DNA of 64,000 nt, taken from assembly GCA_907163375.1 (NCBI GenBank), contig CAJQUW010009249.1:62001-126000 (forward strand). Reading direction: 5' to 3'. How positions within the stretch are numbered: position 1 is the first letter of the stretch; each line of letters starts with the position of its first letter. The notes beneath the pieces were generated by a model. That model had not been told where the DNA came from. It did not search any database and worked only from the letters and a program-made list of their open reading frames with translations. Positions 1 to 64,000 of the stretch are shown here, one piece after another. Source of the stretch: Prostheceraeus crozeri. Its lineage: Eukaryota; Platyhelminthes; Polycladida; Euryleptidae. Position numbers and translations under genes: made by a program.

Positions 1-461
1 CTTCATGCACATGTCTCGCAATCTCAGACCTGTCAACGTCTATTTGTTTCACTGCTCGAAGATGTTCTTTCTTGCGCTCCTCCATCGTGCGACCAGATTC
101 TCCGACGTAGGACCAGGAGCAGTCTGGCTGTGAGCAGGGTACCCTGTAAACTACACCAAGCTCCAATCCTCGAGTCGGTCTCTTCTTCACCAAAAGCTGT
201 TGAAGAGTGGTTATGGGTGCATCTTAAACAACGTCGGTATGAAACCCATAACCACTCTTCAACAGCTTTTGGTGAAGAAGAGACCGACTCGAGGATTGGA
301 GCTTGGTGTAGTTTACAGGGTACCCTGCTCACAGCCAGACTGCTCCTGGTCCTACGTCGGAGAATCTGGTCGCACGATGGAGGAGCGCAAGAAAGAACAT
401 CTTCGAGCAGTGAAACAAATAGACGTTGACAGGTCTGAGATTGCGAGACATGTGCATGAAG
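1..461. repeat. Long inverted repeat (arms 1-218 and 244-461, 25-bp loop)
   Basis: Bases 1-218 are the reverse complement of 244-461, with no mismatch in the parts I compared, around a 25-base spacer. The arms carry the start of a Penelope-like GIY-YIG coding region, so the same protein begins on both strands. The left arm runs off the window, so its full length is unknown. Head-to-head copies occur in Penelope-like insertions, but a near-perfect palindrome at a sequence edge can also be an assembly foldback. Confidence 0.9.
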
Positions 462-610
462 ACCATCACAATGTGGATCTCTCTATGATGGAGATAGTTG
501 ACAGAGATGTAGTTTGGAGGAAGCGGATCATCAAGGAATCTTTGTGGTCTCAAACTTTCAATTCGTCCAACAAGACTAAGTTTCATGTCGGGAATGTGTG
601 GAGTGAATGA
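200..610 (+). pseudogene. C-terminal fragment of Penelope-like element: GIY-YIG endonuclease domain
   Basis: The 136-residue reading frame carries the GIY-YIG-type hallmark of Penelope-like retroelements: a GVVYRVPC strand, a Cys pair (PCSQPDCSW), YVGESGRT, then an ERKKEH helix and a His-rich segment (HVHEDHHN). In full elements this endonuclease follows the reverse transcriptase and makes the nick that primes target-site reverse transcription. The RT that should precede it is absent because the inverted repeat interrupts it. A hammerhead-like motif lies about 190 bases downstream, where such elements often carry one. A 5'-truncated or rearranged copy is the simplest reading. Confidence 0.75.
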
Positions 611-787
611 TTCTGTCTTTCCTTCGTTCTTTTAACTTATTTTTTCTTACTACTAGTTCGATGTCTTAAGAGGTAGTGTCTTATTTTGTTATTTTCTACT
701 AATGAATTCTTTTATTTGTCTCTGTTGAATGGCGTGATATGATCGAATGCTAATCATGTGCTGCGCGTGTACGACACTGCAGTTACA

Positions 788-842
788 TTCAATTGCCTGA
801 CGATGGACGTCTGTGACGCCCGAAAGGCCTCGTAATCAATCT
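788..842 (+). ncRNA. Hammerhead-ribozyme-like motif downstream of PLE
   Basis: CTGACGA (797-803) fits the core CUGANGA box. It is followed by a foldable stem (GGACGTC / GACGCC with one bulged A), then GAAA (822-825), a short GGCC stem and GTA, a possible cleavage triplet. Flanking ATTG and CAAT could form stem I. Penelope-like elements are known to carry hammerheads near their ends. No folding calculation was done. Confidence 0.4.
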
Positions 843-883
843 CTTTAGAAAAAGAATTCAGTAACAAGCATACATCGACGCTT

Positions 884-1447
884 TTGGCTTCCTATAATGA
901 ACACTTTAATATTAATGTTAGTGACAAGGACCTTAAACTACCAAAACTTTTCTGGATTCCAAAATTGCATAAAAATCCTTATAAGTTTAGATTCATTGCC
1001 GGAGCCAGAAATTGTACAACTAAAAAGTTATCGGTGAATATCAACAAAGGTCTGAAAGTGATAAGAGAAAATTTCCATAGATACTGTGAGTCAATCAGGA
1101 GTAATACTGGTTATTCTTATTTTTGGAGTGTAGCCTCGACTCAAGATTCTTTGAGGAATATTTCTAACGTGAACGTCCACTCTATGCAAGTTTTTGACTT
1201 CTCTACTCTTTATACAAACTTAGATCAAGAATAATATTTTTCCATCCTTGATCTCACATTCAATTCCACTAATCGTAGATACTTGTGTGTAGGATATGAA
1301 AAGTCGTTTTTCTCCAAAATCAAATATAAGGGGTATTCTTGTTATGACGTGGACTCTTTTAAGAAGGCTATTGATTTTATAGTTTCTGAAGTCTACATTT
1401 CTTTTTCCGGTTATGTGTTCAGACAAATTCGAGGAGTACCAATGCAC
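884..1447 (+). pseudogene. Penelope-like reverse transcriptase, 5' half (interrupted)
   Basis: The first part reads KLPKLFWIPKLHKNP then FRFIAGA, the fingers-region signature of Penelope-like reverse transcriptases, and ends at the palm-like FDFSTLYTNL with a stop at about 1234. A second frame (1283 on) continues to FRQIRGVPM, the start of the conserved G-x-P-M-G box. Reading is broken by at least one frameshift or stop near 1230-1280 and then by a DNA transposon inserted immediately after the GVPM codons. The partner half resumes at 4782. No GIY-YIG domain was seen after the 3' half, so this differs from the first element. Confidence 0.6.
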
Positions 1448-2007
1448 GAGTGGCAGGAAGCATGATCAAGTGACAAAAAATTTGACGACTTAGGATGAAG
1501 CAGCTTTTGGTACTTTTTGATACGCTGATTTCAAAAATCATAGTGGCGTAAATCATCTATTGGCTCCTTTCGAGATATAGGGCCATGAATATTCTGACAG
1601 CCAATCAGAATCGAGGATTCCTATAATTCATGCAAAGTCTATTTAAAAAGCTTTTAAATGCAGTTTTAAGCTATAAATATGATTATTTATACATTTTTAG
1701 ACATTCTAGAATATTTTAGTGCATCCATTACGGATATATCAGATGATATAGGCATTCTGACGGCCAATCAGAATCGAGCATTCCATGAATTTGAAATGTG
1801 CTAGGCCTACTCAAAACCCTACGAAGTTTAGACTTCATTTATGTTGTTTATAGATGGATTTACATAGATAATGTTATTTTTGATCTGCTATGATTATATA
1901 CAGACAGTAAACATGATTGTAAACTAATAACCGTCTAACAACCAATTAGAATTGAGTATTTGTATAATGCAGGAATATGCTTTTCTTAGAAATGGTGAAA
2001 CATCAGT
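1445..2007 (+). repeat. Left TIR of Chapaev-like element
   Basis: This is the reverse complement of 4216-4778 with few mismatches. Three diverged sub-repeats of about 40 bp lie inside, near 1597, 1756 and 1935. The first two contain C-CAATCAGAATCGAG and the third CCAATTAGAATTGAG; they are candidates for internal transposase-binding sites. Confidence 0.85.
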
Positions 2008-2206
2008 TACAATTCATTTGTAGGCCCATATGTATTTCTGTGAAAATTGTGCTGATCACTGCTGGATGTAGGTCTTTGTCTTTAGAAATCTAGCAACTAG
2101 TGATAATTATTTTAATTGTCAGTCATATTTATAACAATATACAGGTACCATTTAAAAGCTAATTCCTTCAGCTTGTAACCGCATACAGTTGGGAAAAGTC
2201 TTTTTG

Positions 2207-3681
2207 TTATACTATTTTTATTTGCATGAAGCAACAACTTGAAATAAATGTGGTTCTATTCAAATCACATGTGACGTCCATTGTATCGGACCGTAGTGTC
2301 AAGTAGGTTTCTGTCAAAAGCTGGGTGCACTCTTGAAACCTTCCCGCATTGAGTCCACAACGCGCCAAAGTTGGCATGCACGGCTTCTGGGGATGAGTGC
2401 TTCCATGGGCCTGGATTCCGGTCACTATGTTGATCATTTTAAGATCCATGGCCATGGTGAATTTGCTTTGAAGGTTCTCTATTTCCAACAAATCGAAAAC
2501 TGACTTCACATTCTGATAGCTCTCCTTGAAGTCGGGAACTATGGCTAACACAAAGAGACGCTTAACACTCGAATCAGTGAATCCAGTTGAAGAACCAGAA
2601 GCATTGTCATCAGTAATCATGGACATACGCACCTTGAAGATCCACCGTCAGCTCCTATTTTCAAAAGGACGTCGTTGCAATCTAATTCACGGATCTGAAG
2701 GATATAATCAACAAAGCGAATGACATCATTGCAGTAAACTACAAGAAGTATTGAGTCATCGTCCACAATAACTTGTCCCAATGAGAAGAAATTGGAAAGA
2801 CTTTTATCGCGATTGATGAAGTATTGCAGGCAATTTCCATCGATAGAATTCCGCACAGCTGACTTCCGAATGAAAGGACAAATAATCGTCTTCATTGCAA
2901 CATTAGATGCACCCAAGGATATCTGTAACTCATTCAAAGTCTCAGAATGAAATTTAGTCTCTTGTATAGCTTTGCTATCACTCATTGAGATTTTCAGTGA
3001 ATTTGGACCCTTTGTAGCGAACGAAATTTGCTCAGGCTGGCTACTCTCCCTCAACTTTTCCCGAATCAACTCACCAGCTATCAAATCCTTGCTTCTCTGA
3101 TCCTCGGTACTGACGATCTCCGTCAAATTGCTCCGCAGAGTCGAAATGTTACACGAATGCGAGAGTCCGCGATGTATAGTGGAATAACAGGATGTACATA
3201 TTTTTGTCCTGGACGAACGGGGCATGAAAGACTTCTGATCTAATGATGGAAGACGACCTACTTTTCGTTTTGGAGCAACAGTACCTCTACATCTTGCGAC
3301 GTCACACATCTGACAAGGACAGACAGGAAAGGGATCTTGGCGTGTAGCTGTAAGGCGGATGGAAGAAACAAGACTGCTGAAATCATGGACTTCCGGAAGA
3401 GTATTGACATCTTTCTTGTCTTGGCTTATTTCTAACAAATCATTTCGACATTCTGAACAAATCCCATTCGGTAGTATGAAGTCATCCGCATTGTAACTTT
3501 CTATGAAGAATCTCTTAATTCTATCTACGATGACATTGGTTACATCATATTTGGCTTTCTCAAAGCAAACGATGCAAACCCGGCGGCGGTTCTCTTCATG
3601 AGTTCCTGGTCTCTTACCATGAGCACTCATTTTGTAGAAATAAAGAAGATCCAAAAATGTAAACGAACAATGTAACCGCAA
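2207..3681 (-). pseudogene. Transposase of the Chapaev-like element, frameshifted and C-terminally truncated
   Basis: The N-terminal part (start 3681, or the internal Met at 3630) has a treble-clef-like Cys array (VCIVCFEKAK, then GICSECRNDL), a second Cys cluster (CPCQMCDVARC) and a third (CTSCYSTIHRG), ending at KIGADGG, a likely first catalytic Asp region. A frameshift near 2620-2630 passes reading to a second frame with VKRLFVLAIVPD and a MDLKM segment, the probable second catalytic Asp. The HPC-x2-C motif expected next is damaged (HPQKPC), and the part that would hold the final catalytic Glu is missing. The protein would cut and join the TIR ends. The copy looks non-functional. Confidence 0.65.
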
Positions 3682-4215
3682 GAATTAGAACAGAGCTGCC
3701 TCAATTTACGCACTCGATAAACAGACTGGCGCCAACTAGCTGTCGATAATCAATTAGCAGCTGCAAACCACGAAAATGCGCGCATCAAAAAATCAATGCA
3801 GTCTTCGCTTTAATTGCTTTACGTCAAACACATCAAGACAGTGCGTGCGCATTTGTAATGCTTGTGTTCAATGCATAGTCAGCTCATGATGGCTGACTAC
3901 CTATTCACACGCTGCCATTACACAACTGAAAACTTCCCAAATTCATAACGTGTGATGATGATTTTATTAAAAATAGATTCCGAGATTACTAAGAAAAGCT
4001 TAGTTCTTATGCTAAAGCTTAGTTTTCGTATGAATTATCACATCTGATTTTTTAGATGACATGTCTTAATTTAATAGCTTTTCGACCATCAAGTAGACAA
4101 TAATTTATTATTATACTGATTAGCACGAATGTTTTACAAAAATGAAAATGAATTGTAATCCTATTGTGCTTCGAGGATAAATAAAGAATTGCATACATAC
4201 ATACGCACACACACT

Positions 4216-4778
4216 ACTGATGTTTCAACATTTCCAAGAAAAGCATATTCCTGCATTGTACGAATACTCAATTCTAATTGGTTGTTAGACGGTTATTAGT
4301 TTACAATCATGTTTACTGTCTGTATATAGTCATTGCAGATCAAAAATATCATTATTTATGTAAATCCATCTATAAACAACATAAATAAAGTCTAAACTTC
4401 GTAGGGTTTTGAGTAGGCCTAGCACATTTCAAATTCATGGAATGCTCGATTCTGATTGCCCGTCAGAATGCCTATATCATCTGATATATCCGTAATGGAT
4501 GCACTACAATATTCTAGAATGTCTAAAAGTGTATAAATAATCACATTTATAGCTTAAAACTGCATTTAAAAGCTTTTTAAATAGACTTTGCATGAATTAT
4601 AGAAATCCTCGATTCTGATTGGCTGTCAGAATATTCATGGCCCTATATCTCGAAAGGAGCCAATAGATGATTTACGCTACTATGATTTTTGAAATCAGCG
4701 TATCAAAAAGTACCAAAAGCTGCTTCATCCTAAGTCGTCAAATTTTTTGTCACTTGATCATGCTTCCTGCCACCCGTG
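4216..4778 (-). repeat. Right TIR of Chapaev-like element
   Basis: Mirror copy of 1445-2007, same length, carrying the same three internal sub-repeats in reverse. Its outer end reads CCACCCGTG against CACGAGTGG at the left, one mismatch within the first 17 bases. Confidence 0.85.
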
Positions 4779-4781
4779 AAT

Positions 4782-5374
4782 GGGAGGGAATTGCAGTCCT
4801 TTACTTGCCGACTTGTTTCTGTTAAATTGCGAATTTGCTTTTTATGAAACAATTGGTTAAAAATAAAAAGTTTGGACTAGCTAAATTATTGTCAAACACT
4901 TCGAGATATATAGACGATATATGCGTAATAAATTACAAGCATTTCAATACCTTAATTCCAAAAATTTACCCAGTGGAGCTTCTTGCAGATAGAAACGGAG
5001 TCAATGACAAAGCCGTTGTTTACCTCGATGTGAGACTCCAATCTAGTAGTGGCGGTCTTCGAACCTCAATATATCATAAAGTGGAAGATTTTGATTTCCC
5101 TGTTGTTCTGTTGACATTTCCAGACAGTGCAATACCTTATAACATGGGAATTAATGTATTTGCCGGCCAGGTTTTACGTTATTGTCGCATCTGCTCGCAT
5201 CTTGAAGATCTAATTAAACGAATTAATATGACACTTTTTGTGATGAGCGGCAGAGGATATTGTAAGTCTAAAATGAAGGCATGTACTGAGAAATTGCTAA
5301 CCGGTCATAACAACTTTCTAATCAAGTTTGGATATTTCTCAGCCAGGCAGCTGACATCGCAGTGCGCATTTTAA
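4782..5374 (+). pseudogene. Penelope-like reverse transcriptase, 3' half
   Basis: Reading resumes right after the transposon as M-G-G-N-C-S-P-L-L-A-D-L, the continuation of the GVPMG box. A frameshift or start near 4835 opens a 179-residue frame with SRYIDDICVI (catalytic Y-x-D-D), VVYLDVRL, the SIYHKVEDFDFP segment and a NIPY-like IPYNMGINVF box followed by a Cys-rich RICS helix, the usual order after the Penelope-like palm. The frame ends at 5374 without a GIY-YIG domain, so it may come from an endonuclease-deficient or differently organised relative. Confidence 0.6.
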
Positions 5375-7972
5375 ACAATAAAATTAACACTGTTTGTTTG
5401 TTTTCTTAGCATTTTTTTTATTGGTTATACCATTTCAGTATTTCACACATATATTTTAGTTTGTTTTGGTTGTATCCGTCTTTTGCGGTTGTTTTGTTTT
5501 TGTTTTTACTATTACTATCAGTATTACTTATTATTACACATATTATTACTGTATTGATTTTAGAATGCCAGCCGCATATAAGTTTATGCGGGGCCCCGCC
5601 CGCCTGGGCTTGAGCGTTCAGGTAGAGGGGCCGAAACGCGACCAGGCGGGTACCTGCTGACGACTGGCTATTGTTTTATTTGTTTTTACGTTTTGTTTTG
5701 TTTTTTTTTATCGCTAACTGCCCTAGTGTGATGAATGGACTGTGTCCGTTACTGGTCTCCATAGGGTTGACATGGTGATTACTAAGTGTCTATTTATATA
5801 TAAGTTCCTAATCAATCGAGCTTGAAACTTTGACCAAGGAGATTACTTGTTAAGCGGCCTTGTACGATCTCGTACACTTAAGGGTGAAGTCCAGCCCGTA
5901 TAGCGCTATGTTATGGACCCCCGGGAAGGTCCGCCCGGCACGCAATCAGATCCTTTGTGCTTAAAGACCTTCATGCATTCATGCATTTGTCGAGAATCAC
6001 AAGTCAAAGGACCATTAGGGGTAAGGTCCAGCCCCGCTTTAGAAGCGCTGATTGAAAAATGGACTAGTGGGAAGGTCCTCCACACCGATCTCGTCAAGTT
6101 TGGCTCTAAAATGTGGTCCTAGGATAGTCAAAAGTTTGACGCGCCTTGAACGTTTGATGTCTGCCGGTGGGAACGCACCACCGGTCCTCTTAAGGGCAAA
6201 CCTTAAGTCTTATTAACTATAAGTTTATTAAAATTGTGAAACATTTAGACGTCGTTATGGGAATGTCCCAGCTTCAATTCCAGGGTTCAGGATTTGATTA
6301 AAGTAAAGGATTAATTGATGGAACTTCCCAGTCGCAAATGATCCGAAAGACTTTTTCTACAAGTCTGAGGATGAAGCCAAGTCCTTATCATGAAGCTACA
6401 TATTTTGGCAGAACAAGGCGGAAGTTACATGTCGAATCAACATGAACAATCTAACCCAGAATCCAACGTCAAGATGTCAGTCGAAATAGATTCATTTAGA
6501 AAGCGTGGCAGACCGTAATTGTCTCAGAAAGATACAGACGCTTTAATTTGACTGCATACTTCTTCATGCTTGCCAAGATGTCAGTGTATCTTTCAATATC
6601 CGTGTAAAATGATGTGACTGTTAGAATCCTTTTTGGACGGCGTTTCTTATTCGTCAACAGCAGTTTGCTGATTAATTCGTATATAAAACATTGAACCTTG
6701 AGTACATTTGACCTATTGTACAAACAAGTGCTTAATACTGTAGCTGTTCGTAAAGTACATCATACCTTTATAAAAGTTCAATTGAAGCACAGCAACACCA
6801 AGATAACAGTGACGTAGGCAGGGGGAGCGGTGGGAGCGGCGCTCCACCCTTTGCTCAAGTAGTAAAGAAACGGAGATTACAAGCTTTTCTTATACTGCAT
6901 AAAATGAACACATAGCTGAGCGAAGAGAAAATATCAAAACTAAAATTCAAACTTAATGTATGGACTCACTATGAAATCAATCAATGCTGAATTACAAAGC
7001 TATCAGTCCAATACATCGTCACGATTCCTCCATTTTATTCAAATCCTAGGATGAAGGTCTTCCAAAGTCCAAACAGCTTATATAATTTTCCCACTCCATC
7101 TATTAACTAGAGCTGTTCTGGAGGCTCTCCAGTCCGTTATATTCCTCGTTTGGAGACGCTCCGCTCCATTTGTCTACTGGAGCTGTGCAAGGGGGTGAAT
7201 CTGGTTGAAGGCGGTTCACCTCATTTGTCTAAAGTACGCTTCGCTCCATTTGTCTAGATACTGAAACAAGTGGAACATTTCTGGCAACTCTCTTATCAGC
7301 TGCATTTGTCGATTGAAGGGCTCCGTATATTGACTGGTTATTGTGATATTATAAAGCGAACTAAAGTCGATGTTTTGGCTTTTGACATCAACAAAGAAAA
7401 TCTTACAGATGGTTGATGATATCAGATACTAAAAATATTCGTTCAATTTTTTGCAGCCTCTATCATGTTCTGCATTATTAAACCTTTCGCTTCAAGAATG
7501 ATCCAGTATCTGACTTTTAGATGCATTGCGGATATGCATAGACTACTAGCGCATTACTGTGCTTCACCCTCGGAACTTTGGTCATAAAGATAAATTTATC
7601 ACACTTTCTTGAGACTTTGATTTTACCACGAAGTGATAATCATTCTTATTAATTGAATTTCTGAGAATTAAACCTTGTGTGAATGTGCTTGTATAGTAAA
7701 GAACTGCAACACTTAACCCGGAAAGAAATGCATAAATATTGATCTGTCTGCACGCTATTTGTTAAAAAATGATTGCGTGGTGAAGAGAAGTTTTTGATTA
7801 TGTCAAGGACAACAAACGTGTGATGAATTTGTGACATTTGATTTTGACTAGTACATGACTAGCACATTTAAACAGCTTTAGTTATTGTTCAGACAGAGGG
7901 TGGCCAATGGTGCATTTTCTTGATCAGCTAATTTTATGATATTAATTTTATTGATTCACCATAATACACAGC
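5375..7972. other. Gene-poor region with degenerate repeats
   Basis: No coding sequence is supported. 5380-5560 is T-rich. 5586-5640 is a GC-rich patch in which CCCGCCTGG can pair with CCAGGCGGG around a GAAAC-containing loop. 5880-5940 and 6017-6080 are a degenerate direct duplication about 137 bp apart sharing GGT(G/A)AGGTCCAGCCC-like blocks. 7110-7260 repeats the phrase CTCCATTTGTCTA several times. These may be remnants of the Penelope-like 3' region. Confidence 0.5.
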
Positions 7973-8827
7973 AAGGTTGGGCCAAAACTTGGGTCAAAAC
8001 CCAAAACCCAAGCTCAAGTGTCAATAAATGAGAGAATCAAGTAAACAAAGTACATTCTTTGCATTTTGTGCTCAAATAAAGATCCTTCTATATGCCAAAA
8101 TTCTTGGTGTTAGTGTCGTATTAGTGAGAAACGGTATATTCATTGCAATAACTTTAATTAGCAGTCTAAGTACTAAGTAAGCACGTACACGTATTACGTC
8201 ATAAGGCTTTCCTTCAATTTAACCTATTGATGGACCTATACTGACTAATTGAAGATTTTTATTTAATGATGATTGAATCATACATTGGTCATAACAATTG
8301 CTTTCATCTTATCATTCAGAAATATAAACAGACTTAGTGACTGCGTAGTGAGTGCATGGTTAAAACATGTTTAGAATACAAAGTTGGAATGAATTCATCT
8401 TCAGATAAATGTCGACGGTCGCAGACATAAGAAGTGGGAAGATATCTGTGAAGATATGCATGTAAAATATATGAAATATATAAAAATTCAATATGCACAA
8501 ATGTAGCAAAATACATGTAAGCTTACTGCAAACAATATGTAGGAACTTTCAATGCGCGGTTTTGTGAAGCCCAAAATGAAATAAAATAATAATAACATCA
8601 AGAATTTCTTATTTCAAATATTCTGTGAGTTGAGTGGAATTTTGACAACAAAATCAGAACTTCATGCTCTTGTCATGTAGCTCTCCTGAGATTCAAATCA
8701 AAATATTAATTTTTATGACTTGATTTACTTACATATGTGCAGCATTAATAGAAAACTCAAGTTTTGCATCAATAACCCAAAGTCGACCTAAAACCCAAGT
8801 TTCACCCAAAACCCAAGGTCCAACCTT
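7973..8827 (-). mobile_element. MITE family copy A (about 855 bp)
   Basis: Bounded by AAGGTTGG and CCAACCTT, with subterminal blocks of 'AACCCAAG' and 'ACTTGGGT' repeats. The interior matches 41545-42369, 50160-50784 and 54237-55103 in reverse orientation (shared phrases include ACTTCTTATGTCTGCGACC-like and ATGTAAGCTTAC blocks). It has no coding capacity and a strongly AT-rich interior, so it is a non-autonomous DNA transposon of unknown superfamily. I could not define a target duplication. Confidence 0.7.
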
Positions 8828-9297
8828 ATACATAGATCTTCATATCACATTTTCTCGCATACAACTCGCAGGTTGAGTGATTTTTTACATTTTAATTGTG
8901 GCCTCATTTGAAGGCGGGTGGTGTGAATAAAGTTTTGAGCTTGTGATTTGCCTCCCGATATTCTAGCTATTAAATGCAGACATTGTGTGATGAGTCGGAT
9001 TACGAGGAGGAAGAAATCGAAGAGACACATAGAAACAATGCCGTGTAACTTGAGACTCAAGATTTTCAGGAAGTAGAATCAGTGGCCTATCTTAGGTGAA
9101 GATACAGGAAAACACCTATGTGACTTTACCTATCATTTTTTATCGATCTCTAGGAGCATTAGTTGAGGTATTATCGATTCTATCATTTCGTATCATTTTG
9201 ATAAAAAATGTACTCCTTTTTAAAATAACAAAGAAAATAGATTTCTTAATCCAGCAGCTTTTGATGTTGAAAGGAAGATCGGGGCAATTAAAAGAAT

Positions 9298-9303
9298 ATG
9301 GTC
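9298..9303. repeat. Left target-site duplication of the Polinton (ATGGTC)
   Basis: ATGGTC sits directly before the first base of the left TIR and is repeated exactly at 29851-29856. Six base pairs is the known Polinton duplication length, so this fixes the element ends. Confidence 0.95.
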
Positions 9304-9653
9304 AGTAGTGAAAACTGTGCCCTACTTGCGACGGATAGGTACATGGATAGGTACATGTAAAATTTAGTGTTATCAATAGGTACATGGATAGGTACATGGA
9401 TAGGTACATGTATGATTTAGTTATCGATAGGTACATGGATAGGTACATGTATAATTCAGTGTTATGAATAGGAACTTGTATGAGATCTGTTTTACTGGAT
9501 AGGTACATGTGTTTGGTACACTCAGTTGAGTACACTGTGTTTCGGAACGTCTATGATCGAACTTGTGTGGTTGGTTCTGAGCACTTGGGTACGTACCGAT
9601 AGACGTCCGTTGTTTGATTTTGAATGGGTTTGCTCAATTGCGACTATTGTGAC
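9304..9653 (+). repeat. Left Polinton TIR (350 bp) with GGATAGGTACAT sub-repeats
   Basis: Nearly identical to the complement of 29553-29850. Tandem 12-bp units GGATAGGTACAT with spacers occupy the outer third. This TIR has about 53 bp more than the right one, explained by an extra block of those units, so the arms differ by repeat expansion rather than general divergence. The terminal AG is typical of Polintons. Confidence 0.95.
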
Positions 9654-9734
9654 TATTGCAACCATTGTAATCAAGATGACACATTGATTTTCCTTTTACG
9701 TAGACAAACTATGCTATAAGTATGAGTTAGTTTT

Positions 9735-10245
9735 TTGATGACATACATAATGATGACTAGTATCCCAACGTCGTGGGTTGTCGCAAGAGACCTTGGATAT
9801 TCGTTCAAAGCCATAGAAACTGTAACAAATCTAAGTGAAAATATCAACGCTGGTGATTTAGTTGATCGACTAATGGATCTAGATGAGCATGCTAGGAATC
9901 AAAATTTGGATCGTAGGTGGATAGAGGATTTCTCCATGCTACACTGCAATGATAGTGAAATTAGGAGGATCAAATTGGAACGATATGGAAAGAAGGAGAC
10001 ATCTGACAGTGTTTTAAAAAAAAATCTCCCAATAAAAGTGACTTCAGAAGGAAATTAGAACAAGAGACATTTAATTATTATGTGAACGGAACTGCGTTAA
10101 ATGTTTTAAACAGGAACGATCCCTTCTCTTTTTACCATGTTCTCATAGCGTTATGTGTTCTACATGTTATGTGCCCTTTGAAACTTCATCTTGTCCCCTT
10201 TGCGATGAAGAAATATCTTCAACAGTCACTGTATATCGTGCATGA
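9735..10245 (+). pseudogene. UBA-RING ubiquitin ligase resembling the C-terminal half of IAP proteins, frameshifted
   Basis: The first frame (9735-10058) gives a UBA-like three-helix module: A-x-D-L-G-Y-S-F-K-A-I-E-T-V, then INAGDLVDRLMDL, close in pattern to the UBA domain of XIAP/cIAP. Reading then needs two frame changes, the first probably at a 9-A run (10016-10024). Frame 1 from 10081 encodes a complete C3HC4 RING: CVKC (10093), PCSHSVMCSTC and CPLC, ending at 10245 with the short hydrophobic tail (TVTVYRA) placed as in IAP RINGs. No BIR domain is present. A functional version would be an E3 ligase, possibly acting on apoptosis or NF-kB signalling (inference). Spliced expression or an assembly indel are alternatives to true decay. 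Confidence 0.7.
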
Positions 10246-10310
10246 TGAGTCATCATGCAGGTCTGTGATTGGTCACTATTGTGTCTTTGTTTGACTTTTC
10301 TATATAAGGA
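10239..10310 (+). promoter_or_regulatory. AP-1 / CCAAT / TATA promoter before the 207-residue gene
   Basis: TGAGTCA (10246-10252) lies at the centre of a 19-bp palindrome (10239-10257). A CCAAT box in reverse (ATTGG, 10268-10272) and TATATAAGG (10301-10309) follow. The start codon is at 10356, a normal spacing for a TATA-driven transcript. Confidence 0.65.
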
Positions 10311-10355
10311 GGACATTGTACCGTTCTATTTCAAGCATAATTTGAGGCTAATACA

Positions 10356-10979
10356 ATGTCAATCAGCATGTCGTTCACCACCAACATTCCCATTTCAATA
10401 ATTTACCGAAGTCAACTCTTCACCGGCAATATATTTTATTCTGCCGTGAATATAACTGGCTATAAAGCGGATTTGGTGGATCTGATGGAGGAAATAGTGA
10501 AGTATTTCCGCTGCGGAGAGGACGTTGTGGTGCAGAGAATGTTAATGAGAGTCGTGAACAACGCTCTTACACGAGTTGCAAGATTTTGGCTCAATGAAGT
10601 ATTTCGCCCACTAGCTCAAACGGAGATTGTACCGGAATACTCTCGCTGTTGGTGCAGCAGTATCCAACGGAAACTCAACACATGTCTCCATGACATTATC
10701 ACCTCCAGCTACTATGACGAGAAGGGTGACAAATGCAAATTGGACTTATTCAGTGGACCGCCATCAGCAAGCATCAATGTGGCTGCTCAAGGACATTCTG
10801 AGGTAATCAGTTTGCGGGCATACTATGCCAATATTTTAAAGACTTTCCATTCAAAGCCCTGCTGTATGTGCGGTCCAATTTCAAAACATCTAATGAAAGA
10901 CATTGAGCAGCTCATAACTGCTACAAATCAGACTCTAGCCGATGTGAGTGTATATCAGTTTCCCTCTACAACTTGTTAA
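10356..10979 (+). CDS. Polinton protein of unknown function (207 aa)
   Basis: An intact frame of 207 codons lies just downstream of a clear AP-1/TATA promoter. The protein has no signal peptide or obvious transmembrane helix. A central helical part (VDLMEEIVKYFRCGEDVVVQ) is followed by a Cys-containing WCSS and a C-terminal PCCMCG motif that could bind metal but lacks a complete partner set. Its position between the UBA-RING remnant and the small basic protein gives no functional clue. I do not recognise the family. Confidence 0.65.
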   Translation: MSISMSFTTNIPISIIYRSQLFTGNIFYSAVNITGYKADLVDLMEEIVKYFRCGEDVVVQRMLMRVVNNALTRVARFWLNEVFRPLAQTEIVPEYSRCWCSSIQRKLNTCLHDIITSSYYDEKGDKCKLDLFSGPPSASINVAAQGHSEVISLRAYYANILKTFHSKPCCMCGPISKHLMKDIEQLITATNQTLADVSVYQFPSTTC

Positions 10980-11108
10980 GTGTTTTATGTTATTTTTATA
11001 AGTACCAGCAACAAACTCTGTGTGAATGCTTGTAAACTTTTGTGTATAATGTTGTAAGTACTAAGCAAAAATTGTAATTGTATTATCTATTTCCATATTA
11101 GAATAAAA

Positions 11109-11501
11109 ATGTCTGTAAAACGGAAGGCATCTTCTCGTCAATCGAAACGGTCCTTCAAACCTTCAAGTCAGTTTAAAAAGGCGTTGCGAAAGTCAAACAG
11201 GATACGTGATAATAAGAAGAAGTGTAAATTGATTCAAAATTCAAGTGATGATTTCATTCGTGATATAGCTTTTGCAATACACAAATGTCTACCTATTTAC
11301 AAGCCTCTGTTGAATGCTGGCTCTTTGAATAGCATAAAAAAGTTTTCAAATCCAAGGAGTAGTGATAAGAAAAGGCGAAACTTAATTCAGCGCGGTGGTG
11401 GTGGGTTTCTAAGTATGTTAAATGATATTGGAAACAGTATTAATGGTGTAATCAATAGTCCGCTTGGAAAGATTGCAGCAACTGCTGCAATGTTAATATA
11501 A
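11109..11501 (+). CDS. Small basic protein with protease-cleavable amphipathic tail (candidate minor capsid/lytic protein)
   Basis: 130 residues. Residues 1-45 are strongly basic (KRK, KKK clusters). Residues 94-97 read QRGG, fitting the adenain-type rule x-x-G-G before the cut, followed by G-G-F-L and a C-terminal amphipathic, Gly/Ile/Ala-rich stretch ending AATAAMLI. Adenovirus protein VI has this arrangement: a GG site and then a membrane-active helix. A matching protease is encoded at 18425. The role as a core or membrane-lytic capsid component is inference. It is intact and sits between the 207-residue gene and the next TATA promoter. Confidence 0.6.
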   Translation: MSVKRKASSRQSKRSFKPSSQFKKALRKSNRIRDNKKKCKLIQNSSDDFIRDIAFAIHKCLPIYKPLLNAGSLNSIKKFSNPRSSDKKRRNLIQRGGGGFLSMLNDIGNSINGVINSPLGKIAATAAMLI

Positions 11502-11540
11502 GGTTAGCGAATCATAAAGTGACACGTCATCACTTTGATT

Positions 11541-11568
11541 GATGAGTCATATATAGGTGTATATAAGG
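11541..11568 (+). promoter_or_regulatory. AP-1 and TATA promoter
   Basis: TGAGTCA (11543-11549) is followed 17 bases on by TATATAAGG (11560-11568). The next start codon is 11653. A CGTCATCA half-CRE lies just upstream (11525-11532). This is the same module as at 10246-10309, so the element appears to reuse one promoter design. Confidence 0.6.
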
Positions 11569-11652
11569 AAGACGCTTTAATGATATTTTACCACTTTCAA
11601 GTGACAATTCATTTGCGCTGGTTGAAAGCTCCGAATTAGTACTTGTTGAAAC

Positions 11653-12387
11653 ATGACTCAGAAAATGTATACAATCAGAGAGGAAGGTGACGATTTTGAG
11701 CAAGATCTCTTGAAGCTTCGTCCGACACGAAAGGTGCAAGGGATTGGAAATACATTCTACTTTCAAACCTTGAATTATGGTGATGATGGCTTTTATCTTC
11801 AAGTTCCATTCTTCCACAGTAATGGTATGTCTACATCAGGGTATAGCAATATGAGACAAATGCGAGTGACTTTTCCAAAATGGCAACAGGTGATTCTTAA
11901 AACTATTGACTCTTTCGCGAAAGAATGTGTTGAGCTGCCTGAAAGTGCTCCCACTCATTGGAGAAAGGCATTAGAGGAAGGAGTTGGTTATAAGGAATTG
12001 CCGGAATTCGATACACTGTTTTTAAAACTATCGGATCATTTTCAAGCATTCGATCTTCTTACAAACGCGATGGAATGTGAGGATCTCAAACGGGGTCGCT
12101 ATATGGCCTTAGTGCACGTTACCGGACTTTATATTGGTTCACATGGTTCGACTGGTAAAGTCGCATCTTTACAAATGAAGGTTCTTCAACTAGTCTATGA
12201 ACCACTACCAATTGATAAATGTTTAATTAACATTGATAAGACTGCTTCAAGTGATGGGAAGGAAGAGAGCAAAAAGCGAGGGCGGAAATCTAAAGATGGG
12301 AATCCTAAATTGAAGTTGAAGCGCCAAGATGCTGACTTGAAAACTTTTTATAATCCTAATTGTGATGAGGAAACGCAAATGTTTTAA
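11653..12387 (+). CDS. Polinton protein with basic AT-hook-like tail (244 aa), function unknown
   Basis: An intact frame begins about 85 bases after a TATA box. Residues 25-190 look like a compact beta-rich domain; the strand pattern around RYMALVHVTGLYIG and LQMKVLQLVYEP resembles an OB-type nucleic-acid-binding fold, but that is only a pattern impression. Residues about 203-225 are highly basic with KRGRKSK, an AT-hook or nuclear-localisation type motif. A single-stranded-DNA-binding role in replication would fit, since the element has its own protein-primed polymerase. Another minor virion protein is equally possible. Confidence 0.6.
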   Translation: MTQKMYTIREEGDDFEQDLLKLRPTRKVQGIGNTFYFQTLNYGDDGFYLQVPFFHSNGMSTSGYSNMRQMRVTFPKWQQVILKTIDSFAKECVELPESAPTHWRKALEEGVGYKELPEFDTLFLKLSDHFQAFDLLTNAMECEDLKRGRYMALVHVTGLYIGSHGSTGKVASLQMKVLQLVYEPLPIDKCLINIDKTASSDGKEESKKRGRKSKDGNPKLKLKRQDADLKTFYNPNCDEETQMF

Positions 12388-12512
12388 TTTGTAAATGTAG
12401 CTTGAAAGTTTCTATTCTGAATGTAAATAAACTTGATCTGGAACATGTGTCTGTTTTGTTATTCTAAGCAAAATTAGCGGGATGATGAGTTTAATGTTAA
12501 TGGAATTATAAG

Positions 12513-13137
12513 ATGACAGATTTTCGTCTATTCACTGATCGCACATTGTGTGTCGCTGGACCAAGTCAGTCCGGTAAAACTACATTTGTAAATCAATTGC
12601 TACAATATAGAAATGAAATGTCTAACAAGGAAATTAAGAGAGTCAAATGGTATTATGGAATATTTCAACCACAACTACATTCTGCACTTCGCCAGAAAGG
12701 TCATGAGGTGAAGCAAGGGTTGCCATCAACTGAGGATATCAAAGCAGGTGACTTACTAGTATTAGATGATCTATTACGAGAAAGCAAATCTTCAAAGGAT
12801 GTAACTGAAATGTTCATTCAAACTGCGCATCATAGGGAAGCTTTTATTATCTACATCACCCAAAACATCTTCGATGGAGGGAAAGAGCAAAGAACTAGAA
12901 GTTTGAATACACATTATTTGGCAATATTTAAAAATCCAAGAGATAGCAGTCAGATACATCATCTCAGTAGACAGATATTACCTCAACAACCTAAAGTACT
13001 TTCAAAAATATATGAAGATGTAACAAAGAAACCACATTTATTGATCTAACCCAGGAATGTCCGAACGACTTCGATTTCGAACAAATATCATACCTAATTC
13101 CGCTCAACAAATGACAGTTTTCTCGGTTCACGGTTAG
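12513..13137 (+). CDS. FtsK/HerA-type genome-packaging ATPase (frameshift near the C-terminus)
   Basis: Walker A GPSQSGKT is at residues 16-23 and Walker B LLVLDD at 81-86. A TQN sensor at 116-118 follows a hydrophobic strand (FIIYI), the standard order of the A32-like packaging ATPases of Polintons and related DNA viruses, which pump DNA into capsids. The continuous frame ends at 13049. The conserved tail (L-R-F-R-T-N-I-I-P) is present in another frame from 13048 to a stop at 13137, so a small deletion near 13043-13048 removed the last 30 residues from frame. The ATPase core itself is intact. Confidence 0.85.
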
Positions 13138-13176
13138 TTTTAAGCAATGTACTTTGTTGCCTTATTATTTTCAAAC

Positions 13177-13827
13177 ATGTCGTATTCAAAGATGGTAGTC
13201 ATTCCTCAAGAGGAGTATGCACAATTGACTACATTACAAAGTGCACAGGAAGTCAAAAATATAGATCAACCTATTAGGAATCAACTTAAGGAACTAACAC
13301 AAAAGGATATGGAAATTCAGAAGATTAAGGATCCCTATCGACGAAAGCAGTTAGCAGCTGAAAACATTGACGAGAGGCGACAGATTCGTGACAAGTTGCG
13401 ACGATTTATAACCTTGTCAACACCTCGACCATATCGTGTGCGCGCTGAGCGATTATTTGGCTTCATTGATCCACATGTGAAGTTCAATGAGAGAGGGGAG
13501 ATAATAGATGAAACAACTGGTGATGTTATTAGAAATAGTCACATGGATGACCTTCTACAATATGCTGTCAGAGATGTAAGGCGAAAACTAGGTGCACCAC
13601 AACGGTGGACATATTTTCAGAAAATTTTATCTGATCAAAATGTACCTCACAATATTATTGGAGGACCGACTGTGAATGAATTGGATAGGGGTCACTTACA
13701 AGATGGATCAAAGAGTAAAACACCCACGATGGCGGTCAAGCGAGAGCTTCATGATCTCGATGCTCTGCAACCAAAAAGAGCTACTAGGCGCTCAATGCGT
13801 GTTGCGAAGGAGTATAGTAAATATTAA
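13177..13827 (+). CDS. Conserved Polinton-type protein, unknown function (216 aa)
   Basis: I chose the second Met (13177, MSYSKMVVIP) because the preceding ten hydrophobic residues look like leader noise. The protein is highly charged: residues 20-85 form a long helical, probably coiled-coil segment (KDMEIQKIKDPYRRKQLAAENIDERRQ is helix-prone), followed by RPYRVRAERLFGF and a folded middle part with VRDVRRKLG. The C-terminus is basic. It lies between ATPase and integrase in the same direction, where Polintons often carry an uncharacterised structural or DNA-binding protein. No enzyme motif is visible. Confidence 0.6.
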   Translation: MSYSKMVVIPQEEYAQLTTLQSAQEVKNIDQPIRNQLKELTQKDMEIQKIKDPYRRKQLAAENIDERRQIRDKLRRFITLSTPRPYRVRAERLFGFIDPHVKFNERGEIIDETTGDVIRNSHMDDLLQYAVRDVRRKLGAPQRWTYFQKILSDQNVPHNIIGGPTVNELDRGHLQDGSKSKTPTMAVKRELHDLDALQPKRATRRSMRVAKEYSKY

Positions 13828-13994
13828 GCAAATATGAATTAAGCCTTGCCTCTCTCATATCATGTCGTTACAAAAATTTTGCTGTTGTTTGAAATCTGCG
13901 CTCGAAGGCAAAGGAGAAGAGGGCATAGAGGTTGATATCAATTGTGTTAGCAGTTGCTGTGCGAGTAATACGCGTGCAAATCAGAACAAAGACG

Positions 13995-14994
13995 ATGAGT
14001 ACAGCAGTGAAACTCAGAAAGATTTATTACGACTTAAATCATCCCGCAAGTTTCAGTCGTCCGGAGGTTCTAGCTCGTGCAGCAGGTGTGGGAATAGAGA
14101 AAGTCAAGAAGTGGTTGAGGAGTCAACCGACTTACACTCTTCACAAAAATGCGAGAAAGCGATTTCCAACAAGAAAATATGTTGTTAACAATACAGATAG
14201 TCAATGGCAAGCGGACTTGGCTGACATGCAACAGATATCGCAGTACAATGATGGCTATAAATACATCTTAACCGTAATAGATATTTTATCTCGCTATGCT
14301 TGGGCACGTGCGCTGAAATCTAAACGAGGACCAGAAGTTGAAGCGGCTTTTCAGAGCATTTTCGATGACGGGCGTGTTCCGCAAAGAATACAGACCGATC
14401 AAGGGAAGGAATTCGAAAAGTCTCATGTTCGAAGTCTCCTTAAAAGTCATAATGTGGAATTGTTTAGTGCCATAAGTGCTTATAATGCTGCCATGGTTGA
14501 GAGGTTCAATCGCACACTGAAGACAAAAATATGGCGATATTTCACCGCAAAGCAAAAAATACACATGTTTGGGTAGGTGAGCTGCAAGATTGTATGATAA
14601 GAAAGCGAAAAACATTTCCAATGAAAAGAAAATTAATGTTGGTGATAGAGTTCGGATTTCAAAGGTTAAGTCTACATTTGAGAAGGGGTATCTACCTAAT
14701 TGGACTGAAGAAGAGTTTTTTGTGGATGAAGTAAATACAAAATTTAGACCCACCATGTATAAATTAATAGATTACCATGGCAATCCAATTGAAGGAAAAT
14801 TTTACTCTTATGAATTGCAAGTAGTAGACAGAAGTGAAGAGGTATATATGATTGACAAAATAATTAGGAAGAAAGGTCATGGCAATCAAAGGAAATATCT
14901 AGTTAAATGGAATGGATATCCTGATTCATTCAATAGCTGGATAACGCACCAGGATCTACAAAATGTGGAGGTGGGAGACACTCGTAACTTTTAA
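13995..14994 (+). pseudogene. INT: Retrovirus-like integrase with chromodomain, internally deleted
   Basis: From Met 13995 the protein has a helical N-terminal domain and a DDE core: D74 (WQAD), D135 (TDQG) and E169 (AAMVER), with 33 residues between the last two. The first frame stops at 14576. Another frame resumes at about 14581 with LYDKKAKN, an SH3-like DNA-binding domain (VGDRVRISK, GYLPNWTEE) and a chromodomain (YLVKWNGYP, SWI) ending at 14994. About 60 residues that normally link catalytic core and SH3-like domain are missing at 14550-14580, so this is a deletion plus frameshift. The enzyme inserts the element with a 6-bp target duplication; the chromodomain may guide it to marked chromatin. 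Confidence 0.88.
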
Positions 14995-15034
14995 GCTAAT
15001 ATAGCATGTGCCTTCTTCCATGTATGAGTTTAAC

Positions 15035-16608
15035 ATGTCTACTAACTTCAACATCATTCTTCCAAGCAATAGCAACCCCAAGATATTTCCAAGTAACAAA
15101 CCATCTCTATACTCTGTTGAATTCGCTAATCCAATTACTCTGCATGGACCCCATGAAGTTGCTCTAACTGAAATTACTTATTACAACGATATCAGTTTGC
15201 TAAAGAACAACTATTTTGAATTACATAAAGAAGTGCGAGAGAAGGATGATTGCTTTCGCATATTTCAAAATAGTCTACATGGTACATGGGCTTTTCATCA
15301 TCTAACTTTACATCTTTTTTCAACATCTTTACCATCTGTCCAAAACATGATTAAAATTCAAAAGGCATTTGCAACGTCAACTTTTGATTCTAAGGTTCCC
15401 ACAATGAGCTTGCAAGATACAGAAAAGGAAATCGGTAGAATGTTTGAACGAATAAATGATCTCTTCAAGCTGACTTTGAATAAATTCTACAAACCAGTCA
15501 TAAAGGTGTCAACAAAATTGATGAAGGAAGGGAAGCATGTTCTTCTTGTATTAGGTAAGGATTTCAGTCATACTTTTGGGTATTCCAGAACAACTTTCTC
15601 ATCAAGGTTTTGGTACAATGGACGTGGGTGGAATTCGGAGAGGAAAGTCACTGATTTTAAATGTAGAATTGTGCCATTGTATGCATTACAAAAAAGGAGC
15701 ATCCGAGTAAAAAATAAATTTGAGGTCATTAGAAGTGTTGAAGACTTTGCAAGAAAGTTTCAAGGATCAGTGCCAGAAACGTTAATGACTTGTGAATATA
15801 AGAAAGAGAAAGGAACTTTATTTACTGTTGAAACGGAGGCAGAATTTATTGTTTTTACTAAAAAGATACCATTGGAAAAGTCTGAGTCCGCTGTTATTGA
15901 ATTCGGATCTGAAATGATTGGGATGTTTAAGGGCCTTGAAAGCGCACCTTGGTTGACAGAATTAAATGATACATTCAAGGTTCAATTGTCCTCTTCTAAA
16001 CTCAAAGCATCAACAAATGCTTCATGGGATATCCACGTATACAGCGAAGATTGGGTGATGAATTGTCTACTTCCAGTGAACTTGTAAAAAGAGTTAATTT
16101 GAACATTGAAAGCTTGAAAACGCCATCTGAATTGTGTACAAAGTTAAATGAGTTTGGTGTAGATTGCCTTGATGCAGATGAATATCACTTTTCTTATGAC
16201 CCACATAAGAAACGCATGATTCTAAAGGTAGGGAAGAGCTCTCTTATCAAGCTGGATAGCGTGTTAACGACCACATTGGGATTCTCAAAATCAACTATTT
16301 ATGAAGGCACATCAATAGGCGATACAGCCCCATCACTAGAGCGTGATATAAGTAACTTATACGTATATTGTAGCATTATTGAATAAGCAAGGGTTGGCGA
16401 CATTGACGCCCCACTTCTGCGCACATTTCCTCTCTCATCCGTAAGGAAGCAACTAATCAATCGAGAATTTTTTAACACAATGTATCTACCAATCAGCCGA
16501 AATTTCATCAATAGAATTGACATATCAATTCATGATGACGCAGGAGAAGTAGTACCGTTCTGTGGTGGTGTTACTGTCTTGACCCTACATATTAGGTCAC
16601 GAGAATAA
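15035..16608 (+). pseudogene. PX: PX penton-like minor capsid protein, one frameshift and one in-frame stop
   Basis: The N-terminus has the signature of Polinton PX proteins: F-N-I-I-L-P-S-N-S, FPSNKPS, then ANPITLHGPHEVALTEI. Frame 2 (from 15008 or 15035) holds to about 16050. Reading moves to frame 1 between 16045 and 16075, then meets TAA at 16384-16386 after CSIIE. The same frame continues with VGDIDAPLLRTFPL and ends with DDAGEVVPF, the conserved PX C-terminus, to 16608. Position 16384 is one C-to-T change from Gln. The protein forms the five-fold vertex in the virus-like capsid model. About 520 residues in total. Confidence 0.82.
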
Positions 16609-16651
16609 GGCTTTACGCTATTGTGACTTCCATAGTCATTCAATAGTCATA

Positions 16652-17134
16652 ATGACAGGCATTTACAGTAGACCATCATATCAGAGCGGTTATCCCGTGT
16701 TTGTTGGAGATAGACGACAAGTTGGAGGAGGCATATTTGGTGCACTAAGACGTATGGTTCTTACAACACTCAAAAAGTATGGCGTATCAATCATGAAGCG
16801 TGTTGGAAGCAGGGCTTTAGATTTTGGCGCAAATGTTGCAGCTGATGCGCTTCAAGGTGAGGATCTCGGTGAATCTATGAAAATGCGCGCGTAGCAATCT
16901 GCCATAGACGCATTAGATGATTTAACAAAGACGAGACGTACAGTTCGGAAGAAGCGTAGGAAGTCAAGACAAGTTGGATCCGGTCGAGTTACTAAGCAAA
17001 GACGCAGGAAAAGTAAAAAGCTGACTAGAGCAGCACGTTCTAAATCTAGACGTCGAGTAAAAACAAGAAAGCGCAAACGAAATTCCACAGCTACTAGAAA
17101 CAAGTCAAAACGAAGGAAGACAACATATTTGTAG
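16652..17134 (+). pseudogene. pX/pVI-like core protein, interrupted by one TAG
   Basis: Residues 23-26 read QVGG, followed by GIFGALRRMV and an amphipathic helix, a likely adenain-type cleavage site before a membrane- or DNA-active segment. After residue 80 a TAG (16892-16894) interrupts, but the same frame continues without a break to 17134 with AIDALDDLTK and then about 60 residues that are almost half Arg/Lys, as in adenovirus-like DNA-condensing core peptides. TAG is one C-to-T change from CAG. The gene lies between penton and major capsid genes. Adenoviral analogy is inference from sequence character and position. Confidence 0.65.
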
Positions 17135-17144
17135 AGCTAATACG

Positions 17145-18428
17145 ATGTAGAGTATCAATTCGGCTTTGTGTTTCTTCGATTCTCCCCCACATCAGACAGA
17201 CATCATCTCCTCAACAATTGTAGACATAGTCCCCACAACAAATATCGATGGTAACCAGCAGCCTATTCAGTTTGATATACCTGCCAATCCTCAAGATTAT
17301 ATTGACTGTCAATCCATTGATTTAGAGTTGTGTATACAAATTAAGAAGACTGATGGTACAAATATCGATTCATCCAAGGATAAAGTGGGATTAGCAAATC
17401 TTCCTATTGCCAGTCTGTTCTCAGATGTGTATCTAATATTGAATGACAAACAGATTGAAGGAGGGGATCGAGCATATCCATATGGAGCATACATACATAC
17501 AATGACGCAATTTCAAAAGCAAGCTAAACAGTCACACTTGCAAGTTTCTGGGTGGTATGATGCTCAGCAAGGGAAATTTGATGATGTCTCAAATACAGGG
17601 TTGAAAAAACGAATGGATTTAACAGCGGATTCAAAGGAATTACACTTGAAAGGACCCGTCTATCTTGATTTCCTTCGTCAATCTAGATATCTGCTATCAC
17701 AGGTTAAAATGCAAATAAAATTTATTCGTGCAAATCCTGAGTTCGCGTTAATGGCTTTTGGAGCTACAAACTATCAAGTCAACATAAGTAATGCCGTGCT
17801 CAATGTAAGGCGAGTAACAATGAACCCGTCAGTCATCAACGAGCATGCGACAGGATTGAGGAAAAACAATGCAATATATCCAGTTAATCACAGTGTGTTG
17901 ACAAACTTCACAATTGGTGCGGGATCATCCTCACATGCCTACCTAAATCTTTTTCCCACTGCAATGCCAAAGGCGGTGTATATCACATTTGTGGAAAATG
18001 AGGCATTCATTGGTGCTTTTGAAAAGAATCCATTCAATTTCTAACACTTTAATGTTAGCAAACTAGCACTCTATCATGATGGGAAATTTGTATCTTGCAA
18101 AGCATATGAGCCTAATTTCAAAGATGGTAAATTCGCACGTGAATATGGTTCTACTTTCACCGCCCTCAACATGTTTAATACAGATGATTCAAATGGAATT
18201 ACAATGGATATGTACAAGAATGGCTACTTCTTCATTATGTACAACCTCACAGCAGATGCAGATCTAGGTGGTGAAAGCGTAGGAGTTACAAAGCCTGGAA
18301 ATCTACGACTGGAGGTATCATTTGAGTCACCTTTGAAGAAAACAATTACTTGTCTCATTTATGCTATCTATGATAGCAAAGTTGAGATAACAAGAATGAG
18401 AGACGTGACTGTCAGCTATCAGAGATGA
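17145..18428 (+). pseudogene. MCP: Double-jelly-roll major capsid protein, two in-frame stops
   Basis: One reading frame runs from ATG 17145 to TGA 18426-18428 (about 428 codons) with TAG at codon 2 (17148-17150) and TAA at 18042-18044. The protein has P-P-H-Q-T-D-I near the start, QFDIPANPQDYIDC, IEGGDRAYPYGAYI and, after the second stop, HFNVSKLALYHDG, all matching the pattern of Polinton hexon-like capsid proteins. Both stops are one C-to-T change from Gln, and the second sits where related proteins commonly have NFQH. No frameshift was found. The stop overlaps the protease start codon. Confidence 0.88.
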
Positions 18429-18889
18429 GTAACTTAAGCAACATAGAAATCCTGAGGAAAATGAGGAAAGCTCATCCCTACTCCAAGACAATATTTCTCA
18501 ATGTCTTTTCTAGAGATAATTTACCTGATTCAATTCCTTTCTATCCTTGTTCGCTTATCATCAATACGGATACCAACAATCTTCCCGGAAAACATTTGAT
18601 TGCTGTATACATCAATCGTTATAAAGTTGCCGAATATTTTGACTCTCTTAATCAACCTCGTTTACATGATATCGCATTATGGATGAACAGGTTCTCCTGG
18701 ACTGTTAGGAAAGTGACATCGTTCCCACTTCAAAGTAATACATCTCTAATGTGCGGTGGCTATGTACTCTATTTTGTCAACGAGAGACCATTGAAAAATA
18801 ACTGTAAAAGTGCTTTAGAACTATTTTCAAAAAACTGTGATAAAAATGATGTAATTCTTACTAAATATGTTGAAACAGTTTTGAAATAA
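18425..18889 (+). CDS. PRO: Adenain-like maturation cysteine protease
   Basis: 154 intact residues. The likely catalytic set is His57 (GKHLIAVYI), Asp73 (EYFDS), Gln103 (FPLQSN) and Cys110 (LMCGGY), the order and spacing of Ulp1/adenain-type proteases. Length is slightly below the adenoviral enzyme. The start codon overlaps the capsid stop (ATGA at 18425-18428), which supports this start and coupled expression. Its expected targets are G-G sites in virion proteins; candidate sites occur in the proteins at 11109 (QRGG) and 16652 (QVGG). Confidence 0.9.
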   Translation: MSNLSNIEILRKMRKAHPYSKTIFLNVFSRDNLPDSIPFYPCSLIINTDTNNLPGKHLIAVYINRYKVAEYFDSLNQPRLHDIALWMNRFSWTVRKVTSFPLQSNTSLMCGGYVLYFVNERPLKNNCKSALELFSKNCDKNDVILTKYVETVLK

Positions 18890-19018
18890 AGTTTTATGTT
18901 GTATCATTAACTTGCTCTCTTTTTTTCCAAAACAAGGGTTTATAAGGAAAACAAAAACATATTCATATTTCATCATCTATTCACATATATACAAAATCTA
19001 TTCACATATATACAAAAT
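18890..19018. other. Convergent intergenic gap with short tandem repeat
   Basis: Rightward and leftward gene blocks meet here. 18975-19020 contains two copies of a CATATATACAAAATCTA unit and an extra TTCACATATATACA. Both transcription units presumably end in this AT-rich gap. No further gene. Confidence 0.6.
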
Positions 19019-19588
19019 CTACAATTTGGTTTTCATGAAACATTTTTTCAAATCACATATGATGGGAGGCACATCACTTATGTCTTTAATGCCGGTTATC
19101 ACAATCTTTCCATTATGGAACACATGAACATGATATGGATGCCAGTTAGTCAATTGAGCTGCTGGAAATAGCTCCACTTCATAAGTTAGATTATGTGATG
19201 ATGTAACTTTACGGAAATCATAGTGATAGTGTAATTCACATAACACGGTCATTGTCTTCACTTTCCAATCAGATAATGAATCACCAAGTAAATGTTCCAA
19301 AGTTAAGTGTAGATATGAGAAATCACCCTCCATGACCCTTCCAATATATTGGATTGTTCCATTTGGAAAGAATAGGATAGTGAGAGATCCATCCTTCCTC
19401 TGAATCCTCCATGTTAACATTGAGGGTCTTCCAAGATGTAAGCTCGTTGTCGGCTTCAATTTGCGTTTTATCAGTAACCATTGTTTTCGGTTGGGTATAT
19501 TCCTCTCGATCTCTTGTAGATTGAGTTTTGACTTTGCTTTTGTAGTTAACATCCGATTTACAACTTCCAACCGTTTGATGTCCTCCAT
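19019..19588 (-). CDS. TBP-like protein with two saddle repeats (189 aa)
   Basis: The length matches the roughly 180-residue TBP core. Repeat 1: LNLQEIERNIPN, then LTWRIQRKDGSLTILFFPNGTIQYIG, matching TBP's basic-strand and F-x-x-G-K-x-x-x-T-G pattern. The hinge reads DWKVKTMTVLCELHYH, like TBP's D-F-K-I-Q-N-M-V-G-S-C-D-V. Repeat 2 has TYEVELFPA, like TBP Y-E-P-E-L-F-P, and FHNGKIVITG, like F-x-S-G-K-V-V-L-T-G. Start 19588 gives both repeats in one frame, with no internal stop. Some of the four DNA-intercalating Phe positions look replaced, which needs alignment. The 5' end overlaps the upstream gene by 266 bases. A role in starting transcription of element genes is inference. Confidence 0.72.
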   Translation of the reverse strand: MEDIKRLEVVNRMLTTKAKSKLNLQEIERNIPNRKQWLLIKRKLKPTTSLHLGRPSMLTWRIQRKDGSLTILFFPNGTIQYIGRVMEGDFSYLHLTLEHLLGDSLSDWKVKTMTVLCELHYHYDFRKVTSSHNLTYEVELFPAAQLTNWHPYHVHVFHNGKIVITGIKDISDVPPIICDLKKCFMKTKL

Positions 19589-19949
19589 CTTTAATGAATG
19601 ACGTTATCTGTGGTAGTATCTCTCTTGTAAAGGTTTCCCATGTGACGTCACTGAAACGAAAAAATCGATATTCAACATCTTCACGTTTTGGTGAACAGAC
19701 GTATAGTTTGACTGATGAATCACACTTTATCCATACCTTGTCATCGAGAGGAATCTTGATCCGAGTCTTATGGTTGTCAATGAGATCCGCAAAGTCTTTC
19801 AGTGAAGGCAATGAGTCAATACTAATGCAAACGCCACGATATTTTCGATCACTATTTGCTATTGAATGACGAAATGCTATTCTTTTATAGTTTGTTATGT
19901 GAACGTTTTGAACGTCACTAAGTTTCCATGTTCTAATGTAATGAGGCAT
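19323..19949 (-). CDS. Possible tandem PC4-like (ssDNA-binding coactivator) protein
   Basis: 208 codons. Residues 1-55 and 65-118 look like two copies of a beta-rich unit ending in a helix: GVCISIDSLPSLKDFADLI and FFRFSDVTWETFTREILPQI. This resembles the I-S-L-x-x-x-x-W-x-x-L-x-x-x-I end of the PC4/Sub1 fold that binds single-stranded DNA and promoters. After residue 119 the frame overlaps the TBP-like gene and the tail looks non-conserved, so a natural stop may have been lost or a frameshift may fuse the two proteins. Family assignment is tentative. Confidence 0.45.
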   Translation of the reverse strand: MPHYIRTWKLSDVQNVHITNYKRIAFRHSIANSDRKYRGVCISIDSLPSLKDFADLIDNHKTRIKIPLDDKVWIKCDSSVKLYVCSPKREDVEYRFFRFSDVTWETFTREILPQITSFIKDGGHQTVGSCKSDVNYKSKVKTQSTRDREEYTQPKTMVTDKTQIEADNELTSWKTLNVNMEDSEEGWISHYPILSKWNNPIYWKGHGG

Positions 19950-20228
19950 GTTCCGAAAGCCATGTTTCGAATTTAGGTTTAATGTTTGCCTAAAGTTTGT
20001 TATTTTATTAGCTCAACATATCGGAATGATGTTGAGTACAAATTCTTCACATATTCATTCACATTAGGACTACCTATTTATTAGTAATCATTTCTACATA
20101 TCGGAAAGATGTAGACATTTCAATATTAGTAAGACTACTTATGTATTAGTAAGTGTTGCTACATGTCGGAAGATGCAGCAATCGCAAGATCTATTACAAG
20201 TGGAATATCATATTGTTTTTATTTAGAC

Positions 20229-23200
20229 TTATTCTACATCACCTGTGACAGGAAGGCATCTCCTTCTCTTCGACGGTGGGGGAAGACCTAGGCTGTAGTG
20301 TCCATATGGTAATGATAAATTTTTATCCAGCCAACAGCGCTTATCCTCCCAAAGTGAAAGACCTCGCTTCCTAAATGATTTTGTGCTAACTATGTGATTT
20401 TTTGAATTTATAATTGTCATATCTTCAGTTGTATCATTCTCACTATAATAGGCACTCCTATAGTCATCATGATTCAATTTTTTAACTGCTGCTCTCTGAA
20501 TTCCTTTTGCACGTTTGATGCTATGATTCGTAGAGTCAAGATATTTCATTGAATACATTTTCGGTTTTAGTAGGATCATTTCCTCAAGCAACTGTCCAGC
20601 ACACTCATCCTTAAAACAACCTAATCTAGCTTTGTTTGTAGTTGAGTATAGTCGGTGATGACTATCATAGTTTGAAGAGTCAAACTTTTCACCGAAGTAT
20701 AGAAGTATATCTTCCAGACGGACAGATGGTGATGTGTATAAGCATAGGAAGAAACTGTCGGTATCACCTCCACAAAGCCGCGTTCTATTTATCAGTGGAC
20801 ATCCTTTTAGATCATTGTAATATAATTGATACATTTCCAACTTACTATAGTCAAGTACTGCTTGACCAACATATATTAATTTATTTAAAACTATTGAAGG
20901 TTTGTACATTTCCATACCAACCAGATCTTCATCAATTATTTTGTGTTGAACATAGAGAGTATGATTTGACAATTTCAGTAGTTGTTTCTCATTGTTGACT
21001 AGTTTAAATTTTTTCCTTCTCCTTACATTTTCCATTGTTTTACCATATAAAGAACTATTTTTCAATTTGTAGAATGACTTTTCGAAGTCAGTGTTTGATT
21101 GAGCCCTCTTTTGAGAGTTAATATCAATGTATGTTTTTAACCAAGGCTTTTGTGTGAATTTTATGCCACTATGAATCTTCTTGATTCTCATGCTCATGGT
21201 CAAGTAAAATTTTAAAATTGAGTAGTGGACTACATAATTTTCCCTATCAAATCGATGGAGCAGAAGTTTCTTGATAGAAGAAAAATGTGTATTTGGTCTT
21301 ACTTTTTCATATAGATTTTTCATATAGTGTGAAAACATTCTCTTTTCAATCATCTGCATTTCTGGAGCTAATGGGAAATCGGCAGTGTCATCATGAATGG
21401 CTGCAGGATACTCTAAATCTAAATCAAAAATGTAGCCGATTTCACCATCATCATCTATATTTTGAACATTTTCTTCATTTAAAAAATTATCTAATTCACT
21501 TTCATTCAACCATTTGAAATTTGAGTGGGGTAGATTTCTACTGAGTGAAGAACCATAAAGGTTATTAACATCTAAGTAGGTCAAATGTCGACTTTCATGT
21601 GTATTATTTCCTAATTCTTCAATGCGTGCACGCGCTCGGTGAATGTTGGTGAAAGTCATACCCCTTCTAATTCCTCGTTCAAATAGATTGTACATATTTT
21701 CATCTTGTATGTAGTGTTGGGGATCATTGGAAGATAAATTTAGTGCTGAGGCAAAGCTAAGATGTGGGAGACTGACAAAATGTACAGGGTCGACTTCATC
21801 CTCACGTTGACTCAATGCTCTAAACACTTCAAATATGTCTGCCAACAATAAAACATCTAACTTCAGATATGCCAGCATTAAATCACCAAATGTGCTACAA
21901 TTCAATTCAATCCACGCCTTGTTAGCGTGTTCATATTCACTATCGGAACAGTGCTCACGAGTAAGATCATTATAGAATTCAAATTGTGGTGGTAGACAGT
22001 CTTCCGTCAACGTGTTTAAGTTTTTGAAGTATGAATATGGAAACACTCCCTTCTGATATAAAACATTATCACTTAATTGTGGAAATTCTACCCTTAATGT
22101 CTCTACATGCTCATACGTTTGCAAGCCCTTGGCTAATTCACTCAAGGATGCACTTAGAAATTGATATGAGTCTAAGAATTTTAGTTTAAAGTATACCGTC
22201 TTCCCTTTGTATTCATTTACAGGGACACTGGCGGATAAATTTATATATTTTTCAGCAGTTGCTGCTACAACATCTAATTTCCAAGACTTCATTCTTCCAA
22301 TCGCTTTACAGCAAACGATGTGGCTATCATAATTTTTAAAATTGTGGAAAAATGTGGGGAGCTCCCGTCTGTTAAGTCTTAACCGGAGATTGCATTTCCT
22401 ACATAATGTTTGCCTATATCGTCCGGTGATATGATCATGATCACGAACTTTTATGACTTCATCGCTGAATTTCAATTTACATTTGTTGCAACATTCTGCA
22501 TTCTCGTGGCGTGCTTTTTCATCCACTGACAGTGACATTGGCTGCCTAGTTGTTGCACATTGGTTGTCATATAAGTCTTGGGCTACAGTTTCTAAGTGGT
22601 GCAAGAAACTAATAATGCAATTTTCTCCCTCAAAGAGGTAATACTTGTTTTCAAATTTTGATTGAAGGGCATTATGTCAGACATGATAAGCTCCAATGGC
22701 CGCAGGTTTATGTATTTTATTATCAATGTAGCACTCTATATATGCATAAATTACTAAAAGAGGACTTAGTTGATATTTTATGCTACTTGTTAGTACTTTT
22801 AGATCCGATGGCATTTTTTCTATTTGTGCTTTTCCTCGAATACAAAACTGGAAGTGTCGTTCTAGTGTTGTTTTATATGTGAATGACTGAGTGCATCTTT
22901 CGCAGAAGTATTTATGTCTTTTTAAAGTTCTCCTATACAATCTTGACAGCTTTGGAATTCCACAATAGTGTGCTGCTCCATTGTTTAGAATTAGCAAAAT
23001 ATTAACCGTTTGCCTACCAGTAAAGTTACTATCATAACGAACACCTTTGAGTCCATTTTCATAAAAGTGAATGTTAATTTTAATATCATTATTTTTCTCA
23101 AATTTTGGAATATCTTTAATTGATACTGGTGTGGAAATGCCTTCCATATTTAGCTCAGATGTCCACTCACTATATGATTTTACTTCATTCCTTGAATCAG

Positions 23201-24086
23201 GTACTTCATTATAATGCAATATTGATAAAACTGCATATAGGAAGCAATCATTTGCATTTGAATTAACATTAATGACAGCTTTAGAGTTTTTTAACTTCTT
23301 TGGTAGAGGAAATGATTGTCCACCTGACAGTATTGGACTTGTTATTACATTGAACTCTATATTTTGTACATCATCTATAATCCAATTGCTACCCTTTTTT
23401 GTGAAGGCTTCAATATGATTTATTAGACTATTTAGATGATCCTGAAACCAAGCATCATAGTCATAAATATAGTTTGAGGATGATGGGGTAAAGTGTGCGA
23501 GAAAAGTTTCTTCTTCTTGAGGATTAGAACGGACATAACGAATTTGTGCAATCAGACGACCGCGCAATTGATAGCTCCTTAGTAAGTCAGACACTAAATT
23601 CCCTAACATGGAACGCATGCTTTCTAAGAATGATGTTATGTCCACAGTAGGTGTTGTTGGCGTGATATCATACACACGTGCATGGCCATTGAGTGCGCTT
23701 TCGCTGAGACTAACAGTTCCATAGTTATTATGCATATTCATCTCACTATTTGTGTTATGTACATTCATATGCTGTCGAAATCTACTTATAGAGTTATACG
23801 TTTTGCCACACCGAGAGCAGTATTGCATAAAGTTTTGTATGTTAGTTGAAGCGCTGGTTGTTGGCTTAGAAGTAGATCTATTTTGATTATTTGAATTTGA
23901 CTCTGTTATACTATCATTCGGTTTATTATTGCATACAAGTTTATGCCTCTTACGATTATCCATCCTATTCGTCTTATATGGACACTTGCTACATTGATAC
24001 GTTTTTCCTAACTTACAAAATTTTTCATGTCGTTGCAAATTGCCTATGAGAGTGAACACTTTTCCACACTTGGTACAGACAACCAT
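20229..24086 (-). pseudogene. polB: Protein-primed DNA polymerase B with Zn fingers and OTU-like domain; one in-frame TGA
   Basis: One frame of 1,285 codons with a single TGA (22677-22679). The N-terminus has Zn-finger pairs (CTKCGKVF, CSKCPYK, CSRCGKTY). An OTU-like cysteine protease-type region follows, with NDCFLYAV and later HYCGIPKL. The exonuclease region has Exo II (NFKNYDSH) and an HNH-like Cys/His cluster (DHDHITG, CRKC). Polymerase motif A is YLDVNNLYG (about 837-845), B LKNSSLYGKTMEN, and C GDTDS (about 1107-1111). Exo I reads YAYIEC where family members have YAD-x-E, so the catalytic Asp is Tyr (codon 449, 22740-22742). TGA could come from CGA or TGG. It replicates the element from its ends. 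Confidence 0.93.
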
Positions 24087-24115
24087 GATTATTGATGAGG
24101 ATTGAAATTAGCAAG

Positions 24116-24147
24116 CCCTTATATACATCTACCATCTAATGACGTCA
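24116..24147 (-). promoter_or_regulatory. CRE and TATA promoter of polB
   Basis: On the minus strand a perfect CRE, TGACGTCA (24140-24147), precedes TATATAAGGG (24116-24125), which lies 30 bases before the polB start codon at 24086. Transcription would give a very short 5' leader. A second CGTCA half-site lies just upstream (24149-24153). Confidence 0.7.
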
Positions 24148-27100
24148 GCGTCATCACCAGCCAATACCATATGTTCCGATCTGATGCAAAGAGAAAACAT
24201 AACATGTTTGATAATTTCTTTTTCCTAAATGAAGAAAGATAAAAGTTAAAGTTAAAGTTTGGCACACTTTACAATTCCGCTGTGATTCAGCTTCAAATGA
24301 CTGCATCCTCTTGCGCAGACGCTGAAGTCGTTCATGTGAGTCAGTCTCACTTTTTTTCTTCCATTGTTCATGCACTCGATGTGCATTAAAGTTTCATTTT
24401 CGTGGATACGGCTATTTGAAACCTGGGAGGCCAACAGGAGATTGGATTGTGTGAGGTTCCTCACAGATTCAATTAAGCCTCTGTTTTCCTCCTTCATTTT
24501 CTTCTCCCGCTCCTCTGCCTGCTGTAGGCGCTCCTGGCAGAGACGCAACTTGGTCTGCATATCCTCTTCTGTCGAGGTTGCGTCCAAGTCAACGTTATAA
24601 TCCCGCACTGGGAGAGGAGCCGTCACATCCGACGTTGGTAGAGCTACAACGGGGGGAGGTGTTGTGGGAAGTAGTACCGGGGAGGAAGGAGCTGCACCTG
24701 GCGTCGGTAATGGGTTCGGAGGAGATACCGGCAAGGGAAGACGTGCAGGGGATGATGGAGCCAAGCAGATCATTGGGGACGGCGGCAGGCGGATACTCCA
24801 GCTGGGGGATGCCCGGATGTTGCTGAAGGAGACCTCCTGTGATGCATGCATCACGGAGTCCTGTAAACGAAAAGAAACAATTGTTTATGTGTTTATTTAT
24901 AAACACTATGTAAATTCAATTACATAAATTAAAATTAACTTGTTGACATTTATTAACTCCAAATGTGAATTTCACATACCTTCAGCTCGATTGTCCCTCG
25001 ATTGGATCCACCTTCATCCTCCGAAAGAACCATCGAATCATTCTAGAAGATAAATTGATCTATTGCAGATTAATAAATTTTTACTCAAGTGGGTTTCTAA
25101 ATTACAATGGAAAAGTTCTCTGCTGATGCAGTCCTCTAAGCATTAAACTTACATTTGCAACCGAATTATCGTCATCGGATGAGGATGTTGGAGACGACGT
25201 GGTGGAGACGTCGTCATCAGATGACGAGGAATCGCCCGATGATTCATGGATTGAGTAGCGCCTCTCCTCGTTACCCTCTATAGATGTGGTGGTCGCCGGC
25301 GTAGACAGAAAGCTCCGCTGATGTCTTTTCAGGGACAAAGATCGTACAGCCTGCAGCGAAAATGTGATAATGTTTTTCTAACTAAATAGATATTAATGAG
25401 AATTAATATAGACATAGACTATATACATGTAAAGTTTTTTTCAGGTATTGTTGTCTGATATCGAATCGTAGACCATGAAAATCACACTTACGGGACTTGA
25501 GATGGTTTTCTTTTCCGGCGAATTCAACCGAGGTATTGCAGGATACCTTTGGACACTTGGAAACAGCTGAAAATAGAAATTCATGTTCAATTTCACAAGA
25601 AGTAATAAGCAAATTAATTTCTTACCTTTCGCAAGTTTTCCACCGCATTATTGTCTTCGAAACTGACTTTCAGCGGTCGGGGCACCTCACACTGAAATAT
25701 TTATGAAATACTGATTTAATTTATGCACACGATTACTAACCTGAGTAAATAGAATCTCACATCTTGAACGACCAGTTTCTTCTGCACCAACACCTTGGCT
25801 TTCTTCAGTGGGGGCATCACCATGTCCTGAAATGTGTTAACAACAAATTAATTTTAATCTAAAGGAAGCAGTACTTTTCGTCAACTGTGAGTCAGTTGTC
25901 CGTTCAAGTTAGCATTTAGAATTGACTGCACTTACCTCAAAATCACTCAAAGTCTCATCAATAAATTCTCGAGACTTGTGGACTTTCTTAGGTGCTCGGG
26001 ACTTGGGGGCTTTCTTTGCCTCAGGCTCGTCCACCTGTGAGAGCACGCCTTCAGTCGGCCTTTCCTTGTTAAAAAGCCTCTCCAATTTCTTTTTCTCTGC
26101 CTTGGAGGTAAGGTTGATGCCTTTCCGGCCATTCTGTTGGGCACAGGGCGTGTGTTTGGCAATAAAGGCTTTTGCTGAGTCGCTGTTGACCTTGTCGTTG
26201 CTCCTCTCATATGTCTTGCAGGTTAAGCAATAGAGGTACGTGAAATCCTCTTTGAATATGCAGTCTTTGTGACCACTCTTGTTGGAATGACGAACAGGCA
26301 GTCGGCATGTTTCACAGTAGTGAAAGATCAGCCGTTGTCGCCCAATACTTTCTTGTCGGACCATTTCTATATAGGAAAAAAAATTGATTATAATTTAATC
26401 TCTTGTTAAACGAGAACGCATTTATATACCATCAACAAAGCTCTATTAAGTGTTACTTTTATATTGGAGAAATCTGAGAAAGAAATAAAATTTGAAGTTG
26501 AAATTGAAACCGAAAGTCGAAAATTAGATATTTATTCGAAAAGGGTTAGCTCATAAGAAGAGTTGAAATTTGGAAACAGCTCATTTACTATTATTTAATT
26601 TCGAAATTAATATAATAGAATGAAAGTGAAATTTCGAAAATTTCAACCAATCCTCAATTTGTTTAATTAAACAAGCTTGAATTTCATACATCTGTTAGCA
26701 GATGACAGACTGAATATTTAAAATGGATGAAGGCTTTATTTAGGTATCTTTTTATTTATTTACAAACTGTGAAAATCTTGTTGATTCAAATACACCTACA
26801 TTTAAACTGATATATTCATGTCTCTCGCTCAGTGACTTAATATAGGATGAAAAATTAAAAAAAAAACATGGTTAATAATATAACATAAAGTGTTCCTATC
26901 CTAAAAACCCAAGCTTCTATATTTAAAGCTATTTGGTTATAAAAACTTAATAATGTTCCTACTCCCGAATATCCTATAAAGTAGCACAACATGACAATGA
27001 AACTCACTTCAGAATTGTAATAAGAACCGGTGAACGAAGAACGACGTCTGTTATGGACACTGAATTATTTGAAAATGAGTGAAAATTCGTTGTGTGCAAC
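24130..27100 (-). CDS. Intron-rich gene: zinc-binding, acidic, Pro-rich, coiled-coil protein
   Basis: Exons on the minus strand: 5'UTR (27008 to about 27080), then 26366-25936 (start codon 26364), 25826-25761, 25691-25626, 25566-25492, 25350-25153, 25042-24980 and 24860 onward. The introns (639, 109, 69, 59, 141, 110 and 119 bp) are GT-AG, and all coding joins I checked are phase 0. Exon 2 has two C-x2-C...H-x2-C modules (YCETC...HKDC and YCLTC...HTPC). Later exons add a Ser/Asp-rich acidic region and, in the last, a Pro-rich stretch and a coiled coil from TEEDMQTKL. A one-base change in an A7 run near 24360 is needed to continue the coil to NCKVC, perhaps the start of a lost RING. Family not recognised. 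Introns are unusual for Polinton genes, suggesting a captured host gene. Confidence 0.75.
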
Positions 27101-27154
27101 TTCTTTATATATGAAATTGACAAAGCAACTATGAACAAAGACCTTATGACATCA
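27080..27154 (-). promoter_or_regulatory. CRE-like and TATA promoter of the intron-rich gene
   Basis: On the minus strand, TGATGTCA (27147-27154), one mismatch from CRE, precedes TATATAAAG (27104-27112). The non-coding first exon would start about 30 bases further, and its donor (GTGAGT, 27002-27007) closes it. The acceptor TATAG before 26366 then joins it to the coding exon. Confidence 0.6.
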
Positions 27155-27435
27155 CATCCTGGAATTGGTACGGTTAAACAAAATTGATAACTCAAACAAG
27201 AATTGGAATAGCTGGTTTATTTTTAACCTTAGAAATGGAAGTGCCATCATATGTGTTGAAAGATTTCTACATGTAAACAGTAGAGTGAATTCAAAGTAAT
27301 ATGAACTGATGGACTGATGTATTATTTGATATACATGTTATTATTAATAGTCATATAATGATTCATATTTGAAGATATAAAACGTGTGATTTGAATAGAA
27401 CATTAAATTTGAATTAAGCGCTAAATTTCGAAAAT

Positions 27436-27505
27436 TCAAATTTCGCGCCAAAATGCGAATAATGAAATTTAAAGACTTTTTCGAAAATTTGAATTTCGCG
27501 CCAAA
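27436..27505. promoter_or_regulatory. Two E2F consensus sites in a duplicated 53-bp unit
   Basis: TTTCGCGCC occurs at 27441-27449 and 27494-27502, each flanked by TTCGAAAAT and AAAAT, so the unit is duplicated with a 53-bp period, close to five DNA turns. TTTCGCGC is the classical E2F/DP site. Confidence 0.55.
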
Positions 27506-27529
27506 ATTCAAATAATCAAATTAAAATAC

Positions 27530-27620
27530 TAGGGTTAAGGGTTAGGGTTGGGGTTAAGGTTAGGGTTAGGGTTAGGGTTAAGGTTAGGGTTAGGGTTAGG
27601 GTTAGGATTAGGGTTAGGGA
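27530..27620 (+). repeat. Telomere-like (TTAGGG)n block
   Basis: About 15 units of TTAGGG and close variants (TTAAGG, TTGGGG, TTAGGA). This is the metazoan telomere repeat, here inside a mobile element about 2.2 kb from its right end. Confidence 0.9.
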
Positions 27621-27706
27621 AGCAAGAAGAGTATCTATGGCACCCGGAACCCATGGGTAAATAAATTTTCAAGTGCGCGAAGAAATTTTGAGGCCCCACC
27701 GCCGCC

Positions 27707-27772
27707 GTGTATGAAGTGTATGAAGTGTATGAAGTGTATGAAGGTCAAAGGTCAGGTCTAAGGTCAAGGTCA
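27707..27772 (+). repeat. GTGTATGAA tandem repeat followed by AGGTCA half-site cluster
   Basis: Four copies of GTGTATGAA (27707-27742) run into AGGTCA half-sites at 27742, 27749, 27761 and 27767, plus AGGTCT at 27754. The first pair is a DR1 arrangement, a known nuclear-receptor binding pattern. Confidence 0.6.
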
Positions 27773-27876
27773 AGTGTAGAGGTTTGTATACTATGGTCAT
27801 TTTTAGTTGTAAAACTTTAACTTTGAAAATTTGTAAACTTAGTCATTTTTGTAAAAAAAACTTGGAATTTTTCAAG

Positions 27877-28200
27877 TTGCATACAGATGCATACAACTAG
27901 GATTTTTTCATCAAATGGGTGCATACAATATATCATTCGAATACTCTTTTCATGCTGATTCTAATGGTGCATTGTATGACACATGTATGACATATAACTA
28001 GAGAGCTATATGTCTTTAAAGAATGGGCTAAAAACTTAGTGAATTTAAAAATCTAACATTTGTCTGCTTGCATACAGTTGCATACAACTAGGATTTTCCC
28101 ATCGAATAGGTACATACCTTATATCATTCGAAAGGTCTTTTCATTCTCATTCTTATGGTGTCGTGTATGACACCTGTATGATATCATCCTGGACTGCTAC
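27877..28200 (+). repeat. Diverged tandem duplication (about 190-bp unit)
   Basis: 27877-28010 and 28068-28200 share GCATACAG-TGCATACAACTAGGATTTT, TATCATTCGAA and a GTATGACAC-TGTATGA block in the same order, offset by about 191 bp. No coding frame is conserved between the copies. Confidence 0.7.
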
Positions 28201-28440
28201 AAGCATTTTAAAATTAACAACATAACTGTTTCTTTAAAAGTTATATGTTCCTATTTATTTCAAGTTGAAGTCTTCATATTTGATTTTTTGATTCAATTCA
28301 GTTATTGAACATCATTAATTATAGATAGTTATTCCCCTTTCCCATTCAGACCTTAATTGAAGACCGATTTGTGAAATGATAAAACAAGTCCGTTCATATA
28401 TACAAATGAATATTAAATAAAGAGATTAAGAAAAAACACA

Positions 28441-28902
28441 CTAAATGTCATCAAGGTAAGGAAAGGGTACAAGTTTTTTCAAGTCCACTTGCACATGGAT
28501 CCTGGTCTTTTTGGGCGCACAGGGACAGCGACGTGGTGTGTCAAGGTCGATGACTGGAAATTCGAGAGCGGTTGTGAGGTTCCGCTCGTTCGGCTCCATT
28601 CGCATGAAGACCCGTTTCGTGTGGTACTTTCTCGGGGCGTTCTTCACTTTGACCGTGACCCTTCCATAGAGTGGCGTTCGCATGGACTTCTTATTCATGT
28701 GACGCATCGTCTCGATTGATACGTCACTATCTTCATCACTCGAGTAGTCGGGCGATGCAGGGGCTTGGGTGAACACCACCGGCTCGTTTGGTGTTGTCGA
28801 TCGCTCCATCGGAGATTGGGGAGGTGTATTGGTACGTTCCACTGGCGAAGTGGTACGATCAGCAGTACCGTTCTCAACTGCGGCTTTCTGTTTGCGATCC
28901 AT
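28441..28902 (-). CDS. Ser/Pro-rich Polinton protein, unknown function (153 aa)
   Basis: The N-terminal 45 residues are Ser/Thr/Pro-rich with repeated S-P and T-P steps (TSPVERTNTPP, SPMERSTTP), followed by an acidic DYSSDEDSD stretch typical of casein-kinase sites. The C-terminal 80 residues are more structured and basic, with RRCPCAPKK and ending VPFPYLDDI. A TATA-like motif (minus-strand GTATATAAG, 28984-28992) lies about 80 bases upstream. Disordered phosphorylatable N-terminus plus basic domain could be a DNA-binding or regulatory protein. I do not recognise it. Confidence 0.6.
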   Translation of the reverse strand: MDRKQKAAVENGTADRTTSPVERTNTPPQSPMERSTTPNEPVVFTQAPASPDYSSDEDSDVSIETMRHMNKKSMRTPLYGRVTVKVKNAPRKYHTKRVFMRMEPNERNLTTALEFPVIDLDTPRRCPCAPKKTRIHVQVDLKKLVPFPYLDDI

Positions 28903-29054
28903 TATGACTTGTAGATTTAAAATAATTGTAACTTGTAAACGTGAGGATTAGAACCTTTGATAAGAATTGGTACAAACCTCGGACTTATATACTTTTTAAA
29001 CAAAGGAAATCCTAACAGCCAATCAGAGAGGTACCGAACTTCCCTAAAGAATAT

Positions 29055-29068
29055 ATAACTATATAAAG
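29055..29068 (+). promoter_or_regulatory. TATA box of the terminal Cys-rich gene
   Basis: CTATATAAAGG lies about 60 bases before the ATG at 29125. A second AATATATAAC sits immediately upstream. Confidence 0.5.
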
Positions 29069-29124
29069 GATGTCATTGTTCCAAACTGTTAAGTACTTAT
29101 CCTCAACGTTCCATAACAAGAAGC

Positions 29125-29415
29125 ATGTCCTCAAAGCCATTATTTTATTTTCAAAATGACAGCCAAGTCATTATGGGAGGTCAGTTGGACATGACCATGC
29201 ATCTATGTTGCGGCTGCAAAGTGGCCCTGTGGAAGACCTTGACTGTGTCAGCACTTCAAAGGCGGAATGGACTACCAGTGAAATGTCCGGTACACGAGTG
29301 CGATCATGACTTTAGCAACAATAAAACATTTCATGAATGGTGTGATGACTTCCTAAAGATCATGGAGTCGCCTGAGGGACGTGATCTGTACCCATCCTTT
29401 ATTTTTCATGCTTAA
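29125..29415 (+). CDS. Small Cys/His-rich protein, possible zinc finger (96 aa)
   Basis: An intact short frame with its own TATA box, next to the right TIR. Cys28, Cys29 and Cys31 (LCCGC) and later CPVHEC with a following DHDF form a possible Zn site; the second half resembles the C-P-x-x-x-C end of RBR-type RING fingers but is incomplete. The C-terminal helix is acidic. The position at the right end, transcribed toward the TIR, mirrors the UBA-RING gene at the left end. Accessory host-interaction proteins often occupy such sites; that is inference. Confidence 0.55.
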   Translation: MSSKPLFYFQNDSQVIMGGQLDMTMHLCCGCKVALWKTLTVSALQRRNGLPVKCPVHECDHDFSNNKTFHEWCDDFLKIMESPEGRDLYPSFIFHA

Positions 29416-29552
29416 ATTAAACTTACATTGTAAATCTCTTGTCTTTTTCACTTTAAACATAGTTCTGGAATTGGTTTTCTTATTGGGGAGCAACTAAATC
29501 ATAACTGCACATTAAAGTTTCACATCTAAATAGTGCTACATTTAAAATAATT

Positions 29553-29850
29553 GTCACAATAGTCGCAATTGAGCAAACCCATTCAAAATCAAACAACGGA
29601 CGTCTATCGGTACGTACCCAAGTGCTCAGAACCAAACCACACAAGTTCGATCATAGACGTTCCGAAACACAGTGTACTCAACTGAGTGTACCAAACACAT
29701 GTACCTATCCAGTAAAACAGATCTCATACAAGTTCCTATTCATAACACTGAATTATACATGTACCTATCCATGTACCTATCGATAACTAAATTTTACATG
29801 TACCTATCCATGTACCTATCCGTCGCAAGTAGGGCACAGTTTTCACTACT
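29553..29850 (-). repeat. Right Polinton TIR (298 bp)
   Basis: Complement of 9304-9653 except for one missing block of GGATAGGTACAT units and a single-base indel. It ends CACTACT followed by the target duplication ATGGTC. Confidence 0.95.
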
Positions 29851-29856
29851 ATGGTC
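29851..29856. repeat. Right target-site duplication (ATGGTC)
   Basis: Exact repeat of 9298-9303. Together they show integrase-type insertion. Confidence 0.95.
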
Positions 29857-32580
29857 TGCTTGCATGTTATGTTGACTGTTTAGAACTCAAGAACTTATGG
29901 CTATGTCAACTGCTGAATATTGACAGACATTGTTAGACAATGACTTATAAAGACATGTACGAGTACATGCAGTGGTTTTGTAATAAAACTCGTAAAAGCA
30001 TCTTAAGTGACAAATTTAGGTGCGGTATTCATATAGCGTAGCTTTATACTAATAGCTCAATGCGTGTAACTGTAGCACACCGCAACGTATTGCAAGGGCG
30101 CCTAAATTTTAAAGAATCTCAATTGAAAGATTCTAATCGCCTATCTCCTATAATCCTTAACAAACGTTAGTTCGTGCGCGATGAGAGCGCCTATCTCCTA
30201 AAATCCTAAAGATGGCATTAGCTGCGATGTGAATTGGGCTACAACCTGAATTTAGATGCCTATAGCATTTTTTCAGATGTGAAGAAGGCGGCCAGCATCT
30301 CCCATCTATAAAGCGTTAGTTTAGATATGAAAGGGGTACCCAGCAACACCTCTAATATCCTTTACATAACGTTGTCTCAGAAGAAGACTTTTATTCACGA
30401 TTTCAAATATTTCAGATATAGAAAGGACACCACCAGCATCTACTACAGTTCTTTGTATTTCGTTACTTCAGATGTAAAGAAGCGCCCATGTCCTATGATT
30501 TTCTCTAGTATCAGCTCTGACAAAAGAGCTGTTGCATCCTCTTCATGTGTGAGAAGCACTGCCAGCTTCGTCAAACCCTCAAAGATTGGGCAGGGATGAC
30601 AACCACCTTCGCCCCTCATAGGATGATTCGATTCAGCACATAATTCTTTTGAGGAATTACTGTGCACAGATCAAATACAACTTAGCAGGGCCTATGGATA
30701 GCGGAGTATACGTATAAGGATTGAATGAAATTCTAGGACTGTCAAAACATTTCCTCTTGAGTATATTTACAAGGGGATAAGCCCTGCCGTCTGCCATCGG
30801 CACCAAAGCCTATATTTTCCTTAGCTCCAACGCTCCTCCTTTGAAAATCCTACCTACGTCCCTGGAACATAATCGCATCATAGTTAACCCGATCCGATAT
30901 GCACACCTGACATTATTTCTGGAAAATGAAGTCTCTAATTCAAAATATGACGGCTTGTTGGATGCCCAATATATACTGCATGTGTTTGACATTCTTCTGG
31001 TGTTTTGTAACTTTGGACGACGTGTACCTGATAAGGAACAAAAGGCCGTCTATTATCTTAATTTATTTTGTCTTCTTCGAATAAAACGTCGGATTTGAGA
31101 AGCACATGTCTGTATATGAAGCTCATTGTCTAATACAGGTGTTTATCTGCATTCATGTATTGTAGCTTCATTAAAGTTTTAATTTGGGAAAAAGTTTGGT
31201 TTGATTCATTTTGAAGTTTTCAATTATTCAAACTACTTGATAACAAGCTCGCAGCCATATTTGCAGCATTACTTTTCAATTAGTAGATTTTTAACTTTGT
31301 GGCAATAAAACAAGCTCTTTTACTGATATTTTAGGAAGACTGCATAATGCAGCCTGTCAGTCGAAGTACGTCGACAAATTTTGATGGTCTATTGAGGGTT
31401 AAAGAGACAATAATGTTGATCTGAGTGATGATTATCTTTTCAGGCACAGCTAAAACCGAAAAGAAAAACACACACTGATCAGAATTCACGAAACACTAAT
31501 TAAAGCAAAGAAAATGGAGGGGAAAGGAGACAGTGGGGCAACCCACCGCAGCTATGAGGTTGATGGCTTGTTTTATCAAAAATTATTATTTTATTTATGA
31601 ATAATAAATAATGAGTACAAATAATAAGCAATTTTCGCAACCATCTTTTAATTCATCTTGTTTTATAGTTCATTTTTGTGTTGGATTTCTATGGTTAGAA
31701 TCTCATTGATCTATGCGGTTGTACTTCAGCTCACAAGTGAATTAGTTCAATTTTCCTAGGCATGATTTACTAAATTGAGTTGTATTCTTTATCTGAATAA
31801 TGCTGTGAACCCATTTACATGTATATCTACAAGTTGATTAAGATCATTGTTTCTGTGATTTTACTCACGAAGGAATATTCAGAATTGTTTTAATCAATCA
31901 CACTGATACAACATATCACAGCTTTTATCTTTTCGAAATCTTTATGAAACGCAACTTACATCAATCAATAATTTTCACTGAAACATTTTCAGTCGCAAAT
32001 TGATAATTATGGACAAATGCAGCAAACATCATGCACAGATTGTATACATGTCTTGTGTTTGAAAACTGCTGAAAAATTGTTCTTTTGTCTCTGTAAAACA
32101 TCGATGACTTATCCCTACAAAAGAAATATCAGTCTCAACTACTTATTGCTATTGAATAATCAGTAGCACAGTCATAGTGCAAACTTGTGTCCTGGATAAT
32201 AATTTATGCAATAATGTGACCTGTTGACGAAGAAATGTTTTGACAACCTGAACAATGAGAAACAAAATCATTGAAAAACTAAATTTTGTAGGCAAAGTCT
32301 CCGCAGACAAGCTCCTCCTTCACAGTGCAATCTGAAAGACAATTCTATTCAGTCTTTTCATGAGGAGACTCCGTTTTTGAAAGATTTTCTTCTAACAAAT
32401 GAATTGCAGAAAGAAAACATCAATAAGAGAAGCATCGAATGGGAGCAGCAGCTGTTTCAATTCTCTGATGAAATTTCCTGAAAAATCATTCAATGAACAG
32501 AACGGAATCTTCAACTGAATGTCATTTTCCTTCCAAAACAACTTGTTTGCGTTAAATTCATTCATTTCCTCTTCTTTGCA
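29857..32580. other. No supported gene
   Basis: AT-rich unique-looking sequence. Between 30110 and 30360 a phrase like CCTATCTCCTAAAATCCT recurs, suggesting an old degenerate repeat. No coding signature, RNA gene or clear transposon end was seen. Confidence 0.5.
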
Positions 32581-32581
32581 G

Positions 32582-32943
32582 TTCCTTTTTATCTGTGGGA
32601 CATGACGGGCGAAGGAAGGAACAGAACAGCTTTCTTCAACTTCAAATTGCCGATTCCGCCGACGGTCGGCGAAGTCAGAAGAGCTGCAGCTGAGGCGTTC
32701 CAACGCCGTCCAGAGAGGACAGAGATTTGGCAAGGGACAGCCAAAGTCGGCGGGAATGTCTGGTTCTCTGTGGCGGAGAAAGGAAGGAAGGAAGCTTTCT
32801 GGACTTCAGCCGATGGTAAAGAAGAAGTCAGCTTTAAGCAGGTGGAGGAGAAGTATTGGAAACGTGAAGTCCTGGAGGACGACGACAAGACGATGATTCT
32901 TCCTCCAGGACGCTGTCTGTTCCTCTGCATCCTCTCCCGTTGA
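32582..32943 (+). CDS. Possible terminal exon of a host gene (113 aa or more)
   Basis: A pyrimidine-rich acceptor (TTTCCTCTTCTTTGCAG, ending 32581) precedes a GC-richer frame that reads through the first Met (32602) from the splice site, so it may be an internal-to-terminal exon rather than a start. The encoded part has NRTAFFNFKLPIPPTVGEVRRAAAEAF, EIWQGTAKVGGNVWFSV and a closing PPGRCLFLCILSR, with sharply different base composition from its surroundings. An ATTAAA follows about 470 bases downstream. No domain was recognised. It is one of only two host-like coding signals here. Confidence 0.45.
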
Positions 32944-34321
32944 GGAATGAAAACCTCCCAATTCCCATTCATTTGATTTCTTGATTGACGTCTTCAGGAA
33001 TTCATTTACATTTCGTAAAGTTTTGGTTTTATTGATTGTCTTTGATTATTGAAATAATGTCCTCATCTTTCATCCATTCAAAACAATCTCTGATTCCTGT
33101 ATGTTTTCCATCGTGAATAATCTGCTGCTGAATCCATTGAGAAAATCATTTTCCCAAAGAGAAATTTCCTTTCTGTTGTAGGGTTTATAGAAGTGTTCCT
33201 TTCCTCTAAGGAAAAGGTCAGTCCCTCACATCTACTTGCTTTCATAATTCAGTAGTACGAATGATGACGGTAAACAATCCGTGTGCTTCGAATTCTCTGC
33301 ATCATCGTGACTCTACAATCCCGCATTCGTTATTGTGATGTCTCCTGTGTTTCATCAATTGATGTGAACTGTGTTTCCTGTGTGTCAGTGCCTGTCTATT
33401 CATGTCATTAAAGCGTTATTTGTGGACATCTGATCGAGTTATCGCATTAACGTTTTCCATTTACACACTAGCTGCTGGAAAGTGTTGGATATGCTGAAAA
33501 CTGCTTATTCTCAAGTCCTGTGCAGCTGATTTATATACAGAAATAAGCAAAAATAGATAATCGGAGGTTCAAATTCAGCGAACTAGAGTTTGCAAGTCTT
33601 TTATTTCAATATTTCTGTAATTATAAGTTCATAATTAGTGAAAACAAACAGAAAAATGCTAATAAGTTGAACCGTCTCCAATCCCAAAACAAGACGTGAT
33701 GAAATAGGTGGTGCAGTTTCAAAGAGATATTTCATTTTATTGCCGTGATAGAATGCTGCACTCAAGAAATGAAGAAGAAAATTATTCTCAACCTTTGCCA
33801 AGTATTCTACACTTGCCTAAAGCTGCAAACTCCATAAAAAGCAGCCTCTCCGGAGTAATAGATAGTAGGGTTGTGCGCTATTCGCACCTGCGTGCACCGG
33901 TGCACCGGACAAGATGACCGCTGCAACTGACGGTACACCGAACATTTTATAAGTTACACTGAAGGACTGAAGTGTATCCGAAATTTAGTTTCTTTTTCGC
34001 TCTATTCTGAAAGTTAATAAAGACTTCAAGATCTTGAAGGTAGGGTCTCTATCTTCTGTTAAAAATGTTCAGAATTTAGTGCCAATTTGATAAAGCACGA
34101 ACAAAATTCAGCAAACTTATTAGGCTTCTTTCAATTTCATTTTCCCAATACTTGCAAGTGACTCTCATCATACTTAGCCGCAACCAGAAAATGGCAAAAA
34201 GTTGCATTGACTAAATTACTAAGTCAGTGGCAGACGAAACGTCCGCGTTTTAATTATTTCTTTTGAAATACATGTGCAAAGTGTTGGATATGCAAAAAAT
34301 TTCTTATTAGTCCCGCAGTTA
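32944..34321. other. No supported gene; one 61-bp repeat copy
   Basis: The only structure seen is 33507-33567, repeated exactly at 35251-35311 in the same orientation. Confidence 0.5.
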
Positions 34322-35230
34322 TCGAGTTTCTGCAGGGAACGAGGCCGAAATTGATAGAATGATGTGCACCTTATGCCCACTGCGAGTCTGCACGTCTGTC
34401 GAGTTCTGTTTAAAGAAAACGTATTTTTATCCAATGGGACGAAGATTACAGTTTCTGGCAAAAATTGGCCAAAAGTTTGGCAAGAAAGTTTCTACGTTTC
34501 TAATGCTAAACCTGAAGTCATTATTTTTGACATGGAATGTCGTCAGGTCATTTCCAATGATGTGCATGGATTATAATCATGCTTGTGATCTGCTGTATCC
34601 GAGAATGTGGTTCAATGTGGACTACATTCCTCAGAATGCTTGCGTTTGCCGACATTAGGAGGCTTTCGATTCATAGACAGGGGTACATGCCTAAATCCAT
34701 TTTATATAACAACATTTTGGGCAATTTTTGTCTCTTCAACTTTGCAACTTCGTTTTCTTCGAAAATTTGATTTTATAGTCAAAATTTTCATGAAGAAAAC
34801 TTTGTTAGATTGCTATGAATTCATGACGACCGAAAAGAGGAGATCCCAAGGATCAAGATGAAAAAATGATGAAAATCGGTTCAGAACTAAGGATTTTACA
34901 GACGGAAGAAACGTTTTTTGACAAATGCTGTTATATAAAATGAATTTATCCACATGAACATCATAGGAAATGACCAGAAGACTTTCCATGTGAAAAATCA
35001 TGACTCTGGGCTTAGTACATTTCGTTTAATCATAGAAAGCATAGAAAACCTCCTTTTTGACAAAAACTGCAATCTGCGTCTCATTGGATTAATATGTGTT
35101 CTCTTTGATCATGTCTGACAAGAAGAGGAACTCACTAGAACTCGGCAGACGCGCAGATTCTAAGTAGGCATTGTATGTACATCATTCCGTGGAATTCTCA
35201 TTTTCGGTCTCGTTCCCTGCAGAAACTCGA
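34322..35230. mobile_element. Foldback-type non-autonomous DNA element (909 bp)
   Basis: The ends are TCGAGTTTCTGCAGGGAACGAG and its complement. Similarity continues inward on both sides (for example ACATGGAA-GTC-T-GGTCATTTCC at 34531-34560 against its complement near 34965-34990), so nearly the whole element is an imperfect hairpin with arms over 400 bp. There is no gene. A 61-bp direct repeat of 33507-33567 begins 20 bases after its right end. Confidence 0.65.
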
Positions 35231-36346
35231 CGCTCTGGCTGCCGGATTATATTCTCAAGTCCTGTGCAGCTGATTTATATACAGAAATAAGCAAAAATAG
35301 ATAATCGGAGGGTGAAGTTCAGCGAATAATAGATGTGTGTAGGACAAAGGACGAAATGTATGTGACCAATTAGTGTTATTGACATTGTATTTCGTTATTT
35401 GTAATGGTTTTGCCCCACCCCAATGTGCTGGTACCAGACTTGTAAGTGGACCGGGTAGCCCACGTGAGACGGGCTTGGGCATGATATTTTGCAACTAACA
35501 CGAGCCCGGGCCGCACTGAAAATTCATCACTTCCATTTAGCCAACTTGCAACGAGCCATTAAATAATGGTTGCTTTCTCAATACTGATGGTCATAGCCAG
35601 AACTAGTTGCGAGCAGTCAGAAAAGCATTTTTTCATTGAGTTTAAATTCAAGTCTGAATTCTGACGAATCAGGACATTTACATCACTTTGAGAGGGCACG
35701 GTTAGTACAAATGAGATCGTGAAAGTAAATTGAGGAGCGAATTGAGAAATCGAAAATCCTTGGAATAAATTGAGTTCGTGAGACCAGTGTGAAAAACATT
35801 TCAATGTGACGAATGTTTTTGATGCTACGTAATAAAGTAGACAGTTGAAGTTCACGTGTGTTCTCTAATTCTGCTGAATTACGCTTCCTTGACCAGTCGT
35901 GTGAGACAAAGGGAGACGAATATCTCCTTGTTAATCTCCGGCTTGTTGATGTTCGACTTTTCTGAAAACCAGGCGAATGAGGAATCCAACTCTAAATTAC
36001 GCATCATTTTTGCAGAGTTTATGACAAAGATCTTGTGCAGTCGCAAATTCATAGATCAAAAGTCAGATATTCATGAAATTAATCATGATGGTATAACAAA
36101 TACAGTATTATAAAGGCTTTTGAATGATATATGACGAAAACATTGACTACAGGCCGAGCAGCTCGAGATGGGCGGACCGGGCAGGGCCTGGGCCTGAACA
36201 TTTCCGATACAGAGTGCCTGGGTCGGGCCGGGCTTTGCCTGAACAGGCCTGGCCATTTACAAGTCTGGTTGGGACCCATGGAGGGATAAATAAATAAATA
36301 AATGTAATAATATAATGTAATAATGTAACAAGATGCATAATTATAT

Positions 36347-37340
36347 CGGGTGTCCATAAAAGTGTGGAACCATGGGAATTACAAAGAAAATGTGACTAAT
36401 ATCAAGAAATGTGCATTATTATGTAATCAAGAAATGTATTACAATATGAATAACTTGTAAAGCGGAAAACATCTTTTCGAATACTTACAATTTTACACGC
36501 GTTCAAAGTGTTCACGATGAACATCATGACATTTGTGAGATTGAACTGAAATTTTATACATTTTGCGTCACAGTTTCACATTTTGCACTTCCAGGATTCG
36601 TTCTTGCAAGTGAACTAAATCCCGCATTCTGATTTGGTACAGAGCTGGCCCCTTGGAGCCCATTCATCTGTTCCTCTACGACCAATCCAGCTATCAAAAT
36701 GTCTCGTTGAGGCAATTTCTATCCTTGATGGCGATGTAATAGTGGGACGTATCTCCATCTTGTTGAAATCAGTAGGTTTTCATCCAATTTCATCAACTGC
36801 AGGTAATAGCTGCTTTTGCAACATTTTCATGTGTCACCGCTTGCATAGTCTCAAGAAAGAAGAATGGCCCAAGAAAGACGGGATCTCCATAAACCACGCC
36901 GTCACCTTCGGCGATCCTTGAACGTTGTCATCAAGCATCCTGTGAAATTTGACTTGCGGTTCCAAAACCGAATATTTTGCTTGCTTCCTCGCTTGACACA
37001 TCAAAACTTCACCAAAGTGAAAAGCGGCCATCGAGTTGAAGCGTTGTTGCTATCATATGTGACATAAATATATCAATAACTTAAGGACTGAACGTGAAAG
37101 ACTTTGCATCTTAGCGCGATCTCCTGTCACAATGTTAACAACAGTGATTCCAAATGTCACGATGCTCATGGCGAACATCTGCAAAATTCAAGTATTCGGA
37201 AAGATATTTTTTACTAGTTGATTAGCAGGAATGCATTTCTTGGTTACATAATAGTGCGGCATATGATAATGCGGTGCATAATGATATTAGTCACATTTTC
37301 TTATCATTTTCCATGGTTCCAGACTTAATGGACACATCCT
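36347..37340 (-). mobile_element. Decayed Tc1/mariner-like element with transposase fragment
   Basis: The ends match as inverted repeats: GGGTGTCCATAAAAGTGTGG at the left, and the complement of the right end reads GGATGTGTCCATTAAGTCTGG. Both are followed by AACCATGG and AAGAAAATGTGACTAATATCA. Inside, on the minus strand near 36642-36700, W-I-G-R-R-G-T-D-E-W-A-P-R-G resembles the segment before the SPDL-type motif of mariner-like transposases. Frames are broken, so the copy is inactive. Confidence 0.55.
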
Positions 37341-37992
37341 GACTGAGTCCAAATAAATTCATTTTCAAATAAAATACAAATAAATTTCAATAATCACATT
37401 TCAAATAAAGATACAACATATTTTTAGGTCGTGAAGTTTGATTTTGCTCATCTATCATGGATTTCACAAGAATGTCATCTGAAAATAGTGATTAACGGTT
37501 AAATGATGAACCCGGGTCTGGCCAGACCCGGGCTATCTTTCATACAAGATATCTCCAAAACTAAAATCGACAGGAGGCTGAAATTTCATGACTTTTCTAC
37601 ATTATTCGAATACTCAATCTGAGAGCTTTTGTTAGAGTCCACGATAGTTTGTTTTACTACATCGAGCCAATGACTAGGTAGATGATGAACCCGGGTCTGG
37701 CCAGACCCGGTCGTGTCTATGGCATAACGGGCTATCTTCTCGTCTGATAACGGTCTTATTTTCTGTCAGGATGCGCTATTAGTGAAGTTCGTGACTTTTC
37801 TTACTTACATTCTCACTTTGTAAACCTTAGACTCGACTGTTGTAAAGCATAATGTACTTACAAAGTACTTACAGTACTTGTAAAGCTACTCATCAAGGTC
37901 AAATGTTTGTGCATCGTTCGCAGCATCGCCTATCTAACGTGTGTGCTTCTCATGGATTACCGGCTTGGTAACACATGGTAACATCTAGAGAA

Positions 37993-37994
<2 letters not shown>

Positions 37995-38022
<28 letters not shown>
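37995..38022 (+). repeat. (AC)n microsatellite
   Basis: Uninterrupted AC dinucleotides for about 28 bases. Confidence 0.95.
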
Positions 38023-38024
<2 letters not shown>

Positions 38025-38178
38025 GTACACGCGCGCTTATTGCCCATCTGTTTTTCTATTTGATCAGAAGGAATCAAGGGACCAATAGGAGTCACGAAAT
38101 CGTCTGATTGAATGAATTCATTTTTCTTCCCTTATATGCACGAAGGAATATTCTGCGATTGTCTACTCATGTATTGGA

Positions 38179-40837
38179 ATGTCAATGGCATCTTCTAATG
38201 AAAGACGTCAACTACCGCCCCGCAATTCCCGGTCTATTGCATTTGCTAATATCAATCTACAATACGATGCTGATGAAGAAGAAGACAATTTTCCTGTTGG
38301 AATATCAAGTAAGCTGAGTGTGAGGGATCGTTGAAGGCCAATCTATGCGAACAGATTTGAGGGGGAGGGAGGGTTCGAGGAGCTTTTTAATGTCTGTTCA
38401 TGGTGGGAGGGTGAAATGCAATTTATACTAGTACACGTGAATACTTATGGGGAGATTAGAATTAGCTACTGTTTACGTACTTATATGTAGGATTGTAAGT
38501 GGAAGTACCGGTAGAGCCATCCGTTACTATTTTGAAATGACGAGCTTGAATCTTGAGCTATGTTTAGACACAGATATACATGTATGACTAGACTAATGGA
38601 GATTTCAGAAGAAGGACCAAGCTTGTACTATGTACGTATTGCAGCCCGTTGTAAAGTGATCATCCACTCAGATTCATTGACAATAGTCTATTACACAACT
38701 CATTTTAGGCCTACGTGTATTAAGTTGTTGCGTCTTTGCTTTTACAGAAAAGTTCTGTGCCGTAGAGTAGCCGTAGCCGACATGTACATGTAGGTTGATA
38801 ACGATGTCACCCATGTTGTGATTGCCTATTGGCTATGCGTGTAGCCTACATTTAGACCTATCAGCAGACAACCAGCCGATATTTATGGATACAAAATTTA
38901 TGGACTGCCCATTGAACTTATCATCTGACTATGTACACTGTACTGCATATTATTATAGCAATATGCTACAGATGTATACATGAACACATGCACGTGTACA
39001 TCGCTATGCTATACATATGTAGCCCTGCAAATTCAACTTGCCGGTAACTCTAAATGAAATCATCTCCATTTCAGCTGATGATGTTGCAGCTAGTGCTGAG
39101 ATAAATGACAACGATGCAGGCAGCGACGAATATGACTCCCTTACCGAGATTTCTGGTAAGTGATTTAGCTCTTGCAAATGTTACACCCATACTTGTTGCA
39201 ATGATTTTACAATCGGTGTGTCATTTCATTTCAGAACACATTGCTGCTAGTGGCCATGTCAGTGATGAAGAGTTGAGTAGAGAGGCTTTAGAGGAGATGG
39301 ATTTCAGCGGAGAAGAGGACGACGACGAGACTTCCTCCCTAGTGGCACCTGCCCTCAGAGCTCCCACTGGTCTCTTGTGGTGTCTTCAGACGGCCCAGCA
39401 GCATCCACCAGCCAGAGAGCCAGTGCGCAATTCTTTCCGTGCTTCTCACATTGGATTCAGCGTCGGGTTTCATCCTCAGACACCATCAGAAGCATTCAAG
39501 GCATATTTTGGTGACAGTTTGCACCTGACACTTCTCCATACTAATCGTGAGGGTCGCCGTATCGCCGCTGCTAAGCACACTACATGGAGACCATTATCAA
39601 TGACTGAATTTGAAGCCTTCGTAGGTCTGCATCTGATTGCTGGCGCGTTGAAGGCTGGGCACCGTAACACTCGGGAGCTTTGGGATCTCAGAAATGGCAA
39701 TCCGATATTTAGGGCTTCAATGAGTTTCCAGCGATCCCAGCAGATCAAAGCTGCTCTTGGATTTGATAACAAGATGAGACGTGACCGCACCGATCCATTG
39801 GCTCCTATCCGTCAAGTCGTTGATCAAGTGAACTCAAACTTGGAAAGTCACTATGATCCGGGATCCCTTCTGTGTGTTGATGAACAGCTCGTGGAGTTTC
39901 ATGGTCGTGTTCGCTTTCAACAGTATATACCTTCGAAGTAAGCCTAGAAAGTTTGGTATAAAGATCTTTTGGATTACGGACGCTGAAAATAGCTTTCCTT
40001 TACGCTGCCTTGTGTATGTTGGGAAAGAAACCCTACCGGAATCGGAGCGAGACTGTCCAATCAGTGAAGCGGTGGTGATGCATCTGGACAAGGCATACAT
40101 GGGTGTCGGGAGGAATATTACAATGGACAATTGGTTTACCTCGGTCAATCTGTGCGATCGACTCACAGATGCCAAAACTAAAGTATTGTTGGAACCCTCC
40201 GCAGCAACAGGCGTGAGGTTCCTCCCGCTGCGAAGTCTTCTCAAGGAAGAACGAAAGGTGACTCTCGGCATTTCGTATCTGGTCAAAAGGTGCTATGCTC
40301 CTATTTTGACAAAGGCAATTGCACCCGTTCTCCTTCTATCGACAAAGCACACCTATGGCAAGCACAACGAGAATGAGAAGCCCGAAATCGTGGAATGCTA
40401 CAATGCGACAAAGTCGGAAGTCGATAACCTAGACAAGTTGGTCCGTACTTACCGAAGCCAACGGAAGTGCCGGAGATGGCCCTACGGTGTGTTCATGGCA
40501 CTGATGGATGTTGCTGTTCTTGCAGCCATGAGAACAATGGCAGCTACGAACCAATACTCCTTCAAGATGGATCTTGGCTACGAGATGACCCTCCCTCTTG
40601 TTCGTCAACGTGCTACTCATTCTCGTCTAACCAACTCAATCAAAGTGGCCATGGAGTTGGTCGGTATCAAACCCAACATCTCGCAGCCTGCTGTCGACAG
40701 CAACCAGCAACGTCAACGCTGTCGGATCTGCTTGGATGAAGGTGTAAAGGAAAGGAAGACTCGCTTCAAATGTGCTTAGTGTCAAAAAGCCATCTGCATA
40801 CAGCATGCAACAACCGTCTATTATTGTCCTGATTGTA
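38179..40837 (+). pseudogene. piggyBac transposase, three exons, one frameshift and one in-frame TAG
   Basis: Exon 1 is 38179-38308, exon 2 39075-39155 and exon 3 39235 onward. Both introns are GT-AG and phase 1, and the joined N-terminus is acidic as in piggyBac proteins. Exon 3 carries the DDE-type core: V-D-E-Q-L-V-E-F and, after a frameshift near 39936-39945 (between YIPSK and PRKFGIK), TMDNWFTS and DNLDKLVRTYRSQRK. The C-terminal cysteine-rich domain (CRICLDEG...FKC) meets TAG at 40777-40779 but continues in frame with CQKAICIQH and YYCPDCM to TGA at 40837. A cut-and-paste enzyme for TTAA sites; this copy is damaged but little diverged. Confidence 0.85.
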
Positions 40838-41544
40838 TGTGATACTTATGAACTTTCTCCATTACTCAGTAATGGAATACAGCAGCTGACTATTTCAATT
40901 ATACTGGTACCTGGATGAATTGTGTTTTACAATATAATACGTACGGTATGTAGGCCTATAATTGACAACTGCTATCACTTTTTAGATAAGCCAGATAAAC
41001 ATATATTTCCACAGACTACATGGCATCACCTAAAACAGTTTCACAACATAGGCCTACTGTGGTAAGCATATAGGCCTAGTTATAAGCTGAAACTAGCTAA
41101 ATGCAGAAGTGAAGTGATGATAAGCCATGGTATTCTAAAATCCAATGTTCCTACAACCTTCACTATAGATGAATAGCGGTGCTTATCTTCAATTTTATTA
41201 CGGGTCTGGCCAGACCCGGGTTCATCATTTACCTAGCCTTACGTGAGGACATCATTTAACGGTTAACAGTAATCGAAACAAACACGTGACGCTCATAGTC
41301 ACGCTTCATCGTACTACTTGTACATAGCATTCACGTCATCACTTTCATAGACTCGAATTTAAACAATGTGGTTGACTGTGGAAGCGCCTATCGTACAGGG
41401 TGAGTCTCAAATTAAATGTCCCTATTTTCTTTATTTATTCTTATTTATTTTATTATTACTTATTATTTCTTATTCTTTATTTCTAAAGTGTTGTAGATCA
41501 GTGAAAATCCATCCAAGTTTTAAATGCAATGCAGCACTTTGTAC

Positions 41545-42369
41545 AAGGTTGGACCTTGGGTTTTGCGCCGACCTTGTGTAAGTGACAAAACGTGGGTCTT
41601 CTATTAATGCTGCATATATACAAATCAAGCTACAAAAATTAATATTTTGATTTGAATCTTCCGAGAACTACATGATAACAGCACAAAGTTCTGATTTTTT
41701 GTCAAAATTCCACTCAATTCACGCAATTTTTCAAAAATGAAATACTTGTGATCATTAGCTATTTCATTCTTGGCTTGACAACCGCGCGCATTGAAGCTTC
41801 GTACATATTGTATTTGCTGTAAGCTTACATGTATTTTGTTGCATTTGTGCATTTTGAATTTTCATATATTTCATATATTTTATATCTTCACAGTTATCCG
41901 CACCTCTAAACTGCCTGTGATAGCCGATATTTCACAAATGACTTCATTCCAATTTCGTATTCTAAATATGTTTAACAATGCACTCAATACGCAGTTATAA
42001 TACTTATTAAGTCAGTTTATATTTCTGAATGATAAAATGAGAACAATTGCTTTGTTATGAGCAACGTGTAATTCTATCATATAAATCAAAGATCTTCAAT
42101 TAGTCAGTCTATCAGTGTAGGTTAAAGTATTAAAGGAAAGCTTTATAACGTAACACGTGTACTAGGCTACTAATTACAGTGATTGCAATAAAAAATAGTT
42201 TCTCACTAATACCGCACTTCTCTTTGGCTCAATAGGAATTTTGGCTTATATAAAAGAATCTTGATGACAGCACAAAATACAAAGAATGCACTTCGTTTAC
42301 TTGATTCTACTCAGTTATTGAAACTTGGGCTTGAGTTTTGTGTTTCGACCCAAGTTTTGGCCCAACCTC
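41545..42369 (+). mobile_element. MITE family copy B
   Basis: Begins AAGGTTGGACCTTGGGTTTTG and ends with CAAGTTTTGGCCCAACCT. The interior matches copies A (reverse), C and D. No coding capacity. Confidence 0.7.
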
Positions 42370-42589
42370 ACTTTGTACGTCTGAGTGTGGCCAACAATAT
42401 TGCGGTTGTGAGAAGTTCATAGATATGTTGACTTTGTAGATACCAAAAACTCATGACTGAATAAAATCATTGACAATTTCAATGTATTTATAAAAGTGTG
42501 ACCGCGACCACTGTGCTGTGTATGTAAAACAAACTAAAAATAAAGACTCGATAAGTCAAAGAAAGAAAGTAGATCAAGATTTAGTCATC

Positions 42590-43010
42590 AAGATCAATTC
42601 GACCATATCCATTCTTCGCTACAATTTTTCTGCATCTTTTCGGGATGCTTGAAATGAGAGTTTGGCATGTCCCACGACTGACATTTCGTCAAATGCTCTT
42701 GATTTCTGCTTTCAATGAGGCCAAGTCATCAAATTCTTGGTCAGTCAGCCTCTCTACAATGATTCCTCAAACGTTTTCAACAAGTCAACAGTCATTAAAC
42801 TTCGCAGACTGAATGTCGATAGGAATTCGATCACCAAACAGTCGATCAACTTCTTCTATCACTTCCTTTATTCGATAAATTGAGGCACCGTCATCTCACC
42901 AATGTTTTGCAAATCGCATGCGAGTCACAAGATGTCGCTCAGTAAGACAAATTGTCTTTCGGCTGCGATAAGCCCTCAGTCCTGCCTCTTGATGAGTCCT
43001 GCGCACGGAT
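42590..43010 (-). pseudogene. Tc1/mariner-like transposase C-terminal remnant
   Basis: Minus-strand translation near 42600-42672 gives T-L-I-S-S-I-P-K-R-C-R-K-I-V, the typical end of Tc1-type transposases, preceded by E-F-D-D-L-A-S-L-K-A-E-I. Stops and frameshifts occur throughout, and no catalytic residues or TIRs were found. Confidence 0.45.
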
Positions 43011-43019
43011 GATTGAGAG

Positions 43020-44288
43020 GTGCCAGAGACTGATGCCGTTGCTGGTCGAGTGGACCACAGCCTTCTTGTATTCCACGGCGACTGCCACTTTATCAGCCAT
43101 TTCGTAGAACCTCGCAGATTGGCAGTGACTACGTTCAGCGAATCATGTGCGAATTCTTCTCAGAGTTCACAAAACAACATTTCGAATAGAATCAAAACTC
43201 ATTCAACTAATTTCAGAGCGTTCACTTCCTTTCAAGTGTTTGCCTATCTTATAGCCACTCCAATTACCATGGAGCCATCCACCACCGCATTTGACTTCTA
43301 CATTGACTTCATGTAGAGCTAGAGAACTTTCCTGTGAGCAAAAATTTACAAATCAGCTGTCTAAAGTATTATGATGCATTATGCATGCAACACATGCGAC
43401 ATGTAAAACTAGGAAGAGTTTTGAAATTCAAAATCGTCAAATATTGCAGAACATAACGCATCTATGAACTTCTCATAACCGCAAACTTGGTGGCCACACT
43501 CAGAGGTTCAAAATGGTATATCGTATGCAATCATTGATCTACAACACGTTCAAAAATAGGGACATTTAATTTGACTCATCTTGTAATCAAGGAAGCTGAA
43601 ATTAGATATTCCAGCTGTCTTGGAAATGCATGCAGAAACTATTCAATTTCGTGTGCAATAGCTTCTAGCCATCGAGTGCTTTGTCGGATGAGTCCTTCTG
43701 TCAAGGTTGGAGAGGCGCAATAGTCATACACTGGAAATTAACTTAGTGGAAGACCGTGACAGCAAAATGAAATTTCTCTAAGAGCAGTCAGTCTCTTGTC
43801 ATTGGAAAACTAAGCAATCAACTATTGAAATTCAATTACTTTTTGATGAGCTCTGCATTCCGCCACTATAGAATTATGTGATTCCATCTCGCTGTTTTTG
43901 AACACTAAAAAATTTATTTTAGACACGGACTGCTGGGTTTTGAAGAAAATGAAATGCTAGCGCTGCTATCAAGATATGAAGAAATATTTTCTTCCATAAA
44001 TTCAAAAATTAGTGAAATCAACTGTCCAGGATAAAAGCTGTTTTCTTTTAAAAATTCAATTTTCTAATATTTTCCTCCACAGTTATCAAAATTGGCTGTC
44101 TCCGAGGATCAGTCGAATGTAAATATCATGAAATCATTTTTCAATGTGCAAGTAAATGATATTTGACTGAAAGAAATGCATCAAGAAAATAATGTAACTT
44201 TGTGATAATTTGTGTACTTAAATTGAAATTGTTTGCATAACTTTTTTCAACGTTTATCTGACGAAGAGGAAAGTTTTAATGTCTCCCA
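43020..44288. other. No supported gene
   Basis: AT-rich sequence without coding or repeat signature I could confirm. Confidence 0.4.
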
Positions 44289-44292
44289 TTAA

Positions 44293-45223
44293 CCCTCAGA
44301 GACCTGAGCTTTTTCACACCCTCTGAGACCTGAGAGGGGGTCCAGTGGACCCCTTTTACAAATTCTTAGTTTACATGTTCAAATCGATATCAGATCATTA
44401 GGAAAGCTGATTTTGAGTAAAACAATGATGTTTGCGTGTATCAAGTCGATATAGCTACTCCCTTGAGTGTCTTTCAGCCTTCTCAGCAAGCACATGCGAA
44501 AAAGTGGTGTTTTTGTAATTCAACGACATTTATCACACTATCAGTTGTACTAAGAGTCGGTTTTACGATGTGTGCTGTCACCATTTAACCTCAGATAGTT
44601 GACTTTAGTGAAACTGATTTATTCCATGCAGCGTAACCCTTACATTTGACCATTTTTCAAATGTATCAATACTAATTGAAAATAAGCCTAAACTGAGCCA
44701 TAATTCCTGTATTTCAAGATCCTCAAAACATCTGTGGAGATCTCAAACTCATCAATTACTGCTGTGAAAACTATGCCAACTGTCTGCTTTTAGTGTTGAA
44801 CTATGAATATAGTGACAGCTTTCATTTTGAACATTGATTTATGCTGATTTGTTTATGTAGGCCAACCAGTCATGCACGATCATGTGCGGAAACAAAATAT
44901 TCACATTTTGCGATCTTCTAACAGAACGCACATGCACGAGCATGATGTAAACAATGAATAAAATGAATTTCACTCATTATGCACCATCGTGGACATGCAC
45001 AAAATCATTTTTCATCTGATAGTAAACATTTTGTGATGGGAATTTCTACACCCTCTGAGACCTGCGCGGGGGTCCAGTGGGGACATGGAGATAGCACATG
45101 AAGATTCACTGTCAAAAATGATGATTTTACATGGGCATGAGCAGTTGATATATTCTCAGCACAAAAGTGAAATAGAAAAATATGGCTCCGGGTTCCACTG
45201 GACTCCCTTCAGGTCTCTGAGGG
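44293..45223. mobile_element. piggyBac-type MITE, 931 bp, TTAA target
   Basis: The ends CCCTCAGAGACCTGA and TCAGGTCTCTGAGGG are perfect inverted repeats flanked by TTAA on both sides (44289-44292, 45224-45227). A subterminal motif GGTCCAGTGGA recurs near both ends (about 44340, 45070, 45190). There is no gene. It would depend on a piggyBac transposase in trans; its ends do not resemble those of the nearby 37.5-41.3 kb element. Confidence 0.88.
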
Positions 45224-45944
45224 TTAAATTTGATAAATGAGGTTTCATGTAATATTGACGAAGTTAGAAGTCGGGCATGCATGAGCTTTCTTCACCTCTA
45301 CACGCATGCCTCGTTTTTTGTAGGATTTACGGATAACTGAATTTACAGAACAAAGCTGAAAAGTTTAGTCTGGAGGTTCAATTTGTCGATGATGCTTCGT
45401 GACAAGAAGCTAAATAGAATCATAAAGGAACTTGATCTTATTTGTCGTTCAATAAGTAAACCGAAACAAGTTCTAAAATCCTTAAATGCTAAACCAAAGT
45501 TCAATTGAAATAGAGCAATTCCTTTGGTTTCAATTAAATGACACTGTATCTGCGGGGTTGGGTCAACCCATTAAACACGGGGGCGTACATATATACGTGC
45601 ATAATACGATGTATATTCCCATGAGTAGCCTGCTGAAAAGAGGAGAAGCCGGTTGGAATACCCATGACCTTTTTCTGATTTTTCATTCATTTATATAATG
45701 TATACTGTATATACATAAATGATTTACAGTTTTTGTACAAGTGCAAACATTTACTATTGGATCAGCATTAGAATTTTGTGACTCCAAGTGTCACGGATTT
45801 GCAGAGAAGCAATCGATCGTCAGACAGAAACAAATGCGAAGGAATTGCATTTGTAGCTCTCATGATTGTAGATTAATTGTAGTTGTCTGTAGGTCAGATG
45901 ACGATTTATATCTGCATCTGATTTACTGATTCTTTACAATAGGG

Positions 45945-45992
45945 CATACTGCACTGATGACGGCAAGCAAGCCAGAAACGTTTGTAGTTCCC
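45945..45992 (+). ncRNA. Hammerhead-like core
   Basis: CTGATGA (45954-45960), a GGC-AAGCAA-GCC stem, GAAA (45975-45978), then AAAC/GTTT as a minimal stem III and GTA. It lies beside a Penelope-like fragment but on the opposite strand to that fragment's coding region, which lowers confidence. Confidence 0.35.
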
Positions 45993-46181
45993 GCAATGAT
46001 TTAATTCAGATTCTGTTCTCAACTCTTGAATACATACAATACATATAACCAAAAGAAACACTCGCAGTGTAAAGAAAAACAAATAGACTTGCCCAACCGG
46101 TTTCACTTGTTAGCAAGCTACTCAAGGGCTTTAATGAATCAAGCAAATAAATTCAAACACAACACATTACAAGACGCAGTG

Positions 46182-47545
46182 ATAGCTGAAAGCAATGCAT
46201 TGTACAAATGTACAGTATGTAGCGCAAGGATTATTAGATATCCTGACTTAAGACTGCATTAAATATCTTCATGCACCATTTTTCTTTTTCCTCCCGCTGA
46301 TGTCTATTTACATCAGATGGTAATTGTAATATGGGCATCATTTTGAATGGAGGATCGCTGTTCTGTGCACAGCAAGCGATGTTACTGCTGACCTTGAGTA
46401 CCCTATATTTCTCTTCTTTGATATATTGCCTATGTACTCGAGCGCGTGATCTTAGCATATCGTCCGTCTGTCCCACATAAAGATCCCGGCATCAAAAACA
46501 CATTGCATGACGTATATTAGGTGTCTTGAAGAGCAGTCCATGTTGCTTTTGATCTTAAAAGTTCTTTTTGTTTGATGTTTTTTGTATACTTAAACTCGAT
46601 GCCCTCGGCTAAGTGATCGCAGCATAGACATCGAGTATTGCCACATTTCTTAACTCCCATCACTGTTTTCCTGTTGTTATGTTGTAGGATTCGTAGCAAT
46701 GCTGGAGGTTGCTTATATGTCGGTTTAATTCGATAATCAGAAAATGGTTTAGTTTGTTTTAAGCCAGAAAATACCGGAGAAAATGCTGCTGTAAACTTTA
46801 AATTTGGGTTCTAAGTTTCAATGTAATGAATAGTTTTTTCATTATTGTCTACACTATCATTCCTGCCCTCGAGAAGGGACTTTGTTATCGGATCGTTTGC
46901 AAGTTGATGAGGATAACACAGTTGTTTTAGCTTGAATTTCATTTCCACATGTCGTTTGTTTCTGTTTATAACATTCGATACTATTTGAGTTATTCGTCCT
47001 ACCAGAGTATATGGTATGTTGCGAATGATGTGACGAGGATGGGCTGAGTAAAATGGTGAATAACTGTAACTATCTGTAGGCTTCTTGTGATGTATGTCAG
47101 CTTGAAGTCTCTCGCCGTCTTTATTTATCAAAACATCAAGGAAATTGATTGTTTCATAGCTTTTCTCCATAGTAAACTTGATTCTACTGTTAAGACTATT
47201 CAAAAACACATGAAAATCTTCAATATGTCCAAAACAATCTCTCCACAAGATGAAACAACCATCTAAATAGCGAATCCAAGAATTATGAAACACGTTATAA
47301 TCAGACGGACGGAGTCATAGTCTTAGCAAAGGACTACATCCTGCAAGTGTCAAAGTAGCATATGCTGGGATTATGCGAGTACCCATGAATGTGCCTGATA
47401 CTTGGAGTAAGTTAGATCGTCAAAAGTGGAATAATTATTAGTGAGGATTATCTCAATTCCATTTAGTATAAAATCTGTTGTAAATCTTTCATTTATTTTA
47501 TCATTGTGCTTATGGATCCAATATTCAATGGCTTGGAACCACACC
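46182..47545 (-). pseudogene. Penelope-like element fragment, copy 1 (RT palm and GIY-YIG remnants)
   Basis: Minus-strand frames give RYLDGCFILW (degraded Y-x-D-D, last Asp now Gly-Cys), INFLDVLI, the KPTDSYSYSPFYSAHPRHIIRNIPY box, then a Cys set (KCGNTRCLCCDH) and a diverged GIY-YIG part (LYVGQTDDMLRSRARVHRQYI). Several frameshifts and stops separate them. The whole stretch is duplicated at 50791-52143 in the same orientation. Upstream, GTFMGTRI remnants of the GxxMG box lie in another frame near 47370. Confidence 0.7.
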
Positions 47546-49362
47546 GTCATCAATATTCGTATATAATGATACAATATAGAAAGTTACTAAGGCCTGTGGG
47601 GTTATCTTCTCTGGAATTTTTGTTTAAGATTGAAATGTGTCTTTACAGAAGCTCGCCAACTTATGGGGCTTCAATATATCATCCAAAAAGGAGCTCAGAT
47701 TGCTTGTTGAAGCATATCTGCTGGATATGATAGGTCTAAATTTTAATTCTTGTGGCAATTAACTCTAACTTAACATAGCCGAAATTGTCAAAGGGTATAT
47801 CATTAAAGGTATCTGCTAATTTGTGCACCTAAAAAAGGAGAAAAAGAAAAGGAGTACAGATGGATTAAATTTGCTGATACAATCTACTTCATTCTTATAT
47901 AAACAGTTATGAAAAGTTTTGCAGAATTTCTTAATAATGTTAATGGTTGAATTTATGTGGCAATTTTCAACACGTTTGTGGCTGTTTGTATCACTCAATA
48001 TCATGGCTACATTTTTTAAACAGATCTTTAATTATCATGTTTTCAAACTTCAAAGTAAAAACTGAACCTAAAACAATCTATGATTTTTTCTATGGAAGAT
48101 TGATGCGAGTATATGATATTAGTGTCATTCCTATCTGTTATAGTCTGAGTTTTGAAATGTATTTTTGAAAGAAGAAAGTTTATTTATATAGATTTATCAC
48201 TTATTCAACTTATTATTTCTTTGAATTTATTTTAACTTATTTATCAGTTTTCTTGCACGTTGTTCGTTCGGTTAATGCATTTCTTATTTAGACTACCGCA
48301 TATTTATTTCGTGTTTATTTTTATCCTTGACCTTCTGGGAGGGCAAGATAAATTTTCATAGAAATATTCGCTTTATCACATTGGTTATTGGACATTTGCC
48401 ATAGATTTAGAGGATAAGCTATTCTATGAATCTAGCGGGCTAGAAAATCGTAGAAATCCTCGTATACGCTTCGCGGCCTCTGATTTCTACATTTTCTTGC
48501 CCTTCTGGCTTCATAGAACACCTATTTTCCACAGTAATTGGTTTTTGACGTAGGTCACTGCTAATTTTGGTTACCGTAGCATTTTCGTTGGTGTGTGGCT
48601 GTCGGAGTGTAGATCTCTGGGGTTCCTCTCTCTCTCTCTCCCTCTCTCTGTGGCTTTGCGAGACTAATGTTTGTTCTCATTTCTGTTCCATCATAGTCGC
48701 TGCCCACAGCTGCTGAAACTCATGTCACTTGGCTTTCTCCATGCACCGCTGCATCAATTTTATCTTGTTGGCAGCAAGACTGCACACAAATCATTTTTGT
48801 ATTGTTCATCCTCGACAACTTTCAACCATCTTGTAAGGTCTATTTATAGAATATGCAGATCCGTCTACACGGCCGGGCAGGTCATTGTGCATTGCAATAA
48901 GTAGTCATTGGTGATCATTGATAACACTAGAAAACAAATTTTCAAAAAAAATCTGTTTATCTAGACATTCTCATTGTCTCTGGCCGATTCAACCTTGAGA
49001 AACATGAAAATGAAGTCAGTTTTCTGATTCCACCGTTTGTTCAATAATTGCAGGGTGTCCAAAAGTTCTCTGATTGTTTATTCTTCAAATAGAAATAATA
49101 CGAACATCTACATGCGTACTTGCGACATGTTGCCCTTCATGAATATTGATTCCGGTTAATTCGATATTGAGAAGAAGAATCTGAAGTAAATCTTTTTAAA
49201 TTTCACTCACTGTTGGCTAATTGCAGGATGTTGGAAAGTTTCAACTGTCCATTTTTCATGATAAAAGTAACACAAATATGATGTATTTGATGAACTTATT
49301 TAAGAATTTTATGTCGGTCAATTCGACACTGAAAAACACGAAATTGAAGGTTTCTTGTTATC
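47546..49362. other. No supported gene; hairpin and CT microsatellite
   Basis: 48421-48525 contains an inverted repeat of about 36 bases (TCTATGAATCTAGCGGGCTAG against its partner ending TTCATAGAAC) around a 23-base loop. 48627-48652 is (CT)n. 49050-49070 has a short GGGTGTCCAAAAG phrase like the mariner end at 36347. Confidence 0.5.
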
Positions 49363-50159
49363 TTAAACCCATCAGGATCGCGGCCCCACCCCTCATCAAC
49401 TTCTTTTTATATCTCCAAAAATAAGTCAGATATAAGCTCAATTTTTTCTGACTTTTAGCTTGTATGCATGTTGAACTTTCAGTCAAAATTTGGGCAAAAT
49501 TGACTGACGGTAAGGTCAGTTTTAAAGGTCATTTATAAAAGTACGTTTTTGAAAATTGATGGTTTTCATTTTGAGCAGCATTGACTATTATTGATATAAT
49601 GTTTCTGTATCATATTTACATGATGTTAATGCATGCGCAATTCAAGGTTGTCAACACACACATTCATCTTATCTCCCAAAATGAGTACATGAACATGAAA
49701 ATGTAAAATGTGAAAATATGAAGTTTTGATCAATTTTTAGATATGAAACCCACAGAAGAATGCAAAATACGTATCATCATTCGAAAGATTGCATTCGGAA
49801 TGTATCATAACATTGTCTTAACAGCGAATAAGTCAACACAACGAGACATTTGTAAAGATAGAAAAATGCAATGATACATGAAAAGACATTATTTACGTTC
49901 AAATTTCAAATTGCTCTTCATACTGCTAAAATTAACACAGAATATTATGCTTATAACGCAATATAGATATACTTGAGTCAAAGTTTGTATAAATACTTTA
50001 GTTGCAATAAACAATTTTTGATGAGTCAAAAAATACATAGATTCATGAAAAATGAAAAAAATTGAAAAAACAAATTTTAAATTTGAATTTTTGGTATAAA
50101 GATCTTCGAATCATACAAAAAAGGCACTACCATTCGAAATAGGAGACTCGAAATATGTG

Positions 50160-50784
50160 GTAACCGCGCATTGAAAGTTCATACCTATTGTATCTACTGT
50201 GAGCTTACATGTATTTTGTTGCATTTGTACGTATTGAATTTTTATATATTCCGTATATTTTATATATTCATTTATTATAATTATTTTATATATTCATCGC
50301 AGTTATCTTCGCACCTTTGACTTTCTAGCTGCGATAGCCGACATTTATCCAAAAATAAATTCATTCCGATTTCGCATTCTAAATATGTTTCAGCATGCAC
50401 TTACTGCGCAGCTATAATATTTATCAAGTTTGTTTATATTTCTGAATGATAAAATGAAAACAACTGCTTTGCTATGAGCAATGTGTAACTCAATCATAAT
50501 TAAATCAAAGATCTTCAATTAGTCAGTATATCAGTGTAGGTTATATTAAAAGAAAACTTTTGACGTAATGCATGTACTTAGACTACTAATTACAATTATT
50601 GTAATAATATATCGTTTCCCACTAATATCACACTTCTCATGGGCCCAATAAGAATTTTGGCCCATAGAAGAATCTTTATGAGAGCACAAAATACAAAGAA
50701 TGCACTTCGTTTAATTGAATTCATTCATTTATTTAAACTTGGGCTTGGGTTATGGATTTTGACCGCAAGTTTATGCCCAACCTT
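50160..50784 (+). mobile_element. MITE family copy C, 5'-truncated
   Basis: Matches the 3' three quarters of copies B and D and ends GCCCAACCTT. Its left part is replaced by the 200-bp repeat that ends at about 50164. Confidence 0.65.
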
Positions 50785-50790
50785 CGTTCA

Positions 50791-52143
50791 TGATAGCTGA
50801 AAGCAATGCATTGCACAAATACAGTACGTAGCGCAAGGATTATTAGATCTCCTGATTTAAGACTGCATTAAATATTTTCATGTACCATTTTCTTTTTCCT
50901 CCCGTTGATGTCTATTTACATCAGATGGTAATTGTAATATGGGCATCATTTTGAATGGAGGATCGCTGTTCTGTGCACAGCAAGCAATGTGACTGCTGAC
51001 CTTGAGTACCCTATATTTCTCTTCTTTGATATATTGCCTATGTACTCGAGCGCGTGATCTTAGCATATCGTCCGTCTGTCCCACATAAAGATCCCGGCAT
51101 CAAAAACACATTGCATGACGTATATTAGGTGTCTTGAAGAGCAGTCCATGTTGCTTTTGATCTTAAAAGTTCTTTTTGTTTGATGTTTTTTGTATACTTA
51201 AACTCGATGCCCTCGGCTAAGTGATCTCAGCATAGACATCGAGTATTGCCACATTTCTAAACTCATACCACTGTTTTCCTGTTGTTATGTTGTAGGATTC
51301 GTAACAATGTTGGAGGTTGTTTATATGTCGGTCTAATTCGATAATCAGAAAAGGGTTTAGTTAGTTTTAAGGCTGAAAATACCGGAGAAACTATGCTGCT
51401 GTAAACTTTAAATTTGGGTTGGAAGTTTCAATGTAATGAATAGTTTTTTCATTATTGTCTACACTATCATGCCTGCCCTCGAGAAGGGACTTTGTTATCG
51501 CGTCGTTTGCAAGTTGATCGGGATAACACAGTTGTTTTAGCTTGAATTTCATTTCCACATGTCGTTCACATTCGATACTATTTGAGTTATTCGTCCTACC
51601 AGAGTATATGGTATGTTGCGAATGATGTGACGAGGATGGGCTGAGTAGAATGGTGAATAACTGTAACTATCTGTAGGCTTCTTGTGATGTATGTCAGTTT
51701 GAAGTCTCTCGCTGTCTTTATTTATCAAAACATCAAGGAAATTGATTGTTTCATAGCTTTTCTCCATAGTAAACTTGATTCTACTGTTAAGACTATTCAA
51801 AAACACATGAAAATCTTCAATATCTCCAAAACAATCTCTCCACAAGATGAAACAATCACATAAATAGCGAATCCAAGAATTATGAAATACGTTATAATCA
51901 GACGGACGGAGTCATAGTCTTAGCAAAGGAATACATCCTGCAAGTGTCAAAGTAGCATATGTTGGGACTATGCGAGTACCCATGAATGTTCCTGATACTT
52001 AGAGTTAAGTTAGATCGTCAAAAGTGGAATAATTATTAGTGAGGATTATCTCAATTCCATTCAGTATAAAATCTGTTGTAAATCTTTCATTTATTTCATC
52101 ACTATGCTTATGGATCCAATATTCAATGGCTTGGAACCACAGT
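50791..52143 (-). pseudogene. Penelope-like element fragment, copy 2 (segmental duplicate)
   Basis: High identity to 46182-47545 with scattered substitutions and small indels. It carries the same frames: WRDCFGDIEDFHVF, INFLDVLI, YSPFYSAHPRHIIRNIPY and the C-terminal GQTDDMLRSRARVHRQYI. An 18-bp deletion removed part of INRNKRHV. Its 5' edge abuts the 3' end of the next Penelope-like element at about 52144, which suggests that the latter inserted here or that recombination joined them. Confidence 0.7.
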
Positions 52144-52224
52144 GTTATCCCAAATAAATCAGGTGATCCTCGTATCCGGAATGGAAGCGTGATGAAAAAA
52201 TAACCTTCTGCGGATACTAAATTG

Positions 52225-52280
52225 ATTTATTACGATAACCAATATTTCGCCTTGCGGCTTTGTCAAGGTTACAATAAATA
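52225..52280 (-). ncRNA. Decayed hammerhead-like motif 3' of the third PLE
   Basis: On the minus strand, TTGACAA, a GCC-GCAA-GGC stem, GAAA, then TATTGGTTATC-GTA. TTGACAA differs from CTGACGA by two transitions. Orientation and position (about 90 bases after the PLE stop) fit the hammerheads of Penelope-like elements. Confidence 0.4.
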
Positions 52281-52363
52281 AAGCAGAGAGTGGTAAAAGG
52301 TGGGCCTAATTTAAACAAACTTTGAGTACAGCTAGAAGAGAAACATTAACTTGGATGAACCCG

Positions 52364-53540
52364 TTACATGACAGTGTCTATATTTAGACCTTGACATCCG
52401 TTCATTAGGGATCCTGCATGTTGCCGAATGTACATAGCTTCTAACGTGAGTCTCTTTTGAGTAGTATTCAATCCACGATGCAGTATCGTCCATGAAATAG
52501 GCTGCGAACAATTGGGATGAGTCTGTAGATGTTGAAAAACAGCACTGTTATTCTGTGAGAGATGTTCTTTTATCATTGACTTGATGCAACGAGCTGACTC
52601 GCCAATGTAAATAGCACAGCATGTATTGCACACAATTTTATATATGATATTCTTTGAGTGACACGAGTTACCTGTATCGTTCAATTTGCAACTTGTGCAG
52701 CTATCATGGCATTGGATTTTTTGTTTCGGAGGGCGGAAAGTTCTCTTCAATGATTTGCCTGAATCAAAATACAGAGAAATATATTCTGATAATGCAGTGC
52801 ATTTAACGATATTGACCATTTTGCGTTTTGTGGCTTCGTCAACAAATGGACACCGAATATAGATTTTATCATTGCGGTCATTCCTACTTTCAGGTTTTAC
52901 TTTTCCATGAAACTGGCGTTGAATTTTTCCCAAATATCTTGCAGGGTATCCATTATTTTTTAATCTGTTTATAACAAGATTCCTTGAATAACTCTCAGAA
53001 TCTTTGTTTGTGGATCTGGCCTCAGCCCTCCGCAATTCACCCTAAATTACTGCTCTTTTTATTGAGACAGGAGAAAGGGAATCCCAGGGATATATTGTAC
53101 CACTGTGTATACCCTTTATATATAATCTGGCATGAAAACCATTATCCTCCAAAAAAACTTCGCTATCGAGAAAAGGTAGGAAACCATTCTCTGGCAACTT
53201 CATCGTGAACTTGATATGTTCAGAGAAACCATTAACAATAGATAAAATATCCTCCGCAGAAAGATGAGGTTGCCATACGATGAAACAATCGTCAATGTAC
53301 CGTTTCCAATCCACCATACCATTAAATTGAGTAAGAATCTTCTGCTCTAAAAAATTCATGTAAATAATGGCCAATTGAGGAGCCATCGCATTTCCCATTG
53401 CTAAACCATTAATTTGACTATATTGCTGACCATTCTGAATAATTTGGTTGGAGAATAATGCAAGTTTGGTTAGGTCAATGACGTCATCAATATCCACGTC
53501 CCATATTGAGTCTGAGGCATTTCTTAAAGACGTGGTTTAA
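52364..53540 (-). pseudogene. Penelope-like element: RT and GIY-YIG, 5'-truncated, one TAG
   Basis: One frame covers both parts. The RT has INGLAMGNAMAPQLAIIYMN (the GxxMG box), KRYIDDCFIVW (intact Y-x-D-D) and FLDSEV. After AVI a TAG (53042-53044) interrupts, then the frame continues to 52364. The endonuclease part has a Cys array (CHDSCTSCKLND), IIYKIVCNTCC, AIYIGESARC and an EHLS helix, with a conserved EAMYI near the end. The N-terminal half of the RT is absent beyond about 53540. It is the best preserved PLE in the window. Confidence 0.85.
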
Positions 53541-54236
53541 AGATGATTTAGCAGACTGTTAAATGCTTCATGATATTGCAAAAATAAAAAGATAATGAAA
53601 AAAAGAAAATTTGATGTAAAAAACGATTACATCGACCGATTTTACTAATTTTTGTTGTAATGGATTCGAAATCAACCCCCCTATCAAGGAAAGGAAAGGT
53701 CAGATCAGTTGTCGAAACTCCTTCTTTGAAAACGCAAAGGTTTTGAAATTTTAAAATTTTGAAATTTGAAATTTCGAAAATTTGCAATAAAAAATGATTC
53801 CATCGACAGATTTTTTTTTTAATTTTTGCTGTTTTGTATTGTTAGTCAATCCCCCTATCGAGAAAAACAAAGTCAAGGTCAGTTGTCAAAACTTGAACTA
53901 AAAGTTTATTCAGGACCACCGTGCATATAGATATACTTGAGTAAAAGTTTGCATAAATACTTTAGTTGCAATGAACAATTTTTGAAGAGTCAAAAAATAC
54001 ATAGATTCATGAAAAATGAAAAAAAATGAAAAAAACAAATTCTAAATTTGAATTTTTCGTATAAAGATCTTCGAATCATACAAAATAGGCACCACCATTC
54101 GAAATAGGAGACTCGAAATATGTGGTAACCCTATTTTCAAAAAGTTTCATTTATCGGAACATGAAAAATTTGAGGGGGCACTGTTCCCTCCGGTCCTACG
54201 ACGCTAAAAATCGCCCGTTCCTGATAGGGTTAATGC

Positions 54237-55103
54237 AAGGTCGGACCTTGGGTTTTGAATCGACCTTGAGTAAGTGATACAAAACTTGGGTTTTCTGTTA
54301 ATGCTGCATATATACAAATCAAGTTACAAAAATTAATATTTTGATTTGAATCTTAGGAGACCTACAGGATAAGAGCATAAAGTTCTGATATTTTATCAAA
54401 TTTCCACTGATTTCACAGAATATTTCAAAAATGAATTACTTGTGATTATTAGTTATTTCATTCTTGGTTTGACAATACCGTGCATTGAAAGTTCATATAT
54501 TTTGTATCTACTGTAAGCTTACATGTATTTTGCTGCATTTGTGCATATTGAATTTTTATATATTCCGTATATTTTATATATTCATTTATTATAATTATTT
54601 TGTGTATTCATCGCAGTTATCTTCGCACCTTTGACTTTCTAGCTGCGATAGCCGACATTTATCCAAAAATAGATTCATTCCGATTTCGCATTCTAAATAT
54701 GTTTAACCATCCACTTACTGCGCAGCTATAATATATATCAAGTTTGTTTATATTTCTGAATGATAAAATGAAAACAATTGCTTTGCTATGAGCACTGTGT
54801 AACTCAATCATAATTAAATCAAAGATCTTCAATTAGTCAGTATATCAGTGTAGGTTAAATTGAAAGAAAACTTTATGACGTAATACATGTACTTAGACTA
54901 CTAATTACAATTATTGCAATAATAAATCATTTCCCACTAATATCACACTTCTCATGGGCTCAATAAGAATTTTGGCCCATAGAAGAATCTTTATGGCAGC
55001 ACAAAATACAAAGAATGCACTTCGTTTAATTGAATTCACTCATTTATTTAAACTTGGGCTGGGGTTTTGTTTGTGTTTTGACCCCAAGTTTTGGCCCAAC
55101 ATT
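54237..55103 (+). mobile_element. MITE family copy D
   Basis: Begins AAGGTCGGACCTTGGGTTTTG and ends AAGTTTTGGCCCAAC. Full-length match to copy B, and reverse match to copy A. It starts four bases after the TTAA at 54230. Confidence 0.7.
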
Positions 55104-57412
55104 GGTTAATGCAATATGTTAAGAATCTTTCGATTTTATATTTATCGTAATCCTGCTTAAGATTAAATTAGGTACTTTATCTATTGATAAATGTGAATAC
55201 AAATGCAGATTGTGATTCATTAGAATAACAAAATTGAAGCATAGACGGTATCTAGAATATTGCTGCTAAACTGACGTCAATAGTGAGCTATGGAAATTGT
55301 TTTAATTTGAAATCATTTCATCATTCCGAAGAACCCTTGAATAATGATGTCCATGCATATCTTCCAATTGTTGTCATTGAATTTTCTAGTTCACTTGACT
55401 ATGCAACATCAGACAAGCTAGGAAACGTGGGAAGAATCCAGTCCGACTATCTGGATTCAATGATTCGATTAACTCTACTACACAAAAAAGTTAACGGTCA
55501 CCTTCAGAAACCAAGTATTTTCAGAAATAAATGCCACATATGAATGAATAAATCAGTGTCAATAAACACACAATGGCAAACGTCATAAATGACATATGAC
55601 ATGACAATGACATTGATGATCAATAGTTTTCGTGAAAAGTGTTCAGATCTCTGATGGTAGCTGCGTTTATGCAACTTTCCTTAGTGTGAGTGAAATATGT
55701 CATCCAGGCGCAAGCTGTCTGAATTTGGTGGCGGAAGAGTCATGTGGTTTTTGGAAAATAGTTTTTCTATGCGTGAGACTGCAAGAAGTACACAGTATGA
55801 AGGTTGAAAAGTCATTTAAAATGTTGGGTTGATCAATTACATGTTGTTCTCCGGAAGTAAAATTGCTGCGCTGAGGTCATGCTCATTTTGAATGATCGCC
55901 TCTCTTGCGACTGTCTCACATACACAACATGTAATGATAATTGGAAAATCCATTTTTTATACCCATTATAGTCGTCAGCATTTTCAAGTCTGCAACACAT
56001 TCCATCGATGTCCCCTGCAGTGAAGTAGCTCCAAGATTGTTTTGACGGCGATATAAGTCTATTTTTCACATCTGTTGGATATGATCCTGGTAGTCATGGT
56101 ATATTTCCATTTTTCAGAAGCACAGCCAATAGCTGGACATCGTGCAGTCATCATGCCAGTCTGAGATGAAACATTTCGAAATAAGACATCCTATTTTCCT
56201 TCAACTTTTGATCTCACCTTTTCATCTAATGCGTCATGTGATTCGAGACGACAATGTATGACACTAACATCGAACTGCTGCACTTCAACCTATTTAATAC
56301 AGGTTCTTCTTGCACGTAGAGCCAACCTGTTCTGGATTGAATCACCACAAACTACTGACACTATGAACAAAGTATGCTTTAAGTAATCTATCATAGATTT
56401 GAACATAAGAGATGAATATCTTTCCAATTAAAACTTGAAGATGTTACATTATGAGAAGTGAGATGCGTGTTCTTTTTAGAAAAATAGCAAAAATATCTTA
56501 AATCTTGTACAATTGCTTAAATAACGATGGAATGATAAAATGAACACTATATTCGTGATCAGGACATTCGAATAGTATAAGAACTGTAGAAAATGCAGAT
56601 GAACAAAATCTTTGCTTGACAGTGTTATCAATCAAGGCTGGAATTCGAAGCAATACTTAGTTTCCACGAATCAATAAGGGACACGACTACACTGTGAGTC
56701 CGAATTTGCCAATACTATAAACGAACTATCTGCAGAAGATTTTATTGGCAGATTTCTGACTTATTTGCAAATATACTGAGTGGTTCAAAGGTAGTAGAAT
56801 CTGCATGAAAGTCGGTAATGAACGTTTCTAGATATCGAATGCATTGGAGAGCATTGAAATCTCTGTGTAGCAATGTTGTCTAAAGTTGAAATGGTAATAA
56901 TAAGCAGGACTATGGATCTTCTCAAAATGGAAGGTTATCATCCGCATGCATCAATATTATCCACTGTCTGCTCCCAAATGCTGTTCAACGGTGACGAAAA
57001 GAGACTCTTTCTTTTGTGTGAAGTCATTCTAACCCTCTATTTAATGTTGAAAGCCACAATTTCTACGATGCATATAAAATACATGCGACATAAAATACAA
57101 TTATTGAGCACAATTTCCTTCTCTGCATTTTTTGTCTTTTTCAAAACCAATTGAAAGGAACCTGACCGATGGCAACAAAACATCTAATTCATGCTACACG
57201 ACGATTCTGCGGTTTATCAAAAGTCCTTGTCTTCAGATAAATGAGCCTCCTTCTTGTTTGACGTTGCGACAGAGATGGAAGCCGGCTGCAGGCCCCTCCG
57301 GTCTTATCGGCCGAGGCCGAACCGGCCTGTATTTCAGTCCGGCACAGGCCGGCTATTCCTACTTTATTCAACAATGAGTAAATTTATCACCAAACAAGAG
57401 ATTTCTTCGATT
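55104..57412. other. No supported gene; one GC-rich patch
   Basis: 57280-57355 is GC-rich with repeated CCGGCC and GGCCG steps, like patches at 35430-35515 and 36151-36260. No gene or transposon ends were identified. Confidence 0.4.
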
Positions 57413-57954
57413 GAAAAACGTCTTTGATCACTCAGTTATGCCAATTTAACTTAACCATTATTTAACTTCTTAGATATTTCATCTTCTATAATTCATTAAT
57501 TATTCCAGTGCCCACTTCTATTGTTCCCCCCCCACAATTTTGTTGTTGACAGCCTCAAGTGTTGCATCGTCAGCGATCTTCACTTGTTCCTAAGTGCAGT
57601 CTCACCACCGTCGTAACAGCATGGGACTGTGCAAAATTCTTCTGGTCTGTGGAAAATCCGCAGCACTTGTTTTGCCGTTCACTGTACCTGCATTGTACAG
57701 AACAATCCCACGAAGTTCATGATCACAGCACAGCTGTATCCTGTATTCTAACTGAGTATCCAAGGGACCAATCCCTCATCCCAGGGGTGAAGTAGGACTT
57801 CTCAGTGGTGTTGTGCTATCACTCAGTGATATCTCTCGCACTTTTCACATCATATTTCGAGCACGTCTTTGGAAAACGTCTTTGATCATTCAGATGCCAA
57901 TTTAACTTAGCCATTATTTAACTTCTTAGATATTTCATCTTCTATAATTCATTA
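57413..57954 (+). repeat. Direct repeat pair of about 87 bp
   Basis: 57413-57501 and 57868-57954 are nearly identical (AAAACGTCTTTGATCA-TCAG to TATAATTCATTA), 455 bp apart. The second copy runs directly into the 32-bp minisatellite. Confidence 0.8.
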
Positions 57955-58162
57955 GGTTGTGGGCTACCGGAACGGACCTGTCTGAAGGTTGTCGGCCGCC
58001 GGAACGGACCTGTCTGAAGGTTGTGGGCCGCCGGAACGGACCTGTCTGAAGGTTGCGGGCCGCCGGAACGGACCTGTCTGAAGGTTGTGGGCCGCCGAAA
58101 CGGACCTGTCTGAAGGTTGCGGGCCGCCGGAACGGACCTGTCTGAAGGTTGCGGACCGCCGG
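57955..58162 (+). repeat. 32-bp minisatellite, about 6.5 copies
   Basis: The unit GGTTGTGGGCCGCCGGAACG followed by GACCTGTCTGAA repeats with few substitutions and no spacers. Three units make 96 bases, so all three frames stay open and give an artificial repetitive peptide on the minus strand. Confidence 0.95.
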
Positions 58163-60440
58163 TATCCATCACTGTGTTGCGAACAAACACAGTTCGCAGT
58201 TTTGAGCCAATGAAAAGCCCATGAGCAGCATGACAACCTTGTAAAGTCTCAAATCTTAGATGAATTAACGTTGGATATTCAAATCGAATTGTATATCATT
58301 TGAGGGACCAAAGTTGCTCATACAATCGACGACAAGAATATCTATTCCATCACCAAGATGGCGCTGCAGCGCGCTGTAATGTCAATGCAAGAAAGATTTT
58401 GAACGAGCAATTGCCTGGCGGTTGAATGGCTAGTCGTGGAGTCCTTGATGACCGCTACGACCGCTTGATCTCACTCCATGCGGTTTTTGGTTTTGGAGTT
58501 GTCTCAGATGTAAAGTTTTTGCTTGTGATGAAAAGCACGTAGCTAACCGGAGAGAATTGATTGCAAAAGTTTTTCAAGAAATAGAAGAAAGTCATCTTCG
58601 AATGTCTCAATTCAATGTCGCGTGATTTCCTGTCACAATCAGGGTGGCAATTTGCTTAAATGATTAGATGCATGAACATTTTCACATTTTGCACCTGATT
58701 CTTCATAATGACTCACTGATTCACGGCGATTACATTGTTTAAAAGATCATTACAATCTTTTCTGCAAATTTGATTACCAGGCAAGACTTTTGGACCAACC
58801 GGTATGTGCCAAAGTTTGACCGATTCATCAGAAATTTGTAGATGTATTCGAGTATATTCCTACAAAATTGATAAGGAATGAATTTTCAATGCGAGATGTT
58901 GACCTTCATCTCCGCGGTTTCAGCATCTTTCAATTTTAACCCTCAACCCACTGGGAGATTCAAATTTCAAATATGGTTTCTTATTATTTTTCTACTTTTT
59001 AGTTCTGCAGCTGATCAGCAGTTATTGAAATGTTTCAGGACGACCATATTGCTTTTGGTCTCAGTGTCTCGATAAAAGTCACCTGCAGAAACTAAGTAAC
59101 TAAAATGTGCGATTTTAGTGATATTTGAGCTGAACTAAAAGTTTGATTTATTTGACCTTTAACTTCATCTAATACCATGATGTAGTCTTAGAGCGACTGA
59201 AAATCATCGTTTTATTAACCACCTTGACCATATCTTTCGATTGGTGTATGGTTTGTTAGTTTTTGCTGTCATTTTCCTTTTCAATTGGTGATGAAATGGA
59301 AATTTGTTGAAAATTGGCGTTTTTGACCTTTGACCTGAAGTCAGGGATGACCTCAAAAATAAAATTGATGCTATGTTTCTGAATCGATTTCAATGCCTAT
59401 TCGATTGATGTGTGGTTTGGCAAAATTGGTACAAGTTTGGGAGTAGGGGGGCGAAATTCCCCCAAAATCGGTGGGAGCTGCAATACGTCCTCGTCGTCCA
59501 CCCTGGGTAATGAATCTTTGACTCATTAGCGAAATTGTAGCAGGAGATGAACAAGACATCACAGCCTTATGTGCGATGCGTCACACAGTTTCCGAAAAAG
59601 ACAATGAAAATGGCAATTGATCACAAATCTAAGCAACTTATTTGTGAATGCAAATCCGTGAAAACAGTTTGTTTACCATTTAACAGCTGATCGGACTACA
59701 GTTGTTAATTCTCATCTGTCCTATGAAATTAACCTTGCATTCGAAGTTTTGAAGATCTGGAAAAAATTATTTGAATGGATGAATAGCAATTAGATGAAGT
59801 CTATAAAATCTAACTAAATTTTAAAAAGAAAATTCTCATACACTACTTTTCAGTGATAAAGGACAGCAGTGCATTCTATCAAGAACTTCATTTAAAGAGA
59901 GTATGAAGAAGAATTGGCAGACAGCCTCGTGGATACGATTTGCAGAGTACAGCAACAGAACTTCAAAAGATTATTTGGCAGATTAAGATGTAAATTGGAC
60001 GTGTGTAGTCCATCATGTGTTGCATAACTCATGTACGTGCAAGTACAAAAATATATTTAATGATCATGCAATTCAGCAATACTTTTGGTTTCAAGCAGCT
60101 TTTTCTGAACGAAATGACAGACGCATTACGTTTAAGTTGCGGATTGTAGAAGATCAAATCCACTATAATTCAGTACAGTCATTCAATGTAGGCCCATGTG
60201 ATTGTATTCTCTATTATGTTGGAGAGGAGATAAATGCAGCAGATGTTGTCCTCCTTTCATTTGGAATCTTTGCAATGATCATGTCATCATTTTCTTCATG
60301 CTTGACAAGTCATTTTGTATTTTCACTCACACCCAGCAACCATCTCTCCCTCGCGCATTCTGCAGACCATTATGTCTGTCTGATTGTCAATAGCAACGCC
60401 AATTGAAGTTCAATACAACTGCGGACGTGGCCTCTTTCCA
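58163..60440. other. No supported gene
   Basis: AT-rich unique-looking sequence upstream of the promoter at 60.45 kb. Short open frames have no coding signature. Confidence 0.4.
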
Positions 60441-60447
60441 ACTATTC

Positions 60448-61060
60448 AATTGACGTCCTGAATATAAGACAAGCATTTAACTGCGCTGATCAGACGATAG
60501 AAAGTCACTCGCCGATCAACACTTGCACATTGTGAAGAACTTACGTGAGTAGCAGTTTTCTATTCAGTTCAATTCTCATAGAGATATTGCATCTTTCTTT
60601 ATTGTGTAAGAAATATTCAAGATATTCAATTATTCAAGAGATGTTAATTGCTAATGAAAAATGTTTGTGATTTCAACCTTATGACAGAAAATTTACAATT
60701 ACGATGAGAAGTTTTTCTGTTTCGTATCCTTCACCTTGTCCGTAAAATACAGTCCTTGAATATCTGCAATGCATTAAGTTAGGCTCTCCTGAATCGAATG
60801 AAGCCGCTGCACGGTGATGGTTGTTTAAAATTACTATCATCTCCATCTCACAAACATTTTAATGATATTGTAGCATGAGTTGGTGATTTCTTGAAAAGCA
60901 ATTGAACTATCAAAGAATTTGAGTTCTATTTGAATCTATTTGAATGTCTCATGATGTTCTACGGGGTTTTCTTTCAAATGAACTATTAATTTTCTTCCTT
61001 TACAGAATTTCGTTTTAAAACTTTCGAATACTCAATCTGAAAGGATGGCAACCGCTAGCG
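60448..61060 (+). CDS. 5' end of a host gene: promoter, non-coding exon 1, start of exon 2
   Basis: TGACGTCC, CRE-like (60452 region), and GAATATAAGA, TATA-like (about 60460), precede an exon ending ...GAACTTAC followed by the donor GTGAGT (60545). After a 461-bp intron the acceptor CTTCCTTTACAG (ending 61005) opens exon 2 (61006-61060), which holds ATG GCA ACC GCT AGC G and then a perfect donor GTAAGT (61061). Only five codons are encoded here (phase 1); the rest of the gene must lie downstream, possibly beyond the window. The product cannot be told. Confidence 0.5.
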
Positions 61061-64000
61061 GTAAGTTTGTTTTTACCTTTCCTAAACATTCGTAAAAGTA
61101 CATATTTTCAAATCTCATGACTCGGTCCGGTGTATCGTGAAAGACGCCAATGTTAATTCAACTCCTACATCTTGGATACGACAGAAAATAGGTTCCTGAA
61201 AAATTTGGCTGAAACGATGAAATGACTTAAGTTCGGATTTAATCGAGAAGGTCCTTATATCAACGAAAACTGAGAGCAAAGTGCAATATATTTGACAAGC
61301 TTCCCGGTCTACCGTAGAGACTTTTCTTATTCTGGTGAAGTATCTTCGAATATTTCAACTGAAAAAATGAAATCTATTGTGTACCGACCTTCTTGTAACC
61401 GAATATCATGTTCCAAGGAATGTGAAAATTGATCGATCAGGCATTAACCTAATAATACAATTAGTTTGTGCTCTCCTGATCTTAATCGGCTCTCCTGAAA
61501 ACTTCAGTTTTGAAAATTTTGAAGATACTCAAGCTTGAACGGCTGAAATTTCTTCTCTACGCTGTAAACCACCACCTCCTAAAGCGAGCTGAATCATCTC
61601 CTAAAACACTATTCGCAACTACGAAAAATCCTATAGCAAAGCGCCTCATGAGGCTGGTGCACTAGTCAGTGCGTCTTTGGGTTATTATTGGTAGGTCAGC
61701 ATTCTAATTCAGTGTAGCATCCCAAAATGTCTGTGTGTGTGTGGCGTTTTAGGATGCATTTTCCTCGATTTTAGGAGGTGACAGATTGTAGTGTAGGCCA
61801 GTTATTGACATGCGGTTTCTTTCTGCGAAAATATAAAGATGTCAATTTCACGATGAGATGATATATTCATCTCAATTTCATGAAAAGAGTCCTAAGGAGT
61901 AGTTCTATGAGAGCCGCGTCATTTTACCTAAATAAGAACAGTGAAATGGATCAACAGTGAGACACCATTGATTAATTAAAGCCTGTTCCAAGTTTTTCAG
62001 GGCATCATGCCTATGTTCATGTTGAGCTTCAAACAATTTGAAAGAATTTGAAATGTTCACGTAGCTTATCGAGGAATTGTCTCATAGGGATAACATAGCG
62101 TGTGCTTGGTTGAGCATCAAATTAAAACGCGTTGACACGCCGCCGTGGAGAACTGTAAAATCGACCACCCTGCCCGATCCTGGCCTATTTTTACTCTGAA
62201 AGGTATTTGTAGTAAAAATTGATTCAATCATTTGAATTGAATACTAATTGCTTTACTGAAGTCTCACAATACAAGCAGATGGAAGACTTTTATAAGGAAA
62301 CATGAAAGAGAGTTACAGAGGGATGATGGTCACATTCAGTCATAGCGATGATGTCTCACGTCTCATAGAGAAAGGCGTCACAGGCCCAGAACTGAGGAGG
62401 AATCATTGCTCTGAATCACTGTAATTAAGCGACAAATGCACATCGTTCCTTTCCCCAGTGAGACACAGTCACTTAATGTAATCATGTAAGAAATGCTTTG
62501 ACCGTGCATTATAAAAGAATTAGAAAATCTGGGAATAGGTTAAGTGTTTATTTCGATAGAAAATATAAAACATTTACAAATTATACAAATTGTGTTAATC
62601 TCCGATATTTATTTCATTGAACACCGGTCAATGTCATCACCAGGGAGTATAAAAACTTAATTTAATGGAAGAATATTCTATTTCGTAATTTTTGACAGGA
62701 AATTTTTTATACTTTATTGAACAAATGTATTCATAACTTCATTCATCATAATGAAACAGAAAACTGGATTCAAAGCTAAAAAACGTAAATTAGGTGCTTT
62801 CCAAAATGAAATTTTCGAATAGAATTGCACAAGCAGATTGTCATGAGCTTTTCAATGGTTTTCTGTACTCAATGATCATTTGTATGAACTCTCAGCAGCA
62901 CAAGTGTGGCATTGATTGTGGGCATTGTATACAATTTCGCTAAAAGTACAATGTCCATCTTTTAGTTACGTGCTCTGCATGCATTTTCAACGACAAAATG
63001 CAGTATGTGATGGTAAGAATATTGCAGTTGAAAAATATTGAATGGCTTCAATTCAGAGCCGATTTAGGTTGATAAACGAAAAAGTTGTCCATTGCAAAAT
63101 GTTGTGCCATTTACCATCTCAAATATCTGTCTTGCACACCTGAGAGTCCTATTACAATCATTGTAAGATGTATTATTCAACTTCAATTCATTGAAACAGT
63201 CTCAAAGTCCTTTTTTCCTACAGAAATCCTTCTACCAAAAGGAGAACTGTATAGAATTTGTTGCGTGCTCCACTCAACACAGCAATTCATATTTCAGAGC
63301 AGTCTATGATGAAGCTAACGAGTATAAGTAATGACATTAGGACCGAGAATATCCTGAACAAATGAAAGTTTAGGAGGATTTGATGTCATAGATTGTTGTG
63401 TGGAGAAACATGGAGGACAACATCTTCTACTTCTTCTCAAATATTCGGCGTGACATTCCCGATCCAAGAATCATTGAAGCCTGGTCACGGCGGCATTTTG
63501 TTTTTGATATGTGATTTTAGTGCTACGTACTCTACCGAAGAAGAATTATATAAATCAGCTGTCACATCTTTCACACGACATTTTATTACTGATCTCACCT
63601 GTATTTGTATGACAGGCAATATCTTCTTTGTACTTCCAAACAATATTTATCACCCTATTCAAAATCCATGCCAAGAAATGACATTGGTACTCAGAGATAA
63701 ATGTGTGGAAGGATATGGCCATACATCCTTATTATCCATTATTTTGTGCTGTTATTTCATGTGGGGGCTCAATTGCATAGATGCGATGACGAGCTTCTAC
63801 CAAGTTTTAATTTAATGACGAAGAATCATCCCCTCTTATTGCCGAATATCCAAGTCGTTTGCTTGCGGTTACATGCTCTACCAAATTGTTACTAAAAATT
63901 TGCTACTCTACCAAAAATTCACGATTAAGAAAATGTTTCGTCACATATCAAAAACGTGCACTTATAGCAATAAATTTCATTCAAACTCGCATAATTTGCT
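61061..64000. other. Probable intron and downstream sequence, no confirmed exon
   Basis: If the gene at 60.5 kb is real, this is its second intron or beyond. A short frame starting MEDNIFYFFSNIRRDIPDP (63411 to about 63515) looks protein-like but has no clear splice context and ends after 34 codons. Nothing else is supported. Confidence 0.35.

Follow-up and report, generated by a model that had tools for sequence, protein, structure and literature searches.

A Polinton in the genome of Prostheceraeus crozeri encodes its own homologue of the TATA-binding protein (TBP), the general promoter-marking factor, with both repeats of the protein. The initial annotation had spoken of "a Polinton that encodes" TBP, which was right but understated: as judged by sequence, the same gene is present in about four diverged lineages of the same genome besides this one. 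We put the probability at about two in three that the two-repeat TBP belongs to the Polinton itself and is an element-specific promoter factor, for which host TFIIB and RNA polymerase II would be recruited. This reading builds on the homology, the fold, the conservation across lineages, the place of the gene, and the residue pattern.

The Polinton spans positions 9304–29850 (20,547 bp) of the window, by which we mean the whole 64,000-nt stretch of DNA that was analysed. As the initial annotation held, the element is bounded by terminal inverted repeats and a 6-bp duplication. Three main pieces of the inverted repeats pair with each other (99–100% complementary), and ATGGTC is found at both ends. 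Long inverted repeats and a 6-bp target duplication are traits of Polintons/Mavericks. The features of the element are as follows.

9298–9303, no strand: left copy of the target-site duplication ATGGTC, found by eye directly outside the repeat
9304–9657, plus strand: left terminal inverted repeat, from an inverted-repeat search of the window
12513–13049, plus strand: P-loop ATPase, presumed packaging ATPase (weak P-loop/FtsK matches under the cut-off)
13932–14994, plus strand: RVE integrase core and chromodomain, in two open pieces
17166–18428, plus strand: presumed major capsid gene, in two open pieces, with a stop ending at 18044
18425–18889, plus strand: protease (PRO), tail to tail with the TBP gene
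19019–19588, minus strand: TBP homologue of 189 amino acids, from Pfam, profile, and fold comparison
19392–19949, minus strand: companion gene (COMP), with a PUR-alpha/Whirly-like predicted fold in the first ~127 residues
20229–24086, minus strand: presumed protein-primed DNA polymerase B (PolB), in two open pieces, with a stop at 22677–22679
29549–29850, minus strand: right terminal inverted repeat, from the same search
29851–29856, no strand: right copy of ATGGTC, found by eye directly outside the repeat

The integrase has the domains of a Polinton integrase, with matches to PF00665 (RVE, E = 5.3e-12) and PF00385 (Chromo, E = 3.7e-09). The window's protease protein alone had no family match in Pfam. 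A profile of five protease homologues matched the cysteine protease S273R of ASFV (E = 5e-9), which identifies an adenovirus/ASFV-like protease, and two of the homologues had Peptidase_C48 matches (one over the cut-off and one slightly under it). The polymerase, capsid, and ATPase labels come from motifs and gene order, and library matches for them were weak or absent. We take 17166–18428 to be the major capsid gene from the usual Polinton gene order; profile searches with this protein and its homologues gave no library match. Similarly, the motifs DVNNLYG, NSSLYGK, and GDTDS in 20229–24086 presumably mark a PolB, for which the profile libraries searched gave no polymerase match. Pfam finds Endonuclease_7 and zf-C2H2 parts in it, and the endonuclease VII-like segment lies near the beginning of the second polymerase piece (20229–22604, minus strand). 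A gene similar to the presumed packaging ATPase is present in related elements.

In the window copy, the frames presumed to encode the capsid protein and the polymerase are each broken by a stop (they end at 18044 and 22677). Because both frames are split, this copy is probably non-autonomous. We compared the capsid-side frame at eight family loci: five of them (L002 and L005–L008) have it longer and in one piece, L001 (the window) and L003 have it divided, and L004 fits neither group clearly. Outside the element, there are large inverted repeats at window positions 1–461 and 1439–4784 (218 nt at 100% and 569 nt at 97%), and these are perhaps other mobile elements.

The TBP gene reads from 19588 to 19019 on the minus strand, and all of the motifs that had been noted in its 189-residue frame (DWKVKT, TYEVELFP, FFPNGTIQYIG, and FHNGKIVITG) are present. 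Repeat 1 covers residues ~4–101 and repeat 2 covers residues ~109–185. The protein scores 43.7 bits against the Pfam TBP family (PF00352, cut-off 22.9) across residues 109–173. With a profile of repeat 1 only (seven sequences), TBPs made up 35 of the 36 solved sequences listed at E ≤ 10, with a best E value of 1.4e-10. The predicted model of the window protein has the order strand-helix-strands-helix twice, so that both repeats are of the TBP type, and fold comparison identified the TBP saddle. Checked in this way, by profile and by fold, the proposal of a two-repeat TBP homologue was supported. Homology follows from the profile and the fold, not from a full set of intercalating phenylalanines (see below). 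Identity to solved TBPs is 18–21% in the best 38 fold matches, and alignment with the host TBP reveals a 14-residue insert after helix 1.

Host genes can be picked up by large DNA transposons, so a host TBP gene might have been captured recently and be carried as a passenger. We find this scarcely credible, since the identity to solved TBPs is so low. Also, the host's own TBP frames (L010 and L012) are canonical and very different; the gene is a single open frame in the window and in several diverged lineages; and its Met and Gln changes are common to the 120 listed database relatives. Two host genes aside, there was no closer host paralogue among the matches (at least 150) listed from a Pfam TBP search of the P. 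crozeri genome. The two host genes account for four of these matches, namely TBP itself and a TRF2-like gene (L011 and L018). This TRF2-like paralogue of TBP lies on contig C3829, and one of its two matches has a TGA inside, which is perhaps the end of an exon.

Within its own genome (2.05 Gb), the window's TBP gene has at least 150 near-identical copies (97–100% identity). All of the 150 best-scoring matches listed are open, without internal stops, in a list that puts the best-scoring first and so is biased toward intact copies. For the diverged lineages, we fetched 20 regions of 10 kb around Pfam matches outside the two host genes; these regions were picked for their TBP match, and many are close copies. 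In 11 of the 20, the order is that of the window (integrase, capsid, protease, and then TBP on the opposite strand), and the ATPase, orfD, and orfF are also in window order wherever they were recognised. The other nine (L022, L028, L030, L031, L032, L034, L035, L037, and L038) have the TBP gene next to polymerase pieces, and within their 10 kb we recognised neither a protease nor a capsid gene. Both L037 and L038 contain mirrored pairs. In lineages with a nearby protease, the TBP gene closes the capsid block. The initial annotation suggested searching other Polintons for the same gene at the same place, and the gene is indeed present in diverged ones, tail to tail with the protease in three of the roughly four lineages. 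The lineage TBPs have mostly 26–36% local identity to the window protein, with higher values across short stretches.

Because the 20 regions had been chosen for TBP, we also performed a TBP-blind check, in which the matches of a protease from a rare lineage were compared with the matches of the TBP piece from the same lineage. We took the 29 best protease matches, down to a cut of our choosing (E up to 3.8e-31), with the query's own locus at the top. For 19 of them, a TBP match lies tail to tail with the protease on the other strand, no more than ~1 kb away. The other 10 have no partner among the TBP matches listed. In protein databases, 16 relatives have 50–80% identity to the window protein, and a five-sequence profile found 207 related proteins at E ≤ 1e-3. 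All of the 120 that were listed carry PF00352.

Diverged pairs of the TBP gene have dN/dS below 1: 0.32 for L025–L039, 0.25 for L037–L028, and 0.34 for L037–L021, where dS is 1.18 and close to saturation. A few near-identical pairs gave values above 0.5 (one was 3.8, on seven changes). For L036, whose end is shifted, dN/dS is 0.75–0.88 in comparison with four close relatives and 0.28 with L039. As far as coding sequences tell, the TBP gene has been kept in place in several lineages, mostly under constraint, and some element copies, such as L036, are decayed.

We then counted residues in the window protein and the 120 listed profile relatives (121 sequences). Yeast TBP positions were taken from the available portion of PMC12529657 and were placed by eye through the alignment with host TBP. 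Of the four intercalating phenylalanines, whose alignment had been proposed as a check, three are kept: F116 and F207 in 121/121 and F190 in 120/121 (one has Leu). At the position of the fourth, yeast Phe99, all 120 sequences with a letter have Met. This Met is a lineage trait, and the mode of DNA bending may be different. Also, the Val122 position is Gln in 121/121, and at the L114 position 117 sequences have Gln and four, the window protein included, have Leu. As for the minor-groove asparagines, N69 is kept in 104/104 sequences with a letter, and N159 is kept in 117 of 121, with Thr in four that include the window protein; in the window's close subfamily, this position is Thr in 12 of 17 and Ser in five. 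Because of the changes at Phe99 (to Met), L114 (mostly to Gln), and, in the window's own subfamily, Asn159 (to Thr or Ser), binding to a canonical TATA may be weak. More generally, the changed saddle residues suggest that the element TBP prefers DNA other than the host TATA.

The acidic residues of the second lobe that contact TFIIB are conserved. E186 (E137 in the window protein) is Glu in 117 and Asp in four of the 121 sequences, E188 (E139) is Glu in 119 and Asp in two, and L189 (L140) is kept in 111. These equivalences come from our count back from F190; the portion of PMC12529657 available to us names the first glutamate E184. Since the TFIIB stirrup is kept while the DNA-contact surface is partly changed, the protein could act as a decoy and shut down host transcription, either by sequestering host TFIIB or by occupying host promoters. 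We judge this to be quite improbable, as three DNA-bending phenylalanines and the Asn of repeat 1 are kept, for which a decoy aimed purely at TFIIB would have no need.

Another alternative involves the companion gene, whose predicted structure has four strands and a helix, twice. Its tail runs, in a different frame, into the beginning of the TBP gene (19392–19588, minus strand), and this overlap of two conserved genes is found again in diverged lineages. In the window copy, the COMP frame continues to 19323; in L004, L005, L007, and L008 it ends at the site that matches 19392. The TBP-like protein might serve replication or integration together with the overlapping PUR-like protein; the site where it bends DNA would then be an origin or the terminal repeats, not promoters. 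This would suit the fold of COMP, which is predicted to bind single-stranded nucleic acid, and the nine of 20 regions that have polymerase pieces, not the protease, next to the TBP gene. Nevertheless, replication or integration would give little reason to keep the acidic TFIIB-contact residues across 121 sequences, and the TBP gene is at the end of the capsid block where a protease is nearby, so we consider it unlikely.

If the protein is instead a promoter factor of the element, as we prefer, its site of action would most likely be the host nucleus. It would bind and bend the promoter DNA of the element through a saddle with three of the four kinking phenylalanines and with Met or Gln elsewhere, and the kept C-terminal stirrup (E137, E139, and L140) would then recruit host TFIIB and RNA polymerase II. 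We infer these steps, along with promoter choice and timing. There was no Pfam match to TFIIB among the 20 element frames scanned, and no RNA polymerase subunit was matched among the element proteins scanned. The first lobe of the window protein is without its basic patch: helix 2 has one K/R, versus seven in the host. Because host regulators use this patch on cellular TBP, the window protein may be free from TFIIA, NC2, or Mot1. Such an escape would not be general, because the patch is partly kept in other members (0 to 7 K+R in helix 2 for the other 28 family members compared, versus 7 in the host).

Which DNA might be the target? In the element, TATATAAG is barely enriched (4 occurrences versus 2.3 expected) and TATATAA is below expectation (9 versus 12.4). 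Of 47 ORFs, 11 have TAAGC(A/T), a motif that we picked after looking, in the 70 nt before them (1.1 expected). The motif stands just before successive plus-strand genes at window positions 11062, 12465, 13141, 13825, 14992, and 16384, and close before genes in L021 and L024 as well; it resembles a junction or start signal. A more detailed proposal is a private core-promoter switch in Polintons of this group. An ancient element TBP, its saddle re-tooled (Met 99, Gln 122, and mostly Gln 114), would read an element-specific promoter, possibly one linked to TAAGC(A/T), and pass it on to host TFIIB and Pol II, with the PUR-like protein as a co-factor. This is tentative, and we would bet slightly against it in full. 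The initial annotation had the element bringing its own promoter-recognition factor; the evidence supports the TBP, and recognition of promoters is the part that we infer.

Cellular TBPs of eukaryotes and archaea (PF00352) share with the element TBP the two-repeat saddle fold, F116, F190, F207, N69, and the TFIIB stirrup. The element TBP differs in its ~20% identity, in having Met for Phe99, Gln for V122, and mostly Gln for L114 (Leu in the window), in being encoded by a mobile element, and, for the window protein, in the 14-residue insert.

Giant viruses (Nucleocytoviricota) and mirusviruses also encode TBPs, and their genomes are much larger than a 20-kb element. Among viral proteins with a name, the best fold matches were the TBPs of Heterosigma akashiwo virus 01 and Terrestrivirus, and several unnamed entries ranked between them. 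According to the accessible parts of PMC10132985, PMC12529657, and PMC7221094, viral TBPs are known from giant viruses, mirusviruses, poxviruses, and herpesviruses, and the first of these reports TBP in 59% of mirusvirus genomes. The excerpted text of PMC7221094 describes viral TBPs that keep DNA-contact signatures and have diverged TFIIB signatures, notes that several viruses encode their own TFIIB, proposes that viral TBPs work with viral TFIIBs, and links the first-lobe basic patch to host regulators. In contrast to the viral TBPs described there, the 20-kb element keeps the TFIIB signature, with no TFIIB match in its 20 frames. KSHV ORF24, the late-gene TBP mimic of a herpesvirus, is also a virus-coded TBP fold that works with host RNA polymerase II, and its V122 position is polar too (Asn, versus Gln in the element TBP). 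In the sections of PMC12529657 at hand, ORF24 has an extra DNA-binding C-terminal domain, keeps all four phenylalanines, and lacks the TFIIB glutamates.

With Polintons/Mavericks (including adintoviruses), the element shares the inverted repeats, the 6-bp duplication, the RVE integrase with chromodomain, the protease, the P-loop ATPase, and the presumed PolB and capsid genes. The conserved gene set given in the consulted part of PMC4028283 is without a TBP, which this element carries. Papers on Polintons, adintoviruses, and related elements (PMC4028283, PMC8097293, PMC7805220, PMC10120064, PMC11071296, and PMC11071308) make no mention of "TATA" in their main text, nor, in three cases searched for it, of "TBP". 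The TBP in the available portions of PMC10675990 and PMC10132985 belongs to mirusviruses or mirusvirus-like elements. Overall, a search of the open-licence literature found no report of TBP in Polintons. We know of no smaller carriers of TBP, and in these elements the TFIIB contacts are kept. If the private-switch proposal is true, this would be the smallest DNA virus-like system known to us with its own TBP and with host TFIIB and polymerase.

The ancestors of many eukaryotic DNA viruses are often considered to be related to Polintons. TBP as a stable gene of 20-kb Polintons alters what such elements may control themselves, and it offers a possible answer to how they time their genes in the host nucleus without a polymerase of their own. 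With its TFIIB surface kept and its DNA surface changed, the element protein amounts to a natural experiment in re-targeting TBP, opposite to the pattern in the excerpted text of PMC7221094. Small elements that encode a TBP may direct the host transcription machinery toward their own genes.
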